Of a DNA stretch of 64,000 nucleotides, positions 1-64,000 are shown piece after piece. This DNA is from Pseudomonas synxantha (GTDB taxonomy: Bacteria; Pseudomonadota; Gammaproteobacteria; Pseudomonadales; Pseudomonadaceae): the NCBI RefSeq assembly GCF_900105675.1, contig NZ_LT629786.1, positions 186,001 through 250,000 on the forward strand, given 5' to 3'. Within the stretch, counting starts at the first letter, position 1, and the number at the start of each line of letters is the position of its first letter. The translations under genes were made by a program, and so were the position numbers. The notes beneath the pieces were generated by a model, which saw only the letters and a list, made by a program, of their open reading frames with translations, was not told where the DNA came from and ran no database searches.

Positions 1-57
1 AGCCGCATCGACCTCGGCGGTCACGAACGCATCAGCCTGGGACGCCGCCCGTGCTGA
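1..57 (+). CDS. prmC: Release factor glutamine methyltransferase PrmC (3' end only)
   Basis: Only the last 18 codons are in the window. They read in frame to a TGA at 55-57 and end in D-L-G-G-H-E-R-I-S-L-G-R-R, the usual PrmC/HemK C-terminus. PrmC methylates the glutamine of the GGQ motif in release factors. The downstream moeB start (GTG at 51) overlaps this stop, and prmC-moeB-murI is the normal Pseudomonas order. The call rests on a short tail plus gene order. Confidence 0.7.
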   Translation, partial: SRIDLGGHERISLGRRPC

Positions 58-806
58 CCGATCAGGAGCTGTTGCGCTATAGCCGGCAGATTTTGTTGCA
101 GCATGTCGACGTTGAAGGCCAGTTGCGCCTGAAACAGAGTCGCGCGCTGATCGTCGGCCTGGGTGGCCTGGGCGCACCGGTTGCGCTGTATCTCGCCGCT
201 GCCGGTGTGGGTGAGTTGCACCTGGCCGACTTTGACACGGTTGACCTGACCAACCTGCAACGCCAGATCATCCATGATACCGACAGCGTAGGGCAGACCA
301 AGGTCGATTCGGCCCAGCGTCGGCTGAGCGCGATCAACCCTGAAATCACCTTGGTCGCCCATCGCACGGCGCTGGATGCCGACTCGCTGGCCGCCGCCGT
401 AGTCGCAGTGGACGTGGTGCTTGATTGCAGCGACAACTTCTCCACCCGCGAAGCGGTCAACGCTGCCTGTGTCGCCGCCGACAAGCCGTTGATCAGTGGC
501 GCGGCGATTCGCCTGGAGGGGCAATTGTCGGTATTCGATCCACGGCGCGCCGACAGCCCGTGCTACCACTGTTTATATGGGCACGGCAGCGACACCGAGC
601 TGACCTGCAGTGAAGCCGGGGTAGTCGGGCCGTTAGTAGGCCTGGTCGGCAGCTTGCAAGCGCTGGAAGCCTTGAAACTGCTGGCGGGTTTTGGTGAGCC
701 ACTGGTGGGCCGGCTGTTGCTGATCGATGCCCTGACCACGCGCTTTCGCGAGCTGCGCGTCAAGCGCGACCCTGGCTGCAGCGTCTGCGGACCCCAGCAT
801 GGTTAA
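51..806 (+). CDS. moeB: Molybdopterin-synthase adenylyltransferase MoeB
   Basis: This 251-residue protein belongs to the ThiF/MoeB/E1 family. MoeB adenylates the C-terminal glycine of MoaD so that it can be sulfurated during molybdopterin synthesis. The Rossmann nucleotide loop GLGGLG is at residues 36-41, followed by the [13 protein letters not shown] segment (61-72). Two zinc-binding CxxC pairs are at C171/C174 and C243/C246, as in E. coli MoeB. The start is a GTG overlapping the prmC stop, which suggests translational coupling. The 3' end overlaps the murI start by 8 nt. A ThiF-like role is possible but the length and context fit MoeB. Confidence 0.93.
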
Positions 807-1593
807 GGGCGCGCCCATCGGTGTGTTCGACTCCGGCATTGGTGGCCTGACGGTGCTGGAGGAAATCCAGCAATTATTGCCGCATGAGTCACTGTTGTAC
901 GTGGCCGACTGTGGGCATATCCCTTATGGCGAGAAAACCCCGGCATTCATTCTCGAGCGTTCCCGTTCCGTCGCTGAGTTTTTCCGCGAGCGCGGCGCGA
1001 AGGCGTTTGTGATTGCCTGTAACACGGCCACCGTCGCCGCCGTTGCCGATTTGCGCCGGGACTACCCCGATTGGCCGTTGGTCGGCATGGAGCCTGCGGT
1101 CAAGCCCGCCGCTGCTGCCACGCGCAGTGGCGTTGTCGGTGTGCTCGCCACCACTGGCACCCTGCAAAGCGCCAAGTTCGCCGCCTTGCTCGACCGCTTC
1201 GCCACCGATGTGCGGGTGATTACCCAGCCGTGTCCGGGCCTTGTGGAGTTGATCGAAACCGGCGACCTGGACAGTGCTGTCTTGCACAAGCTGTTGCAGG
1301 GCTATGTCGAACCGCTGATCAGCGCCGGTTGCGACACCATCATCCTGGGTTGCACCCACTATCCCTTCCTCAAGCCACTGCTGGCGCAGATGCTCCCCCC
1401 CAACATCATCCTCATTGATACCGGCGCCGCCGTGGCGCGCCAGCTCAAGCGCTTATTGGGTGAGCGCGACCTGCTGGCCGCTGGCGATCCTGAACCTGCA
1501 CAGTTCTGGACCAGCGGTGATCTGTTTCACTTAAGAAAAATCCTACCGACACTATGGAAACAGCCCGGAATTGTGCGAAGCTTTGCTTCGTGA
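799..1593 (+). CDS. murI: Glutamate racemase MurI
   Basis: MurI converts L-glutamate to D-glutamate for peptidoglycan synthesis in the cytoplasm. The 264-residue protein has the N-terminal [11 protein letters not shown] motif (residues 10-20). The two catalytic cysteines are visible: C74 in ACNTATVAA and C185 in LGCTHYPFL. Length is normal for the family. The gene overlaps moeB by 8 nt, so it is probably translated from the same transcript. No convincing terminator follows. Confidence 0.96.
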
Positions 1594-1703
1594 AAATTTC
1601 GTGAAATGCGCTGAAAAAAGCTGAACTTCCGTCTATGCCTCAGCTTCTATAGCCAGTTAGCCTGTTTAAAACCATATAACTTCGTTCGGAAAGGATGTTT
1701 CTT

Positions 1704-2222
1704 ATGAAGCGCTTGTTCTGTTTGGCTGCGATTGCGGCCGCTGTGTTGGGACACTCTGTTTCAGCCCAGGCCGCTGGCCTGGAGTTCGGGTTGGGGAGCA
1801 CCAGTGATTCGACGTTGACCTATCGACTGGGCCTGACCTCGGATTGGGATAAGAGCTGGATGCAAAGCAACGTTGGCCGTCTGACCGGCTACTGGAGCGG
1901 CGCTTATACCTATTGGGAAGGTGATGACCGTGCAGGGGCAAGCAGCCTGTCGTTCTCGCCGGTGTTTGTGTATGAATTTGCCGGCGAGTCGGTCAAACCC
2001 TACATCGAAGCCGGTATCGGGGTGGCACTGTTCTCCCGCACCCGTCTGGAAGACAACAACATCGGCCAATCTTTTCAGTTCGAAGACCGCCTGGGTTTCG
2101 GCCTGCGCTTCAACGGCGGGCATGAAGTGGGCATTCGCGCCACGCACTATTCCAACGCCGGTATCAGCAGCAATAACGATGGGGTAGAGAGCTACTCGTT
2201 GCACTACACCATGCCGCTGTAA
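1704..2222 (+). CDS. pagL: Lipid A 3-O-deacylase (PagL family)
   Basis: The 172-residue product has a signal peptide (residues 1-23, cleavage after AQA) and a small beta-barrel pattern, as expected for the outer-membrane enzyme PagL that removes the 3-O acyl chain of lipid A. The PagL catalytic triad H-x-S plus a later Glu is present as H148, S150 and E162, with the same spacing as in the P. aeruginosa enzyme (H126/S128/E140). The protein ends in TMPL. I chose the ATG at 1704 because GGAAAGG at 1688-1694 lies 9 nt upstream of it, while it abuts the in-frame ATG at 1695. The gene is monocistronic and followed by a REP pair. Confidence 0.85.
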   Translation: MKRLFCLAAIAAAVLGHSVSAQAAGLEFGLGSTSDSTLTYRLGLTSDWDKSWMQSNVGRLTGYWSGAYTYWEGDDRAGASSLSFSPVFVYEFAGESVKPYIEAGIGVALFSRTRLEDNNIGQSFQFEDRLGFGLRFNGGHEVGIRATHYSNAGISSNNDGVESYSLHYTMPL

Positions 2223-2227
2223 GCAAT

Positions 2228-2325
2228 GTAGGAACGAGCTTGCTCGCGAAGAACGTCAACGATAACGCAGTGAATCTGGGTTGACGTGGCGCGTTCAGAT
2301 TTTTCGCGAGCAAGCTCGTTCCTAC
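2228..2325. repeat. Inverted REP pair (GTAGGAACGAGCTTGCTCGC type)
   Basis: Two inverted arms, GTAGGAACGAGCTTGCTCGCG at the left and its reverse complement at the right, bracket about 55 nt. This is one of the two common P. fluorescens REP families, arranged as a REPIN. It lies between the ends of pagL and the convergent YkgJ-like gene. Confidence 0.85.
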
Positions 2326-2328
2326 AGG

Positions 2329-2634
2329 TCAGCGATAGACCGTGGCGATGCCTTCGCGCTCTTCCAGGCATTCCGGCGCACCCATCTCAAATTCCCGGCA
2401 GATCAATGGCCGAAGCGCGTAAATCGTGCACATCATCGTGTCCCGGTCCAGCGCGGCGCACCAGCCGTCGTCCAGGCGCAGCATCACTTCACCGCCCCAA
2501 TCGTCGGTATCGATAAAGCGCTGCGGTACACCGGTGTCGGTGATCAGCATGACCTCCAACTGGCAGCAGCAGGCCGCACACGTCGAGCAGGTGACGGCAG
2601 GTTCGGTGATTTGGATATGGGGGATGTTGGTCAT
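2329..2634 (-). CDS. YkgJ-family cysteine cluster protein
   Basis: This small protein of 101 residues carries a cysteine cluster (CSTCAACCCQLE near residue 16, then C59, C69, C79 and C89), typical of the YkgJ/UPF0153 family of putative Zn- or Fe-chelating proteins of unknown function. Conserved pieces include R-F-I-D, W-C-A-A-L-D and I-Y-A-L-R-P-x-x-C-R-E-F. It lies 54 nt beyond the last gene of the putative light-regulated operon on the same strand, so read-through is possible. No catalytic role can be assigned. Confidence 0.8.
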   Translation of the reverse strand: MTNIPHIQITEPAVTCSTCAACCCQLEVMLITDTGVPQRFIDTDDWGGEVMLRLDDGWCAALDRDTMMCTIYALRPLICREFEMGAPECLEEREGIATVYR

Positions 2635-2688
2635 AGGCGCGCAGTGTAAGGCAAGTCGGTCAGGCGCGTATTAAAGCTCGGACGGGCG

Positions 2689-3180
2689 TCAATTCTCCAA
2701 TCCCCGTGCGACCCTATGCAGCAAGGGAAACAGCATGGCCCATAACAACGCCAGGCCGATCAATGTGGCTGAGGTTGCGTAGCCAAAACTCACCCCCGCC
2801 AACTGGCTGCCTGCGTAATAAGACAGAGGCCCGCCCACCGCGCCCAGCAGGCTGGCAAGCCACCAGGGCCGTGCGCTCCAGGCCAGGCAATGGCGCAAGG
2901 TCGTGGCCAGCAATGCCCATAACAACATCAACCAGAATGGAATCATCGGCCCGGGCTCGCTGAAGTGGAAAACTCCCAGGGTGCGTAATAGCGTGTCCAG
3001 CAGCGTGCCTGCGAGTGTCACTGTCACGATAAGCACGCCGTCATCCGCCGGCGAACTTATCCACAGCCAATGGATTCCCAGTACCGCCACGCCCACCAGC
3101 AGCCACAGACTATCGCCGCCAAGCACGCAGGCAAACCAGCCGCACTGGAACAGCACGGCATTGGCCAAGGGTTTAAGCAC
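2689..3180 (-). CDS. DUF2878 family membrane protein
   Basis: The protein has 163 residues and is very hydrophobic, with about five predicted membrane segments. It matches the DUF2878 pattern (an N-terminal ANAVLFQCGWFACVLGG and a middle stretch around GPMIPFWLMLLWALLATTL). I start it at the GTG at 3178-3180, which overlaps the stop of the upstream methyltransferase gene (GTGCTTAA). Longer in-frame starts lie wholly inside that gene. It is the last member of the minus-strand block that starts at 10.7 kb. DUF2878 genes often sit beside cfa/DUF1365/SDR genes in proteobacteria; the function is unknown. Confidence 0.75.
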   Translation of the reverse strand: MLKPLANAVLFQCGWFACVLGGDSLWLLVGVAVLGIHWLWISSPADDGVLIVTVTLAGTLLDTLLRTLGVFHFSEPGPMIPFWLMLLWALLATTLRHCLAWSARPWWLASLLGAVGGPLSYYAGSQLAGVSFGYATSATLIGLALLWAMLFPLLHRVARGLEN

Positions 3181-4444
3181 TGAAGCGCCCGAGCAACGGT
3201 GGGTTGATCGCCGCCGGTTTGGCCAGCAGCAATTGCGCCGTACCAATGGAGCGTTCCATGAAGCCGCCCTCGCAGTAGCACAGGTAAAACTCCCACAAAC
3301 GCAGGAAGTACTCGTCGTAGCCCAATTCGGTGAGGCGGCCATGGGCGCGACGAAAGTTCTCATGCCACAGGCGCAGGGTGCGTGCGTAGTGCAGGCCGAA
3401 GTCTTCCATGTGCAACAGGTTCATGTCTGTGTCGCGGCTGACGATCTGCAGCATGTTTTGTACACAGGGCAAGGCGCCGCCAGGGAAGATATAGCGCTGG
3501 ATAAAGTCGACGCTGCGCTTGGCCTGCTCGAAGCGTTGTTCGCGGATGGTGATGGCTTGTAGCAGCATCAGGCCGTCGGGCTTGAGCAAATGGGCACATT
3601 GCTTGAAATAGGTGGGCAGGAAGCGATGGCCCACTGCTTCGATCATTTCGATCGATACCAGCTTGTCGTACGTGCCGGTGAGGTCACGATAGTCGCTTAG
3701 CAGCAAGGTCACCTGATCTTGCAGGCCCAGTGCCTGGATGCGTTGCGCGGTGTAGGCGAACTGCTCCTTGGACAAGGTCGTGGTGGTGACCTTGCAACCG
3801 TAGTGCTGCGCCGCATACAGCGCCATGCTGCCCCAGCCGGTGCCGATTTCCAGCAGATGGTCACTGGGCTTGAGCGCCAGCTTCTGGCAGATACGCGCCA
3901 ACTTGTTCAGTTGCGCCTGTTCCAGGGTGTCATCGGGCGTCAGGAACTGCGCCGCCGAGTACATCATGGTGGGGTCGAGGAACTCTTCGAACAGGTCGTT
4001 GCCCAGGTCGTAATGGGCGGCAATGTTTTTCTGCGCACCCTTGCGCGTGTTGCGGTTGAGCCAATGCAAGCCTTGGGTGAACGGCCGGGCCAGGCGTGCC
4101 AGGCCACCCTCCATGGCGTCGAGAACGTCCAGGTTGCTGACCATCACCCGGACCACGGCGGTAAGGTCCGGGCTGGTCCAGTAACCGTGGATAAACGCTT
4201 CGCCGGCACCGATTGAACCATTGGCCGCCACCAGGCCCCAGGCCGCCGAGTCGAGAATCTGGATCTCCCCCAGCAGGCGTGCTTCCCGGGCGCCGAAGAC
4301 TTGTCGCTCGCCATCTTCGATGATCACCAACTGACCATGGCGCAATTGGCTGAACTGGCGCAGCACGCCCTTGCGCAACAAGGCGGCGGTCACACCGTTG
4401 ACGTTCAGGCGGTTGGCCTTGACCGATAAGCTAGGGGATTTCAT
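3173..4444 (-). CDS. cfa: Cyclopropane-fatty-acyl-phospholipid synthase family methyltransferase
   Basis: The 423-residue protein is a SAM-dependent methyltransferase of the CFA synthase family, acting on unsaturated acyl chains of membrane phospholipids. The C-terminal two thirds hold the hallmarks AAHYDLGNDLFEEFLD, MMYSAAQF, the SAM loop LEIGTGWGSMALYAA, and FIQRYIFPGG. I start it at the ATG at 4444 (MKSPSLSVKAN), which overlaps the end of the DUF1365 gene by 14 nt. In P. putida a light-induced paralog (ufaM) makes furan fatty acids. The photolyase/MerR context here makes that a plausible alternative to a classical Cfa. The family is certain, the exact product is not. Confidence 0.88.
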   Translation of the reverse strand: MKSPSLSVKANRLNVNGVTAALLRKGVLRQFSQLRHGQLVIIEDGERQVFGAREARLLGEIQILDSAAWGLVAANGSIGAGEAFIHGYWTSPDLTAVVRVMVSNLDVLDAMEGGLARLARPFTQGLHWLNRNTRKGAQKNIAAHYDLGNDLFEEFLDPTMMYSAAQFLTPDDTLEQAQLNKLARICQKLALKPSDHLLEIGTGWGSMALYAAQHYGCKVTTTTLSKEQFAYTAQRIQALGLQDQVTLLLSDYRDLTGTYDKLVSIEMIEAVGHRFLPTYFKQCAHLLKPDGLMLLQAITIREQRFEQAKRSVDFIQRYIFPGGALPCVQNMLQIVSRDTDMNLLHMEDFGLHYARTLRLWHENFRRAHGRLTELGYDEYFLRLWEFYLCYCEGGFMERSIGTAQLLLAKPAAINPPLLGRFSA

Positions 4445-5240
4445 GGTGGCGATCCTTGGTGTACCCAACTGCGGTGCGAGAGACGCCATCGGCGGCCCGG
4501 TGGGGGAAAATCGGTGTGCGCTTGAGCAGTAGGCGCAAGGCTTGCCAGTAGATCGCCAGGCAAGTCTTGGCGGTCATCCAGGGAAAACGCCATAAATAAC
4601 CATGCAGACTGGCGCGGCTCAGAGGTTGCCGTTCCAGGCTCAGGGTGGCGTCGAAGAGTTTCTGTGGGCCCTGCCAGTCGGCCATGTGCACGCCGAGCCT
4701 GGCGGCAGGCGGGCTGAAACTCATGCGGTATTCCAGGTCGCGCGGTAAAAAGGGCGACACATGAAAAGCCTTGGCCACGGCGAAATGCTGGTGCTCATCG
4801 GCGGCGAGCGCCTGGGCCGGCAGCACGTAGTGATAGCGCTCGCGCCAGGGGGTGTTGGTCACTTCACACAGGATCGCGGCCAATCGTCCGTCGGCCTCGA
4901 AGCAGTAGAAGAAACTCACAGGATTAAAAGCCAGGCCCCAACTGCGGGCCTGGGTCAGTAGGCAGATAACGCCCCGGGGTGTATGCCCCAGTGCCTTGCC
5001 GACTTCGTGGCGCACGGCATCGCTCAAGCTCATGCCGTGGCGGGTGAATTCACGCAGATAGTCCTGCTGGCGGAAACCGAAGGGCGCCAAGCGACTTGGG
5101 CCGGCCATGGGCGACAGGCCAAGCACTTCATCCTCTTCGCTGAGGTCCAGGTACAGCAGGCCGATGCGGTAGCGAAAGGCGTGGGCCCTGGGCGCAAACC
5201 GGCGATGGGCGATCCAGCCGCTGTACAGGGCACTATTCAT
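4431..5240 (-). CDS. DUF1365 domain-containing protein
   Basis: The 269-residue protein matches DUF1365 over its whole length: HRRFAPRAHAFRY near the N-terminus, ICLLTQARSWGLAFNPVSFF in the middle, and FHVSPFLPRDLEYRM later. The function is unknown, but the family is nearly always encoded between an FAD-dependent amine-oxidase-like protein and a CFA-like methyltransferase, as here. The start ATG at 5238-5240 overlaps the upstream stop in an ATGA. A role in fatty-acid modification at the membrane is inference from neighbours only. Confidence 0.85.
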   Translation of the reverse strand: MNSALYSGWIAHRRFAPRAHAFRYRIGLLYLDLSEEDEVLGLSPMAGPSRLAPFGFRQQDYLREFTRHGMSLSDAVRHEVGKALGHTPRGVICLLTQARSWGLAFNPVSFFYCFEADGRLAAILCEVTNTPWRERYHYVLPAQALAADEHQHFAVAKAFHVSPFLPRDLEYRMSFSPPAARLGVHMADWQGPQKLFDATLSLERQPLSRASLHGYLWRFPWMTAKTCLAIYWQALRLLLKRTPIFPHRAADGVSRTAVGYTKDRHHEIP

Positions 5241-6484
5241 AGGGCTTCCCCAAAGGCTTGGGCCACGCGCAGGGCACTGACCACTCCGTCTTCGTGAAAA
5301 CCGTTGGCCCAGTAGGCACCGCAGTAGAAGGTGTTGCGCGCACCGTGCAGTTCTTCCCAGCGGGCTTGAGCGGCCACGGCGGCCAGGCTGTACTGCGGAT
5401 GGGCATAGGTGTAGCGCGCAAGGATCTTCAACGGGTTGATCATCTGCGTCTGGTTGAGGCTGACGCAAAAGGTGGTGGTGCTGTCGATACCTTGCAGAAT
5501 GTTCATGTCGTAGGTCACAGCCGCCTGAGGCTGCTGGTTGCCGGTCAGCCGGTAATTCCAGCTGGCCCAGGCCAGTTTGCGGTCGGGCAGCAGGCGCGTG
5601 TCGGTGTGCAGCACCACGTCGTTGTTGGCGTAGGGCAGCGCACCGAGGATCTCCTGTTCAGCCTGGCTGGGATCGGCGAGCAAGGCCAGGGCCTGATCGC
5701 TGTGGCAGGCGAACACCACACGGTCGAAGGTTTCGCTGCCGGCGGGACTGTGGATAACCACGCCATCGTCCGTGCGTTGCACCTTATGCACAGGGCAATT
5801 GAGTCGTACTTGTTCGATAAAGCTGCGGGTCAGCGGTTCGATATAGCGGCTGGAGCCGCCTTCGATCACGCACCATTGCGGGCGGTTGCTCACCGAGAGC
5901 AAGCCGTGGTTCTTGAAGAAGCGCACAAAGAACTGCAGCGGAAAGTTGAGCATGTCGGCCAGGGACATCGACCAGATTGCCGCGCCCATCGGCACGATGT
6001 AGTGCCGGATAAACCTGGGGCCATAGCCGCCGGCTGCAAGATAGTCGCCGAGGGTCATCTCGGCGCTGATGCGCTGCGCTTGCAGGTCCAGGGGGGCCTG
6101 GCGGTTGAAGCGCAGGATATCGCGCAACATGCCCCAGAAGCCCGGCGACAGAAGATTGCGGCGCTGGGCAAACAGGCTGTTGAGGTTGTTGCCGTTGTAC
6201 TCGAAGCCGGTGCTTTGGTCGCACACCGAAAAACTCATCTCGGTGGGTTTGAATTTGACGCCAATCTGGCCCAGCAGGCGGATGAAATTAGGGTAGGTCC
6301 AGTCATTGAACACAATGAAGCCTGTGTCCACCGCATAGCTTTTTCCCTCAACTGTCACGTTGGCCGTATGGGTATGCCCGCCGATGCAGTCACCCGCTTC
6401 GAACAAGGTAATGTCGTGGCGGCGGCTGAGCAGGTAGGCGCTGGTCAGCCCGGCGATGCCGCTGCCGATGATGGCGATCTTCAC
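5237..6484 (-). CDS. FAD/NAD(P)-dependent oxidoreductase (amine-oxidase fold)
   Basis: The protein has 415 residues starting VKIAIIGSGIAGLTSAYLL, with the FAD-binding GxGxxG at residues 7-12, followed by E-A-G-D-x-x-G-G-H-T. It resembles the amine-oxidase-like flavoproteins encoded beside CFA-type methyltransferases, some of which desaturate acyl chains in furan-fatty-acid synthesis. The GTG start at 6482-6484 overlaps the stop of the SDR gene. The 3' end overlaps the DUF1365 start by 4 nt, so the genes look translationally coupled. The substrate is not determined. Confidence 0.85.
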   Translation of the reverse strand: MKIAIIGSGIAGLTSAYLLSRRHDITLFEAGDCIGGHTHTANVTVEGKSYAVDTGFIVFNDWTYPNFIRLLGQIGVKFKPTEMSFSVCDQSTGFEYNGNNLNSLFAQRRNLLSPGFWGMLRDILRFNRQAPLDLQAQRISAEMTLGDYLAAGGYGPRFIRHYIVPMGAAIWSMSLADMLNFPLQFFVRFFKNHGLLSVSNRPQWCVIEGGSSRYIEPLTRSFIEQVRLNCPVHKVQRTDDGVVIHSPAGSETFDRVVFACHSDQALALLADPSQAEQEILGALPYANNDVVLHTDTRLLPDRKLAWASWNYRLTGNQQPQAAVTYDMNILQGIDSTTTFCVSLNQTQMINPLKILARYTYAHPQYSLAAVAAQARWEELHGARNTFYCGAYWANGFHEDGVVSALRVAQAFGEAL

Positions 6485-7260
6485 AGTTCGTCCGTGTGCG
6501 GCGGCGGGCTGCGCAGCATGCGCTTGCCGATAATCAGTTGCGCCCGGTTGGGCAGCTTGGACAAAGGCCACAGGGTGGCGATGAACATCGCCGGGAAGGC
6601 GATCTCCAGCGGGCGTTTTTCCAGTTTTGCAAAGATATGCCGTGCCGCTTTGTTAGCGGACCAGCTCAAGGGCATCGGGAAATCATTGCGCTCGGTCAGC
6701 GGCGTGTCCACAAAGCCAGGGCTGATCACCGTGACGTCAATGTTTTCCGGCGACAGGCTGATGCGCAGGGATTCGAACAGGTAGCGCAGCCCTGCCTTGG
6801 ACGCGCCATAGGCTTCGGCGCGGGGCATTGGCAGATAAGTCACGGCGCTGGCCACGCCCACCAGGTGCGGGGTAAGCCCGGCGCGCAACAGCGGCAGCGC
6901 AGCCTCGATGCAATAACTGCTGGCCAGCAGGTTGGTGCGCACTACGTGCTCGATGATCGAGGAGTCAAATTGCCGGGCGTCGACATATTCACAGGTGCCG
7001 GCATTAAGGATCACCGTGTCCAGGGCACCCCAGACCTCGCCGATACGTTCACCGATCTCGCGCACGGTCTGGCTGTTGGTCAGGTCGCCGGCCACCACCA
7101 GCACTTGCCCCGGATAGCGATGGGCGAGCGCTTCCAGCGGACCTTTGGTGCGGGAGCTGAGTGCCACGTGGGCGCCGCTGTTGAGCAACTCCACGGCCAG
7201 CGCGGCACCGATGCCACTGCTGGCGCCGGTCAACCAATAACGTCGGGGAGCAAGGTTCAT
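6481..7260 (-). CDS. Short-chain dehydrogenase/reductase (SDR)
   Basis: The protein has 259 residues with the SDR cofactor motif TGASSGIG (11-18), NAG at 86-88, and the catalytic set S138, Y151 and K155. The start at 7260 is chosen because GGAG lies just upstream and the ATG sits in an ATGA overlap with the stop of the short ORF at 7257-7349. It is part of the tightly packed phrB-SDR-FAD-DUF1365-cfa run. The substrate is unknown. A hydrophobic C-terminal region (IAFPAMFIATLWPLSKLP) suggests membrane association. Confidence 0.88.
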   Translation of the reverse strand: MNLAPRRYWLTGASSGIGAALAVELLNSGAHVALSSRTKGPLEALAHRYPGQVLVVAGDLTNSQTVREIGERIGEVWGALDTVILNAGTCEYVDARQFDSSIIEHVVRTNLLASSYCIEAALPLLRAGLTPHLVGVASAVTYLPMPRAEAYGASKAGLRYLFESLRISLSPENIDVTVISPGFVDTPLTERNDFPMPLSWSANKAARHIFAKLEKRPLEIAFPAMFIATLWPLSKLPNRAQLIIGKRMLRSPPPHTDEL

Positions 7261-7349
7261 CCCATTCTCCTTTTCAGCCAACTGACGGTACGTCCAAGTA
7301 CCGGTACGTGTTCATATAGCAGGACCAAACCAGCGAAATTGTCACTCAT
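7257..7349 (-). pseudogene. 30-codon ORF, possible in-frame deletion scar of an NTF2-like gene
   Basis: A short open frame starts at ATG 7347-7349, overlapping the phrB stop, and ends in a TGA (7257-7259) that overlaps the SDR start codon as ATGA. The product begins MSDNFAGLV and ends LGRTVSWLKRRMG. In related Pseudomonas operons I recall a gene of about 150 codons for a nuclear-transport-factor-2-like protein between photolyase and SDR. The intact couplings at both ends with almost no middle suggest that an internal in-frame deletion joined its first and last codons. It could also be a functional micropeptide or only a coupling ORF. Confidence 0.45.
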
Positions 7350-8784
7350 GTTCGGCCATCTCCTGACGTGAAGGCAGGCTGCGAAAGGCGGCCAAGGCAC
7401 GCTCCCGGGACTGCTTCAGGTCAACGATGGCCCGCGGGTAATCCGCCACGCCGAACAGGCCGCCGGCCGCTGCCGGGTTATGCACCTCTTTTTTGTTCAG
7501 CGCTGCGAGTTCCGGCAGCCAGCGCTTGATGAAGATGCCATCGCCGTCGAATTTTTCCGATTGGCTCAGCGGGCTGAAAATTCGGAAGTAGGGGGCCGAG
7601 TCGGTGCCGGTCGATGAACTCCACTGCCAGCCGCCGTTGTTGGCCGCCAGGTCGCCGTCGATCAGGTGCCGCATAAAAAAGCGCTCGCCTTCGCGCCAGT
7701 CGATCAGCAGGTTCTTGGTCAGGAACATCGCCACCACCATGCGCAGGCGGTTGTGCATCCACCCGGTTTCCAGCAGTTGGCGCATGGCCGCGTCGATGAT
7801 TGGCAGTCCGGTACGTGCCTGTTGCCAGGCGGCCAGGTCCGCAGGCGCGTCGCGCCAGGCCAGTGCTTCGGTTTCCGGGCGAAAGGCGCGGTGCCTGGAC
7901 ACCCGTGGGTATCCGACCAGGATATGTTTGTAGAACTCGCGCCACAGTAACTCATTGATCCAGGTGATGGCGCCGATGTCGCCGCTTTCGAACTCGCCCT
8001 GGTTGGTTTGCAGCGCGGCGTGCAAGCACTGGCGCGGCGACACTACCCCGGCGGCGAGGTAGGCGGACAGTTGGCTGGTGCCGGGTTTGGCCGGGAAGTC
8101 GCGCTCGTCCTTGTAATAGCTGATCTGCTGGTTGGCGAAGGCGTCGAGACGGCGGCGAGCTTCGTCTTCACCGGCGGGCCAGAGGGCGCGCAAGCTGTCG
8201 CTGGAGGGCTCGAAACCTTCTACCGTTGTCGGCACAGGATCGCTTTTCAACTCAAGCCTGGCCTGCGCCTTGGGCGTTGCGACCAGGCGGGGCAGGGAAG
8301 TGTGCAGGCGGTTGTAGCAGACCTTGCGGAACTGGCTGAACACCTGGAAGTAGGTGCCGGTCTTGGTCAGCACGCTGCCCGGCTGGAACAACAACTGGTC
8401 CAGGTAGCTGTGAAAGGTCACCCCGCGCGCTTCCAGGGCCTTGGCCACCGCAGCATCGCGCTGGCTTTCGTGGATGCCGTATTCCTCGTTGACGTGCACC
8501 GATTCCACCGAAAGTTCCTGGCACACCTCGCTCAACACAGTCGGCGCCTGGTTCCAGGTCGCCGCGTGGCGGATCAACAGCGGGATGTTCAATTCGCCCA
8601 GCGCCACGCTCAACTGGCGCAGGTTGCGCAGCCAGAAGTCAACTTTACACGGCGCGTCATCATGGGCCAGCCACTGCTCGGGCGTGACCAGGTAAATGGC
8701 CACGACCGGGCCGCGCTGGCTCGCGGCAGCCAGGGCGGTGTTGTCGTGCAGGCGCAGGTCGGTGCGCAGCCAGATCAAATGCAT
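7342..8784 (-). CDS. phrB: Deoxyribodipyrimidine photolyase
   Basis: PhrB repairs cyclobutane pyrimidine dimers in DNA using blue light and FAD. The 480-residue protein begins MHLIWLRTDLRLHDN, the antenna-domain start of class I photolyases. The C-terminal FAD domain contains TGWMHNRLRMVVAMFLTKN, DGDLAANNGGWQW and DSAPYFRIFSP, the usual flavin-cradle and substrate motifs. The start is two bases from the MerR gene stop, so the two are co-transcribed. The MerR-phrB pairing and the upstream TGTACA operators argue for photo-induction. Confidence 0.95.
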   Translation of the reverse strand: MHLIWLRTDLRLHDNTALAAASQRGPVVAIYLVTPEQWLAHDDAPCKVDFWLRNLRQLSVALGELNIPLLIRHAATWNQAPTVLSEVCQELSVESVHVNEEYGIHESQRDAAVAKALEARGVTFHSYLDQLLFQPGSVLTKTGTYFQVFSQFRKVCYNRLHTSLPRLVATPKAQARLELKSDPVPTTVEGFEPSSDSLRALWPAGEDEARRRLDAFANQQISYYKDERDFPAKPGTSQLSAYLAAGVVSPRQCLHAALQTNQGEFESGDIGAITWINELLWREFYKHILVGYPRVSRHRAFRPETEALAWRDAPADLAAWQQARTGLPIIDAAMRQLLETGWMHNRLRMVVAMFLTKNLLIDWREGERFFMRHLIDGDLAANNGGWQWSSSTGTDSAPYFRIFSPLSQSEKFDGDGIFIKRWLPELAALNKKEVHNPAAAGGLFGVADYPRAIVDLKQSRERALAAFRSLPSRQEMAEHE

Positions 8785-9714
8785 TTAGACAATTCCACGC
8801 TGGATCAATAACTGGTGGGCCGCCAATGGGTCTTCGGCCACAAACAATTCAGGCATGTCACGGGTTAAGTCGGCCAGCTCGACGTGATGGATACACACCG
8901 TTGGGCCGGCAATCAATATTGGGCAACTGACGCCGCCCAATAGTTTTGTGAGTGCCGACAAATGGAGGGCCTTGCTTGAGTACAACAGCACGGCACGCGG
9001 TTGCAGATGCTCCACCGCCAGCGCCAATTCGCCGGCCGGCAGTGGCCAGTCAAACACTTCCACCGGGCAATCGGCACTGCTGGCCAGCCAGGCGCTGAGC
9101 CACAAGTGTGGTTCCAGTGGCAAGTCGGAATGGTTGATCAGCAGCAGCGGTGCGCCGTGGAGCTGGCGATTGTTGTGATAAATCCGCGCGCCGAACTTGC
9201 TGCGCAGCCAGGACAGGAAAAACACCCGCTCCATCTGCGCGCCGAACTGGCCCTGCCAACGCTGCTCCAGCTCCCGGAGCAGCGGCAGCATCAATTGTTC
9301 GCACAAGGTACGCGGCGGGTAGAGCGCCATGGCTTGGTTGAAAGCATCGTCGACCCGGCGTTCCGCCAGTTCGCTGATGGCACTGAGCAAATGCTGGCGC
9401 AGGCTGTGCCACTCGTTTTCCATCGGCTCGGCACTGGGTTGGGCCGAATCGATCAAATCCTTGACCTGGCTGACTGGCACGCCGCGATTGAGCCATGTGA
9501 GGATGGCATGGATGCGTTGCACGTGTTCGGTACTGAACAGCCGATGCCCCTTGGGCGTGCGCTGGGGCACGATCAGGCCGTAGCGGCGTTCCCAGGCGCG
9601 CAGGGTCACAGCGTTGACGCCGGTCTGGCGTGCCACTTCACGGATCGGCAACCAGCCGTTTTCCAAAGCCAGGGCAATGTCTTCGCCGGGTTCGTCGAGC
9701 AGGGCAGGTTTCAT
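8785..9714 (-). CDS. MerR-family regulator, LitR/CarH/PplR-like
   Basis: The 309-residue protein has an N-terminal MerR helix-turn-helix (REVARQTGVNAVTLRAWERRYGL, from residue 25) followed by a long C-terminal region of the size seen in LitR/CarH photoregulators. I do not see the cobalamin-binding DxHxxG motif there, which fits the class II LitR proteins (PplR of P. putida) that work with LOV photoreceptors rather than B12. It is encoded 3 nt after the DUF523/DUF1722 gene and directly before phrB. The expected target motif occurs twice upstream of the operon, so autoregulation is likely. Confidence 0.82.
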   Translation of the reverse strand: MKPALLDEPGEDIALALENGWLPIREVARQTGVNAVTLRAWERRYGLIVPQRTPKGHRLFSTEHVQRIHAILTWLNRGVPVSQVKDLIDSAQPSAEPMENEWHSLRQHLLSAISELAERRVDDAFNQAMALYPPRTLCEQLMLPLLRELEQRWQGQFGAQMERVFFLSWLRSKFGARIYHNNRQLHGAPLLLINHSDLPLEPHLWLSAWLASSADCPVEVFDWPLPAGELALAVEHLQPRAVLLYSSKALHLSALTKLLGGVSCPILIAGPTVCIHHVELADLTRDMPELFVAEDPLAAHQLLIQRGIV

Positions 9715-9717
9715 GGA

Positions 9718-10677
9718 TTAAATCGCATTACGCAGGCTGAGGTTTTCCGGGTGCGGTTGCAGGTAGGCCTGCTGCGCGATGTAGCGGTCCGGATGCTGGC
9801 GAAAGTGATGCTTGAGCAGGGTCAGCGGCACCACTAGCGGCACAATGCCGTGGCGGTATTGGCCGATGACGGTTTGCATTTCCTGTTTGTCATCGTCGCT
9901 GATGACCTGCTTGAGGTAGCCGCTGATGTGTTGCAATACATTGGTGTGAGTGCCGCGTGTGGCGCACTTTTTCAGGCCTGCCATCAGCTCGCTGAAGTAG
10001 CCGTGGGCCAGTGCCTGGAGATCGACGCCCTTGCCCATGCTGCCGAGCAAATGGCCCAGGCTTTTGTAATGCGCCGGACTGTGGGCCATCAGCAGGTATT
10101 TGTAGCGCGAGTGGAACGTCAGCAGGCCGTGACGGGTGAGTCCCTCGGCCAGCAATCGCTGCCAACTGGCGTAAACGAATACGCGAGTCAGGAAGTTCTC
10201 GCGCAGCACCGGGTCATTCAGGCGGCCGTCTTCTTCCACCGGCAGGTTGGGGTGGCGTGCGCAGAATGCCCGGGCGTAGATACCGCGCCCGCCACCGTCG
10301 ACGGGCGTGCCGTTGTCGCGGTATACCTTGACCCGTTCAAGGCCGCAGGACGGCGACTTCTGCATGAAGATGTAGCCGCACAGGTCGGTGTGTTCCCGGG
10401 CCATTCGCTGCCCGTAGTCATCCAGAGGCTGCGTAACGTTGAGCTCACGGTTTACCGTGCCAACGGCTTGCGGCGCGGCAGGGTCGCCCACCAGGCGGAT
10501 CGGCTCCCGAGGGATGCCCAGGCCGATGGCGACTTCCGGGCACAGCGGCACAAAATCGAAATAGTCGCTGAGGGTCTGGGTGCACAGCAGGGATTGTTTA
10601 TGCCCACCGTTGAAGCGCACGTTTTCACCCAGGAGGCAGGCACTGATGGCGATCTTCGGTTTTGCATTGCTGGACAT
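9718..10677 (-). CDS. DUF523 and DUF1722 domain protein (YbgA-like)
   Basis: The 319-residue protein has an N-terminal DUF523 domain (ISACLLGENVRFNGGHK, then SPSCG near residue 103, roughly residues 5-145) and a C-terminal DUF1722/YbgA domain (roughly 190-305, with the R-Y-K-Y-L-L-M-A-H-S motif). The biochemical role is unclear; in E. coli, ybgA lies beside phr, and that association is kept here. I start at ATG 10675-10677, with AGAGG upstream, rather than the TTG two codons earlier. It is the first gene of the photolyase operon, directly downstream of the promoter at 10.73-10.76 kb. Confidence 0.87.
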   Translation of the reverse strand: MSSNAKPKIAISACLLGENVRFNGGHKQSLLCTQTLSDYFDFVPLCPEVAIGLGIPREPIRLVGDPAAPQAVGTVNRELNVTQPLDDYGQRMAREHTDLCGYIFMQKSPSCGLERVKVYRDNGTPVDGGGRGIYARAFCARHPNLPVEEDGRLNDPVLRENFLTRVFVYASWQRLLAEGLTRHGLLTFHSRYKYLLMAHSPAHYKSLGHLLGSMGKGVDLQALAHGYFSELMAGLKKCATRGTHTNVLQHISGYLKQVISDDDKQEMQTVIGQYRHGIVPLVVPLTLLKHHFRQHPDRYIAQQAYLQPHPENLSLRNAI

Positions 10678-10699
10678 AAGCAAACCTCTGCAAGAATCC

Positions 10700-10723
10700 T
10701 GTACAAGATGGAAAACTTGTACA
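10700..10723. promoter_or_regulatory. PplR/LitR-type operator, downstream copy
   Basis: TGTACA (10700-10705), exactly 12 nt, then TGTACA (10718-10723). This is a perfect match to the published P. putida PplR1 consensus T(G/A)TACA-N12-TGTA(C/T)A. It lies in the 5' leader between the -10 element and the ribosome site of the DUF523/DUF1722 gene. Confidence 0.75.
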
Positions 10724-10733
10724 ACTAACTCTC

Positions 10734-10761
10734 ATCATAGGTCCGATGTTGTACAAGTCAA
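10734..10761 (-). promoter_or_regulatory. Probable sigma-70-type promoter of the light-responsive operon
   Basis: On the minus strand, TTGACT (10756-10761) and TATGAT (10734-10739) are separated by 16 nt. The -35 hexamer falls inside the upstream TGTACA operator, and the other operator lies just downstream of the expected start of transcription. Confidence 0.6.
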
Positions 10762-10773
10762 ATAATTTGTACA
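10750..10773. promoter_or_regulatory. PplR/LitR-type operator, promoter-overlapping copy
   Basis: TGTACA (10750-10755), 12 nt, TGTACA (10768-10773), again a perfect consensus match. It covers the predicted -35 element, so bound regulator should block RNA polymerase in the dark. Confidence 0.75.
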
Positions 10774-10787
10774 GGTCTTTGCAGGGT

Positions 10788-12016
<1,229 letters not shown>

Positions 12017-12035
12017 CTACGCCGACACCAATAGC

Positions 12036-12059
12036 TGTACAATATTGTTTTTTGGTATA
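12036..12059 (-). promoter_or_regulatory. PplR/LitR-type operator upstream of the renalase-like gene
   Basis: Read on the minus strand, TATACC, exactly 12 nt, then TGTACA. It fits T(G/A)TACA-N12-TGTA(C/T)A with one mismatch and lies about 50-73 nt before the start codon at 11986. Confidence 0.55.
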
Positions 12060-12198
12060 AGTTTTGGCGTGCCTGATTGTGTGGCGTGACCTATGGTTAA
12101 GCTAAGGCTTAAACGCTCGTCACGCTCAATTATCAAAATGATCCCTGCTTATAAAATAGACCAGTGAGCGGCGGCGAACGTTACATGAGGAGAGTCCC

Positions 12199-13098
12199 AT
12201 GCATATTTTGCTGACCGGCGGTACCGGCCTGATTGGCCGTCAACTCTGCAAGCACTGGCTTGCCCAGGGCCATCGACTGACGGTGTGGAGCCGACAACCA
12301 GAAACGGTTGCCCGGGTGTGCGGTGCGCAGGTGCTTGGGGTTGCTCGTCTGCAAGAGGTGATTGGCACGGTGGACGCGGTGGTCAACCTGGCGGGTGCCC
12401 CCATTGCCGATCGGCCCTGGACCCACAAGCGCAAGGCGTTGCTGTGGAGCAGTCGCATCAGTCTCACCGAAATCCTGCTGGCGTGGATGGAAAGCCTGGA
12501 GCAAAAACCGGCGGTACTGATCTCCGGTTCCGCCGTGGGTTGGTATGGCGACGGCGGCGAGCGCGAATTGACTGAGGCCAGCGGCCCGGTACTGGATGAT
12601 TTCCCCAGCCAGCTGTGCATTGCCTGGGAAGAAACCGCCCAGCGTGCCGAAGCCCTGGGCATACGTGTGGTGCTGGTGCGTACCGGCCTGGTGCTGGCGG
12701 CCGAGGGCGGCTTTTTGTCGCGCCTGTTGCTACCGTTCAAACTGGCGCTGGGCGGGCCGATCGGCAAAGGTCGGCAGTGGATGCCCTGGGTACATATCAA
12801 GGATCAAATCGCCCTGATTGATTTTCTTCTGCACAAGGAAGACGCCAGCGGTCCTTATAATGCCTGCGCGCCCCACCCAGTGCGTAACCGCGAGTTTGCC
12901 AAGACCCTGGGCCAGGTGTTGCATCGCCCGGCGTTCATGCCGATGCCGGCCTTCGTGTTGAAGGTTGGTCTGGGAGAGTTGTCCGGCCTGTTGCTGGGCG
13001 GGCAAAAGGCACTGCCCGAGCGGCTGTTGGCGGCGGGTTTCACTTTCCAGTTCACTCAATTGCGTGCGGCTCTGGACGACTTGTCCAGCCGCCTCTAG
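12199..13098 (+). CDS. TIGR01777 family NAD-dependent epimerase/oxidoreductase (YfcH-like)
   Basis: The 299-residue protein of the extended SDR superfamily has the nucleotide-binding GGTGLIG at residues 7-13 and [11 protein letters not shown] in the middle. PWVHIKD and a C-terminal DUF1731-like stretch ([19 protein letters not shown]) define the TIGR01777/YfcH group. The ATG is preceded by GAGGAG. The substrate is unknown. It runs 14 nt ahead of hemH, and that pairing is conserved in Pseudomonas, so they probably share a transcript. A TATAAAAT at about 12150 may be the -10 element. Confidence 0.87.
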
Positions 13099-13112
13099 AG
13101 ATAGGATGTTGC

Positions 13113-14138
13113 ATGACGGATCACGCGTTGTTACTGGTCAACCTGGGCTCGCCAAAGTCCACTTCGGTGGCCGATGTGCGCAGCTACCTCAATCAGTTCC
13201 TGATGGATCCCTACGTGATCGACTTGCCTTGGCCGGTAAGGCGCTTGCTGGTGTCGCTGATCCTGATCAAGCGTCCCGAGCAGTCGGCCCATGCCTACGC
13301 ATCGATCTGGTGGGACGAGGGTTCGCCGCTGGTGGTGCTGAGCCGTCGCCTGCAACAGCAGATGACCGCGCAGTGGACCCATGGCCCGGTGGAGCTGGCG
13401 ATGCGGTATGGCGAGCCGTCCCTGGAAACCACCCTGACGCGCTTGGCCGCCCAAGGCATCCAGAACGTCACGCTGGCGCCGTTGTATCCGCAGTTTGCCG
13501 ACAGCACCGTGACCACGGTGGTGGAGGAGGCCAAGCGTGTGGTGCGCGACAAGAAGCTGAATATCCAGTTTTCGATCCTGCAACCTTTCTATGATCAGCC
13601 CGAATATCTGGATGCCCTGGTGACCAGCACCCAGGCTCACCTGACGCAGGATTACGATCATTTGTTGCTGAGTTTCCATGGCTTGCCCGAACGGCATCTG
13701 AAAAAGCTCGACCCTACCGGCGGGCATTGCTTCAAGGATGCCGACTGCTGCAGGAATGCATCACCTGAAGTGCTCGCCACGTGCTATCGCGCGCAATGCT
13801 TCAGCGTTGCCCGGGATTTTGCCGAGCGTGCCGGCTTGCCCGATGGCAAATGGTCGGTCGCGTTTCAATCGCGTCTGGGTCGGGCGAAGTGGATCGAGCC
13901 CTACACCGAGACACGCCTGGAAGCGCTGGCCCAGCAAGGCGTGAAAAAGTTGCTGGTGATGTGCCCGGCGTTTGTCGCCGACTGCATCGAGACGCTGGAA
14001 GAAATTGGCGATCGCGGTCGCGAGCAGTTTCGCGCGGCGGGGGGCGAGGAGTTGGTGCTGGTGCCGTGCCTGAATGATGACCCGCAGTGGGCGGCGGCGC
14101 TTAATACCCTGTGCGAACGAGCTCCCGTTGCCTTGTAG
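13113..14138 (+). CDS. hemH: Ferrochelatase HemH
   Basis: HemH inserts Fe2+ into protoporphyrin IX, the last step of heme synthesis. The 341-residue protein begins with [13 protein letters not shown] and carries the active-site signature [10 protein letters not shown] (the metal-ligand histidine) and [15 protein letters not shown]. The short cysteine group C-F-K-D-A-D-C-C lies between them. Length and motifs are standard for gammaproteobacteria. It follows the YfcH-like gene closely and is followed by a REP pair. Confidence 0.96.
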
Positions 14139-14160
14139 CCAAGCCTTGCGGTGACTTAAA

Positions 14161-14249
14161 TGTGGGAGGGGGCTTGCTCCCGATAGCAGTGTGTCAGTCA
14201 GTACTTCTGTCACTGATCCACCGCTATCGGGGGCAAGCCCCCTCCCACA
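14161..14249. repeat. Inverted REP pair (GTGGGAGGGGGCTTGC type)
   Basis: TGTGGGAGGGGGCTTGCTCC at the left faces its near-complement at the right, with internal CGATAGC/GCTATCG sub-arms. This is the second common P. fluorescens REP family and lies between the convergent hemH and TonB-receptor genes. Confidence 0.9.
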
Positions 14250-14265
14250 TTTAGTCCCATGCTCG

Positions 14266-16359
14266 TCAGAGATTGAGGGTCAGGCTGACGGTGAGGTTGC
14301 GCGGTTCACCGGGGTTCGCCCAATAGCGGCTGTAGGACCGCTCGTAGTACTTCTCATCGAACAGATTGTTAAGGTTCAACCCCACGGTGACATTCTTCGT
14401 AGCCTTGTAGTGGGCCAGCAAATCCACGGTGTGATAGGCCGGCAGCTCGAAACCTGTACCCGCTTCACCGGAGCGATCACCGACATAAGTGAACGCTGCA
14501 CCCAGATCCGAGCCACGCAACGCGCCATCCTGGAATTCATACACCCCCAACAGACTGCCACTGCGCTTGGCTACGCCGAGAATGCGGCTGCCGGTGGGGA
14601 TTTCTTTGTCGCCCTTGGTCACTTCGGCGTCGATATACGCGAAGGCGCCGATCACACGTATGGCGTCGGTCACTTGCCCGGTCACTTGCAGGTCAAGGCC
14701 CTGGCTGCGAGCCTTGCCCATGGCGCGGTTGGTGTCGGTCGCCGGGTCCAGGGCCAAAACGTTTTCCTTTTCGATATGGAAGGCGGCCAGGGTGGCGCTG
14801 AGTCGCTCGTCAAACAGTTCGCTCTTGATCCCCACCTCATAGCCCACGCCTTCTTCTGGCTTGAAGGATTTGCCACCGGCATCCAGGCCGCTGTTTGGCT
14901 TGAACGAGGTGGACGCGTTGGCAAATACCCCCACTTGTGGCGTGAGTTGGTAGAGCAGGCCGGCGCGCTGGGTAAAGGCGTCGTGGGTCTGGCGACTTTT
15001 GACGTGGTTGCGGGCAAAGTCGTCGGTGCTTTGTTCGAAATGTTCGAAGCGCGCGCCGATCATGCCGCGCAGGCGGTCGGTGAAGATGATCTGGTCTTGT
15101 AGATTCAGCGCGTGGCTTTTGGTCTGTTCGAAGAAGTCGGTACCAGAGCGTTTGCCATTGGCTTTGGGCTGGCCATAGACCGGTTTATAGATATCGATAG
15201 GGTAGTCGCCATCGATCGCTGTCACGCGCTCTTTCTTGCGGTAGTCCTCGTATTCGGTGCCGATCAGCAGTTCATGCTGCCAACTGCCAATATCGAACAG
15301 GCCGCGTAGTTCCAACTGGGTGATGCTGTCGTGCCAGCCCGTGGAGCGTTCACGGTAGCGGCGGTTGACGGTGCGGCCATCCGCGTAAAGCGCACGGCTT
15401 TCCGACGCGTCGCCCCACAGACTGCCTTGCTTGTAGTGGCTGGCCAGGCGCAGCTTCCAGGCATCGTTGAGGTGGTGTTCCAACGCGGCCTGGATGCGAT
15501 TGTTGTGGTTATCAATGTTGCCGTCGTTGGGCTCGCCGAGGAAGGTTGAGTGGGACATGCCGGTATTGGCGACGATGCCGCGGTCGAAGGTGGAGCTGTG
15601 GCGCACGAATTCGCTTTCTACGAGCAGATGGGTGTCGGGGTCGAGTTGCCAACTGAATGAAGGCGCGACGAACACCCGTTTGCTGTCGACGTGATCGCGA
15701 AAGCTGTGGTTGTCTTCCACCGCCAGGTTGACCCGGGACAATACGCGCCCTTCGCCGTCCAGCGGTGTATTCACGTCCAAAGCGGTGCGGTAGCGGTCCC
15801 AACTGGCAGCGCTGGTCTGCAGGGTGGTGAAGGCGTCGGGCTGGGGTTTCTTGGTGACGATATTCACCGTGCCGCCAGGGTCGCCACGCCCATACAGGCT
15901 GGCGGCGGGGCCCTTAAGCACTTCAATGCGTTCGATATTGGCAGTATCGGGTGTGCTCGGGTAACCGCGGTTGGCGCTGAAACCATCCTGGTAGAACTCG
16001 GACGTGGTGAAGCCGCGCACACTGTATTCGTAGAGGGTCAGGCCGCCGAAGTTGTTCTGCTTGGACACGCCGCCGGCAAATTCCAGGGCGCGTTCCACAC
16101 TGGTGCTGCCCAGGTCCTTGAGCACTGTGGCCGGAATCACGCTGATCGACTGTGGGATATCGCGCACGGCGGTGTCGGTCTTGGTGGCACTGGCCGAGCG
16201 TGTGGCACGGTAGCCCGTGACTGGTCCGGTGGCGGATTCATAGGCCTCGGAGGTCACGCTGATGGTGTCCAGTTCCAGGGTGTTTTCTTCGGCGTAGGCA
16301 GGGTCGAGCAGCAAACCCAGGGCCAGGCCGGCCGAGGGCACAAACTTGCGAGGCGGCAT
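14266..16359 (-). CDS. TonB-dependent siderophore receptor
   Basis: The 697-residue outer-membrane receptor begins MPPRKFVPSAGLALGLLL, a signal peptide that ends near AYAEEN. It continues with a TonB-box-like ELDTISVTS, a plug domain (about 60-170: DTAVRDIPQSISVIP, IERIEVLKGPAASLYGRGDP, GGTVNIVTKKP) and a beta-barrel ending in LTVSLTLNL. There is no N-terminal signalling domain and no adjacent sigma/anti-sigma pair, so it is not a FecA-type transducer. The true start is the ATG at 16359; an in-frame TTG lies five codons earlier. The siderophore cannot be told from sequence. Confidence 0.9.
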   Translation of the reverse strand: MPPRKFVPSAGLALGLLLDPAYAEENTLELDTISVTSEAYESATGPVTGYRATRSASATKTDTAVRDIPQSISVIPATVLKDLGSTSVERALEFAGGVSKQNNFGGLTLYEYSVRGFTTSEFYQDGFSANRGYPSTPDTANIERIEVLKGPAASLYGRGDPGGTVNIVTKKPQPDAFTTLQTSAASWDRYRTALDVNTPLDGEGRVLSRVNLAVEDNHSFRDHVDSKRVFVAPSFSWQLDPDTHLLVESEFVRHSSTFDRGIVANTGMSHSTFLGEPNDGNIDNHNNRIQAALEHHLNDAWKLRLASHYKQGSLWGDASESRALYADGRTVNRRYRERSTGWHDSITQLELRGLFDIGSWQHELLIGTEYEDYRKKERVTAIDGDYPIDIYKPVYGQPKANGKRSGTDFFEQTKSHALNLQDQIIFTDRLRGMIGARFEHFEQSTDDFARNHVKSRQTHDAFTQRAGLLYQLTPQVGVFANASTSFKPNSGLDAGGKSFKPEEGVGYEVGIKSELFDERLSATLAAFHIEKENVLALDPATDTNRAMGKARSQGLDLQVTGQVTDAIRVIGAFAYIDAEVTKGDKEIPTGSRILGVAKRSGSLLGVYEFQDGALRGSDLGAAFTYVGDRSGEAGTGFELPAYHTVDLLAHYKATKNVTVGLNLNNLFDEKYYERSYSRYWANPGEPRNLTVSLTLNL

Positions 16360-16400
16360 GATAGAGCGTTCCAATGGCGATATTGAAACAATATAACATG

Positions 16401-16419
16401 CCTAATGAGAATGAATACT
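16401..16419. promoter_or_regulatory. Possible Fur box upstream of the TonB receptor
   Basis: The stretch CCTAATGAGAATGAATACT matches about 12 of 19 positions of the Fur consensus and lies 42-60 nt before the receptor start. The match is moderate and is supported mainly by the function of the gene. Confidence 0.35.
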
Positions 16420-16469
16420 GTGAAACGTACCCTGCAAGCGCCCGCGAATGGGCGCCTGGTATGCGTGGG

Positions 16470-17630
<1,161 letters not shown>

Positions 17631-17731
17631 CAAGTAAGTCCTGACAGGTTGCAGGGGGCGGGAGAGCGCCCATAATGTCGCGCATTATACGAGGCTGCGA
17701 GGCCTGCGAACCGGATATTTAGGAGTCTTTT

Positions 17732-18490
17732 ATGGCCGTCCCCCTTACTACCCTCGTCGAGGAAGCGGACCGCTACCTCGGCAGTGCAAAAATTGCTGAT
17801 TATTGCCCCAATGGCCTGCAGGTCGAGGGGCGCCCGCAGGTGATGCGCATCGTCAGCGGTGTGACCGCCAGCCAGGCGCTGCTGGACGCCGCTGTCGAAG
17901 CCAAGGCCGATCTGGTGCTGGTGCACCATGGCTATTTCTGGAAGGGCGAGAACCCGTGCATCACCGGCATGAAGCAGCGCCGCCTGAAGACCCTGCTCAA
18001 GCATGACATCAGCCTGTTGGCCTACCACTTGCCTTTGGACCTGCACGCCGATGTCGGCAACAACGTGCAACTGGCGCGTCACTTGGACATCACTGTCGAA
18101 GGCCCGCTGGACCCGAGTAACCCCAAGATCGTCGGCCTGGTTGGCTCCCTGGCTGAGCCTCTATCGGCCGGGGACTTCGCTCGCCGCGTGCAGGACGTGA
18201 TGGGCCGCGAGCCACTGCTGATCGAAGGCAGCCAGATGATCCGTCGCGTCGGTTGGTGCACCGGGGGTGGTCAGGGCTATATCGACCAGGCAATTGCCGC
18301 GGGTGTCGACCTGTACCTGAGCGGTGAGGCGTCCGAACAGACCTTCCACAGCGCACGGGAAAACGACATCAGCTTCATCGCCGCCGGCCATCACGCCACC
18401 GAGCGCTACGGCGTCCAGGCGTTGGGCGACTACCTGGCGCGACGCTTTGCCCTGGAGCACTTGTTCATCGATTGCCCGAACCCGATCTGA
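17732..18490 (+). CDS. Nif3-like dinuclear metal-center protein
   Basis: The 252-residue protein belongs to the NIF3/YbgI family, which forms hexameric rings with a two-metal site in each subunit. Metal-ligand motifs are visible: LVHHGYFWKG, HLPLDLHADVGNN, and the C-terminal ISFIAAGHHATERYG. AGGAGT precedes the ATG. In E. coli the homolog has been linked to GTP cyclohydrolase-like activity and ybgA/phr neighbourhoods, but the role is not settled. It stands alone between algW (divergent) and cysD. Confidence 0.9.
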   Translation: MAVPLTTLVEEADRYLGSAKIADYCPNGLQVEGRPQVMRIVSGVTASQALLDAAVEAKADLVLVHHGYFWKGENPCITGMKQRRLKTLLKHDISLLAYHLPLDLHADVGNNVQLARHLDITVEGPLDPSNPKIVGLVGSLAEPLSAGDFARRVQDVMGREPLLIEGSQMIRRVGWCTGGGQGYIDQAIAAGVDLYLSGEASEQTFHSARENDISFIAAGHHATERYGVQALGDYLARRFALEHLFIDCPNPI

Positions 18491-18491
18491 A

Positions 18492-18517
18492 TGTGGGAGG
18501 GGGCTTGTCCCCTCCCA
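18492..18517. repeat. Single compact REP-like palindrome
   Basis: TGTGGGAGGGG-CTTGT-CCCCTCCCA forms one short hairpin of the same family as the full REP pairs, without its partner. It may also act as a terminator after the Nif3-like gene. Confidence 0.6.
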
Positions 18518-18671
18518 TACTAGCCCCCCATTTCAGGCCAAACTCGGCGGCATATTCATATACCGTTTCGATCTAGTTGGCGCCCTGAATAGAAGCAGGT
18601 GCTGTGCTAGCATGCCTCGCTCGAACACGGCCCGCTGGCCGTCCATAAGATCGTTTTTTCCGTGAGTAACC

Positions 18672-19589
18672 ATGGTCGACAAACTGACGCATCTGAAACA
18701 GCTGGAGGCGGAAAGCATCCACATCATCCGCGAGGTCGCCGCCGAGTTCGACAACCCGGTGATGCTCTACTCGATCGGTAAAGACTCCGCCGTGATGCTG
18801 CACCTGGCACGCAAGGCCTTCTTTCCAGGCAAGCTGCCGTTCCCGGTGATGCACGTCGACACCCGCTGGAAATTCCAGGAGATGTACAAGTTCCGCGACC
18901 GCATGGTTGAAGAGCTGGGCCTGGACCTGATCACCCACGTCAACCCCGATGGCGTGGCGCAGGGCATCAACCCATTCACCCACGGCAGCGCCAAGCACAC
19001 CGATATCATGAAGACCGAGGGCCTCAAGCAGGCCCTGGACAAGTATGGTTTCGACGCAGCGTTCGGCGGTGCCCGTCGCGATGAAGAGAAATCCCGTGCC
19101 AAGGAGCGCGTGTACTCGTTCCGCGACAGCAAGCACCGCTGGGACCCGAAGAACCAGCGCCCGGAGCTGTGGAACGTCTACAACGGCAACGTCAACAAGG
19201 GCGAGTCGATCCGCGTGTTCCCGCTGTCCAACTGGACCGAGCTGGACATCTGGCAGTACATCTACCTGGAAGGCATCCCGATTGTGCCGCTGTACTTCGC
19301 CGCCGAGCGCGACGTGATCGAAAAGAACGGCACGTTGATCATGATCGACGACGACCGCATCCTCGAGCACCTGTCCGACGAAGACAAAGCCCGCATCGTC
19401 AAAAAGAAAGTACGTTTCCGCACCCTTGGCTGCTACCCGTTGACGGGTGCGGTGGAGTCCGAAGCCGAGACGCTGACGGACATCATTCAGGAAATGCTCC
19501 TGACGCGAACTTCCGAGCGCCAGGGCCGGGTCATCGATCACGATGGTGCCGGCTCCATGGAAGACAAAAAACGTCAGGGTTATTTCTAA
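18672..19589 (+). CDS. cysD: Sulfate adenylyltransferase subunit 2 CysD
   Basis: CysD is the PP-loop catalytic subunit that makes APS from ATP and sulfate in the cytoplasm. The 305-residue protein carries the pyrophosphatase loop [14 protein letters not shown] (near residue 35) and [14 protein letters not shown]. It is followed after 9 nt by the fused cysNC gene, its GTPase partner, so the two form the sulfate-activation operon. Confidence 0.97.
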
Positions 19590-19598
19590 GGGGTTGTC

Positions 19599-21497
19599 AT
19601 GTCGCACGTATCTGATTTGATCAGCGAGGACATCCTCGCCTACCTGGCCCAGCACGAGCGCAAGGAAATGTTGCGCTTCCTGACCTGCGGTAACGTCGAT
19701 GACGGCAAGAGCACCCTGATCGGGCGCCTGCTGCACGACTCCAAGATGATCTACGAAGATCACCTGGAAGCCATCACCCGCGATTCGAAGAAATCCGGCA
19801 CCACGGGCGACGATATCGACCTGGCCTTGCTGGTCGACGGCCTGCAGGCCGAGCGTGAGCAGGGCATCACCATCGATGTCGCCTACCGCTATTTCTCCAC
19901 CGCCAAGCGCAAATTCATCATCGCCGACACCCCCGGCCATGAGCAGTACACTCGCAACATGGCCACTGGCGCGTCTACCTGCGACCTGGCGATCATCCTG
20001 ATCGACGCCCGTTACGGCGTGCAGACCCAGACCCGTCGCCACAGCTTCATCGCCTCGTTGCTGGGGATCAAACACATCGTGGTGGCCGTCAACAAGATGG
20101 ACATCAATGGCTTTGATCAAAGCGTCTTCGAGTCGATCAAGGCCGATTACCTGAAGTTCGCCGAAGGTATTGCGTTCAAGCCGAGCACCTTGGCCTTTGT
20201 ACCGATGTCGGCGCTCAAGGGCGACAACGTGGTGAACAAGAGCGAGCGTTCGCCCTGGTACACCGGCCAGTCGCTGATGGAGATCCTCGAGACCGTCGAG
20301 ATCGCCAATGACCGCAACTACACCGACCTGCGTTTCCCGGTGCAGTACGTCAACCGCCCGAACCTGAATTTCCGTGGTTTCGCCGGCACCCTGGCCAGCG
20401 GCATCGTGCACAAGGGCGACGAAGTGGTGGTGCTGCCGTCGGGCAAGAGCAGCCGGGTCAAATCCATCGTTACCTTCGAAGGTGAGCTGGAAAACGCCGG
20501 CCCAGGCCAGGCCGTGACCTTGACCATGGAAGACGAGATCGACATCTCCCGTGGCGATCTGCTGGTGCATGCCGATAACGTGCCGCAAGTGACCGACGCT
20601 TTCGACGCCATGCTGGTGTGGATGGCCGAAGAGCCGATGCTGCCGGGCAAGAAATACGATATCAAGCGCGCCACCAGCTACGTGCCGGGCTCCATCACCA
20701 GCATCGTGCACCGCGTGGATGTGAACACCCTGGCCGAAGGCCCGGCGAGTTCGCTGCAGCTCAACGAAATCGGCCGGGTCAAGGTCAGCCTCGACGCCGC
20801 CATCGCGTTGGATGGCTATGACAGCAATCGCACCACCGGCGCCTTTATCGTCATCGACCGTTTGACCAACGGCACCGTGGCTGCGGGTATGATCATCGCG
20901 CCGCCGGTCAATCATGGCGGTTCTGCGCAGCACGGCAGTCTCGCGCATGTCGCCACCGAAGAGCGCGCCCTGCGTTTCGGCCAGCAGCCGGCCACGGTGT
21001 TGTTCAGCGGGCTGTCCGGCGCTGGCAAAAGCACCTTGGCCTACGCGGTTGAGCGCAAGCTGTTCGATATGGGGCGTGCGGTGTTTGTACTGGACGGCCA
21101 GAACCTGCGTCACGACCTGAACAAGGGCTTGCCTCAGGACCGTGCCGGGCGTACCGAGAACTGGCGCCGTGCAGCTCACGTAGCACGCCAGTTCAACGAG
21201 GCTGGCTTGCTGACCCTGGCCGCATTCGTCGCGCCGGATGCCGAAGGCCGTGAGCAGGCGAAGGCGCTGATCGGCGCTGACCGTCTGCTGACGGTCTATG
21301 TGCAGGCCTCGCCGCTGGTGTGCGCCGAGCGTGATCCGCAAGGTTTGTACGCGGCGGGTGGGGATAACATCCCGGGTGAGTCTTTCCCGTACGACGTGCC
21401 GTTGAACGCCGACCTGGTGCTCGATACCCAGGCCTTGTCGCTGGAAGACAGTGTCAAGCAAGTGCTGGAGTTGTTGCGCCAGCGCGGCGCGATCTAA
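19599..21497 (+). CDS. cysNC: Fused sulfate adenylyltransferase subunit 1 / APS kinase CysNC
   Basis: The 632-residue fusion joins a CysN GTPase with a CysC APS kinase, so one polypeptide drives both APS and PAPS formation. The N-terminal half shows G-protein motifs [15 protein letters not shown] (G1), DTPGHEQY (G3) and NKMD (G4). The C-terminal kinase begins near residue 455 and has its own P-loop [15 protein letters not shown] near residue 468, followed by [11 protein letters not shown]. The fusion is usual in Pseudomonas. GGGG precedes the start and a strong terminator follows. Confidence 0.97.
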
Positions 21498-21510
21498 GGT
21501 TTGACGCTAC

Positions 21511-21550
21511 AAAAAAGCCCGCCACCGATGACTCGGTGGCGGGCTTTTTT
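21511..21550 (+). terminator. Rho-independent terminator after cysNC
   Basis: A perfect stem (AAAAAAGCCCGCCACCGA with its complement, loop TGAC) ends in a T-run just 14 nt after the cysNC stop. Confidence 0.9.
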
Positions 21551-21578
21551 ACATCTTCAAGATCGAGCGCGGTCAAAT

Positions 21579-21666
21579 GTGGGAGGGGGCTTGCCCCCGA
21601 TAGCGGTGGGTCAGCTACGGCTGCATCAACTGATACTCCCTCATCGGGGGCAAGCCCCCTCCCACA
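21579..21666. repeat. Inverted REP pair (GTGGGAGGGGGCTTGC type)
   Basis: TGTGGGAGGGGGCTTGCCCC and its inverted copy face each other between the convergent cysNC and acyltransferase genes, with CGATAGCGG-like inner arms. Confidence 0.9.
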
Positions 21667-21672
21667 GGTTGA

Positions 21673-22572
21673 TCATCGCTTGCTTGGGAATTCGGTGTGA
21701 AGCTGATCCAGCAACGCATCCTTGGCTTCCCACAGTTGGTTAATCCACCCCTGGAACGCCAACCGATACTCCCCGTCCTGCTCATAATTCTTGCCGATAA
21801 ACTCGGCCGGAATCTGCACCTCTTCAAACCGCACCACCACGTCCTTCACATTCCCGCACAGCAAATCCCAATATCCCGGGCGCCCGGCTGGATAGTGAAT
21901 GGTCACATTCACCAGTGACTTCAACTGCTCCCCCATGGCATCCAGCACAAACGCAATGCCGCCGGCCTTGGGCTTGAGCAAATAGCGAAATGGGGAGTTT
22001 TGCTGCGCGTGCTTGCCCGGCGTAAACCGCGTGCCCTCGGCGAAGTTGAAAATGCCCACCGGGTTGTCGCGAAATTTAGCGCAGGTCTTGCGGGTGGTCG
22101 CCAGGTCCTTGCCTTTCTTTTCCGGGTGCTTCTCCAGGTAAGCCTTGCTGTAGCGCTTCATAAAGGGAAAGCCCAGTGCCCACCACGCCAGGCCAATCAC
22201 CGGCACCCAGATCAATTCCTGCTTGAGGAAGAACTTCAACGGGCGAATACGCCGATTGAGCACGTATTGCAGCACCATGATGTCGACCCAGCTCTGGTGG
22301 TTGCTGGTCACCAGGTAGGAGTGCTGGTAGTCCAAGCCCTCGAGGCCAGCCAGGTGCCAGCGCGTGCGCCGTACCAGGTTCATCCAGCCCTTGTTGTTGG
22401 TCACCCAGGCTTCATGGGTATGGTTCATCAGCCACTCGCTGAAGCGCTTGGCGAAGGGCAGCGCCTTGAACAGTGCGACGATAAACAGGAACGAGCACAG
22501 CAGGATCGTGTTCAGCGCCAGCAGCAGCGAAGCGATTACCCCGCGTACGGCGGCAGGTAGAAAATCCAGCAT
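21673..22572 (-). CDS. PlsC-family acyltransferase (YihG-like)
   Basis: The 299-residue membrane protein has an N-terminal membrane segment (about 10-38), the catalytic motif I as N-H-Q-S-W-V-D (91-97) and the lysophosphatidate-binding FAEGTR (177-182). It probably acylates lysophospholipids at the inner membrane. Size and sequence style resemble E. coli YihG rather than PlsC itself. The ATG directly abuts the TAA of pta, so translation is likely coupled. The acyl acceptor is not known from sequence. Confidence 0.88.
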   Translation of the reverse strand: MLDFLPAAVRGVIASLLLALNTILLCSFLFIVALFKALPFAKRFSEWLMNHTHEAWVTNNKGWMNLVRRTRWHLAGLEGLDYQHSYLVTSNHQSWVDIMVLQYVLNRRIRPLKFFLKQELIWVPVIGLAWWALGFPFMKRYSKAYLEKHPEKKGKDLATTRKTCAKFRDNPVGIFNFAEGTRFTPGKHAQQNSPFRYLLKPKAGGIAFVLDAMGEQLKSLVNVTIHYPAGRPGYWDLLCGNVKDVVVRFEEVQIPAEFIGKNYEQDGEYRLAFQGWINQLWEAKDALLDQLHTEFPSKR

Positions 22573-24672
22573 TTAGATATCCATAGGTCGGTTGGCGGCT
22601 TGGATCGCCGTCAGGGCGATGGTGTACACGATGTCGTCTACCTGGGCGCCACGCGGCAGGTCGTTGACCGGTTTGCGCAGGCCCTGGAGCATCGGCCCCA
22701 GGCTTACGCAATCGGCGCTGCGTTGTACGGCTTTGTAGGTGGTGTTGCCGGTGTTCAGGTCTGGGAACACGAACACCGTGGCCTTGCCCGCAACCTGGCT
22801 GTTGGGGGCCAGTTGCCGGGCGACGTTTTCGTTGGCGGCGGCGTCGTATTGCAACGGGCCATCGATCAGCAGCGAACTTTGCTGCTCGTGGGCGAGCAGG
22901 GTGGCTTCACGGACTTTTTCCACTTCTTCGCCACTGGCCGAATCACCACTGGAATAGCTGATCATTGCCACCCGTGGCGTGATGCCGAACGCGGCGGCGG
23001 AATCGGCGCTTTGCAGGGCGATTTCCGCCAGTTCCGCGGCGCTTGGGTGTGGGTTCATCACACAGTCGCCGTACACCAGCACCTGCTCGGGGAACAGCAT
23101 GAAGAACACCGACGATACCAGGGTGCATCCTGGCGCGGTCTTGATCAGCTGCAGGGCAGGGCGAATGGTATTGGCGGTGGAGTGAACAACCCCGGAGACC
23201 AGGCCGTCCACTTCGTCCAGGGCGAGCATCATGGTGGCGATCACCACGGTATCTTCCAGCTGTTGCTCGGCCATGGGCGCGTTGAGGCTCTTGGTCTTGC
23301 GCAACGCGACCATTGGCTCGACGTAGCGTTGGCGTATCAGGTCCGGGTCGAGAATCTCCAGGCCCTCGGGCAGTTCGATGCCCTGGGCGCGGGCGACCGC
23401 CTCCACATCCTCCGGCTTGGCCAGCAGCACGCAACGGGCAATGCCTCGGGCCTGACAGATGGCGGCGGCTTGCACGGTCAGCGGCTCGCTGCCTTCGGGC
23501 AACACGATGCGCTTGTTGGCGGCCTGGGCGCGTTGGATCAACTGGTAGCGGAACACGGCCGGCGACAGGCGCATCTCCCGTGGCGTACCGCAACGCTGGT
23601 GCAGCCAGCGCGCATCGAGATGGCTGGCGACGAAGTCAGTGATGATCTCCGCACGCTCGCGGTCATCAATGGGAATTTCCTTGTTGAGGCTATTGAGCTG
23701 GTTGGCGGTGTCATATGAGCCCGTGCTCACCGACAGCACCGGCAATCCGGCCTGGAAGGCGCCGCGGCACAGGTCCATGATGCGCGGGTCGGGCAGGGTG
23801 TCGCTGGTCAGCAGCAGGCCGGCCAGCGGCACGCCGTTGATCGCGGCCAGGCTGACGGCGAGGATGATGTCGTCGCGATCTCCTGGGGTTACCACCAGCA
23901 CGCCGGGCTTGAGCAACTCCACGGTGTTGCGCATGGTGCGCGCGCAGATGATGATCTTGGTCATGCGCCGGCTTTCGTAGTCGCCGGCGTTGAGGATCTG
24001 CGCGCCCATCAGGTCGGCCACGTCACGGGTGCGCGGAGCGTTGAGCTCGGGCTGGTAGGGGATACAGCCGAGCAGGCGAAAGTCACCACTGCGCAACAGC
24101 GGCGAATGCTCTTTCAGGCGCGCCGAGAAAGCCTCCATGCTTTCGTCGGTGCGCACCTTGTTGAGGATCACGCCCAGCACTTTCGGGTCTTTCGGGCCGC
24201 CGAACAATTGCGCCTGCAATTCCACCCGGCCAGAAAGTTCGGTGAGCACCTCGTTTTCTGGTGCCGAGACCAGGATTACTTCGGCATCCAGGCTCTTGGC
24301 CAGGTGCAGGTTGACCCGTGCCGCGTAGCTGGCGCTGCGGGTCGGCACCATGCCTTCGACGATCAGCACGTCCTTGCCCACGGCGGCCTGCTGGTAGAGG
24401 GTGATGATTTCTTCGAGCAGCTCATCGAGTTGGCCGTCGCCGAGCATGCGCTCTACGTGGGCAAGGCCCAAAGGTTGGGGCGGTTTGAGCCCGTGGGTGC
24501 GTGCCACCAGTTCAGTGGAGCGTTCCGGGCCGGTATCGCCCGGGTGAGGCTGGGCAATCGGCTTGAAAAAGCCGACCTTAAGGCCGGCCCGCTCCAGGGT
24601 GCGCACCAGCCCAAGGCTGATGGAGGTCAGGCCCACACCAAAATCGGTGGGCGCGATAAAAAAAGTCTGCAT
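22573..24672 (-). CDS. pta: Phosphate acetyltransferase Pta (long form)
   Basis: Pta interconverts acetyl-CoA and acetyl phosphate. At 699 residues it is the long form: an N-terminal BioD-like P-loop region (MQTFFIAPTDFGVGLTSISLG), a central DRTGG domain and a C-terminal PTA_PTB catalytic domain (about 365-695) with RIVLPEGSEPL and AMISYSSGDSASG. The ATG at 24672 is chosen because upstream in-frame codons are not conserved. No ackA is adjacent on this window. It is followed without a gap by the acyltransferase gene. Confidence 0.95.
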   Translation of the reverse strand: MQTFFIAPTDFGVGLTSISLGLVRTLERAGLKVGFFKPIAQPHPGDTGPERSTELVARTHGLKPPQPLGLAHVERMLGDGQLDELLEEIITLYQQAAVGKDVLIVEGMVPTRSASYAARVNLHLAKSLDAEVILVSAPENEVLTELSGRVELQAQLFGGPKDPKVLGVILNKVRTDESMEAFSARLKEHSPLLRSGDFRLLGCIPYQPELNAPRTRDVADLMGAQILNAGDYESRRMTKIIICARTMRNTVELLKPGVLVVTPGDRDDIILAVSLAAINGVPLAGLLLTSDTLPDPRIMDLCRGAFQAGLPVLSVSTGSYDTANQLNSLNKEIPIDDRERAEIITDFVASHLDARWLHQRCGTPREMRLSPAVFRYQLIQRAQAANKRIVLPEGSEPLTVQAAAICQARGIARCVLLAKPEDVEAVARAQGIELPEGLEILDPDLIRQRYVEPMVALRKTKSLNAPMAEQQLEDTVVIATMMLALDEVDGLVSGVVHSTANTIRPALQLIKTAPGCTLVSSVFFMLFPEQVLVYGDCVMNPHPSAAELAEIALQSADSAAAFGITPRVAMISYSSGDSASGEEVEKVREATLLAHEQQSSLLIDGPLQYDAAANENVARQLAPNSQVAGKATVFVFPDLNTGNTTYKAVQRSADCVSLGPMLQGLRKPVNDLPRGAQVDDIVYTIALTAIQAANRPMDI

Positions 24673-24751
24673 GCGGATTCTCTGGAGGTGCATGGCTTGG
24701 GTGGCGCTCTATGTTTGAATGCCTACCGCGGATCAGGCGCCAAGGTTAGCG

Positions 24752-24988
24752 TTATTCTTGCGCTTGCGCACACCAGCCGCACACAAAGGGTTGGCCTATT
24801 TTTTCAAGGCGTTGCGCAGGGTCCAATACCCAGGCGCGCGACTGCCAGGGCGGCTGGTGGCGCAGGTGCTGGGTGTGCCCGCAGGACAGTTCGACGACCC
24901 AATGCCGGTCGTCGTCCTGATGGAAGCCGGTGATGAAGGATGCCGTTGATCGGCCCCGTCCGTCCGGGTTCTGTTCGCTTTCGGGCAA
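24752..24988 (-). CDS. DUF3565 family small zinc-ribbon-like protein
   Basis: The conserved part reads FITGFHQDDDRHWVVELSCG, then HTQHLRHQPPWQSRAWV and ends with FVCGWC, matching DUF3565. The C-G-H and C-x-x-C groups suggest a zinc site. The start is unclear: no ATG lies close to the domain, and a TTG at 24986-24988 gives 78 residues but has poor ribosome-site spacing. Starts further up would run into the slyD leader. It diverges from slyD. The function is unknown. Confidence 0.65.
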   Translation of the reverse strand: MPESEQNPDGRGRSTASFITGFHQDDDRHWVVELSCGHTQHLRHQPPWQSRAWVLDPAQRLEKIGQPFVCGWCAQAQE

Positions 24989-25040
24989 ATCCTTGTTTAG
25001 ACTTGTCCGTTCTTCATTCTTATGCAAAAGGTCTCGCCCC

Positions 25041-25526
25041 ATGACGATCGCCGCTAACAAGGCTGTCTCCATCGACTATACCCTGACCAACGACGCTGGT
25101 GAGGTCATCGACAGCTCAGCCGGCGGCGCGCCGCTGGTCTACCTGCAAGGCGCAGGTAACATCATCCCGGGCCTGGAAAAGGCCCTGGAAGGCAAGAGCG
25201 TCGGTGACGAGCTGACTGTCGCCGTAGAACCTGAAGATGCCTACGGCGAATACTCCGCCGAGCTGGTCAGCACCCTGAGCCGCAGCATGTTCGAAGGCGT
25301 TGACGAGCTGGAAGTGGGCATGCAGTTCCACGCTTCCGCGCCGGACGGCCAAATGCAGATCGTCACCATCCGTGACCTGGACGGCGACGACGTGACCGTC
25401 GACGGTAACCACCCACTGGCAGGCCAGCGCCTGAACTTCCAAGTGAAGATCGTTGCCATTCGCGACGCTTCCCAGGAAGAGGTAGCCCACGGCCACGTCC
25501 ACGGTGAAGGCGGTCATCACCATTGA
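25041..25526 (+). CDS. slyD: FKBP-type peptidyl-prolyl isomerase SlyD
   Basis: SlyD is a cytoplasmic prolyl isomerase and chaperone with metal-binding ability. The 161-residue protein starts MTIAANKAVSIDYTLTNDAG, has the FKBP core (YLQGAGNIIPGLEKALEGK, then PEDAYGE), an inserted flap domain, and a short His-rich tail (HGHVHGEGGHHH) instead of the long E. coli tail. The ATG at 25041 is the conserved start; the frame is open further upstream but without conservation. A terminator follows. Confidence 0.93.
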   Translation: MTIAANKAVSIDYTLTNDAGEVIDSSAGGAPLVYLQGAGNIIPGLEKALEGKSVGDELTVAVEPEDAYGEYSAELVSTLSRSMFEGVDELEVGMQFHASAPDGQMQIVTIRDLDGDDVTVDGNHPLAGQRLNFQVKIVAIRDASQEEVAHGHVHGEGGHHH

Positions 25527-25550
25527 TTGTGGTTTGATCAATAGGTAGCA

Positions 25551-25582
25551 AAAACGCCCCGACTGGTTCGGGGCGTTTTTTT
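25551..25582 (+). terminator. Rho-independent terminator after slyD
   Basis: AAAACGCCCCGA and TCGGGGCGTTTT pair around CTGGT and run into eight Ts, 25 nt after slyD. Confidence 0.9.
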
Positions 25583-25592
25583 TGCGTTTTAA

Positions 25593-25681
25593 TGTGGGAG
25601 GGGGCTTGCTCCCGATAGCGGTGTATCAGTACCAGATATTCAGACTGACACACCGCTATCGGGAGCAAGCCCCCTCCCACA
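25593..25681. repeat. Inverted REP pair (GTGGGAGGGGGCTTGC type)
   Basis: TGTGGGAGGGGGCTTGCTCC with CGATAGCGGTGT inner arms and a well-conserved inverted copy. It lies between the slyD and rpsT terminators. Confidence 0.9.
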
Positions 25682-25711
25682 AAGGGATTTGTGATGAATC
25701 TGTGGGCAAAC

Positions 25712-25746
25712 AAAAATGCCCCGGACCTTTCGGTACGGGGCATTTC
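25712..25746 (-). terminator. Rho-independent terminator after rpsT
   Basis: On the minus strand AAATGCCCCG and CGGGGCATTT pair and end in a T-run, about 45 nt after the rpsT stop. Confidence 0.85.
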
Positions 25747-25788
25747 TTAACTGTTTCGCAACCAGGGCTGCGTGGCAGTTGTTACCAC

Positions 25789-26067
25789 TTAGGCAGCAGC
25801 AGGAACGCTCAGAGCCTTGATGTGGCCATTCAGGCGGCTCTTATGACGAGCGGCCTTGTTCTTGTGGATGATGCCTTTATCGGCCATACGGTCGATAACT
25901 GGCACGGCCAGAACGTAAGCAGCTTGGGCTTTTTCAGCGTCTTTGGTGTCGATGGCTTTAACTACATTCTTGATGTAGGTACGAACCATGGAACGCAGGC
26001 TGGCGTTGTGGCTGCGACGCTTCTCAGCCTGTTTTGCACGTTTTTTGGCGGAAGGTGTGTTGGCCAC
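25789..26067 (-). CDS. rpsT: 30S ribosomal protein S20
   Basis: The 92-residue basic protein reads [18 protein letters not shown], then [11 protein letters not shown] and ends [12 protein letters not shown], typical of S20, which binds 16S rRNA in the 30S body. The start is a GTG with GGAG 9 nt upstream; S20 genes often use weak starts tied to autoregulation. It is monocistronic and divergent from murJ, with about 250 nt of shared upstream region. Confidence 0.97.
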
Positions 26068-26320
26068 CGTCGAGCTCCTCGAAAGACTTTTTAGGAAATA
26101 GCAAACAAAATAGGCCGCGAATCATGCCGATGACTTGATGGGTTGTCAAGGGCGGCTGATGCGAACTGCTGAGTGGTCGATCTGAAGAGGCGGGTGATTT
26201 ATTTCCGGCGCTTGACCTGTAAACTCGCGAGCTTTGGCTCTGTGCTGTTGCAGGCGCGCAGTATCGCATAAGTGGGCGCTTTGTTCGCCTGCTCTTTATC
26301 TATAGGCGCAAACTCTTTCA

Positions 26321-27859
26321 ATGAATCTGCTCAAATCGTTGGCTGCCGTCAGCTCTATCACGATGATCTCCCGGGTTTTGGGGTTTGTGCGTGACACCCT
26401 GCTGGCGCGCATCTTTGGCGCCAGCATGGCCACGGATGCCTTCTTTATTGCCTTTAAACTCCCCAACCTGTTGCGGCGGATCTTCGCCGAGGGCGCGTTT
26501 TCCCAGGCCTTCGTGCCGATCCTGGCCGAATACAAGACCCAGCAGGGCGAGGAGGCGACCCGTACCTTTATCGCCTACGTCTCGGGCCTGCTGACCCTGG
26601 TGCTGATGCTGGTGACCCTGATCGGCATGCTCGCCGCACCCTGGGTGATCTGGGCCACAGCCCCGGGATTTGCCAATACTCCGGAAAAATTCGCACTGAC
26701 CACTGATCTGCTGCGAGTGACCTTTCCTTATATATTGCTGATTTCCCTGTCGTCCCTGGCCGGGGCGATCCTCAATACGTGGAACCGTTTCTCGGTGCCT
26801 GCTTTCGTTCCGACTCTGCTTAACGTCAGCATGATTATTTTTGCGCTGTTCCTCACGCCGTATTTCGATCCGCCGGTCATGGCCCTGGGCTGGGCGGTCC
26901 TGGCCGGAGGCCTGGCGCAGCTGCTGTACCAGCTGCCGCACTTGAAGAAAATCGGCATGCTCGTGCTGCCGCGCCTGAATCTCAAGGACACCGGTGTCTG
27001 GCGCGTGATGCGCAATATGCTGCCGGCGATCCTCGGGGTGTCGGTGAGCCAGATTTCGCTGATCATCAACACCGCGTTTGCCTCGCTGCTGGTCTCGGGC
27101 TCGGTGTCGTGGATGTACTACGCCGATCGCCTGATGGAGTTGCCGTCCGGCGTGCTTGGCGTGGCGTTGGGCACGATCCTGCTGCCGACCCTGGCGCGCA
27201 CCTACGCCAGCAAGGACCGCCAGGAGTATTCGCGAATCCTCGATTGGGGCCTGCGCCTGTGCTTCCTGCTGGTATTGCCATGCGCCCTGGCCCTGGGGAT
27301 CCTCGCCGAACCGCTCACGGTCTCGCTGTTTCAATACGGAGAATTCGATGCGCATGACGCCTTGATGACCCAGCACGCGCTGGTTGCCTACTCCGTCGGC
27401 CTGCTCGGCATTATTGTGATCAAGGTGCTCGCGCCTGGTTTTTACGCGCAGCAAAACATCCGCACCCCGGTGAAAATCGCAATTTTCACGCTGATCGTCA
27501 CGCAACTGCTCAACCTGATATTTATCGGGCCTTTGGCCCATGCAGGGCTGGCGTTGGCGATCAGTGCCGGCGCCTGCATCAATGCCGGCCTGCTGTTTTA
27601 CCAACTGCGCAAACAGCAGATGTACCAGCCACTGCCGGGTTGGGGAGTGTTCTCCCTCAAGCTGCTGGTGGCAGTCGCCGCGATGTCCGCCGTGCTCGTT
27701 GGCCTGATGCACGTAATGCCGGCCTGGGGCCATGGCGATATGCTGGAGCGCTTCATGCGCCTGGGTGTATTGGTGGTCGCGGGCGCGGCGGTGTACTTCG
27801 GCATGTTGCTGTTGCAGGGTTTCCGCCTGCGGCATTTCAATCGCAAGTCGCTGGGATAG
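26321..27859 (+). CDS. murJ: Lipid II flippase MurJ
   Basis: MurJ flips lipid II across the inner membrane for peptidoglycan synthesis. The 512-residue polytopic protein (about 14 membrane segments) shows the family N-terminus [20 protein letters not shown] followed by [34 protein letters not shown], and the mid-protein [20 protein letters not shown]. The gene leads the usual run murJ-ribF-ileS-lspA-fkpB-ispH. Confidence 0.96.
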
Positions 27860-27978
27860 AGAGTTTGCCGCGATAAAACGGGTGTTTTATCGAATCGACC
27901 CATTTGGCCTGCGCTGTTGCCTGTCGTCCGGGGCTGGGTGTGGTTATAATCGACCACTTTATGAGCAAGAAGCGCGTT

Positions 27979-28917
27979 ATGCAGCTGGTTCGAGGTCTTC
28001 ACAACCTGCGCCCCGAGCATCGGGGCTGCGTCGCCACTATTGGCAACTTTGACGGTGTACACCGTGGCCACCAGGCTATCCTGGCCCGGCTACGCGAGCG
28101 TGCGGTCGAGTTGGGCGTGCCCAGCTGCGTGGTGATTTTCGAGCCACAACCGCGGGAGTTCTTTACCCCGGAAACGGCGCCGGCCCGTCTGGCACGCCTG
28201 CGCGACAAGCTGCAACTGCTGGCCGAAGAGGGTGTGGACCGCGTCCTTTGCCTGGCTTTCAACCAGCGCTTGCGTAGCCTCAGCGCCACCGAGTTCGTTG
28301 ATCGTATCCTGGTGGAGGGCCTGGGGGTGCAACACCTGGAAGTCGGCGACGACTTCCGTTTCGGATGTGACCGGGTCGGGGATTTCGATTTCCTGCAACA
28401 TGCCGGCGCCAGCCAGGGGTTTACCGTCGAAGCCGCGCAAACCGTCGAACTGGACGGTCTGCGCGTGAGCAGCACCCAGGTGCGTAACGCCCTGGCTGCT
28501 GCCGACTTCGGCTTGGCCGAGCGGTTGCTCGGTCGCCCGTTCCGCATTGCCGGACGGGTATTGCACGGTCAGAAGCTGGCGCGCCAATTGGGCACGCCAA
28601 CTGCCAACGTGCAACTCAAGCGCCGTCGTGTACCGTTGACCGGGGTTTACCTAGTGAGCGTCGATATCGACGGCCAATCGTGGCCGGGAGTCGCCAATAT
28701 AGGCGTCAGGCCCACGGTTGCAGGTGATGGCAAGGCCCACCTGGAAGTTCACCTTTTGGATTTTGCCGGTGATTTATACGACCGGCGTTTGACGGTGGTT
28801 TTCCACCAGAAGCTGCGTGAAGAGCAGCGTTTCGCCTCCCTGGAGGCGTTGAAAACGGCGATCAATGCGGATGTCGCCGCCGCCCGTGCACTAGCCGCAC
28901 CTAGCGCCCATCGCTAA
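27979..28917 (+). CDS. ribF: Bifunctional riboflavin kinase/FAD synthetase RibF
   Basis: RibF phosphorylates riboflavin and adenylates FMN. The 312-residue protein begins MQLVRGLHNL and has the nucleotidyltransferase motif TIGNFDGVHRGHQAIL near residue 21. The kinase domain runs from about residue 185 (GRVLHGQKLARQLGTPTANV). I use the ATG at 27979; an ATG six codons upstream (27961) is in frame and possible. It precedes ileS by 14 nt. Confidence 0.95.
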   Translation: MQLVRGLHNLRPEHRGCVATIGNFDGVHRGHQAILARLRERAVELGVPSCVVIFEPQPREFFTPETAPARLARLRDKLQLLAEEGVDRVLCLAFNQRLRSLSATEFVDRILVEGLGVQHLEVGDDFRFGCDRVGDFDFLQHAGASQGFTVEAAQTVELDGLRVSSTQVRNALAAADFGLAERLLGRPFRIAGRVLHGQKLARQLGTPTANVQLKRRRVPLTGVYLVSVDIDGQSWPGVANIGVRPTVAGDGKAHLEVHLLDFAGDLYDRRLTVVFHQKLREEQRFASLEALKTAINADVAAARALAAPSAHR

Positions 28918-28931
28918 CCGAAGAGCCTTAA

Positions 28932-31763
28932 ATGACCGACTATAAAGCCACGCTAAACCTTCCGGACACCGCCTTCCCAATGAAGGCCGGCCTGCCACAG
29001 CGCGAACCGCAGATCCTGCAGCGCTGGGACAGTATTGGCCTGTACGGAAAGTTGCGCGAAATTGGCAAGGATCGTCCGAAATTCGTCCTGCACGACGGCC
29101 CTCCTTACGCCAACGGCACGATTCACATCGGTCATGCGCTGAACAAGATTCTCAAGGACATGATCATCCGCTCGAAGACCCTTTCGGGCTTCGACGCGCC
29201 GTATGTCCCTGGTTGGGACTGCCACGGCCTGCCGATCGAACACAAAGTCGAAGTGACCTACGGCAAGAACCTGGGCGCGGATAAGACCCGCGAGCTGTGC
29301 CGTGCCTACGCCACCGAGCAGATCGAAGGGCAGAAGTCCGAATTCATCCGCCTGGGCGTGCTGGGCGAGTGGGACAACCCGTACAAGACCATGAATTTCA
29401 AGAACGAGGCCGGTGAAATCCGTGCCTTGGCCGAAATCGTCAAGGGTGGTTTCGTGTTCAAGGGCCTCAAGCCCGTGAACTGGTGCTTCGATTGCGGTTC
29501 GGCCCTGGCCGAAGCGGAAGTCGAGTACGAAGACAAGAAGTCCTCGACCATCGACGTGGCGTTCCCGATCGCCGACGACGCCAAGCTGGCCGAGGCCTTT
29601 GGCCTGGCGAGCCTGAGCAAACCGGCTGCCATCGTGATCTGGACCACCACCCCGTGGACCATCCCGGCCAACCAGGCGCTGAACGTGCACCCGGAATTCA
29701 TCTACGCCCTGGTGGACGTCGGTGATCGTCTGCTGGTGCTGGCCGAGGAAATGGTCGAGGCCTGCCTGGCTCGCTACGAGCTGCAAGGCTCGGTGATCGC
29801 CACCACCACCGGTACCGCACTGGAGCTGATCAACTTCCGTCACCCGTTCTACGACCGTTTGTCGCCGGTGTACCTGGCTGACTATGTCGAGTTGGGTTCG
29901 GGTACCGGCGTGGTTCACTGCTCGCCCGCCTATGGCGTGGACGACTTCGTGATCTGCAAGAAGTACGGCATGGTCAACGATGACATCATCAACCCGGTGC
30001 AAAGCAACGGCGTTTATGTGCCTTCGCTGGAGTTCTTCGGCGGCCAGTTCATCTTCAAGGCCGACCAGCCGATCATCGACAAACTGCGTGAAGTCGGTGC
30101 GCTGATGCAAACCGACACCATCAAGCACAGCTACATGCATTGCTGGCGCCACAAGTCCCCGCTGATCTACCGCGCCACCGCGCAGTGGTTCATCGGCATG
30201 GACAAAGAGCCGGTCAGCGGCGACACCCTGCGTGTGCGCTCGCTCAAAGCCATCGAAGACACCCAGTTCGTCCCGGCCTGGGGCCAGGCGCGCCTGCACT
30301 CGATGATTGCCAACCGTCCGGACTGGTGCATCTCCCGCCAGCGCAACTGGGGCGTGCCAATCCCGTTCTTCCTCAACAAGGAAAGCGGCGAGCTGCACCC
30401 ACGCACTGTCGAGCTTATGGAAGAAGTGGCGCTGCGGGTTGAACAGGAAGGTATCGAAGCCTGGTTCAAGCTGGACGCTGCAGAGCTGCTAGGCGATGAA
30501 GCGCCGCAGTACGACAAGATCAGCGACACCCTCGATGTCTGGTTCGATTCTGGTACTACTCACTGGCACGTGCTGCGCGGCTCGCACCCGGTGGGCCACG
30601 AAACCGGTCCGCGTGCCGACCTGTACCTGGAAGGCTCCGACCAACACCGTGGCTGGTTCCACTCGTCGTTGCTCACCGGGTGCGCCATCGACAACCATGC
30701 GCCGTACCGCGAACTGCTGACCCACGGTTTCACCGTCGACGAGACGGGCCGCAAGATGTCCAAGTCGCTGAAAAACGTGATCGAACCGAAAAAAATCAAC
30801 GACACCTTGGGCGCCGACATCATGCGCCTGTGGGTGGCGTCGACCGATTACTCGGGTGAGATCGCCGTATCGGACCAGATCCTGGCCCGCAGTGCCGATG
30901 CCTACCGCCGCATCCGCAATACCGCACGCTTCCTGCTGTCGAACCTGACCGGTTTCAACCCGGCCACCGACATCCTGCCGGCTGAGGACATGCTCGCCCT
31001 GGACCGTTGGGCCGTGGACCGTACCCTGCTGCTGCAGCGCGAGTTGCAAGAACACTACGGCGAGTACCGCTTCTGGAACGTGTACTCGAAGATCCACAAC
31101 TTCTGCGTGCAGGAACTGGGTGGTTTCTACCTCGACATCATCAAGGACCGCCAGTACACCACCGGCGCCAACAGCAAGGCGCGCCGTTCGGCGCAGACCG
31201 CGCTGTATCACATCTCTGAAGCCCTGGTGCGCTGGATCGCGCCGATCCTGGCCTTCACCGCCGACGAACTGTGGGAATACCTGCCGGGCGAGCGTAACGA
31301 ATCGGTGATGCTCAATACCTGGTACGAAGGCCTGACCGAGTTGCCGGCCGACTTCGAAATGGGCCGCGCGTACTGGGAAGGCGTGATGGCGGTAAAAGTT
31401 GCCGTGAACAAGGAGCTGGAAGTTCAGCGTGCGGCCAAGGCCGTCGGTGGCAACTTGCAGGCCGAAGTCACCCTGTTTGCCGAGGAAGGCCTGACTGCCG
31501 ACCTGGCCAAACTGAGCAACGAACTGCGCTTCGTGTTAATCACGTCGACTGCCAGCCTGGCACCGTTTGCTCAAGCCCCGGCTGACGCCTTGGCTACCGA
31601 AGTACCGGGCCTCAAGCTCAAAGTCGTCAAGTCGGCCTTCCCCAAGTGCGCTCGTTGCTGGCACTGCCGTGAAGACGTCGGCGTGAACCCTGAGCACCCG
31701 GAAATCTGCGGCCGTTGTGTAGACAACATCAGCGGTGCTGGCGAGGTTCGCCACTATGCCTAA
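28932..31763 (+). CDS. ileS: Isoleucyl-tRNA synthetase
   Basis: The 943-residue class I synthetase has the HIGH motif as [14 protein letters not shown] near residue 58, the editing (CP1) domain, and KMSKS as [10 protein letters not shown] near residue 605. A C-terminal zinc finger (CARCWHCR, then C-G-R-C) is present, as in eubacterial type I enzymes. The 3' end overlaps lspA by 8 nt, which is conserved among gammaproteobacteria. Confidence 0.98.
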
Positions 31764-32268
31764 CTCAGCCAGTCGTTTTGGACGTCTGGGCTGGCTCGTA
31801 TTGAGTTTGCTGGTCCTGGTCATTGACCAGGTCAGCAAGGCTCACTTCGAGGGCTCCCTGGAGATGTTCCAGCAGATCGTGGTGATTCCGGATTACTTCA
31901 GCTGGACCCTGGCCTACAACACCGGCGCCGCCTTCAGCTTCCTGGCTGACGGCGGTGGCTGGCAGCGCTGGTTGTTTGCCCTGATCGCCGTGGTGGTGAG
32001 TTCAGTGCTGGTGGTCTGGCTCAAGCGCCTGGGTCGCGACGACACCTGGCTGGCTATCGCCCTGGCCCTGGTGCTGGGCGGCGCGCTGGGCAACCTGTAT
32101 GACCGCATCGCCCTGGGCCATGTGATCGACTTCATCCTGGTGCATTGGCAGAACCGTCATTACTTCCCGGCGTTCAACTTTGCCGATAGCGCTATTACTG
32201 TCGGTGCAATCATGCTGGCGCTGGATATGTTCAAGAGCAAGAAAACCGGAGAGACCGTCAATGACTGA
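31756..32268 (+). CDS. lspA: Lipoprotein signal peptidase LspA
   Basis: LspA (signal peptidase II) cleaves prolipoprotein signal peptides in the inner membrane. The 170-residue protein has four membrane segments. It carries [11 protein letters not shown] (22-32), [11 protein letters not shown] (55-65), and the catalytic aspartates D125 (LGHVIDF) and D144 (FNFADSA). The ATG at 31756 overlaps the ileS stop, and the stop overlaps the fkpB start by 8 nt. Confidence 0.96.
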
Positions 32269-32713
32269 TCAGGTATTGGCTGAGCAACGCATCGGCCAGA
32301 ACACGGAAGTCACTTTGCATTTCGCATTGCGCCTGGAGAATGGCGACACGGTCGATAGCACCTTCGACAAAGCTCCGGCGACTTTCAAGGTGGGCGACGG
32401 TAACCTGTTGCCGGGTTTTGAAGCAGCCCTGTTCGGCTTCAAGGCTGGCGACAAGCGTAACCTGCAGATCCTGCCGGAAAACGCCTTTGGCCAACCCAAC
32501 CCGCAAAACATACAGATCATCCCGCGTTCGCAGTTCGAAGGTATGGACCTGTCGGAAGGCTTGCTGGTGATTTTCAATGATGCGGCGAATACCGAACTGC
32601 CTGGCGTGGTGAAAGCTTTCGATGACGCGCAAGTGACCATCGACTTCAACCACCCGTTGGCCGGCAAGACACTGACCTTTGACGTCGAGATCATCAACGT
32701 CAAAGCGCTGTAA
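32261..32713 (+). CDS. fkpB: FKBP-type peptidyl-prolyl isomerase FkpB (SlpA)
   Basis: The 150-residue protein of the SlyD-like family starts [20 protein letters not shown] and has the FKBP core (KVGDGNLLPGFEAALFG, PENAFGQPNP) plus the flap domain. It lacks the His-rich tail of SlyD. It sits between lspA (8-nt overlap) and ispH, as in E. coli, where it is called slpA/fkpB. This is the second SlyD-type isomerase in the window. Confidence 0.94.
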   Translation: MTDQVLAEQRIGQNTEVTLHFALRLENGDTVDSTFDKAPATFKVGDGNLLPGFEAALFGFKAGDKRNLQILPENAFGQPNPQNIQIIPRSQFEGMDLSEGLLVIFNDAANTELPGVVKAFDDAQVTIDFNHPLAGKTLTFDVEIINVKAL

Positions 32714-32734
32714 CTGACCGTACACGGTCTAAAA

Positions 32735-32820
32735 TGTGGGAGGGGTTTGCTCCCGATAGCGGTGTATCAGCTAAGTATTTGCAGATTGATATACCGTTAT
32801 CGGGAGCAAGCCCCTCCCAC
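32735..32820. repeat. Inverted REP pair (GTGGGAGGGGTTTGC variant)
   Basis: TGTGGGAGGGGTTTGCTCCC faces an inverted copy ending in CCCCTCCCAC. One arm has a G missing and a T for C compared with the other copies. It separates fkpB from ispH. Confidence 0.85.
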
Positions 32821-32891
32821 CTTTGATCCCCATTGTCGGTTGAGTCAGCGTTAAATTCGACTCAACGTGGCTGCAAGACACGAGGCACAGC

Positions 32892-33839
32892 ATGCAAATC
32901 AAACTCGCCAACCCCCGTGGCTTCTGCGCCGGCGTGGACCGGGCGATCGAAATCGTCAACCGCGCCCTGGAAGTTTTCGGGCCGCCGATTTATGTGCGCC
33001 ATGAAGTCGTCCATAACAAATTCGTGGTCGAAGACCTGCGCGCACGCGGCGCTATCTTTGTCGAAGAACTCGACCAGGTGCCCGACGACGTAATCGTCAT
33101 CTTCAGTGCCCACGGCGTGTCCCAGGCCGTACGTACCGAAGCGGCAGGCCGTGGCCTTAAAGTATTCGATGCCACTTGCCCGCTGGTGACCAAGGTGCAC
33201 ATCGAAGTGGCGCGCTACAGCCGTGACGGCCGCGAATGCATCCTGATCGGCCATGCCGGTCACCCCGAAGTCGAAGGCACCATGGGTCAGTACGACGCCA
33301 GCAACGGCGGCGCCATCTACCTGGTTGAAGACGAAAAAGACGTCGCCAACTTGCAGGTACACAACCCGGATCGCCTGGCATTCGTGACCCAGACTACCTT
33401 GTCCATGGACGATACCAGCCGTGTAATCGATGCCCTGCGCACGCGATTCCCCTCCATTGGCGGCCCCCGCAAGGACGACATCTGCTACGCCACGCAAAAC
33501 CGCCAGGATGCGGTCAAGCAACTGGCGGATGAGTGCGATGTGGTGCTGGTGGTCGGCAGCCCGAACAGCTCCAACTCCAATCGCCTGCGTGAGCTGGCTG
33601 AACGCATGGCCACACCGGCATACCTGATCGATGGCGCCGAAGACATGCAGCGCAGTTGGTTCGATGGTGTCGAGCGGATTGGCATCACCGCGGGCGCCTC
33701 GGCCCCGGAAGTCCTGGTGCGCGGCGTGATCCAGCAGTTGCAGGCCTGGGGAGCCACCGGTGCTGATGAGCTGGCTGGTCGTGAAGAGAACATCACGTTC
33801 TCCATGCCCAAGGAACTGCGGGTCCGCTCGCTGCTCTGA
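32892..33839 (+). CDS. ispH: 4-hydroxy-3-methylbut-2-enyl diphosphate reductase IspH
   Basis: IspH makes IPP and DMAPP in the last step of the MEP isoprenoid pathway using a [4Fe-4S] cluster. The 315-residue protein shows the three cluster cysteines C12 ([11 protein letters not shown]), C96 ([11 protein letters not shown]) and C198 (ICYATQNRQ), and the AHGVSQAV motif. GAGG precedes the ATG. Its last 47 nt overlap the 3' end of fimT on the other strand. Confidence 0.97.
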
Positions 33840-34374
33840 CGCCCGACGGGCTGGTATAGCCTCGGCATAATGCCTGCTCGGTTTTCACACTGCGCAGGCT
33901 GATGCGCCCGCTGGGCGCCAGCACTACCTGGTACAGGCTCTGTGCCTGGCTTGTGTCGCACACATGCACGGTGCCGGCACGGAAGCCCCCGCCGGCAAAG
34001 ACCGGCTCTCCCAAACCGCTGAAACGCACCTGGTTCGTGACCGGGCCATTGCCCGCGATAAGCACATGCCCGCTGTCCTGTCGTTCAAGCAATACCGGGT
34101 TATCTTCGTCCAGGTGACCACGCCCATTGATGTCCAGTATCACCCGCCACCCCAGGCTCCAGTCCTCGTCCCGCGCGTGAATGACCACCGCCTGATTGCG
34201 TGCGATGGCCTCGGCGCGTGCGTAGCGCAGGCCTGCAGCGAGTGATTGGGCCACGCTTTGTCGCTGCTGTGATTCAAGCAACCCTTTGAAGCCGGGCACG
34301 GCCAGTTGTGCAAGAAAGCTGGTCACGATCAGCCCAAGCAGCATTTCAATCAGGGTGAACCCTCGTTGTGTCAT
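33793..34374 (-). CDS. fimT: Minor type IV pilin FimT/GspH-like
   Basis: The 193-residue pseudopilin has a very short leader and a class III signal ([21 protein letters not shown]) with the invariant Glu at mature position 5, followed by an [11 protein letters not shown] segment typical of GspH/FimT. FimT-like proteins are minor pilins and, in some bacteria, DNA-binding pilus parts. It diverges from pilV-pilW-pilX-pilE. The 3' end runs 47 nt into ispH on the opposite strand. Confidence 0.87.
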
Positions 34375-34580
34375 GTGCGTTCCCTCCGTGGACGCGAGTG
34401 GGTCTACAAGTTGCAGACCTAGGTATAGCCCTGGGCCTCTGGTGATGAATGATGGCCTTTATGTCCAAAGTATTTCCCTTTGTTCCTGGAGCGGCGCCGC
34501 TTGAAAGCCGACGCTAGTCTTGGGTCGTACAGCAGGTTTTGCCTGCTTTTTTCCGGCCTTCGACATGGATGACGACGGTA

Positions 34581-35066
34581 ATGCCCGCCTGCCCGAATCG
34601 ATTTTTCCTGCGCGCTTTCCAGCGACGCCAATCCGGCATGACCTTGATCGAGGTGCTGGTAGCGCTACTGATCCTGGCCATTGGTCTGATGGGCGCTGCA
34701 GTGCTCCAGCTCAATGCGCTCAAGTACACCGACAGCGCCAGGATGACCAGCCAAGCCAGTTTTATCGCCTACGACATGCTTGACCGCATTCGCGCCAACG
34801 CCGGTGCAGATTACTCGTGGGGCAGCGCCGAGCCCGCGCCGCGCAGCACTTCGACTGCCAGTGTGCGTGACTTGGACCTGCACGATTTCGAGGCCAATAT
34901 CATTGGTTTTGCAGGCGAAGACGCTAAAGGGTCGGTGGCTTTGAGTGGGCATGAGGTCACCATCAGCATCAGCTGGCAGGACGCTCGAGCGGCAAACAGG
35001 CCTGGAGCCCGGGAAACCTTCACCCTGACCAGTCGTATCGCCAATGATCAGGGAGCGTTGCAATGA
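34581..35066 (+). CDS. pilV: Type IV pilus minor pilin PilV
   Basis: The 161-residue protein has a prepilin peptidase site after a leader of 19 residues (RRQSG|MTLIEVLVALLILAIG), with Glu at mature position 5. The rest matches PilV (A-V-L-Q-L-N-A-L-K, D-M-L-D-R-I-R-A-N). The start is uncertain: ATG 34581 is used, ATG 34569 is also in frame and neither has a clear ribosome site. It overlaps pilW by 4 nt. Confidence 0.85.
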   Translation: MPACPNRFFLRAFQRRQSGMTLIEVLVALLILAIGLMGAAVLQLNALKYTDSARMTSQASFIAYDMLDRIRANAGADYSWGSAEPAPRSTSTASVRDLDLHDFEANIIGFAGEDAKGSVALSGHEVTISISWQDARAANRPGARETFTLTSRIANDQGALQ

Positions 35067-35770
35067 ATCGTCTTGTTCGAGGTTTCAGCCTGGTGGAATT
35101 GTTGCTGGCACTCGCCGTAGGGCTAGTGCTGGTGCTGGGTGCGAGCCAGGTGGTGATCAGCTCGCGACTGACCCATGCCAGCCAGCAGGCCGCGATGGTG
35201 CTGCAGGATGATGCGCGGTTTGTCCTGAGCAAGATTACCCAGGACATACGCCAGGCAGGCATGCTGGGGTGCCTGGCCACGGCCGTCATCGACAACGCGC
35301 CTGCCGCCTTTGATCGGCCGATAAGCTGGGAGGCGTCGGCGAGTGCAAAGTCACTGACATTGGTTACGGCGAGCGTCGGTGAGGGCGTTGGCAAGCCGGA
35401 TTGGACGGTACTGTCCGACTGCAAGGAGGTGGCCCAGGCTTATGCCGGGGCACCGCCTGCCGCCGCACCTGGCCAGATCCGCTTTGGCATACGCCAGCTT
35501 ACCTACACCTACGAAACAGGCCAGTTGAAGATCAGTACGCCGGCAACGCCTGCGAAAGCCGTACTGATGGATAACGTGCGGGCATTCGACATCAGCTTTG
35601 GCATGGCGGCCCAGCCGGCATCAACGGTTGTGGTGCGTTACGACAGGCACCCGGTTGACCCGTCGCTGATACGCAGCGTGCGCATCCATATGACGCTGCA
35701 AGACCCGTCTGGACGGGTGAAGGATCAGAGCTACAGCGTCGTGGCCGCGCTGCGAAATCGGCTGGGTTAG
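35063..35770 (+). CDS. pilW: Type IV pilus minor pilin PilW (short form)
   Basis: The 235-residue protein has the prepilin site RG|FSLVELLLALAVGLVLVL with Glu5 and the QDIRQAGMLGC segment of PilW. It overlaps pilV by 4 nt (ATGA) and leads into pilX after 2 nt. It is shorter than the roughly 270-residue P. aeruginosa PilW. Its role is inferred: part of the minor-pilin complex that primes pilus assembly. Confidence 0.85.
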   Translation: MNRLVRGFSLVELLLALAVGLVLVLGASQVVISSRLTHASQQAAMVLQDDARFVLSKITQDIRQAGMLGCLATAVIDNAPAAFDRPISWEASASAKSLTLVTASVGEGVGKPDWTVLSDCKEVAQAYAGAPPAAAPGQIRFGIRQLTYTYETGQLKISTPATPAKAVLMDNVRAFDISFGMAAQPASTVVVRYDRHPVDPSLIRSVRIHMTLQDPSGRVKDQSYSVVAALRNRLG

Positions 35771-35772
35771 GC

Positions 35773-36306
35773 GTGATGGTCATGCTTGGTAGGCTTCATG
35801 TGCGGCAGGCCGGGATGGTGTTGCTGATCAGCCTGGTATTGCTGCTGCTGTTATCGCAGGTGGGGTTGTCATCCATGCAGGGGGCGGTATCCCAGCAAAA
35901 AGTCGCGAGCAGCCTGTGGCATCGCAATCAATCATTTCAACATGCCGAAAGTGGCCTGAGGTTGGGCGAGTGGGCGGTACAGAGGGTAGGCGGGGCATTG
36001 CCCATATGCCACTCGGTCACCACTTGTGCGCCGCCCGTTGAAGCTTTTTCGCTGGTGGGCGGCGGGACCAATCCTGCCTCGGCGGTCTCTTGGGTAGCGC
36101 TGATGGGGGGATTCTATGGCGTTCAAGCACTGGGTATGGGGGCTGGTATGGTCCATCTACCGATCCATGCCTCGGCGGCACTGTATCGGGTGACTGCAGT
36201 CGGGCTCGCAGGCCAATCACGCACGGTGCTCGAGACGGTCTACGCACGCGTGGAGGAGGGCGGCAGCGTCAGGTTTCGACGGGTCTTATGGCGGCAACTT
36301 CAATAG
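35773..36306 (+). CDS. pilX: Type IV pilus minor pilin PilX
   Basis: The 177-residue protein reads RQAGMVLLISLVLLLLLSQVG, followed by Q-H-A-E-S-G-L-R-L-G-E, the PilX pattern. The prepilin Glu5 is replaced in this family, as seen here. The start may be GTG 35773, ATG 35776 or ATG 35782. It lies between pilW and pilE in one operon. No pilY1 follows, although pilX and pilY1 are adjacent in P. aeruginosa. Confidence 0.78.
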   Translation: MMVMLGRLHVRQAGMVLLISLVLLLLLSQVGLSSMQGAVSQQKVASSLWHRNQSFQHAESGLRLGEWAVQRVGGALPICHSVTTCAPPVEAFSLVGGGTNPASAVSWVALMGGFYGVQALGMGAGMVHLPIHASAALYRVTAVGLAGQSRTVLETVYARVEEGGSVRFRRVLWRQLQ

Positions 36307-36317
36307 GGAGCAATAAA

Positions 36318-36719
36318 ATGGGCATGGATAGCCGGGGCTTTAGCCTGATCGAGTTACTGATCGTGGTGGCGATCATCGCGTTGCTGGCTGGGGTCACCTA
36401 TCCCGGATATATCGGTCAGATTAAAAAGGTTTATCGAGCGCAAATCGTCACGTTGTTGAGCGAGCAAGCCCAGCACTTGGAGCGTTTTTATACGAGGAAC
36501 GGCACTTTTATTGATGTAAGCGGCGTCAGTGCGGGCAATGATCATTATAGAATCAGTGTCGTTTTAAACCCCCAGGATTTTGACCTGCTCGCTACGCCTG
36601 TTGTGGATTCATTGATGGCGGGTGATGCGTGTGCAGCCTTCAGCTTGACCAGCACCGGTATGCGAAGTAACCCGGGAGCGGCGCCTGATATGTCGCGCAA
36701 GCTCTGCTGGGGGCAATGA
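36318..36719 (+). CDS. pilE: Type IV pilus minor pilin PilE-like
   Basis: The 133-residue pilin has a canonical prepilin cleavage site (SRG|FSLIELLIVVAIIALLAG) and the Y-P-G-Y start of the mature helix. It has a C-terminal pair of cysteines (C104 and C130) that may form the D-loop disulfide. GGGAG precedes the ATG. It ends the minor pilin operon; the thiO start follows 62 nt later. Confidence 0.83.
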   Translation: MGMDSRGFSLIELLIVVAIIALLAGVTYPGYIGQIKKVYRAQIVTLLSEQAQHLERFYTRNGTFIDVSGVSAGNDHYRISVVLNPQDFDLLATPVVDSLMAGDACAAFSLTSTGMRSNPGAAPDMSRKLCWGQ

Positions 36720-36781
36720 TGAGCGTGCTTGAAGAGTGGGCGCCGGGCGCGTCTTTCCCTGTTTATCGGCTGGATCAAATA

Positions 36782-37891
36782 ATGGCAAAGCAACAGCAAG
36801 TGGTGATTGTCGGCGGCGGAGTAATCGGCCTGTTGACGGCTTACAACCTCGCCAGGGAGGGGCAGACGATCATACTGCTGGAGCGGGCGGGGCTTGGGCA
36901 GGAGTCTTCCTGGGCGGGTGGCGGGATTGTTTCGCCGTTGTATCCATGGCGCTATAGCCCGGCGGTCACCGCCTTGGCCCATTGGTCCCAGGATTTTTAC
37001 CCACAACTGGCGCAGCGCTTGTTTGCCGCTACCGGCGTGGATCCCGAGGTGCATACCACGGGCCTGTACTGGCTTGACCTGGATGATGAAGGTCAAGCAT
37101 TGGCCTGGGCTGCGCGTGAAGGACGGCCATTAAGCAAGGTGGATGTGTCGACGGCCCATGATGCAGTGCCGGTATTGGGAGGCGGCTATTGCCGGGCGAT
37201 CTACATGGCCGACGTGGCCAATGTACGCAACCCACGCCTGGTCAAATCCCTGAGGGCTGCGCTGCTGGCATTGCCGGGTGTGACCATACAAGAGCATTGC
37301 GAAGTACAAGGATTTGTCCGCGAGGGTGACAGCGTGGTGGGCGTTAACACCGCTGCAGGGCAGGTTCCGGGTGATCAGGTGGTGCTCGCTGCCGGGGCCT
37401 GGAGTGGGCAATTGCTGGGCACGCTGGGCTTGGCGTTACCCGTAGAGCCGGTCAAAGGCCAGATGATTCTGTACAAGGGTGCGCCTGACTTTTTATCCAG
37501 CATGGTCCTGGCCAAGGGGCGGTATGCGATCCCGCGACGTGATGGGCACATCCTGATCGGAAGTACATTGGAGCATGAGGGGTTCAACAAGACGCCGACC
37601 GAAACCGCGTTGGAAAGCCTCAAGGCCTCTGCGGTAGAGCTGATTCCGGCCTTGGCGGCCGCCGAGGTGGTCGGGCATTGGGCAGGGTTGCGGCCTGGCT
37701 CGCCGGAGGGTATCCCGTATATCGGTGAGGTTCCTGGGTTCAAGGGGTTGTGGCTCAATTGTGGCCATTACCGCAATGGCCTGGTGCTAGCGCCGGCCTC
37801 CTGCCAGTTATTCGCCGACTTGCTGTTGGCGCGGGCCCCAATCATCGATCCCACGCCTTATTCGCCCGCCGGTCGCCTCAACGCTGGATAG
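36782..37891 (+). CDS. thiO: Glycine oxidase ThiO
   Basis: ThiO oxidises glycine to iminoacetate (dehydroglycine) for thiazole synthesis in thiamine production. The 369-residue FAD protein starts MAKQQQVVIVGGGVIGLLTA with GxGxxG near residues 11-16, and has QESSWAGGGIVSPLYPWRY and GHYRNGLVLAPAS near the end. These match DAO-family ThiO. The frame is open upstream into pilE but only the ATG at 36782 fits. Its last 14 nt overlap the convergent PP0621-like gene. Confidence 0.92.
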   Translation: MAKQQQVVIVGGGVIGLLTAYNLAREGQTIILLERAGLGQESSWAGGGIVSPLYPWRYSPAVTALAHWSQDFYPQLAQRLFAATGVDPEVHTTGLYWLDLDDEGQALAWAAREGRPLSKVDVSTAHDAVPVLGGGYCRAIYMADVANVRNPRLVKSLRAALLALPGVTIQEHCEVQGFVREGDSVVGVNTAAGQVPGDQVVLAAGAWSGQLLGTLGLALPVEPVKGQMILYKGAPDFLSSMVLAKGRYAIPRRDGHILIGSTLEHEGFNKTPTETALESLKASAVELIPALAAAEVVGHWAGLRPGSPEGIPYIGEVPGFKGLWLNCGHYRNGLVLAPASCQLFADLLLARAPIIDPTPYSPAGRLNAG

Positions 37892-38111
37892 ATTTCGGCC
37901 CTTGTTCCAGATGTGCCTGGGTGCAATACCACGCCTGGCTTGAACTCAGTGCGCGATCCTGCGGCAGATGCACGCCGCAGTGGGCGCAACGCACCATCAG
38001 CGCTGCATTCGGCTCAGCAGGCCGTTGCTGGCGCGCTGTAGGGTTTTTGAATTTGCGCCAGAACCATACCGCGGCAGCAATGACGGCAATCCAGAACAGT
38101 AGACGAAGCAT
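37878..38111 (-). CDS. PP0621-family small membrane protein
   Basis: The 77-residue protein has one N-terminal membrane segment (MLRLLFWIAVIAAAVWFWRK) and a zinc-ribbon-like tail with C42-x-x-C45 (MVRCAHCGVHLPQD) and a later C62. This matches the small uncharacterised proteins called PP0621 family in Pseudomonas. It overlaps the end of thiO by 14 nt. Function unknown. Confidence 0.8.
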   Translation of the reverse strand: MLRLLFWIAVIAAAVWFWRKFKNPTARQQRPAEPNAALMVRCAHCGVHLPQDRALSSSQAWYCTQAHLEQGPKSIQR

Positions 38112-38191
38112 AATGGGCAGTTTCTCGGCAAGGAATGCGTCAGTTTAGCCAAGGCGGCCACGGGCGCACAGCGCAATAAATACTCGCTCAT

Positions 38192-38221
38192 AAAAAAGGG
38201 AGCTCCTCAGAGCTCCCTTTT
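38192..38221 (-). terminator. Rho-independent terminator after bamD
   Basis: AAAGGGAGCT and AGCTCCCTTT pair around CCTCAG, with a T-run on the minus strand, 17 nt after the bamD stop. It has A/T runs on both sides, so it could also serve the other strand. Confidence 0.85.
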
Positions 38222-38237
38222 GCGTTGCGTCGAACAA

Positions 38238-39263
38238 TCAGTCGAACACACCGAAGGTCATGTAGCTGAACCATGAACGGTCTTCGTTGTTGCCAAGGGC
38301 CTGCGGCTCCTCTTCTTCGATGACGTCGCCGTTCTCGTCGTGAGGCTTGAGGTCCGAAGGAATGGCATCCTTGGCATCCTGGTACTGCTTGATCACGTCC
38401 TGATTGGCGCGGGTTTCGCCCGGCGGCAACGGTGGACGGGATTCGATCAGGCCCAGGGTGTATTTGCTCAGCCAGGAACGGTTGTCCGCTTCGGCAACCT
38501 GAGGCACGAACTGGCCGTCTTTCAGGCTCGGGTGGTCAGGGTAGTTGAGTTTCAAGGTTTCCAGGCTGGTGGTCGCCAGTGTATCCAGGTGCAGACGCTG
38601 GTAAGCCTCGGTCATGACTGCCAGGCCGTCACCCACGGAGGGGGTTTCCTGGAAGTTCTCCACTACATAGCGGCCACGGTTGGCGGCTGCGACGTACGCC
38701 TGGCGGGTCAGGTAGTAGTGGGCTACGTGGATCTCGTAGGATGCCAGCAGGTTGCGCAGGTAGATCATGCGCTGCTTGGCGTCCGGCGCGTAGCGGCTGT
38801 TCGGGTAGCGGCTGGTCAGTTGGGCGAACTCGTTGTAGGAGTCGCGGGCAGCACCCGGGTCACGCTTGGTCATGTCCAGCGGCAGGAAGCGCGCCAGCAG
38901 GCCAACGTCCTGGTCGAACGAGGTCAGGCCCTTCATGTAGTAGGCGTAGTCCACGTTCGGGTGCTGCGGGTGCAGGCGGATAAAACGCTCGGCAGCGGAC
39001 TTGGCAGCTTCCGGCTCGGCGTTCTTGTAGTTGGCGTAGATCAGCTCAAGCTGGGCCTGGTCGGCATAGCGCCCGAACGGGTAACGCGACTCCAAGGCCT
39101 TCAGCTTTGCTGTGGCGCTGGTGAAGCTATTATTGTCCAGGTCTGTCTGAGCTTGCTGGTACAGCTCGACTTCGCTCAGGTTTTCGTCGACGACGTCCTT
39201 TGTTGACGAGCAAGCAGCAGTCATGGCGAGGATGGCGATCAGCAGCAGGTGTTTCACTTGCAT
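38238..39263 (-). CDS. bamD: Outer membrane assembly lipoprotein BamD
   Basis: BamD is the essential lipoprotein of the BAM complex that inserts beta-barrel proteins. The 341-residue precursor starts [20 protein letters not shown], with the lipobox cysteine at position 18. TPR repeats follow ([47 protein letters not shown]). It is longer than E. coli BamD because of an extended acidic C-terminus. It diverges from rluD, as in P. aeruginosa. Confidence 0.95.
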
Positions 39264-39412
39264 GGCGGCTTGCGTCCCTATGACGGCCGCTGTCTTGGGC
39301 GGGGCCGTCCTGTTATGATGAGCGCCCCGTTGAAAGCCTCGGGGCAAAAGACGCCGTATTTAACCACAAGCGCGCAGCCGAAACCAAAGGCTGTGCCACG
39401 CCTAGTCTGAGC

Positions 39413-40375
39413 ATGTCCGATAAAATTGAACTTCGCGCAGAGGTGCCGTCCGAATTGGGCGGCCAACGCCTCGATCAAGTCGCCGCACAATTATTCGCTG
39501 AGCACTCGCGCTCGCGCCTTTCCGCCTGGATCAAAGACGGCCGCCTGACTGTGGATGGAGCGGTTATCCGCCCGCGAGACATAGTCCATGGCGGTGCGAT
39601 TCTTGAGCTGACTGCCGAGCAGGAAGCCCAGGGAGAATGGGTCGCCCAGGACATCGAGCTGGATATCGTCTATGAAGACGACGATATCCTGGTCATCAAC
39701 AAACCCGCAGGCCTGGTGGTTCACCCGGCCGCCGGGCACGCTGATGGCACCTTGCTCAATGCCCTGTTGCACCACGTGCCGGACATTATCAATGTCCCGC
39801 GCTGCGGCATCGTGCACCGCCTGGACAAGGACACCACCGGCTTGATGGTGGTGGCCAAGACCATCCAGGCGCAGACGCAGCTTGTTACTCAATTGCAGAG
39901 CCGCAGCGTCAGTCGTATTTACGAGTGCATCGTGATCGGCGTGGTGGTGGCCGGTGGCAAGATCAATGCACCGATTGGTCGCCACGGCCAGCAGCGCCAG
40001 CGTATGGCGGTGATGGAAGGCGGCAAGCAGGCCGTCAGCCACTATCGTGTGCTGGAGCGTTTCCGTTCCCATACCCATGTGCGGGTCAAGCTGGAAACCG
40101 GGCGTACCCACCAGATTCGTGTGCACATGGCGCACATCAACTTCCCGTTGGTCGGAGATCCTGCCTACGGCGGTCGCTTCCGAATTCCGCCGGCGGCGAG
40201 CCAAACCATGGTTGAATCGCTGAAATCCTTCCCGCGCCAGGCACTGCATGCCCGTTTCCTGGAGCTGGATCATCCGACGAGCGGTAAGCGAATGAGCTGG
40301 GAATCGCCGCTGCCAGACGATCTGGTCTGGTTGCTGTCGCTGCTCAAGCAGGATCGCGAGGCATTTATCGGATGA
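39413..40375 (+). CDS. rluD: 23S rRNA pseudouridine synthase RluD
   Basis: RluD makes pseudouridines 1911, 1915 and 1917 in helix 69 of 23S rRNA. The 320-residue protein has an N-terminal S4 domain (about 18-75: QRLDQVAAQLF, LSAWIKDGRL) and the catalytic motif GIVHRLDKDTTGLMVVAKT with the nucleophile D138. The stop overlaps the pgeF start by 4 nt. Confidence 0.96.
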   Translation: MSDKIELRAEVPSELGGQRLDQVAAQLFAEHSRSRLSAWIKDGRLTVDGAVIRPRDIVHGGAILELTAEQEAQGEWVAQDIELDIVYEDDDILVINKPAGLVVHPAAGHADGTLLNALLHHVPDIINVPRCGIVHRLDKDTTGLMVVAKTIQAQTQLVTQLQSRSVSRIYECIVIGVVVAGGKINAPIGRHGQQRQRMAVMEGGKQAVSHYRVLERFRSHTHVRVKLETGRTHQIRVHMAHINFPLVGDPAYGGRFRIPPAASQTMVESLKSFPRQALHARFLELDHPTSGKRMSWESPLPDDLVWLLSLLKQDREAFIG

Positions 40376-41097
40376 ATGACTGGCTGATTCCTGACTGGCC
40401 TGCGCCGGCCGGGGTGAAAGCCTGCGTCACCACCCGAGCGGGCGGCGTCAGTCTGGCGCCGTTCGACAGCCTCAACCTGGGCGATCACGTCGAGGACAGC
40501 CTGGAGGCCGTCCTTGAAAATCGCCGCCGTCTGACCGACGCGTTCAATATTCAGCCTGCCTGGTTGCGCCAGGTCCACGGTACTAACGTGGTTGAGGCTG
40601 ATCCGGGTCGTACTGTCGAGGCAGATGGCAGTTGGACCAGCACTCCTGGCATCGCCTGCACATCCATGACAGCCGATTGCCTGCCTGCGCTGTTCTGTAA
40701 TCGGGCGGGCACCCGGGTTGCCGCTGCCCATGCCGGTTGGCGTGGCTTGGCGGCCGGCGTGCTGGAGGCCGCGTTCGAAAGCCTGGATACCGCTCCCGAA
40801 GACGTCTTGGTCTGGCTCGGACCTGCCATTGGCCCGCAAACCTTTGAGGTCGGCCTGGAAGTGCGTGAGGCGTTCATGCAGCAACTACCGGCCACCGCTG
40901 AAGCCTTTGTTCCCAGCCACAATCACGGCAAGTTCATGGCCGACATCTACCAGCTGGCGCGCCTGCGTCTGGCAATACGCGGTGTCACCGCTGTATATGG
41001 TGGCGGTTTATGCACCGTGACCGACCCGCGCTTCTTTTCTTATCGCCGCAGCCTGCGTACGGGCCGATTCGCCTCCCTTATCTGGCTTCAACGCTAG
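40372..41097 (+). CDS. pgeF: Peptidoglycan editing factor PgeF (YfiH, DUF152 family)
   Basis: The 241-residue protein matches the YfiH/laccase-domain family: TRAGGVSLAPFDSLNLGDHV, QVHGTNVV, TADCLPALF, AAHAGWRGLAAGVLEA. In E. coli YfiH guards the composition of the peptidoglycan stem peptide; related proteins have purine nucleoside phosphorylase activity. The conserved H-x-x-C-H type metal ligands (H62, C100, H117 region) are present. It overlaps rluD by an ATGA. Confidence 0.92.
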   Translation: MNDWLIPDWPAPAGVKACVTTRAGGVSLAPFDSLNLGDHVEDSLEAVLENRRRLTDAFNIQPAWLRQVHGTNVVEADPGRTVEADGSWTSTPGIACTSMTADCLPALFCNRAGTRVAAAHAGWRGLAAGVLEAAFESLDTAPEDVLVWLGPAIGPQTFEVGLEVREAFMQQLPATAEAFVPSHNHGKFMADIYQLARLRLAIRGVTAVYGGGLCTVTDPRFFSYRRSLRTGRFASLIWLQR

Positions 41098-41127
41098 ACT
41101 CTCCTGACCTGTATCAACTATCCGCCG

Positions 41128-41155
41128 CTTGAAACCCCCAGAATCCACCCCATCT
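41128..41155 (+). promoter_or_regulatory. Sigma-32 (RpoH) heat-shock promoter of clpB
   Basis: CTTGAAA (41128-41134), 13 nt, CCCCATCT (41148-41155). Both elements match the RpoH consensus, about 80 nt before the clpB start. Confidence 0.85.
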
Positions 41156-41232
41156 ATAAGGGTATCTGGCAGGTTTCTTCATTCAGGATGTGTTTGTTCA
41201 TAGCTCCGGCCTGCTCAAAAGGAAGGTGACTA

Positions 41233-43797
41233 ATGCGTATTGATCGTTTAACCAGCAAATTGCAGTTGGCCTTATCGGACTCCCAATCCCTGGCGGTCGG
41301 CCTCGACCATCCGGCGATTGAGCCTGCGCACCTGATGCAGGCGCTCCTGGAACAGCAAGGTGGTTCCATCAAGCCGTTGCTGATGCAGGTGGGCTTTGAC
41401 GTCAACAGCCTGCGCAAAGAGTTGAGCAAAGAGCTCGACCAACTGCCGAAAATCCAGAACCCTACCGGTGACGTGAATATGTCCCAGGATCTGGCGCGCC
41501 TGCTCAACCAGGCCGACCGCCTGGCCCAGCAGAAAGGTGACCAGTTCATCTCCAGCGAACTGGTGCTGCTCGCCGCCATGGACGACAACAGTAAGCTCGG
41601 CAAATTGTTGCTGGGCCAGGGCGTGAGCAAGAAAGCCCTGGAAAACGCCATCAACAACCTGCGTGGGGGCGAGGCGGTGAACGACCCCAACCATGAGGAG
41701 TCGCGCCAGGCCCTGGACAAATACACCGTCGACCTGACCAAGCGCGCCGAAGAAGGCAAGCTCGACCCGGTGATCGGTCGTGACGACGAAATCCGTCGCA
41801 CCATCCAGGTCCTGCAACGCCGCACCAAGAACAACCCGGTGCTGATCGGTGAGCCTGGCGTGGGTAAAACCGCGATTGCCGAGGGCCTGGCCCAGCGCAT
41901 CATTAATGGTGAAGTGCCGGACGGCCTGAAAGGCAAGCGCCTGTTGTCCCTGGACATGGGCTCGCTGATCGCCGGCGCCAAATTCCGTGGTGAGTTCGAA
42001 GAGCGCCTGAAATCGTTGCTCAATGAATTGTCGAAGCAGGAAGGGCAGATCATTCTGTTTATCGACGAATTGCACACCATGGTCGGCGCCGGTAAAGGCG
42101 AAGGTTCCATGGACGCCGGCAACATGCTCAAGCCAGCCTTGGCGCGGGGCGAACTGCACTGCGTCGGTGCGACCACGCTCAACGAATACCGCCAGTACAT
42201 CGAAAAGGACGCAGCGCTGGAGCGTCGCTTCCAGAAAGTGCTGGTGGAAGAGCCAAGCGAAGAAGACACCATTGCCATCCTGCGTGGCCTGAAAGAACGC
42301 TATGAGGTCCACCATAAGGTGGCGATCACCGACGGCGCGATCATTGCGGCGGCCAAGTTGAGCCATCGCTATATCACTGATCGTCAGTTGCCGGACAAGG
42401 CCATCGACCTGATCGACGAGGCGGCCAGCCGTATCCGCATGGAGATTGACTCCAAACCGGAAGTGCTCGACCGCCTGGATCGGCGCCTGATTCAACTGAA
42501 GGTCGAATCCCAGGCGTTGAAGAAAGAAGAGGACGAGGCGGCGAAGAAGCGCCTGGAAAAACTCCAGGAAGAAATCGTCCGCCTGGAACGTGAGTATTCG
42601 GACCTCGAAGAAATCTGGACCTCGGAAAAAGCCGAAGTACAGGGCTCGGCGCAGATCCAGCAAAAGATCGAGCAGTCCCGCCAGGAGCTGGAAGCGGCGC
42701 GCCGCAAAGGCGACCTGAACCGCATGGCCGAGTTGCAGTACGGGGTGATCCCGGACCTGGAGCGCAGCCTGCAAATGGTCGACCAGCATGGCAAGCCTGA
42801 GAACCAGTTGCTGCGCAGCAAAGTAACCGAAGAAGAAATTGCCGAAGTGGTCTCCAAGTGGACCGGTATTCCGGTGTCGAAAATGCTCGAAGGCGAGCGC
42901 GACAAGCTGCTGAAGATGGAAAGTCTGTTGCATCAGCGCGTCATCGGCCAGGAAGAGGCCGTTGTCGCGGTGTCCAACGCGGTACGACGTTCCCGGGCTG
43001 GTTTGTCCGACCCGAACCGCCCAAGCGGCTCGTTCATGTTCCTGGGCCCGACCGGCGTGGGTAAGACCGAGTTGTGCAAGGCCCTGGCCGAGTTCCTCTT
43101 TGATACTGAAGAGGCCATGGTACGGATCGATATGTCCGAATTCATGGAGAAGCACTCGGTGGCTCGCCTGATCGGCGCACCGCCAGGCTACGTGGGCTAT
43201 GAGGAGGGCGGTTACCTGACCGAAGCCGTGCGGCGTAAGCCCTACTCGGTGATCCTGCTGGACGAGGTCGAGAAGGCCCACCCGGATGTGTTCAACATCT
43301 TGCTGCAGGTACTGGAAGATGGTCGCCTGACCGACAGTCACGGGCGCACCGTGGACTTCCGCAATACGGTGATCGTGATGACCTCCAACCTGGGCTCGAC
43401 GCAGATCCAGGAACTGGTGGGCGACCGTGAAGCCCAGCGTGCTGCGGTCATGGATGCGCTGACCTCGCACTTCCGTCCGGAATTTATCAACCGGGTGGAT
43501 GAGGTGGTGATCTTCGAGCCTTTGGCGCGGGATCAGATCGCGGGTATCACCGAGATCCAACTGGGTCGCCTGCGCAGCCGCCTGGCTGAACGCGAGCTGG
43601 ACCTGGAGCTGAGCAGCGAGGCGTTGGACAAGCTGATCGCGGTCGGGTACGACCCGGTGTATGGCGCACGGCCTCTGAAACGTGCGATCCAGCGCTGGAT
43701 CGAGAACCCGCTGGCGCAGTTGATCCTGTCGGGCAGCTTTATGCCGGGAACCCGCGTCACGGCCACGGTGAAAGACGACGAGATCGTCTTCCATTAA
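41233..43797 (+). CDS. clpB: ATP-dependent disaggregase ClpB
   Basis: ClpB is the Hsp100 chaperone that works with DnaK to rescue aggregated proteins. The 854-residue protein shows an N domain (about 1-145), the first AAA+ domain (Walker A GEPGVGKT near 206), a coiled-coil middle domain (about 410-530, rich in K and E), and the second AAA+ domain (GPTGVGKT near 606). AGGAAG precedes the ATG. The heat-shock promoter lies at 41128-41155 and a terminator follows. Confidence 0.98.
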
Positions 43798-43822
43798 GGC
43801 CGGCATCTGGCGTAATAAGAAG

Positions 43823-43850
43823 AGGCCCCGCATTGCGGGGCCTTTTTTTT
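43823..43850 (+). terminator. Rho-independent terminator after clpB
   Basis: AGGCCCCGC and GCGGGGCCT pair around ATT and run into eight Ts, 25 nt after clpB. Confidence 0.92.
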
Positions 43851-43982
43851 CGCTAGGGCGTTGAACTGTAAGGCAAAGGCTTGTAAAGTGCGCCCCGCAG
43901 CAACGTCAGCCCACGGGTTTCTTCTCCCCAAGAAGAAATCAGAAAGAAGCGCAAATCATTGTCTTAAAAGCAATTTAAAGGG

Positions 43983-44010
43983 TTGACAGGGGTTTTTAAG
44001 ATTGTAGAAT
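43983..44010 (+). promoter_or_regulatory. Strong promoter of the tRNA operon
   Basis: TTGACA (43983-43988), 16 nt, TAGAAT (44005-44010), followed by a GC-rich discriminator (AGCGCGCC) as in stringently controlled stable-RNA promoters. tRNA-Asn starts about 80 nt downstream. Confidence 0.8.
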
Positions 44011-44092
44011 AGCGCGCCTCAGAGACGCTAACGTAGCGATACGGACAGGGTCGAAGAGAAGGTTACACAGCAGTAAATTTGAAATATGTAGT

Positions 44093-44168
44093 TCCGTGAT
44101 AGCTCAGTCGGTAGAGCAAATGACTGTTAATCATTGGGTCCCAGGTTCGAGTCCTGGTCACGGAGCCA
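44093..44168 (+). tRNA. tRNA-Asn (GTT)
   Basis: The 76-nt sequence folds as a cloverleaf: acceptor TCCGTGA/TCACGGA, D-arm AGCTCAGTCGGTAGAGC, anticodon loop CTGTTAA with GTT, T-arm CCAGGTTCGAGTCCTGG and an encoded CCA. It is the first gene of the tRNA cluster downstream of clpB. Confidence 0.96.
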
Positions 44169-44177
44169 ATTTCAAAC

Positions 44178-44254
44178 CGGGGTATAGCGCAGTCCGGTAG
44201 CGCGCCTGCTTTGGGAGCAGGATGTCGGGAGTTCGAATCCCCCTACCCCGACCA
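44178..44254 (+). tRNA. tRNA-Pro (TGG), first copy
   Basis: The 77-nt tRNA has acceptor CGGGGTA/TACCCCG, anticodon loop TTTGGGA with TGG, T-arm GGGAGTTCGAATCCCCC and an encoded CCA. The tRNA body is identical to the copy at 44524-44600. Confidence 0.96.
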
Positions 44255-44259
44255 TATTT

Positions 44260-44335
44260 GGGTCGTTAGCTCAGTTGGTAGAGCAGTTGGCTTTTAACCA
44301 ATTGGTCGTAGGTTCGAATCCCACACGACCCACCA
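44260..44335 (+). tRNA. tRNA-Lys (TTT)
   Basis: The 76-nt tRNA has acceptor GGGTCGT/ACGACCC, anticodon loop CTTTTAA with TTT, and an encoded CCA. It lies 5 nt after tRNA-Pro. In P. aeruginosa the tRNA-Lys downstream of clpB is one of the two PAPI-1 attachment sites, which fits the element beginning here. Confidence 0.96.
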
Positions 44336-44523
44336 TTTTTGAGACCAGTTGACGCTGGAATCAAATCTTAGAATCAGAGGTTCTAGCTCTGATAGAGGCG
44401 GTTTTACGGTTTTGGAAAGTGTTACAGCACTTAGATATCGCCGTAGACATGCAGCCGTCTGAGGCGAACAGTAGTTTCGGTTCGTCATGATGTCAATGTG
44501 CATAGGCTTTGCGATGCGCATTC

Positions 44524-44600
44524 CGGGGTATAGCGCAGTCCGGTAGCGCGCCTGCTTTGGGAGCAGGATGTCGGGAGTTCGAATCCCCCTACCCCGACCA
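44524..44600 (+). tRNA. tRNA-Pro (TGG), second copy
   Basis: It is identical over all 77 nt to the tRNA-Pro at 44178-44254 and also shares TATTT after the CCA, but the 5' flank differs. It sits 188 nt after tRNA-Lys and directly before a terminator. The 188-nt spacer shows no other gene. Confidence 0.95.
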
Positions 44601-44610
44601 TATTTAATGA

Positions 44611-44638
44611 AAAAGGCGTCTTTATGACGCCTTTTTTT
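44611..44638 (+). terminator. Rho-independent terminator of the tRNA cluster
   Basis: AAAAGGCGTC and GACGCCTTTT pair around TTTAT and run into a T-run, 10 nt after the second tRNA-Pro. Confidence 0.88.
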
Positions 44639-44769
44639 GTGCCTTGAGCAAAGTCGTACCGTTCGTCTGGAAAAAATCCGGATTTCGACCTGGTTCTTTA
44701 TTCCGGGCATGCGAAAGCCTCTGGCCAACCAGAATTCCCTATAGCCAGTGCGCTTTGATTATGAGCGTA

Positions 44770-46089
44770 CTAGGGCGATGCTCTGGAAAATGATGAGCTT
44801 CGCATTGAATGCTCAGTTGAGGTGCGTTTCCTGAATGTGCCGACACCAAGCCCGCTCGCCATTAGCGTCAATAGTAGACTCTGCTCTACTTGATCTACTG
44901 GTGGGTCCATAGAGCATGTCATTGACTCGCGATGCAGTTGCGCAGATGCGAGCTCGAGAGCCTTCTGTAGCGCGCTTCGGCCAGTCGACTTGGTCCGCCG
45001 ATCAATACTGACCTCTGTGCTGCTAGATTGTTGTGGAGCTGGCAGCTTCTTGGGCTCTGGTTGAGCGGTTTCCTGTGAATGCACACCTATTTTGGCGGGT
45101 AAGGGGGCAGAGGGTTTGCCACTTGGATCAACCCGTGTCACTCGGCTCAGAGCGCCCTGAGCCCGACTCCGCTCATGTAGAACAGCACGCATATGGTCGT
45201 AGTCCGCCTCTATGTAATTCATCGTTGTCGCTAGATTCGAATGATTCAGCAGGCTTTTCGTGAGATGAATGTTTCGCTCAGGCTGCTTCATCAAGTCTGT
45301 TGCTAATGTGTGCCTGAAGCGGTGAGGGGTCATGCGCACGCCGATCTTATCGGTGAGCTTGCCGTACATTGACTCCACCTGGTCGATGTTCATTTCCTTG
45401 CCATGGAAGTGACGAGAGAATCTGTTGACGTTGAACAGCTGATCGTCTGGTGAAAAACCGATTTTCTCGGCCTCCCCCAAGATCCTGGATAAGTGTGGAG
45501 CGAGTCCTTCCATAATGGGGAGGAAAAACTCCCGATGGGTCTTCTCTGTTTCACCGCGGACCAAGATCATCTGGCTGTCCCAGTCGATATCTTTGTAACG
45601 CAGGCACAGCAGGGCATTCAGACGTATGCCTGTGTAATAAAACATCTCGAAGACGCTGAGCCAGAACCAGGCAGGTGTGATCTGGCTACGTTCATGCGTA
45701 CAACGTTCTTGGCCTACAAGGGATATGAGCCAGTTGCGTGCTCGTTGGATGGCGTCTCCATTGATTGTCTTGCTGGCTCGCTTTGGTGGGATAACGCTGG
45801 TTTTCTTGAATGGGTTGATCGTGGTATGGGTCATCAGGCCGTGTTCTATGGCGTAGCCCCAAACAGTTCGAAGGTGATTTGAATAGGTGTTCCAGCTGCG
45901 TTTGGATAATCCGTTCTCAAGGACTTTTTTTCGCCATGTCAGAACCGCACGATGATCGATCTCCTCAACTGAGGCCGTTCGGAAATGCTTGAGTAGTGCT
46001 TTGGTCGAGGCGCGATAGATCTTTGCACTGGCAGGCCGCAGATCATGGGCAAAGATGTATTCCTCCGTCAGATTCGAGGGCGTCGTCAT
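44770..46089 (-). CDS. Tyrosine recombinase/integrase of the conjugative element
   Basis: The 439-residue protein is a phage-type integrase: an N-terminal SAM-like core-binding domain (about 5-90) and a catalytic domain with R156 (TGIRLNALLCL), H256-x-x-R259 (PHRFRH), H283 and the nucleophile Y292. After the catalytic Tyr there is an unusual C-terminal extension of about 145 residues, low in conserved motifs. The start ATG overlaps the relaxase stop by 4 nt. Its product probably drives integration near the tRNA cluster 170 nt away. Enzyme family is clear; activity is not tested. Confidence 0.88.
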   Translation of the reverse strand: MTTPSNLTEEYIFAHDLRPASAKIYRASTKALLKHFRTASVEEIDHRAVLTWRKKVLENGLSKRSWNTYSNHLRTVWGYAIEHGLMTHTTINPFKKTSVIPPKRASKTINGDAIQRARNWLISLVGQERCTHERSQITPAWFWLSVFEMFYYTGIRLNALLCLRYKDIDWDSQMILVRGETEKTHREFFLPIMEGLAPHLSRILGEAEKIGFSPDDQLFNVNRFSRHFHGKEMNIDQVESMYGKLTDKIGVRMTPHRFRHTLATDLMKQPERNIHLTKSLLNHSNLATTMNYIEADYDHMRAVLHERSRAQGALSRVTRVDPSGKPSAPLPAKIGVHSQETAQPEPKKLPAPQQSSSTEVSIDRRTKSTGRSALQKALELASAQLHRESMTCSMDPPVDQVEQSLLLTLMASGLGVGTFRKRTSTEHSMRSSSFSRASP

Positions 46090-47972
46090 TGTGGCGGCTC
46101 CGTTGCTTCTGACTTCAAGGACAGGCTGATATTGTCGAAAGGGACCTCAGAGAAGATTGTTCGCGGGTCTAGTAGTAAGTACCCCTTGAGCTGCTTGGAT
46201 TTTCGAGGTCCAACAACGTCACAGGTCCAAATATTCAAACTCTTATGCGTTTTTCGATGAAGTTTCTGTTTCTCGAAACTACGTTGAACCAGCTGCCAGG
46301 CGCTGACTTGCTGTACTTTGGCTTGCTGTTCGATATGGGGGAATTCAAGGACGTAGCGTTTGAAAATTCCAGGCGTTACCAGCATAGCGGTCCCTGCTAC
46401 GGTATGAACCAGCGCTTTGGTATCGTTGATAATGATGGTCCGGGATGCGATGCCTTTCTTAAGCCATTCAACAAATCCCTGACCGATCTCGGTGTTATTG
46501 CTAGGCATCGGAGTGACTTCTTCGATTATTGCTAAAGGCGCACCTCCTTGATTGGAGGTTTGGGAAGGCTGGATTTCATCCAGTTTCGGAGGCGCGGTAT
46601 GTGCCGCTGAGACCGCTTTGTTTTTGGTGTCTTCTGATGGCTCATTGATGTTACCAAGGAGCGCCAGTAGCTCGTCAAATTCATCTGTACTGCTCGAGGA
46701 ATGCTGAGGTAGTTCGAACGGTGATGGCTGTGCCGGTGCTAAAGGCGCCGGCACAGGGCTGGATTGAATTTCCGAAGGCAACTTTTTGGCCGGTGTGGCG
46801 ACGGTATTTTCAGCTGCAGAGTCTTCTACCGGGTTGCCAGCTTCTACCTCAAGAGTCCCAGCGTAAGCTGTGGGCCGATCACTTGGATCATTCCAGATCA
46901 GTGCCGGTGAGAGCTTCAGCAGGGTGAAGGTGTTTCGCCAGCCACGACCATTGTCTATCGTGGCTTTCCAGATTGCCTTGTCTTGGGCATTGGTTTGGAT
47001 TACCCCCTGATCTTGCAGCATGTTGAAGAAAGGCGCATTCGTACTGGGTACACCTTCAACGCCTTTGGTCAGCAAATAGGCTCGCAATTGATCAGCAATA
47101 GGCTTGCTAACCAGCCAAAGAGCATCCTGTGTCAGCCATCCATCTGACGGTCCATCGGGTTGATTCAGTTTGAATGTATCTCGGACCAGGTGACGCAACC
47201 CATCTGCTAATTGACGCTGCAAAGACTGTTTGGGCGCGGACAGCGCGCGGGCTGGATTTCCACCGAGCTCCTGTGCGACGGACGCCTGATCGGCCTTGAC
47301 CACGATCTCTCCCAAAATGCCGGCATGTTCGTACTGACCAGCCAAAATGAAGATTAACTGCGACCACACTTCGGGGAAATTACTGAGCCAATCTAAGATT
47401 TCTGAGGAGAGGATCTGCGCGTAGATCAGTGCGGCAGCGGCTCCGTGAAGTTGGTAGTTGCGTCCTTTCACGTAACGGAATCGATAGGGACGATCGATTG
47501 GGCCGTGCCACGGGTGCCAGGTTTTACCTCCTGCCAGCTCGACGTGCACGTCGACGGCGATCTTGCCGAGGTCGTGTATCAGAGCGCCGTAAGCCGCGGC
47601 GGCAGTCCAGGCCTCAGCCTGTGCTGATTGAGACTCCGGCGGTGCGCCTATAGGAAGCAGGTAGCTCTGTCGAATTTTCAAGGCATAGGCGACGATTTCA
47701 AGCCCGTGATCCAGCATGCCGCCAGGGTGTGCATGATGGTGGTTTTGCGAAGCAGGGAGCTGCTGGACCAACTCCGCGTAGCGCTCAAGTGGACGCCTAT
47801 AGAGCTCGACAAACTGTGAGCGAGATAACGATGCGCGCTGCCAAATGTTCTCCAGTAGTTTCTGACGGCGCGGCGATGCCAGTAGTGCTTGGCTAGAGGC
47901 CGGCTGTATAAAACCGTTAGGGGAGGGGCTTTGGGCGGGTAGCGCTTTATTGCGGCGGAAAATAGAGAACAT
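46086..47972 (-). CDS. MobH-family relaxase (TraI_2 domain)
   Basis: The 628-residue protein has the MobH signature: the histidine cluster HHHAHPGGMLDHGLEI (residues 78-93) and the HD motif at H133-D134 (LIHDLGKIAVD), which together bind metal for nicking at oriT. A Pro/Ser-rich linker (about 385-500) joins the relaxase region to a C-terminal DUF1528-like domain. It overlaps the integrase gene by an ATGA. Length is normal for the family, so it appears intact. Confidence 0.87.
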   Translation of the reverse strand: MFSIFRRNKALPAQSPSPNGFIQPASSQALLASPRRQKLLENIWQRASLSRSQFVELYRRPLERYAELVQQLPASQNHHHAHPGGMLDHGLEIVAYALKIRQSYLLPIGAPPESQSAQAEAWTAAAAYGALIHDLGKIAVDVHVELAGGKTWHPWHGPIDRPYRFRYVKGRNYQLHGAAAALIYAQILSSEILDWLSNFPEVWSQLIFILAGQYEHAGILGEIVVKADQASVAQELGGNPARALSAPKQSLQRQLADGLRHLVRDTFKLNQPDGPSDGWLTQDALWLVSKPIADQLRAYLLTKGVEGVPSTNAPFFNMLQDQGVIQTNAQDKAIWKATIDNGRGWRNTFTLLKLSPALIWNDPSDRPTAYAGTLEVEAGNPVEDSAAENTVATPAKKLPSEIQSSPVPAPLAPAQPSPFELPQHSSSSTDEFDELLALLGNINEPSEDTKNKAVSAAHTAPPKLDEIQPSQTSNQGGAPLAIIEEVTPMPSNNTEIGQGFVEWLKKGIASRTIIINDTKALVHTVAGTAMLVTPGIFKRYVLEFPHIEQQAKVQQVSAWQLVQRSFEKQKLHRKTHKSLNIWTCDVVGPRKSKQLKGYLLLDPRTIFSEVPFDNISLSLKSEATEPPQ

Positions 47973-48174
47973 CGCCTGCTCCGTAAATGATTCATGGGGC
48001 AGGCTTTTCTCCTATCAAAGGGGGGGCGAGCAAGGGGAAAGGATCACTGGTTGCCTCGGGTATTTCTTTTGGCGAAGAGCCATCTTTCTATGGTGGTGAC
48101 GGAGAAAGGAATGCAGAATTATCGTCGTTTCGGTCTAAGGGCACGGGGCCGCAGATCGACTATGTGAGGAAAAA

Positions 48175-48666
48175 ATGATGGTTTCACTTCGCTACGCTAC
48201 GAAATCAACCTCAGATAATGTTTGGGCACTTTGTGATTTGATACGTGACAATAAGTGTGATGAGATCATTCTTTTTGCTAGTGTAGGGAATGATCTTGAT
48301 GATGAGGAAGCAAGGTGGGACAACAACCTTCCTCTGGTTGTCGCCTTAGCTAAATATATTATTCCTCACGTTGATAGCGTCTTGGTCATTTTTGATGGAG
48401 TGTTTCTAACCGCTGCGCGTTCCGCTCGTTATGGTGAAGTACGTGAACTGCTGGATGTAGCTATTGCGTCTGACAAGGTTTATTACTCTGGGCAGAGAGC
48501 CCCACTTACTAGCGAAATGACTCCTGACGAGGCTGTTTCAACTCTTATTAATTTAGGTTCTATCCAACCGTTGACGGTTGAGTCCAGAGCTGAATACTTT
48601 TCTTTGCTTAGTAATTTTACAGAAGACGAGTTAGTTGAAGTTTATTCGACTCGCGAGATGCGTTGA
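48175..48666 (+). CDS. Hypothetical protein, low GC
   Basis: I do not recognise this 163-residue protein. AGGA stands 7 nt before the ATG and the coding is AT-richer than its neighbours, a sign of transfer. The sequence is acidic, with D-E-I-I-L-F-A-S-V-G-N-D and V-L-V-I-F-D-G-V-F-L-T segments that suggest an alpha/beta fold with strands at residues 28-36 and 66-72. There are no membrane segments. It runs divergently from the relaxase gene and towards the DUF3742-like gene on the same strand. It could be a cargo or defence gene of the element. Confidence 0.6.
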   Translation: MMVSLRYATKSTSDNVWALCDLIRDNKCDEIILFASVGNDLDDEEARWDNNLPLVVALAKYIIPHVDSVLVIFDGVFLTAARSARYGEVRELLDVAIASDKVYYSGQRAPLTSEMTPDEAVSTLINLGSIQPLTVESRAEYFSLLSNFTEDELVEVYSTREMR

Positions 48667-48901
48667 TGAGATTGGACCTTTTTCCCGCTGAAAGCGGCCC
48701 TTTCGGGTAAGGCTTTTACCCTTGTGAACCATTCCATTCGCTTCTACAAAACCTTTTACCTTTTGGGCCATTTTTGTTGTGAAAGGGGGGCATCTGGTGC
48801 TGAAGGCAAAGGCCGTTTGTCTCATGATCTTGCAGCATAGAAAAATCGGTATTATAAGTAATGTCAAATCGCCCCTAGACCGGGTAAGAAGGAGACGCAC
48901 C

Positions 48902-49225
48902 ATGACCGCACAGACCTCTCAGGGAGTAGCAAGTCGCTTAGGCTATGGCCTGGGTCAGGCTGCGCGCCTCGTTTGGTGCAGTCAGAACCGTACCCTGCGT
49001 TGGGTCAAGCGTCTGGTTGTGGCTGCCGTACTCCTATATTTTTCTGCAGACATTTTCAGCGGGATTATCAGCGTTGCAGTATTTACCTTGGTTTTGGGTG
49101 GAGGGCTCTGGGCGTTGAATCACAGACCTACGCCTCGCAGAAACCAGATAGAGTATGGTCAATGCTATGGCCCCGATGGCTATGGGTACTATGTTGCTGG
49201 TCAACGTGTAGACGACGATGATTAA
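48902..49225 (+). CDS. DUF3742-like protein of the conjugative element
   Basis: The 107-residue protein has a basic N-terminal part, one or two membrane segments (about 40-75) and a tail G-P-D-G-Y-G-Y-Y-V-A-G-Q-R-V-D-D-D-D. This is the size and layout of DUF3742 proteins, which lie beside TraG in this class of elements. AAGGAG stands 8 nt before the ATG at 48902. It converges on TraG across a palindromic terminator. The family call rests on layout and position. Confidence 0.6.
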   Translation: MTAQTSQGVASRLGYGLGQAARLVWCSQNRTLRWVKRLVVAAVLLYFSADIFSGIISVAVFTLVLGGGLWALNHRPTPRRNQIEYGQCYGPDGYGYYVAGQRVDDDD

Positions 49226-49255
49226 GGGTCTCATATCAATGATATGAGACCCTTA
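49223..49255. terminator. Bidirectional palindromic terminator between DUF3742-like gene and traG
   Basis: A perfect 15-bp stem (TAAGGGTCTCATATC with its complement, loop of 3 nt) fills the gap between convergent stop codons; the TAA of the first gene is the first base of the stem. There is no long T-run, so termination is likely but not certain. Confidence 0.7.
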
Positions 49256-49257
49256 CG

Positions 49258-50772
49258 TTACATAACGCTACGTTTGACAGTATTCACCCCTTCCTGACCT
49301 GCCTTTTGAACATCTTTTGTTCCGCTGGTAAGGCCTTCCAATGCTTTTCCTGCGCTCACCCCTGCCCATCCCAGCGCGCCCATCCAAAACACTGGCAGGA
49401 TGATGAACATCGAGCCCATCACGAAGTTTAAGATTGCGTCCTGGGTGGCAGTGTTCAAACCCATCACAGGATCAAATGATAAATGCGGAGAACCGGCTCC
49501 ATATAAAGCGTCCAATATCGTGGTATCGACCCATCTAGCCAGTTGAAACCAAAAGTCCACGAATATCAGAGCGAAAAAAACAACGGACATAGTCATGGCC
49601 ACTTTTAGTTGGTAAGCCCCGACGATTAGCACCAAGGGAATGCAAATCACCATCGCCATTTTCAAGAACGCCATGACCATCGGTAGCGCCTGGCGAACCA
49701 TGTCCATCGCTGGAAAATAGGCCATAGATCCTAATGCAACCCCGAGAGTCCCCGCTGCCCGGGCTGCACCATTCCACACAGTTCCGTCGATTTGTCCCCC
49801 GTAGTCCGTATAAACATCCCCTTTCACCTGGTTCGACGGCGAGACCAGTTGCCGGACAAGCGAGTCAGTGACTTCGTCCGGGGACAACCACTTTGCCCAG
49901 CCGAGCATTTTGGTCATGAGGTCCGGCGACACTTGAGCCTTGATACGGTCCCGCAGTCCCACTCCGCTATCTGACCACCATTGTTTGCAAGTTGGATAGC
50001 CCCCACCTCCACCCACTTGTGGTAAACCCACATCACGAGATGCGTTATAGGGCCATGATGCCCTTGGAGTTTTGGAGTAGTCCGTGTCGTAATAACCCGA
50101 GGTGTTCAATAAATAGTGCGAACCAATCCAGCTGAGTTCCTGCGCAAAACGAGGGTCATTCCCTTGCGCTCCCAATTCGGGTTGGCGCATGAATAATCTG
50201 GCACGGGAGGGTCCATAGCAATCGTGCGTAAAGTCGCCAATTTCCTGAGCCAATAGCGGGTTGTTGATCTTGGTGTTGCTAACTTCCATGCGTACTTGCC
50301 GTAAATCAGTCCCGCAGGGAATTGCTGCTACAGCGCCATTGGTTAATCCCTTTGATAATGCATGCATTAATGCCCACCACATGGGCATCTGGGCACTCTT
50401 TCCTGCCAGTGAGCTGAATGTTGTGTTCCAGCCTGTGTCTGTGGGTTTAGGTAAGTTGTATTGACATTGCTGAGCTCTACTCTGGTCAAATGCCAAGGTA
50501 TCAAAACTCACATTGACGGCTGGTACAGCGAAGAATGCGACTACGATGTAGCCAACGTAGATATTGGTTTCGATACGTGCCAGTGAGAGAACGCCTTTGT
50601 TGCCCTCATCGGCCCCCTCACCACGGACTTTCAGCCACTCTCGAATAACGATGATGCAGAAGGGGAGGGCGAATAGACCGGTATCTGAAATCATCGCCCA
50701 GATACCATTGTTGATGATCCAACCGACCAACGTCAGGTAGTACTCTAAATAGTCATTGGTGTAGAGCGTCAC
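49258..50772 (-). CDS. traG: Conjugal transfer protein TraG (N-terminal-type, inner membrane)
   Basis: The 504-residue protein has several membrane segments at both ends (about 15-35, 70-90, 360-400, 435-460) around a large soluble part, and begins M-T-L-Y-T-N-D-Y-L-E-Y-Y. This matches the TraG N-terminal (mating-pair stabilisation) family encoded by such elements. Cysteines C104, C159 and C190 are in the periplasmic region. It overlaps the upstream membrane-protein gene by 4 nt. The long F-plasmid C-terminal entry-exclusion domain is missing, as usual for the family. Confidence 0.85.
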   Translation of the reverse strand: MTLYTNDYLEYYLTLVGWIINNGIWAMISDTGLFALPFCIIVIREWLKVRGEGADEGNKGVLSLARIETNIYVGYIVVAFFAVPAVNVSFDTLAFDQSRAQQCQYNLPKPTDTGWNTTFSSLAGKSAQMPMWWALMHALSKGLTNGAVAAIPCGTDLRQVRMEVSNTKINNPLLAQEIGDFTHDCYGPSRARLFMRQPELGAQGNDPRFAQELSWIGSHYLLNTSGYYDTDYSKTPRASWPYNASRDVGLPQVGGGGGYPTCKQWWSDSGVGLRDRIKAQVSPDLMTKMLGWAKWLSPDEVTDSLVRQLVSPSNQVKGDVYTDYGGQIDGTVWNGAARAAGTLGVALGSMAYFPAMDMVRQALPMVMAFLKMAMVICIPLVLIVGAYQLKVAMTMSVVFFALIFVDFWFQLARWVDTTILDALYGAGSPHLSFDPVMGLNTATQDAILNFVMGSMFIILPVFWMGALGWAGVSAGKALEGLTSGTKDVQKAGQEGVNTVKRSVM

Positions 50773-51149
50773 AGAACACCCCCTGCCTGATACAGCACCT
50801 TGCTCAGTTCAACCATCAGAAATAATAAGATCACCATTATCTCGATCTTCAACAGGCCTTTGCGCCGTTTCGAGCGTTCTGAGTTCGATAACCGTACCTT
50901 GAATTTGAACCAGGCAACGGTCAGTGCGATATAAAGCATTAGGCGCCAGGTAAAGAGCGGCCAATAGTGGTCGGTGCGCCAGGCTTGCCATTGCTCGGCG
51001 CTGTCGAACATGTTCATCAGGACAGCGCTGAGTAGGACTACGAGGGCGGCAGTCGCGAGCAAAACACCCAGAACAAGCAGAATGCTCCTCCCGGTTCGTC
51101 GAACCAGCGAACGGTTGGGAGCGGCGACAGGCTCCTGTATTTCGGTCAT
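50769..51149 (-). CDS. Small membrane protein of the conjugative element
   Basis: The 126-residue protein has about three membrane segments (residues 24-46, 66-82 and 104-122), a short proline-containing N-terminus (M-T-E-I-Q-E-P-V-A-A-P) and a basic loop (N-S-E-R-S-K-R-R-K). The ATG at 51149 has GAGAAAGG upstream and lies 8 nt after the TIGR03755 gene. A protein of this size lies between TIGR03755 and TraG in related elements. Function unknown. Confidence 0.75.
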   Translation of the reverse strand: MTEIQEPVAAPNRSLVRRTGRSILLVLGVLLATAALVVLLSAVLMNMFDSAEQWQAWRTDHYWPLFTWRLMLYIALTVAWFKFKVRLSNSERSKRRKGLLKIEIMVILLFLMVELSKVLYQAGGVL

Positions 51150-51157
51150 GGCCTTTC

Positions 51158-52519
51158 TCACTGTTTGTTCTGGGCGGGTGACTGCAACTGGTCCAATCGA
51201 TTCGTTTCTGGGGCTCCCGGGGACACGCCACGAGAGTCTTCTGCCCGTGCTTTGCTGCGTTCAATGATGGTCAGAGGCGAGTTCTTCGCGAGCTGCTGAC
51301 GCATGTCCAGTTCCATTTTGAGGTTGCCGATCTCCTGTTGCAGCGAGGAGCTCTGCTGGCCGACTGCCTGGACGGCGAGGTCATTAGCCGCGACGTTCGG
51401 TTCCCGACTGCCTGCCATCAAGGTGCGCTGTAGGGTCAGAGCTTTCTCCAACACATCGGACAACGCGACTTCGGAGGCAAGCCGGCGAGCGAGTACGTCC
51501 TGGTCGCGCTCATCCTTGAGTGCTGCTACAACGCCTCGGGTGATGGGTAACGAGTTGCTGCTCGCTGCTTCCAGGTTTTCTAGCGACAGCGTTTTGCTTC
51601 CGCTCAGCAGTTCCTGCAGGGCCTTCAGCTTGGTGTCGTACGTTTCCTGGATCAGCGGCGTGAGGCCGACGCCTGCGGCTGTCACCGTTTTAGGGCAACT
51701 GTCACAGGTCTGCTGTTGTTGTTCACCCAGGACACGATTGGCAAAGGTGGTGGCTTCCTGGGGCGATGACCAGACATTGCACACCATGCCGTTGTTGCAG
51801 TTCGCTTTACTGATGGATGCGGTGTCGCCGGCCGCGCGCTTGTTCAGAAGGTTGTAGCCCGCCTTGGTGACGTCGCCTACGATACGAATTGGCTTCTGAC
51901 CGGAACCACCTGCTCTATCACCACCAACCCAAGTGACGCCATCGTTTCCACCTTTCTTTTCGACTTGTTCCACCGCCGACACTGCGTCTGTGTTGGATGT
52001 TAGCGCCTGACTCATAGCCTGACCTTCAGCAAGCTTGCCCCAGCCCATTTGGTTACCGGCGATATCCGCCATCTTTTCGCCAATGGCGCGGCAGGTGCCT
52101 TTGGAGCGGTCGAAGTCCAGGCGGGCCTGCAAAATGCCGTTGGTGATGAGGTTGTATAGCGCCGGGTTCGCACGTTGAAGAATCAGTGCCGGCAGCGAAG
52201 CCACGGCGCTGGTGGCGCTCTGTACCACCGAGCTCATGATGTTTTTGAAGCCGGAAGTGGCACCATTCAATTGGTTTTCAAGGGTTGTGCTCAGGCTCAT
52301 GTTTCCGCAGATTAGATTGGTATTCCAACCGCCTCCCACAGAAATACTATCCATGTTGCCTGCGCTCCCCATGGTGACTGCGTTGCCGCCGCCAATGCTA
52401 TACAGCACGTTGTCCCCAATGACGCTTCCGGAGGAGGAGACGTTGATTGGATCAGCAGAGAGCGCTATTGCACTGCTGAGGCTGCAGGCGAGCCCTATCG
52501 CCAAGGTAGTGAGTTTCAT
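51158..52519 (-). CDS. TIGR03755 integrating-conjugative-element protein
   Basis: The 453-residue protein has a signal peptide (MKLTTLAIGLACSLSSAIALS) and matches the PFL_4711-type family (TIGR03755): S-V-G-G-G-W-N-T-N-L-I-C-G-N-M, then C-x-x-C (TCDSCPKTV) near residue 304, and a coiled C-terminal region. These proteins are periplasmic parts of the mating machinery, TraH-like in position. The start at 52519 follows GGAGCAAAGC, and an in-frame ATG at 52543 is less likely. Confidence 0.83.
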   Translation of the reverse strand: MKLTTLAIGLACSLSSAIALSADPINVSSSGSVIGDNVLYSIGGGNAVTMGSAGNMDSISVGGGWNTNLICGNMSLSTTLENQLNGATSGFKNIMSSVVQSATSAVASLPALILQRANPALYNLITNGILQARLDFDRSKGTCRAIGEKMADIAGNQMGWGKLAEGQAMSQALTSNTDAVSAVEQVEKKGGNDGVTWVGGDRAGGSGQKPIRIVGDVTKAGYNLLNKRAAGDTASISKANCNNGMVCNVWSSPQEATTFANRVLGEQQQQTCDSCPKTVTAAGVGLTPLIQETYDTKLKALQELLSGSKTLSLENLEAASSNSLPITRGVVAALKDERDQDVLARRLASEVALSDVLEKALTLQRTLMAGSREPNVAANDLAVQAVGQQSSSLQQEIGNLKMELDMRQQLAKNSPLTIIERSKARAEDSRGVSPGAPETNRLDQLQSPAQNKQ

Positions 52520-52539
52520 GCTTTGCTCCGATCGCTGTT

Positions 52540-53481
52540 TCATTGGAAGTCCGTACTGCCGAGGAAGGTCTGTCCTCGACGCTGGCAACACGAATAAGGG
52601 CGCCAGAGTGCCCAGGCGTAGCCGCCATCCTGCGCATCGATGTTCGGATCGATGGTGGGAAAGGTTGCGCAAGTCGGGTTGAGGACTGGGGTGAGCTCTT
52701 GCCACTTACCAGTGGAGGCGTCACCTTCGCGTAGCGGCCCTGCGGGCCAGTAACCGGGGTAGGGAAGGGCGAGCATCGGCAAGTAGACATGGACCTGGCC
52801 TGGGCGGGTAACCACGTCGCCGGCACGCTGCGCAATAACTGCGCCCGTTTTGTAGTCGTCAGTCTGGTTAAGGAAGCCGCTACGCGGGTAGACGTTCCCC
52901 CAGCTGCTTGCTGAGAGCAGGCTACCGACTTCGCGCATGCCCGGAATGAGTGCTTCGGGGTATACGGATTCCGGGACGCCGTATCGCCAAGCAATGGGGT
53001 CAAGGGTGCTCAGAAAGTAAGGCACAAGCGGTAAGGTTGCGCCTTTGCATACATAGCCCGAGGCGCTGGCAAACTGACTCAACGCCGCACCACCTGGATG
53101 GCCGATGACATCGGCTTCCTTAAATTTGATGATGTTGTTCTCTGCAACGTGATTGGTAGTGCCGTCGTTGCCCGCTTGGGCCATCGGATTCGGGGTGCCA
53201 AGAGGTGACATCTCTATCCAAGGGTTCATCCCGGTATTCGCATATGCAGACACCACAGCGTCCGGTACGTAGTGACGAACCTTGGTCGAGGTTTTGACTT
53301 TGCATCCGAATGGCGTGCAGAGCAGCCAATAGCAGATGCCGACCACTTTGTACTCCAGGCAGGTTGGTGACAGGGTCGAGGCAATAATCGCTGCCGAGTT
53401 GATCGCAGCCGATGCACTGAATGACAGGCTGAAAGTGATAGCCAGCGACAAAGGCCGGATCGCAAAACGTGAGCGTCTCAT
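52540..53481 (-). CDS. TIGR03756 integrating-conjugative-element protein (TraU-like)
   Basis: The 313-residue exported protein (signal peptide to S-A-S-A, residue 24) is rich in cysteines: C41 (SPTCLEYK), C50, C55 and C60 (GICYWLLCTPFGCKVK), and C-C-Q-R-R near the end. This matches TIGR03756, the TraU-like family needed for DNA transfer. Many disulfides suggest a DsbC-type partner, which could be the TIGR03757 protein upstream. It overlaps that gene by 4 nt. Confidence 0.85.
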   Translation of the reverse strand: MRRSRFAIRPLSLAITFSLSFSASAAINSAAIIASTLSPTCLEYKVVGICYWLLCTPFGCKVKTSTKVRHYVPDAVVSAYANTGMNPWIEMSPLGTPNPMAQAGNDGTTNHVAENNIIKFKEADVIGHPGGAALSQFASASGYVCKGATLPLVPYFLSTLDPIAWRYGVPESVYPEALIPGMREVGSLLSASSWGNVYPRSGFLNQTDDYKTGAVIAQRAGDVVTRPGQVHVYLPMLALPYPGYWPAGPLREGDASTGKWQELTPVLNPTCATFPTIDPNIDAQDGGYAWALWRPYSCCQRRGQTFLGSTDFQ

Positions 53482-53906
53482 CGTGACAGGCTCCGTGCTC
53501 GTTCAATCAACGCGACGGCTTTAGCTGCGTCAGGCTCGCCGTACACGACGTAGCGACGATCTACGACCACGGCTGGGAGTTTTTCGACTCGCAGGCTCCA
53601 GGCGTCTATGACGCCCTGCTGGGCTTGGGCCAACTCGTTTTGCAGATGCTTCCCTGCAGGGCTGACAAGGTAGCGTTGAATGGCCGCTTCTGCCTGGCGT
53701 GGATCGGCGGGTAGTTGGTTGGAAAGTTGTTCTTCAAGGCGCTGCTGATCATCCAGGAAGATGACGCGAGCGCCAGAAGGTGCGGATACTGGATGTGCTC
53801 GGTTTGTAATGACCCACGTCTCCGCGTGGGACGCAGTTGACAAGAACAGTAGCAGTGAAAACAGCCAGCGCCGCGTTTCGCTAATGTGGGTAAGGATCTG
53901 GAGCAT
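53478..53906 (-). CDS. TIGR03757 integrating-conjugative-element protein
   Basis: The 142-residue exported protein (signal peptide ending near S-T-A-S-H-A, residue 28) matches TIGR03757: E-T-W-V-I-T-N-R-A-H-P-V, then V-I-F-L-D-D and P-A-V-V-V-D-R-R-Y-V-V-Y-G. The family is a TrbC/TraW-like thioredoxin-fold periplasmic protein. It is the first gene of the TIGR03757-03756-03755-membrane protein-traG operon seen here. Upstream, where further transfer genes would be expected, coding ends. Confidence 0.82.
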   Translation of the reverse strand: MLQILTHISETRRWLFSLLLFLSTASHAETWVITNRAHPVSAPSGARVIFLDDQQRLEEQLSNQLPADPRQAEAAIQRYLVSPAGKHLQNELAQAQQGVIDAWSLRVEKLPAVVVDRRYVVYGEPDAAKAVALIERARSLSR

Positions 53907-54854
53907 GGCACCGTACCTGATATGGATTCAGGTACAGAAGACCGGATGGCTGTCTTGAGCGCAGTAAGAAATAGGAATTTGGAAGCTTTGGGTATTTGAG
54001 AGCGACGAATTCGTGTGGGTTGGATTAGAGATGGCACTTGGTCGGCTCAAATTGACGACGCAGTGAGTACGCAGTTAACTGGCTATCCACACAGCAAGAG
54101 TTCAAGCCAAGTTTATGAGGCGACCCTTCTTGGCCCCATCGCCGCCGATGGTCCACAGTACGCCAGTCGGACGAGTCTCGCCACCGCCCCACGACATAAC
54201 GAAAAATCACTTCTATTGAAGCTTCGGGCGACATCAACGGCAAAATGCTCGCCCTGCCGATATCGTCAGCGGGTTTGGTCGTGCTGGAGAAAACAACCTC
54301 AAGATTCGAAGGCTTTATCTTTATCCTTGGGCAGGCAGTAGTTTGTGCTGTCCTGCTTGAGATCCTTCACGATCAAATGTTGCAAACGGAGCGCCTGCTG
54401 CACAGCTTCAATGTCATCTTCGATGACGTTAAGGATAAGATAAAAACCTATCCTCCGAGACCGTATTGCTGTTAAAGACCATCCTGCCGATTGCGTTTTC
54501 GGTGCTCTACGTAGTGCCTAATTTCCGCAGCCCATGAGGCTTTTGTGACACGTTCGTAGTCTCATTTAGCTACGCCCAAACGATTCATCCGCCTGTAGCG
54601 GTCAAAGCCGCTTTTCATAATAGGAAGATATGCATTTTTATAAAAAATCTCTAGATGCTCCAGGTGGGATACGAGTTGATTTCTGATGGTCGTATGATGC
54701 ATTCAGCGTGCTCTGCCAATAAAGCTAAACTTTAAATAGTTGAACTCACGAGCTCTACGAGAGGCCTTACAGATATGTAATATTCGCGGCAGCTTCCTGA
54801 AAGGCATCACTGGTTATCCTCTAGTCAGAAGTAAGTGAGCACTAGGAGAAAATC
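53907..54854. other. Non-coding junction between the conjugation module and the copper block
   Basis: No convincing gene lies in these 948 bases. Short open frames exist on both strands with no ribosome sites or family match. One is a 31-residue minus-strand frame (54102-54197) rich in Gly that reads M-S-W-G-G-G-E-T-R-P-T-G. Several different frames give protein-like pieces around 54.02-54.48 kb, which could be decayed coding DNA. The 3' part contains the cop box at 54767. GC falls markedly here. Confidence 0.5.
54767..54781 (+). promoter_or_regulatory. Cop-box-like site upstream of the DUF2790 gene
   Basis: TTACA-GATA-TGTAAT matches the P. syringae cop box TGACA-N4-TGTNAT except for one base and lies 73 nt before the start codon. 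Confidence 0.6.
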
Positions 54855-55187
54855 ATGAAATTATTAAAAGTTGTTTTTGCCGCTTCCATCTTGACCATGT
54901 CTTCTTTGGCCATGGCTGAAGGAGGTGGTGACCGTGTTTATGGTCGAATGATGCAAGAGAACCAGAAGGCGATGGAGCAGTACGCCTTAGAAAACGGAAA
55001 GGCGACACCTGAAGTTGTTCATTATGAATACGGAATGAACCTCGATGTCCAGAAGGTAATCAGTACCACTCAAGCCAATAAAACCTGTGGCGTAGCCCCT
55101 TCGCGCATGACCTATGAAGATTCGGCGGGCAAGCTCAACACCTTGGAATACAAGGTTATGGGTACTAACTGCCCTCACGGAAGTTAA
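54855..55187 (+). CDS. DUF2790 domain small periplasmic protein
   Basis: The 110-residue precursor has a signal peptide (to S-S-L-A-M-A, residue 21) followed by E-G-G-G-D-R-V-Y-G-R-M-M, then the DUF2790 core with C74 and C106 (A-N-K-T-C-G-V, T-N-C-P-H-G-S). DUF2790 proteins in Pseudomonas are small secreted proteins often induced by copper. The N-terminal half closely resembles the ptrA product at 62741-62947. AGGAGAAA precedes the ATG. The two cysteines might form a disulfide or bind Cu. Function not known. Confidence 0.85.
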   Translation: MKLLKVVFAASILTMSSLAMAEGGGDRVYGRMMQENQKAMEQYALENGKATPEVVHYEYGMNLDVQKVISTTQANKTCGVAPSRMTYEDSAGKLNTLEYKVMGTNCPHGS

Positions 55188-55248
55188 TTAGCGTTAGCCC
55201 TGACTGCGCAAGGTTGTTCGGTATGTTTTGAGCCTGCTTGCTGTTCGC

Positions 55249-55263
55249 TGACACAGAAGTAAT
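55249..55263 (+). promoter_or_regulatory. Cop-box-like site upstream of the OprD-family porin
   Basis: TGACA-CAGA-AGTAAT matches TGACA-N4-TGTNAT with one mismatch, about 140 nt before the porin start codon. Confidence 0.45.
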
Positions 55264-55404
55264 TTTCAGGTCACGCTGGAGTTATCTATTGTATGAAATT
55301 ATGTCTGTCGGCACGTAGGAGAAATCCTCACGTGCTGGTGGCTTTTATAATTATAAAAAATATTTCATAAAGAAACTCTGCCAAGCTAAAGCCTGGAGTG
55401 TTAA

Positions 55405-56730
55405 ATGAACAATAAAAGCATTTATGGTCTTTCTCTCATTTCCCTTGGCATGAGCATGGGGCAAGTTGCAGTAGCTGTGGAGCAAAAGCCTGAAGGGTTC
55501 ATTGAGGGGAGCACCTTTAGTATTCTCAATCGGAATCTCTATCTCAATCGTGATTATCGAAAGGGTCAATCAAGCCCCACGGGCAATGGTTACTCAGCCG
55601 AATGGGCTCATGGCATCATTGGCCGATTCGAATCAGGCTTTACTCAAGGTACCGTAGGCTTCGGCATTGATGCGTTTGCAATGGAAGGCCTCAAGCTCGA
55701 TTCAGGTGATGGTCGCTCGGGAGCCCGTAGCTCAGTCGATGTCTTGCCGCACAATAGCAAAGGCCAACCTGAAGACTCCTACTCAAAAGTAGGCGGGGCC
55801 GCAAAAGTGCGTTTCCTGGATACAGTCGTCAAGGTAGGCGACGTATTTCCATCGACGCCTGTCGTTGCCTATGGGGATTCCCGACTTCTCCCGGAGAGTT
55901 TCCGGGGTGCAACGTTCACTAATACCAGCATCAAAGGCCTGACCCTTCAGGGGGGCCGGCTGCATGCGATGAGCCAACCCAATTCCAGTAGCATGCGTGA
56001 CGGCTTTTCAACTTTTTACGCCGGTGTAGTAGATGCTCCATGGATCGCTTATCTAGGGGGCGATTACACGGTCAATGAACACGTAGGTGTGAGTCTTTAC
56101 ACCAGCCAATTCAAGGATGTGTGGAACCAATACTACGCGGGCACCACATTGAGCTATCCACTCTCAGAAAGCGTATCGCTAATTGGCGGCTTTAATTACT
56201 ACCGAGCGGTTGATGAGGGTGAAAAACTTCTGGGAAGCTTCGATAACAAGATCTGGAGCGGCAAGACCGGGGTCAAATTCGGAGCGCACGCCGTGACCGT
56301 TGGTTACCAGCGCAATAATGGTAACGACGACTTTGACTACCTTCGCCAGTCCGACTCAATTTTTTTGGATAACTCCATTCAGTACAGCGATTTCAACTCA
56401 CCGAAAGAGCAATCCTTGCAGCTGCGCTACGATCTAGATATGCAGGCTTTCGGCATCCCCGGTCTGAGCTTCATGACCCGCTACGCTAAGGGTTGGGATG
56501 CGGACTATTCCAACGCAAACAGCGTGTACATGCGTCGCGGAGCGGACGGTGCCCCATTGCAGGACCAAAAGCGTTGGGAGCGAGACATCGAGGCTAAGTA
56601 TGTCATCCAGTCAGGCTCACTGAAGGACATGTCTTTACGTGTCCGCCAAGCAACGACACGAGCTACCGATTTCGAATCTGATTTGGACGAGGTCAGACTG
56701 ATTGTTGAATATCCACTGCAACTCCTTTAA
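55405..56730 (+). CDS. OprD-family outer membrane porin
   Basis: The 441-residue precursor (signal peptide ending near residue 24, V-A-V-A) has the OprD pattern: GFIEGSTFSILNRNLYLNRD, EWAHGIIGRFESGFTQGTVG, and strands ending L-I-V-E-Y-P-L-Q-L-L. OprD-type channels take up small substrates such as basic amino acids or aromatic acids. The closest role is unclear; the copper-shock induction of OpdT in P. aeruginosa is a possible parallel. It follows the DUF2790 gene after about 220 nt and has its own cop-box-like site. Confidence 0.88.
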   Translation: MNNKSIYGLSLISLGMSMGQVAVAVEQKPEGFIEGSTFSILNRNLYLNRDYRKGQSSPTGNGYSAEWAHGIIGRFESGFTQGTVGFGIDAFAMEGLKLDSGDGRSGARSSVDVLPHNSKGQPEDSYSKVGGAAKVRFLDTVVKVGDVFPSTPVVAYGDSRLLPESFRGATFTNTSIKGLTLQGGRLHAMSQPNSSSMRDGFSTFYAGVVDAPWIAYLGGDYTVNEHVGVSLYTSQFKDVWNQYYAGTTLSYPLSESVSLIGGFNYYRAVDEGEKLLGSFDNKIWSGKTGVKFGAHAVTVGYQRNNGNDDFDYLRQSDSIFLDNSIQYSDFNSPKEQSLQLRYDLDMQAFGIPGLSFMTRYAKGWDADYSNANSVYMRRGADGAPLQDQKRWERDIEAKYVIQSGSLKDMSLRVRQATTRATDFESDLDEVRLIVEYPLQLL

Positions 56731-56813
56731 CGGGCATTAGCCATCGGCATCAACTGTCCGGTATCCCCGATACACCCCGTCTCCTTGTTTCTCCTTTGGT
56801 TTGGAGACGGCTT

Positions 56814-56838
56814 AGGCGCCCTAGTGGCGCCTTTTTTT
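56814..56838 (+). terminator. Rho-independent terminator after the porin gene
   Basis: AGGCGCC and GGCGCCT pair around CTAGT and end in seven Ts, about 85 nt after the porin stop. Confidence 0.85.
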
Positions 56839-56930
56839 GTGGATTGAAGAAACTGTTGGTATATCCATCCCGGCGGCGAGCGTCCCTGGGGTTGTATGGC
56901 TGATTGGAACGTGTGAACATACTCTCAATA

Positions 56931-56950
56931 TAGGTAGGGGGGGTATGGTA
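56931..56950 (+). promoter_or_regulatory. Probable DmeR operator overlapping the dmeR ribosome site
   Basis: A run of seven Gs (56937-56943) is flanked by TAGGTA and TATGGTA. This is the layout of RcnR/DmeR-type operators (G/C tract between AT-rich inverted arms). The G-run ends 6 nt before the ATG, so it must also serve as the ribosome-binding site. Confidence 0.6.
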
Positions 56951-57225
56951 TGGGTCATATGAGATCAAGCAAAGACAATCTTCTTAAGCGTGTAAAGCGA
57001 ATCGCTGGGCAAGTCCAGGCGATTGAGCGAGCACTCGACTCTGATGATGACTGCTCGAAAACCCTGCTTTTGGTCGCTTCTGCCCGTGGCGCTATCAATG
57101 GGCTGATGGATGAAATTATCGAAGACCACGCTCGTGAACACGTTGCGAATCCGACACTCAGCAACGAAGAAAGAGCGAAAGGCGTCGATGAGCTTCTCGA
57201 AGCCATTCGCCGCTATTCCAAATAG
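56950..57225 (+). CDS. dmeR: RcnR/CsoR-family metal-sensing repressor DmeR
   Basis: The 91-residue helical repressor has the RcnR metal ligands at exactly the expected places: H3, C35, H60 and H64, which sense Ni2+/Co2+. A second group found in CsoR (Cys-His-Cys for Cu+) is not present, and FrmR would have Pro at position 2. It precedes dmeF by 11 nt, as in the dmeRF operons of rhizobia. So it most likely represses the pair until cobalt or nickel is high. The start at 56950 gives MGHMRSSK. Confidence 0.87.
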   Translation: MGHMRSSKDNLLKRVKRIAGQVQAIERALDSDDDCSKTLLLVASARGAINGLMDEIIEDHAREHVANPTLSNEERAKGVDELLEAIRRYSK

Positions 57226-57236
57226 GATTTGCCCAG

Positions 57237-58202
57237 ATGAGTAATTCGTACACCGACTATTCCCACGACCATATGTTCCTGGGGAAATCACATGAAGAAA
57301 ACGCCAAGCGAACCTTGTGGGTAGTGGCTCTGACCGTCGTAATGATGGTTGCTGAAATCACCGCAGGTTATCTCACTGGCTCAATGGCGTTGCTTGCTGA
57401 TGGATTTCACATGGCAACACACGCTGGAGCACTTGGCATAGCCGCAGCTGCTTACGGTTACGCAAAAAGACATGCCTCAAATGCTCGCTACAGTTTTGGA
57501 ACTGGCAAGGTTGGAGACTTGGGTGGCTTCGCATCTGCTCTGATTTTGGGACTGGTCTCTTTGGGAATTGCCGGAGAGTCGCTATTTCGTCTCTTTCAAC
57601 CGACTCAAGTGCAATTCGGGACAGCGACTCTTATCGCAATTGTCGGATTAGCAGTGAATGTGGTGAGCGCGCTTTTGCTGTCTGGCGGTCATAATCATCA
57701 CCATGGGCATGACCACGGCCAAGATGAATCTCACCATGCACATGGTCATGACAATAATCTGCGCTCTGCTTATATTCACGTCATTGCAGATGCACTGACT
57801 TCGGTTCTGGCCATCGCAGCACTGCTTGCTGGTCGTTACCTTGGTTGGGTCTGGCTCGACCCTGCAATGGGGATTGTGGGTGCAGTTGTCATCGCACGCT
57901 GGGCTTGGTCGTTGATGCGGGTGACTGCGAGTGTATTGCTAGACCAGACAGATGATCATGTCGCTGAAGAGATTCGTGAACTGGTTGAGCGACAGGGAGA
58001 TGCTTCGATCATAGATCTTCATGTCTGGCAGGTAGGGCCGCAAGCCCGCGCCGCTATTGTGAGTGTTCTAGGCAGCCCAGCAGTGAATGCACAAAACATA
58101 CGAGAACGGCTTGCGACAGTTCATGAGATCACTCATCTGACAGTTGAGTACCGCACGAAGCCGGGCGCTGTTTCACCCGATCAGGTCGCCGTTCAGGCTT
58201 AG
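57237..58202 (+). CDS. dmeF: CDF-family cobalt/nickel efflux transporter DmeF
   Basis: The 321-residue cation diffusion facilitator exports Co2+/Ni2+ (perhaps Zn2+) across the inner membrane. It has six membrane segments, a metal site of L-L-A-D-G-F-H-M in helix 2 and H181-x-x-x-D185 in helix 5, and a His-rich cytoplasmic loop at residues 152-171. The C-terminal soluble domain (about 235-305) has V-W-Q-V-G-P. The S-H-D-H motif near the N-terminus is usual for DmeF. It is co-transcribed with dmeR. Confidence 0.92.
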   Translation: MSNSYTDYSHDHMFLGKSHEENAKRTLWVVALTVVMMVAEITAGYLTGSMALLADGFHMATHAGALGIAAAAYGYAKRHASNARYSFGTGKVGDLGGFASALILGLVSLGIAGESLFRLFQPTQVQFGTATLIAIVGLAVNVVSALLLSGGHNHHHGHDHGQDESHHAHGHDNNLRSAYIHVIADALTSVLAIAALLAGRYLGWVWLDPAMGIVGAVVIARWAWSLMRVTASVLLDQTDDHVAEEIRELVERQGDASIIDLHVWQVGPQARAAIVSVLGSPAVNAQNIRERLATVHEITHLTVEYRTKPGAVSPDQVAVQA

Positions 58203-58245
58203 CAATGAGCCCGTAGTTCGCATAAGTTCGCCGAGGAATTGACCA

Positions 58246-58443
58246 ATGGCCAAGGACATCGAGAATCCGTGTACTTCTGTCTGCCAGTTGAACAGCGAAC
58301 TGTGCGTCAGCTGCGGTCGCACCAAGGAAGACATCAGAAAATGGAAACGAATGAAGCGTCCAGAAAAAATGGCCGCTGTACAACGCGCGACCCTGCGTCT
58401 GAAAAGCCTGCAAAAAAAGAACTCTCAAACCACTGTAATTTAA
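58246..58443 (+). CDS. DUF1289 domain small protein
   Basis: The 65-residue protein reads MAKDIENPCTSVCQLNSELC, then V-S-C-G-R-T-K-E-D-I-R-K-W, with the four conserved cysteines (C9, C13, C20, C23) of DUF1289, a likely metal or Fe-S binding family of unknown role. It starts 43 nt after dmeF on the same strand and may be part of that operon. A basic C-terminus (R-L-K-S-L-Q-K-K) might bind nucleic acid. Confidence 0.83.
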   Translation: MAKDIENPCTSVCQLNSELCVSCGRTKEDIRKWKRMKRPEKMAAVQRATLRLKSLQKKNSQTTVI

Positions 58444-58746
58444 CTTTTCTACGCTTTCAGCCGAGACAGATGTCCAGATTCGGAAAGGCAAGCTGAGTGG
58501 CAACGCCACCCGAACTTAGCACTATCGTGGTCAGATGCGCAGTGCTTGTCAGCAGACGGAGCATGGCGTCATCTCAAATTGTTATTGAGGACAGCGGTAC
58601 GGGGTTATCCGATTCGGCGCAGGCGCGCCTTTACAGCTTGTTGCTGATCGTCCTTTGCGTATTGCTTGAGAATGAAATCAACATAGCATGTCCCGCTGCA
58701 TGGCCATGAGCTGGGACCATGCTGTGGCCGAATGGATGAGGTGGGA
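58444..58746. other. Gap without recognisable genes
   Basis: A short plus-strand frame (58497-58709) exists but lacks a ribosome site or family match, and the base composition is mixed. No repeats or terminators stand out. It separates the convergent DUF1289 and DUF411 genes. Confidence 0.5.
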
Positions 58747-59214
58747 TTAGTTTGCGGGGTATTCAGCAATGACCTGATCTACGCCGGCTTTGGTCAGGCC
58801 GATTATTTGGTAGGTCTCATGTACTCCGTCGACTTCCATTCCTGGAGAACCTGCTGGCATTCCAGGAGCAGCGATCCCGAGAAGGTCGTCACGCTTACTC
58901 ATCGCAATTATTTGCTCAACTGGCACATGACCTTCAACAAACTTCCCGTTGATCATCGCAGTGTGACAAGACGAGAGTCGTGGAGCGACACCTAGATCTT
59001 GTTTGACAGCACTCATGTTGGTTTCTACATGATCAATGACGGTGAAGCCATTGGCCTCAAGATGCTGAATCCATTTTTTGCAGCATCCGCAGTTTGCATC
59101 TCGATGCACATCGATGGTCAGGGCCTGCGCCGCTTGAGCCGTTGAGCCGATGAACAGCGCAGCGAATGTTGCAATACGCAGAAATCGACTTGAAAGTCGG
59201 AAGCTACCTGTCAT
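58747..59214 (-). CDS. DUF411 periplasmic metal-binding protein
   Basis: The 155-residue exported protein (signal peptide about 1-31) begins its mature part with L-T-I-D-V-H-R-D-A-N-C-G-C-C-K-K-W, where C42, C44 and C45 form the DUF411 motif. Other conserved blocks are S-S-C-H-T-A-x-I-N-G (near residue 82), E-G-H-V-P and G-M-P-x-G-S-P-G-M-E. DUF411 proteins are found in copper and silver resistance operons and are thought to bind Cu. It lies downstream of copB on the same strand after a 162-nt gap. Confidence 0.87.
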   Translation of the reverse strand: MTGSFRLSSRFLRIATFAALFIGSTAQAAQALTIDVHRDANCGCCKKWIQHLEANGFTVIDHVETNMSAVKQDLGVAPRLSSCHTAMINGKFVEGHVPVEQIIAMSKRDDLLGIAAPGMPAGSPGMEVDGVHETYQIIGLTKAGVDQVIAEYPAN

Positions 59215-59376
59215 GAATATTTCCTTTTCCCTTGGAGACGGCGAGATGTTCTACGAAGCAATAGAACCCCACTCAAGCGTTCATGCCGCTGCAAAGGTTA
59301 CATTGAAGGATCTACTTTAGAGTCGGGGAGCCAACTCCCCGATCATTTGAATTCGTAGGGCTAGTGCTCAAATCGC

Positions 59377-60396
59377 TCAGAACCACATCCGAATACCAGC
59401 TACAAACCGGGCCTCGTTTGTCTTTTCCCCTTCATCGCTGGCTAGGTCAGCCGTCTTACCATATGAGCGATTCCAGCTAACACCAATGTAGGGTGCGAAT
59501 TGACGAGTAATTTCGTAGCGCAACCGCAGGCCTAGTTCGGTGTTGGCCAATCCAGATCCTATGCCGCGCTGAGGATCATTTTTCCCGTACAAGTTTACTT
59601 CGGCGGTCGGCTGCAAGATCAGGCGATTGGTCAACAGGATGTCGTAATCGCCTTCAAACCGAGCTGCGGTTTGACCGTTCTCACCAATATAAGCAGTCGC
59701 TTCAGCTTCAAAGTTATAGAGGGCCATGCCCTGAATACCGAGCGCTCCCCATGTTTGAGGTGACCCAGGTTTGAAGTCTTGTCGAATGCCGGTGACGACA
59801 TCCCACCAAGGACCGATGGCGTGTCCCCACAGAGCCTGAAGTTCAGCGTTCTCGGTTACGCCATTGGTACGTTCGCCTTCCGAACGCAACCATAGGCGAT
59901 CGACGTCACCGCCGATCCACCCTTTTGCATCCCAAGCCAGCGCACTACCGTTGTCAGCGTCTTGGTACTCAAATTTATCCAGGAGGATGAACGAGTTAAT
60001 TTTTTTATCGTGCACACCATGGCCTGGTAAGTCTGGAAAAGCGGCGGCCCGGTCAGCGTCGGTAAGTACGGGGATTGGGGTTCGGCTTGTGGTAGTCGCC
60101 CCTCCATCCATGCTTTCCATACCGTCCATTTGCCCGTTATCGCTGTGATCCATAGCCCCCATCTTGCTATGGTCCATGGCTCCCATTGAGCCGTGGTCCA
60201 TCTTGGAGTGATCCATCGCGGCATCTTTCGGTTTGGCGGGTTTGGATTTTTGTGCAGTTGAAGACTTTGCGTCCGCACTTGATGGCATCGCCATCGACGG
60301 ATCCATCTCTTCAGCGGCTTGAGCCATGAAAAAGAATGCTGGACCGGTAGAGACTGCAAGTGCCATCAGCGTTGGGCGTAAAAACTTACTGGTCAT
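59377..60396 (-). CDS. copB: Copper resistance outer membrane protein CopB
   Basis: CopB is an outer-membrane beta-barrel protein of the Cop/Pco system that binds copper in the periplasm. The 339-residue precursor (signal peptide to A-Q-A, residue 27) has repeated M-D-H-S-K-M and M-D-H-x-x-M elements (residues 58-96) that can bind Cu. The barrel region from about 110 ends in V-A-G-I-R-M-W-F with the terminal Phe. I start it at 60396; an in-frame ATG (60429) is less likely. It ends the copA-small protein-copB operon. Confidence 0.93.
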
Positions 60397-60400
60397 GATC

Positions 60401-60646
60401 TCAATCTGCCTTTTTGGTTTTTTGGTCATGATCCATCGACTCATGGCTCATCTGGCTATGGTCCATCGCCCCGTGATCTAGCTTCGAATCGTTTGCCGTT
60501 GCTGGCTTGTCCGTTGCTGTAACAGGAACAGTGGTTGAATGGTCGCTGCCATTTTCCTCTGCCAGCACCGTGGACGAGAGTCCACCCAGCAGGACAGCGG
60601 CAAAGAGGCAACCCACGAGGGAATTACGATTTCGGTATGTGCTCAC
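60401..60646 (-). CDS. Small His/Met-rich periplasmic protein between copA and copB
   Basis: The 81-residue precursor has a signal peptide (about 1-29, [13 protein letters not shown]) and a short mature part with [14 protein letters not shown] near the C-terminus, the same motif used by CopA and CopB to bind copper. It is encoded 12 nt after copA and 4 nt before copB. I do not recognise a named family; it could be a periplasmic copper sponge. Confidence 0.75.
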
Positions 60647-60658
60647 AGATCGTCTCCT

Positions 60659-62563
60659 TTACTCATCAACCCGTACTTCACGGAACATGCCCATTTCCAT
60701 ATGGAAAAGCAGGTGACAGTGATATGCCCAACGGCCTAAGGCATCAGCGGTGACTCGATAGCTGCGTTTGGTACCTGGTGGCATATCGATCGTGTGCTTG
60801 CGCACCATGAACTTGCCGTTCTCGTCCTCAAGGTCACTCCACATGCCGTGAAGGTGGATGGGGTGTGTCATCATGGTGTCGTTCACCAAGGTGATGCGCA
60901 GACGCTCGCCATACTTCAGGCGCAGCGGTTCGGCGTCAGAGAATTTGATGCCGTTGAACGACCACGAAAACTTCTCCATGTGACCGGTCAAATGAAGCTC
61001 GATGGTACGATTTGGCTCGCGGCCGTCAGGGTCTTGGAAAGTGCTTTTCAAGTCGGAGTAAGTGAGCACTCGACGACCATTGTTCCGCAAGCCTATGCCC
61101 GGATCACTTAGCTTTGGCGTTGGATTCATGGCTTGCATATCAACCAGGGGATTGTTGGTTTCAGAGGCAGGGTGTGTCTGCATTTCTCCACCCATACCAC
61201 CCATGCCAGCCATCCCTGACATATCACCATTGCCCATCCCAGCCATCTTGCTGTGATCCATGCCCGCCATGTTAGTCATGTCACCGCTGTCCATGCCGGT
61301 CATCCCGGTCATGTCACTTTGGTCCATACCGGTCATCTTGCTGTGGTCCATGCCCGCCATGCCCGCCATGCCGGACATGTCACCTGGTGTCTTCTCTGCG
61401 CCGCCCATACCAGCCATGCTGCCATGGTCCATACCAGCCATACCGCCCATCCCCATGTCATCCATAGTGACGATTGGACGTGGATCTATAGCAGGTACCT
61501 GAGCAACTAGCCCTTCACGAAGAGCGAGGGTTCCGCGTGCATAACCCGTCCGATCCATAGACTGGGCGAAGATGGTGTAAGCCTCTTCACTGGCAGGCTC
61601 TACGATCACGTCATACGTTTCAGCTACGGCGATGCGGAATTCGTCAACACTCACTGGGTTGACGTGTTGGCCGTCGGCGGCCACAACGGTCATTTTCAAA
61701 CCAGGAATGCGGACGTCGAAATAGCTCATCGCCGAGCCGTTGATAAAGCGTAGTCGTAGCTTCTCACCCGGCTTGAAAATACCGGTCCAGTTACCGTTTG
61801 GCGCCTGGCCATTCATGAGATAGGTGTAAGTATCTGCGCTGACGTCTCCAAGGTCGGTTGGGCTCATGTTCATTTCAGCCCACATCTTCCTGTCAGCTAC
61901 TGTAGCTGACCAACCTTGCTTACTGACATCGTCGATAAAATCACCAACGGTGCGTTTATGGTGGTTGTAGTAGCCCGACTGTTTCTTAAGCTTGGCCATG
62001 ACGCGACTAGGATCTTCATCGGTCCAATCAGTCAACATCACCACATAGTCGCGGTTGTATTGAAAAGGTTCAGGCTCTTTCGAGTCGATAACGATTGGCC
62101 CGTAAACCCCTGCCTGCTCCTGTAAGCCCGAGTGGCTGTGGTACCAGTACGTACCATTCTGATGAACCTTGAACTTGTACTCGTACATGCCGTCGGGTGC
62201 GATGCCATGGAAACTCAAGCCAGGTACACCGTCCATATTGGCCGGCAGAATGATCCCGTGCCAATGGATTGAGGTGTCTTGGTCCAGGCGGTTTTTTACA
62301 CGCAGGGTGACTGTCTCTCCTTCGCGCCAACGCAGCAAAGGTCCTGGCAATGATCCATTGATGGTCATGGCTGTTCGCGGCGAGCCGGTAATGTTTACAG
62401 GTGTTTCACCAATAAACAGATCAAATTCATTGCCGGTGAGTACGCTCGGCAGACCTGGACTTGTCACCGCCCATACTGGAGTGCGCCAAAGGCCAAAGCC
62501 GCCGAGAATGCCACCAGCGGCCAAGCCTTTTACGAATGTCCGTCTAGAGGTTTTGGAATGCAT
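60659..62563 (-). CDS. copA: Multicopper oxidase CopA (copper resistance)
   Basis: CopA oxidises Cu(I) in the periplasm. The 634-residue precursor has a Tat signal (SRRTFVKGLAAGG at 6-18), the multicopper ligand motifs H-W-H-G-I (near residue 95), W-Y-H-S-H-S-G (near 138), H-P-I-H-L-H-G (near 567) and H-C-H-L-L-F-H (near 615). A Met-rich insert of about 95 residues (around 365-460, M-D-H-S-K-M repeats) marks CopA of Pseudomonas. I start it at ATG 62563 with GGAAA upstream; a TTG five codons before is not needed. It is the first gene of the cop operon. Confidence 0.96.
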   Translation of the reverse strand: MHSKTSRRTFVKGLAAGGILGGFGLWRTPVWAVTSPGLPSVLTGNEFDLFIGETPVNITGSPRTAMTINGSLPGPLLRWREGETVTLRVKNRLDQDTSIHWHGIILPANMDGVPGLSFHGIAPDGMYEYKFKVHQNGTYWYHSHSGLQEQAGVYGPIVIDSKEPEPFQYNRDYVVMLTDWTDEDPSRVMAKLKKQSGYYNHHKRTVGDFIDDVSKQGWSATVADRKMWAEMNMSPTDLGDVSADTYTYLMNGQAPNGNWTGIFKPGEKLRLRFINGSAMSYFDVRIPGLKMTVVAADGQHVNPVSVDEFRIAVAETYDVIVEPASEEAYTIFAQSMDRTGYARGTLALREGLVAQVPAIDPRPIVTMDDMGMGGMAGMDHGSMAGMGGAEKTPGDMSGMAGMAGMDHSKMTGMDQSDMTGMTGMDSGDMTNMAGMDHSKMAGMGNGDMSGMAGMGGMGGEMQTHPASETNNPLVDMQAMNPTPKLSDPGIGLRNNGRRVLTYSDLKSTFQDPDGREPNRTIELHLTGHMEKFSWSFNGIKFSDAEPLRLKYGERLRITLVNDTMMTHPIHLHGMWSDLEDENGKFMVRKHTIDMPPGTKRSYRVTADALGRWAYHCHLLFHMEMGMFREVRVDE

Positions 62564-62707
62564 GCCGTTTATTTCCAATCAGTCAAAAGGGAAGCCGTGC
62601 GAAACAACCGATCATGAGTTGCCCGGATCAGCTTTGCCCACCGTCACAAAAGACAAACTCTTACGGCAAGCGAGCTCAGAAATTGCCACATTTAAACCAC
62701 CGCAGTG

Positions 62708-62722
62708 ATTACATTTCTGTCA
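62708..62722 (-). promoter_or_regulatory. Cop-box-like site upstream of copA
   Basis: On the minus strand TGACA-GAAA-TGTAAT is a perfect match to TGACA-N4-TGTNAT, 145 nt before the copA start and between copA and ptrA. Confidence 0.7.
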
Positions 62723-62740
62723 GCTTGGAGGGCTAGCTAT

Positions 62741-62947
62741 TTAGCAATTCTTGTGATCCATCGCCTTGGCTTTGCTTTCAGCGACGGGATGTTGGGCATT
62801 TTGCGTTTGAGCTACTCGGTACGATTCCATCGAATTATTCCTGGCCACTTCCATGCGTGCGAAAGTCCGGTCACCACCCCCTTCAGCCATAGCCAAAGAA
62901 GAGACGGTCAGAGCCGCGATGACGAACAAGGTTTTGATAGGGTTCAT
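62741..62947 (-). CDS. ptrA: PtrA-like small periplasmic protein
   Basis: The 68-residue precursor has a signal peptide (to S-S-L-A-M-A, residue 21) followed by E-G-G-G-D-R-T-F-A-R-M-E-V-A, the PtrA N-terminal pattern of copper-induced Pseudomonas proteins. A tail with A-M-D-H-K-N-C may bind copper. It has its own cop box and precedes the cop operon on the same strand. It shares its first 30 residues' design with the DUF2790 gene at 54855. Confidence 0.82.
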   Translation of the reverse strand: MNPIKTLFVIAALTVSSLAMAEGGGDRTFARMEVARNNSMESYRVAQTQNAQHPVAESKAKAMDHKNC

Positions 62948-63333
62948 TTGGGGGGCCTCGGATGATTATTGGTGACCCCTGAATCCACATCAGTCGTTGA
63001 CTCTAGGGGGTGAGCTTGAGGCTCAATAGGACTATAAGACTCATCCCCTGTCAGGAAGCTTAGGCCAATATTACAGTTGTGTCAGGTTGCGATATTTCTC
63101 TTGAGATGCAGAGTGATTAGTCCGTAAGGTCTAAGCTATCCAACGACACATAACCTCCATCCACCATCTAAAATTTACCTGTGCGGCGTTGTAAGTTTCC
63201 GGTCACTGCACGATGGCGTGGCGTTTTTTGAGTTTTTCGCTGAAATCATACATCGGCTCGGACGCACTACGTTAAGCACTTGAGTGTTCGATAGGTGGGA
63301 ATTAAATGGCAGCGTAACTAAAGGTGGCCACCG
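62948..63333. other. Upstream region between ptrA and flgB
   Basis: It holds the cop box at 63070-63084 that serves ptrA. The remaining ~250 nt before flgB carry no gene or repeat that I can recognise, and no obvious sigma-54 or sigma-28 flagellar promoter. Confidence 0.55.
63070..63084 (-). promoter_or_regulatory. Cop-box-like site upstream of ptrA
   Basis: On the minus strand TGACA-CAAC-TGTAAT is a perfect match to TGACA-N4-TGTNAT, 123 nt before the ptrA start. Confidence 0.7.
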
Positions 63334-63747
63334 GTGAGTATTAATTTTGACAAAGCGCTTGGCTCCGCAGAAAGAGCATTACGTTTTCGCAGCCAACGAG
63401 CTGAGGTACTTAGCAATAATATCGCTAATGCCGACACTCCTAACTTTAAGGCCAGGGACTTGGACTTTTCTGCTGTACTGGCTAGCCAAACAAAAGGAGG
63501 TTTGGCTACTCCGTTCTCTTTAAAAACAACAAACCCAAAACATATTGCCGTAAACGAATTAGTAAGTGATATTCACGGCGGTGCTTTGCTTTACAGTACG
63601 CCGAACCAACCTTCCATTGATCAAAATACTGTGGATCAACAGGTCGAGGTCGCAAAGTATACGGAAAATGAAATTCATTTCGAAACCGCCTTTACTAGAT
63701 TAAATGGAGCATTTAAGGGGCTACTTAAAGCTCTGCGAGGTGAATAA
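63334..63747 (+). CDS. flgB: Flagellar basal-body rod protein FlgB, orphan copy
   Basis: The 137-residue protein matches FlgB over its whole length: MSINFDKALG, F-R-S-Q-R-A-E-V-L-S-N-N-I-A-N-A-D-T-P, N-F-K-A-R-D-L-D-F, Q-P-S-I-D-Q-N-T-V-D and the terminal L-K-A-L-R-G-E. FlgB forms the proximal rod of the flagellum. Here it stands alone, without flgC next to it, inside a copper resistance block. The start is a GTG after AAAGGTGG. Its codons are AT-richer than core genes, which suggests transfer. It appears full length, so it may be functional or a moved copy. Confidence 0.87.
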   Translation: MSINFDKALGSAERALRFRSQRAEVLSNNIANADTPNFKARDLDFSAVLASQTKGGLATPFSLKTTNPKHIAVNELVSDIHGGALLYSTPNQPSIDQNTVDQQVEVAKYTENEIHFETAFTRLNGAFKGLLKALRGE

Positions 63748-63777
63748 TAAACTTTACCCAGCGAGGGAATCAGCGCC

Positions 63778-63978
63778 TCAGGCGCTGATTTGGGAAGGGA
63801 AACCGAGTGCTTCGACAGTTTTACGGACTTGCTCTGGGTTTTCACTGCTTTCAACGCTTACCTTACCTGCTGCGCGATCCACGGAAATCATAGCCTCGCT
63901 GTCCAGTGACTGAATTGCTTTGGTGATTTTGCTGACGCAGCTACCGCAACCAATGCCTGATACGTTTAAGACGAACAT
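63778..63978 (-). CDS. copZ: Copper chaperone CopZ-like HMA-domain protein
   Basis: The 66-residue protein is a single heavy-metal-associated domain: M-F-V-L-N-V-S-G-I-G-C-G-S-C-V-S-K, with the metal pair C11 and C14. It has Gly-Cys-Gly-Ser-Cys rather than the usual M-x-C-x-x-C, as in some CopZ-like proteins. It most likely carries Cu(I) to a P-type ATPase, probably encoded just outside the window. GAGGAATAACC precedes the ATG. Confidence 0.85.
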   Translation of the reverse strand: MFVLNVSGIGCGSCVSKITKAIQSLDSEAMISVDRAAGKVSVESSENPEQVRKTVEALGFPSQISA

Positions 63979-64000
63979 GGTTATTCCTCTTGTGCTGAGC

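Follow-up and report, generated by a model that had tools for sequence, protein, structure and literature searches.

Promoter P6650 of Pseudomonas mendocina NBRC 14162 has been described as a target of light control (PMC9758184). Its core reads TTGACT-N16-TATGAT, transcription starts 48 bp before the ATG, and two operators of the form TGTACA-N12-TGTACA are present, Site 1 lying over the -35 element and Site 2 between the transcription start and the ATG. The regulator PmlR2 leaves one broad footprint on this promoter, extending from +32 to -45 and from +37 to -54 on the two strands. In surface plasmon resonance it binds Site 2, and does not bind Site 2 with both half-sites replaced. PmlR2 represses transcription in vitro, and illuminated PmSB-LOV counters PmlR2. 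The PmlR2-LOV complex was found on DNA in gel shifts but off DNA in BIAcore measurements, of which the authors favour the latter (PMC9758184). The same report gives PME6650 as a hypothetical protein, names ufaM in the region, and describes the half-sites TGTACA and GGTATA before folM. A second source reports that a single LitR-controlled operon encodes PhrB, LitR and RudS, and proposes that light-controlled RudS would strip a UV-sensitive tRNA base as light arrives (PMC11417400). The two sources differ on class II LitR, for which B12 is described as not required (PMC9758184) or as B12-dependent (PMC11417400).

Here we analyse a 64,000-nt stretch of the Pseudomonas synxantha genome (NZ_LT629786.1, positions 186,001 to 250,000; hereafter the window). 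It very probably holds a light-responsive promoter of a rudS-litR-phrB operon, the counterpart of P6650, which by analogy with P. mendocina would be occluded by LitR and relieved by a LOV protein. The switch is thus already known from a relative, and what we describe is this strain's copy. A reading of the bare sequence had therefore picked out a real, published switch. The present analysis adds the breadth over which the layout is conserved, a third operator that recurs among relatives, and genomes that keep the switch without the known sensor.

Two operators around one promoter

Two letter-perfect copies of TGTACA-N12-TGTACA are found on the minus strand, at 10750..10773 (Site 1) and 10700..10723 (Site 2). 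Their centres are 50 bp apart and both fall within 74 bp. The -35 element TTGACT (10756..10761) lies inside the N12 of Site 1, and the -10 element TATGAT (10734..10739) follows on the same strand after a 16 bp spacer, giving the same TTGACT-N16-TATGAT core as in P6650. The start codon fitting this promoter is the ATG at 10677-10675, so that the minus strand reads Site 1, TATGAT, Site 2 and ATG in that order. With the start placed 48 bp ahead of the ATG, by analogy with P6650, Site 2 would occupy approximately +3 to +26, between the expected start and the ATG. The original prediction had described two operators with identical half-sites and an exact 12-nt gap, one covering TTGACT and one in the 5' leader, and had likened them to the PplR1 consensus T(G/A)TACA-N12-TGTA(C/T)A. 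All of this holds: the match to the consensus is exact at both sites, and the leader position follows by analogy with the P6650 start.

Such pairs are rare by chance. Were the 16 TGTACA words of the window spread evenly, about 0.004 perfect N12 pairs would be expected; two are observed. Allowing up to two mismatches, the window contains six sites; shuffled sequences average 1.01, and none of 100 has as many as six. The genome-wide search of the consensus that had been proposed with the prediction returned only three exact places in the whole 6.84-Mb genome, namely Site 1, Site 2 and a position at 1954181. With up to one mismatch, 17 places were found against eight in a backward control; many of these one-mismatch matches are therefore probably background.

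Genes of the operon and a LOV protein elsewhere in the genome

The first gene behind the promoter (9718..10677, minus strand, 319 aa) is a rudS homologue. Its product combines a 2-thiouracil desulfurase (TudS-type) domain with DUF1722 and matches a solved TudS chain. The three Fe-S cysteines (Cys14, Cys46, Cys111) and the catalytic residues (Glu48, Arg57, Ser108, Ser110) are all present, each three below the RudS_KT numbering, the correspondence having been made by this offset and not by alignment. These catalytic and Fe-S residues are needed in RudS_KT, the P. putida protein PP_0741 (PMC11417400). By homology, the first protein would thus be a tRNA 4-thiouridine desulfidase (RudS), and from its position we infer that PME6650 of P. 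mendocina is rudS as well.

The second gene (8785..9714, minus strand, 309 aa) encodes a class II LitR/CarH-type MerR regulator, PplR1/PmlR1-like by position. The domain scan identified a MerR helix-turn-helix and a B12-binding_2 domain and no B12-binding domain in this protein, as in class II LitR; among solved structures, its best match is 3whp, followed by CarH (5c8d). The third gene is phrB (7342..8784, minus strand), a deoxyribodipyrimidine photolyase scoring above the NCBIfam cut-off. With 3 bp between rudS and litR, and none between litR and phrB, a single transcript is likely. Further along the minus strand lie a short-chain dehydrogenase, presumably co-transcribed in the same operon (6481..7260), and, by domain scan, an FAD-dependent amine-oxidase-type protein (5237..6487), a DUF1365 protein (4431..5240) and a cyclopropane-fatty-acid-synthase-type methyltransferase (3173..4489), the starts of these four genes not being fixed. 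Two further genes near the operon, at 13113-14138 and 14266-16374, read to us like a ferrochelatase and a TonB-dependent receptor, respectively.

These assignments modify the prediction in two respects. It had spoken of a photolyase operon; phrB does belong to it, but as the third gene, the first being rudS. It had also supposed that the operon carries the gene of its own regulator. A MerR gene of the right family does lie inside, but in P. mendocina the protein with demonstrated binding is PmlR2, encoded elsewhere beside the LOV gene. The MerR gene of the operon therefore need not specify the only or the main binder.

A corresponding pair of genes is present elsewhere in this genome. One encodes a further class II LitR (L050:7585-8541; scanned only against NCBIfam), with 37% identity over 262 aa to the LitR of the window; the adjoining one encodes a LOV-type protein of 159 aa with the sequence DCRFLQ (L050:6439-6918). 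A search with a motif of other LOV proteins gave no match in this genome; the DCRFLQ form was found afterwards. Against solved structures, this LOV protein matches 7yx0 best (E-value = 2.1e-92), and also 3sw1 (E-value = 5.5e-53), which we take to be PpSB1-LOV. The genes following the LOV-LitR pair read to us like fol genes, as in P. mendocina. Neither the light sensor nor the operator at 12036 discussed below had been part of the original prediction.

Recurrence of the operators in other genomes

Of 298 Pseudomonas genomes, 96 carry a strict double site (gap 14-44), at any promoter. The relaxed form (gap exactly 26, up to three mismatches) was found in 63 of 109 Pseudomonas genomes and never in the backward control; at least four of the 63 (G024, G025, G102, G104) lack the TTGACT/TATGAT core and must therefore belong to another promoter. 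To place the sites relative to genes, we collected 109 double-site loci, 30 from the Pseudomonas search and 80 among the matches listed in a second search, less one repeat array (L133). The loci were oriented by their match to rudS or phrB. An earlier rule, based on resemblance to TTGACT, had misturned some of them (e.g. L128 and L157), and it underlies the sister-pair test and the third-operator count given below.

Among the matches listed, 97 of the 109 loci are anchored to the operon, 95 before rudS and two before phrB; nine of them belong to what we take to be Vibrionaceae. The 88 anchored loci outside that family come from Pseudomonas, one Stutzerimonas and two metagenome-assembled genomes (MAGs) titled only Gammaproteobacteria, and comprise 84 distinct sequences among the matches listed. 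Of these 88 listed loci, 73 have TTGACT and 65 have TATGAT at the 16-bp spacer, a number that rises to 83 if one mismatch is allowed. The gap between the two operators is 26 bp in 69, 25 bp in nine, 27 bp in seven and 22 bp in three. The second search supplied 40 further loci to this sample, 32 of them with a rudS match, including at least two from Vibrionaceae (L186 and L210). Here again, within the sample, TTGACT is frequent (27 of 32), and 20 loci have TATGAT with the 16-bp spacing, 24 if one mismatch is allowed. Gaps of 26 bp (18 loci), 25 bp (seven) and 27 bp (three) are the commonest, and gaps of 28, 22, 21 and 20 bp occur in one locus each.

The 12 unanchored loci among the matches listed consist of a repeat-like one from Marinomonas (L104), a cut locus (L131) and ten at another promoter. 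In the six of these ten that were translated (L031, L102, L108, L129, L149, L159), the double operator precedes the gene of a 140-aa protein; L129 and L159 also have a LitR-like gene nearby, and the end of a short LOV match falls 30 bp or less upstream of the operator. Three contigs (L133, L184, L198) contain at least 24, five and four matches to the double-site pattern, respectively, apparently as repeat arrays. A single double-site match was seen in an Actinomycetota MAG (L171) and in a Psychrobacter (L203), with no match to the window proteins.

A third operator lies in the window at 12036..12059 (minus strand), reading TATACC-N12-TGTACA on one strand and TGTACA-N12-GGTATA on the other. It is located 50 bp before the start of an FAD gene (11000-11986), with a DUF2389 gene (10788-11006) also downstream. 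A counterpart deviating at no more than one position from T(G/A)TACA-N12-(T/G)GTA(C/T)A was found in 60 of the 62 relatives whose upstream region was covered, a count obtained with a consensus widened to (T/G) after the window site had been seen, from the best match within some 250 bp and with no shuffled control. Most counterparts have their upstream end 69-74 bp ahead of the coding-start match, compared with 73 bp in the window. This conservation, together with the half-sites reported before folM of P. mendocina, suggests that the FAD-DUF2389 genes are probably part of the same regulon.

The remaining perfect site, at 1954181 (L051:5182-5205), has a further TGTACA 5 bp on and stands about 200 bp upstream of a gene for a methyl-accepting chemotaxis protein, measured to the start chosen for that gene. 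The exact consensus was not found at seven homologous chemoreceptor loci (E-value 1e-150) in five other genomes. We therefore did not retain a light-regulated chemoreceptor as a candidate; the site may be strain-specific.

Several genomes keep the double operator and give no match to a short LOV protein. In the nine genomes of the presumed Vibrionaceae with the double operator before rudS among the matches listed (L107, L114, L127, L130, L137, L155, L156, L166, L170; completeness unstated), a search at E-value 1e-10 detected no short LOV, the only matches being in frames of 846, 591 and 994 aa. The same search of 15 Pseudomonas genomes (completeness likewise unstated) gave a match at 1e-57 or better in 13; in P. 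cichorii (L091, G320) and P. nitroreducens (L105, G323), LOV matches occur only in frames of 542 and 916 aa. Short BLUF proteins are encoded in six of the nine Vibrionaceae genomes, none of them near the operator-rudS cassette. The 11 BLUF regions, one of which (L246) ends at a contig end, showed no tblastn match to the six window proteins, so a BLUF gene near the cassette was rejected as a candidate. These regions also hold no operator with up to one mismatch, and the link to BLUF is therefore one of co-occurrence only. The DxHxxG motif is absent from the six complete Vibrionaceae LitR proteins, the other three being cut, short or not found. Within Pseudomonas, six of 109 genomes gave no LOV match at E-value 1e-25, and the complementary figure of 103 overstates the presence of short LOV proteins, since some of those genomes (G013, G027, G028, G054, G093) match only in frames of more than 1000 aa. 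Four of the six LOV-less genomes keep the double site with TTGACT, namely G018, G026 (three mismatches), G056 (one) and G094 (one), so a short LOV is not always the partner of the switch. BLUF was not detected in the five of these six genomes that were searched (G020 was left out). A speculative and rather doubtful reading of this distribution is that Pseudomonas and Vibrionaceae share an ancient two-operator switch in front of rudS and that its sensor was exchanged, with a short LOV in most Pseudomonas, and a short BLUF or another sensor in Vibrionaceae and the few Pseudomonas without LOV.

Proposed switch, rival readings and related systems

On the model of P. mendocina, class II LitR proteins would sit in the dark on Site 1, over the -35 element, and on Site 2, just past the start, and would shut the promoter by occlusion. 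Blue light would activate the short LOV protein, whose gene lies apart from this operon; the activated LOV would bind LitR and take it off the DNA, and RudS, LitR itself, photolyase and the downstream enzymes would then be made. Such a switch would silence UV-protection genes in the dark, which is ordinary for its kind. We infer by analogy that this strain acts like P. mendocina, and the same holds for any view on which LitR of the two is the binder and on the length of the transcript.

The repression from two sites that had been predicted is supported, as binding and repression were demonstrated at the corresponding P. mendocina promoter (PMC9758184) and the anatomy is the same here. The prediction went further and considered cooperative looping. 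Contact or looping between the regulators on both sites, for which the exact spacing would be important, could explain why sites 50 bp apart from centre to centre are conserved as a pair, with 26 bp as the commonest gap in both sets of sampled loci. The gap nevertheless departs from 26 bp in 19 of the 88 listed loci outside Vibrionaceae, ranges from 23 to 27 bp in the nine listed Vibrionaceae loci, and extends from 20 to 28 bp in the 32 further ones and over all 129 anchored loci of the sample. Wherever the -35 and -10 elements keep their 16-bp spacing, it is the stretch from the -10 element to Site 2 that varies in length, which argues for occlusion and against a strict loop. In addition, the footprint reported for P6650 runs unbroken across both sites and the promoter (PMC9758184). 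Looping is thus unlikely, and this part of the prediction is not upheld. Still less credible, to the point where we do not claim it, is that Site 2 also, or mainly, serves as a 5'-terminal hairpin of the mRNA. For the window leader, an 8-bp stem is predicted at its 5' end, and in 81 distinct Site 2 sequences among the matches listed, the three pairs inside the TGTACA arms match in 53, 51 and 34 cases, against 29.0, 26.8 and 21.6 expected from shuffled right halves of Site 2. This signal, strong by shuffling, is weak elsewhere. Two-sided changes that keep the match number five on the dyad in 36 sister pairs, against one to three at five other offsets; a tree of 84 RudS proteins contains only five compensatory branches, and changed branches end matched in 45 of 115 cases at dyad positions and in 182 of 656 elsewhere (Fisher P = 0.01, the branches not being independent). 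An RNA signature is also missing: departures to G-T and to A-C are equal in the tree (10 and 10), so that G-U shows no excess over A-C, G-T is below expectation at all three pairs, contrary to RNA pairing, and the full-length leader is no more stably folded than its shuffled versions (z = -0.56). Recognition of an extended half-site by the protein, or repeat-templated mutation, would explain the symmetry of Site 2 equally well.

Another possibility concerns the signal rather than the DNA, namely that the regulator here answers to an input other than LOV, such as oxidative stress. A MerR-like protein of Vibrio cholerae, encoded beside phr, is involved in the blue-light response and has been proposed as a target of reactive oxygen species (PMC5241685), and double-site genomes lacking a short LOV match do exist, as described above. 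In this genome, on the other hand, a short LOV gene adjoins a LitR gene as in P. mendocina, which makes a non-LOV input very unlikely for this strain.

The system of P6650, PmlR2 and PmSB-LOV resembles this locus in the core promoter, in both operators and their placement, and in the LOV gene near a second LitR gene, and the resemblance extends over the region to pmlR1, phrB, the dehydrogenase, the FAD protein and ufaM. It differs in that no site with up to one mismatch was found in the LOV-LitR-fol region of this genome, unlike the reported folM site. Sumi et al. (2020) are said to have described the PplR1-PplR3 light regulon of P. putida KT2440. As cited in PMC9758184 and PMC11417400, that regulon shares with this locus the consensus T(G/A)TACA-N12-TGTA(C/T)A and the RudS-LitR-PhrB operon, but involves three PplR proteins, where this genome has two strong LitR matches. 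The coenzyme-B12 light regulators CarH/LitR of class I have a MerR-type helix-turn-helix and B12-binding_2 in common with the LitR of the window, and are set apart from it by the B12-binding domain that our scan did not detect there. In the E. coli BluR-BluF system (named in PMC9758184), the sensor is BLUF and not LOV, and a search of this genome for BLUF gave no match; what the two share is a MerR-type regulator placed under the control of a separate blue-light protein.
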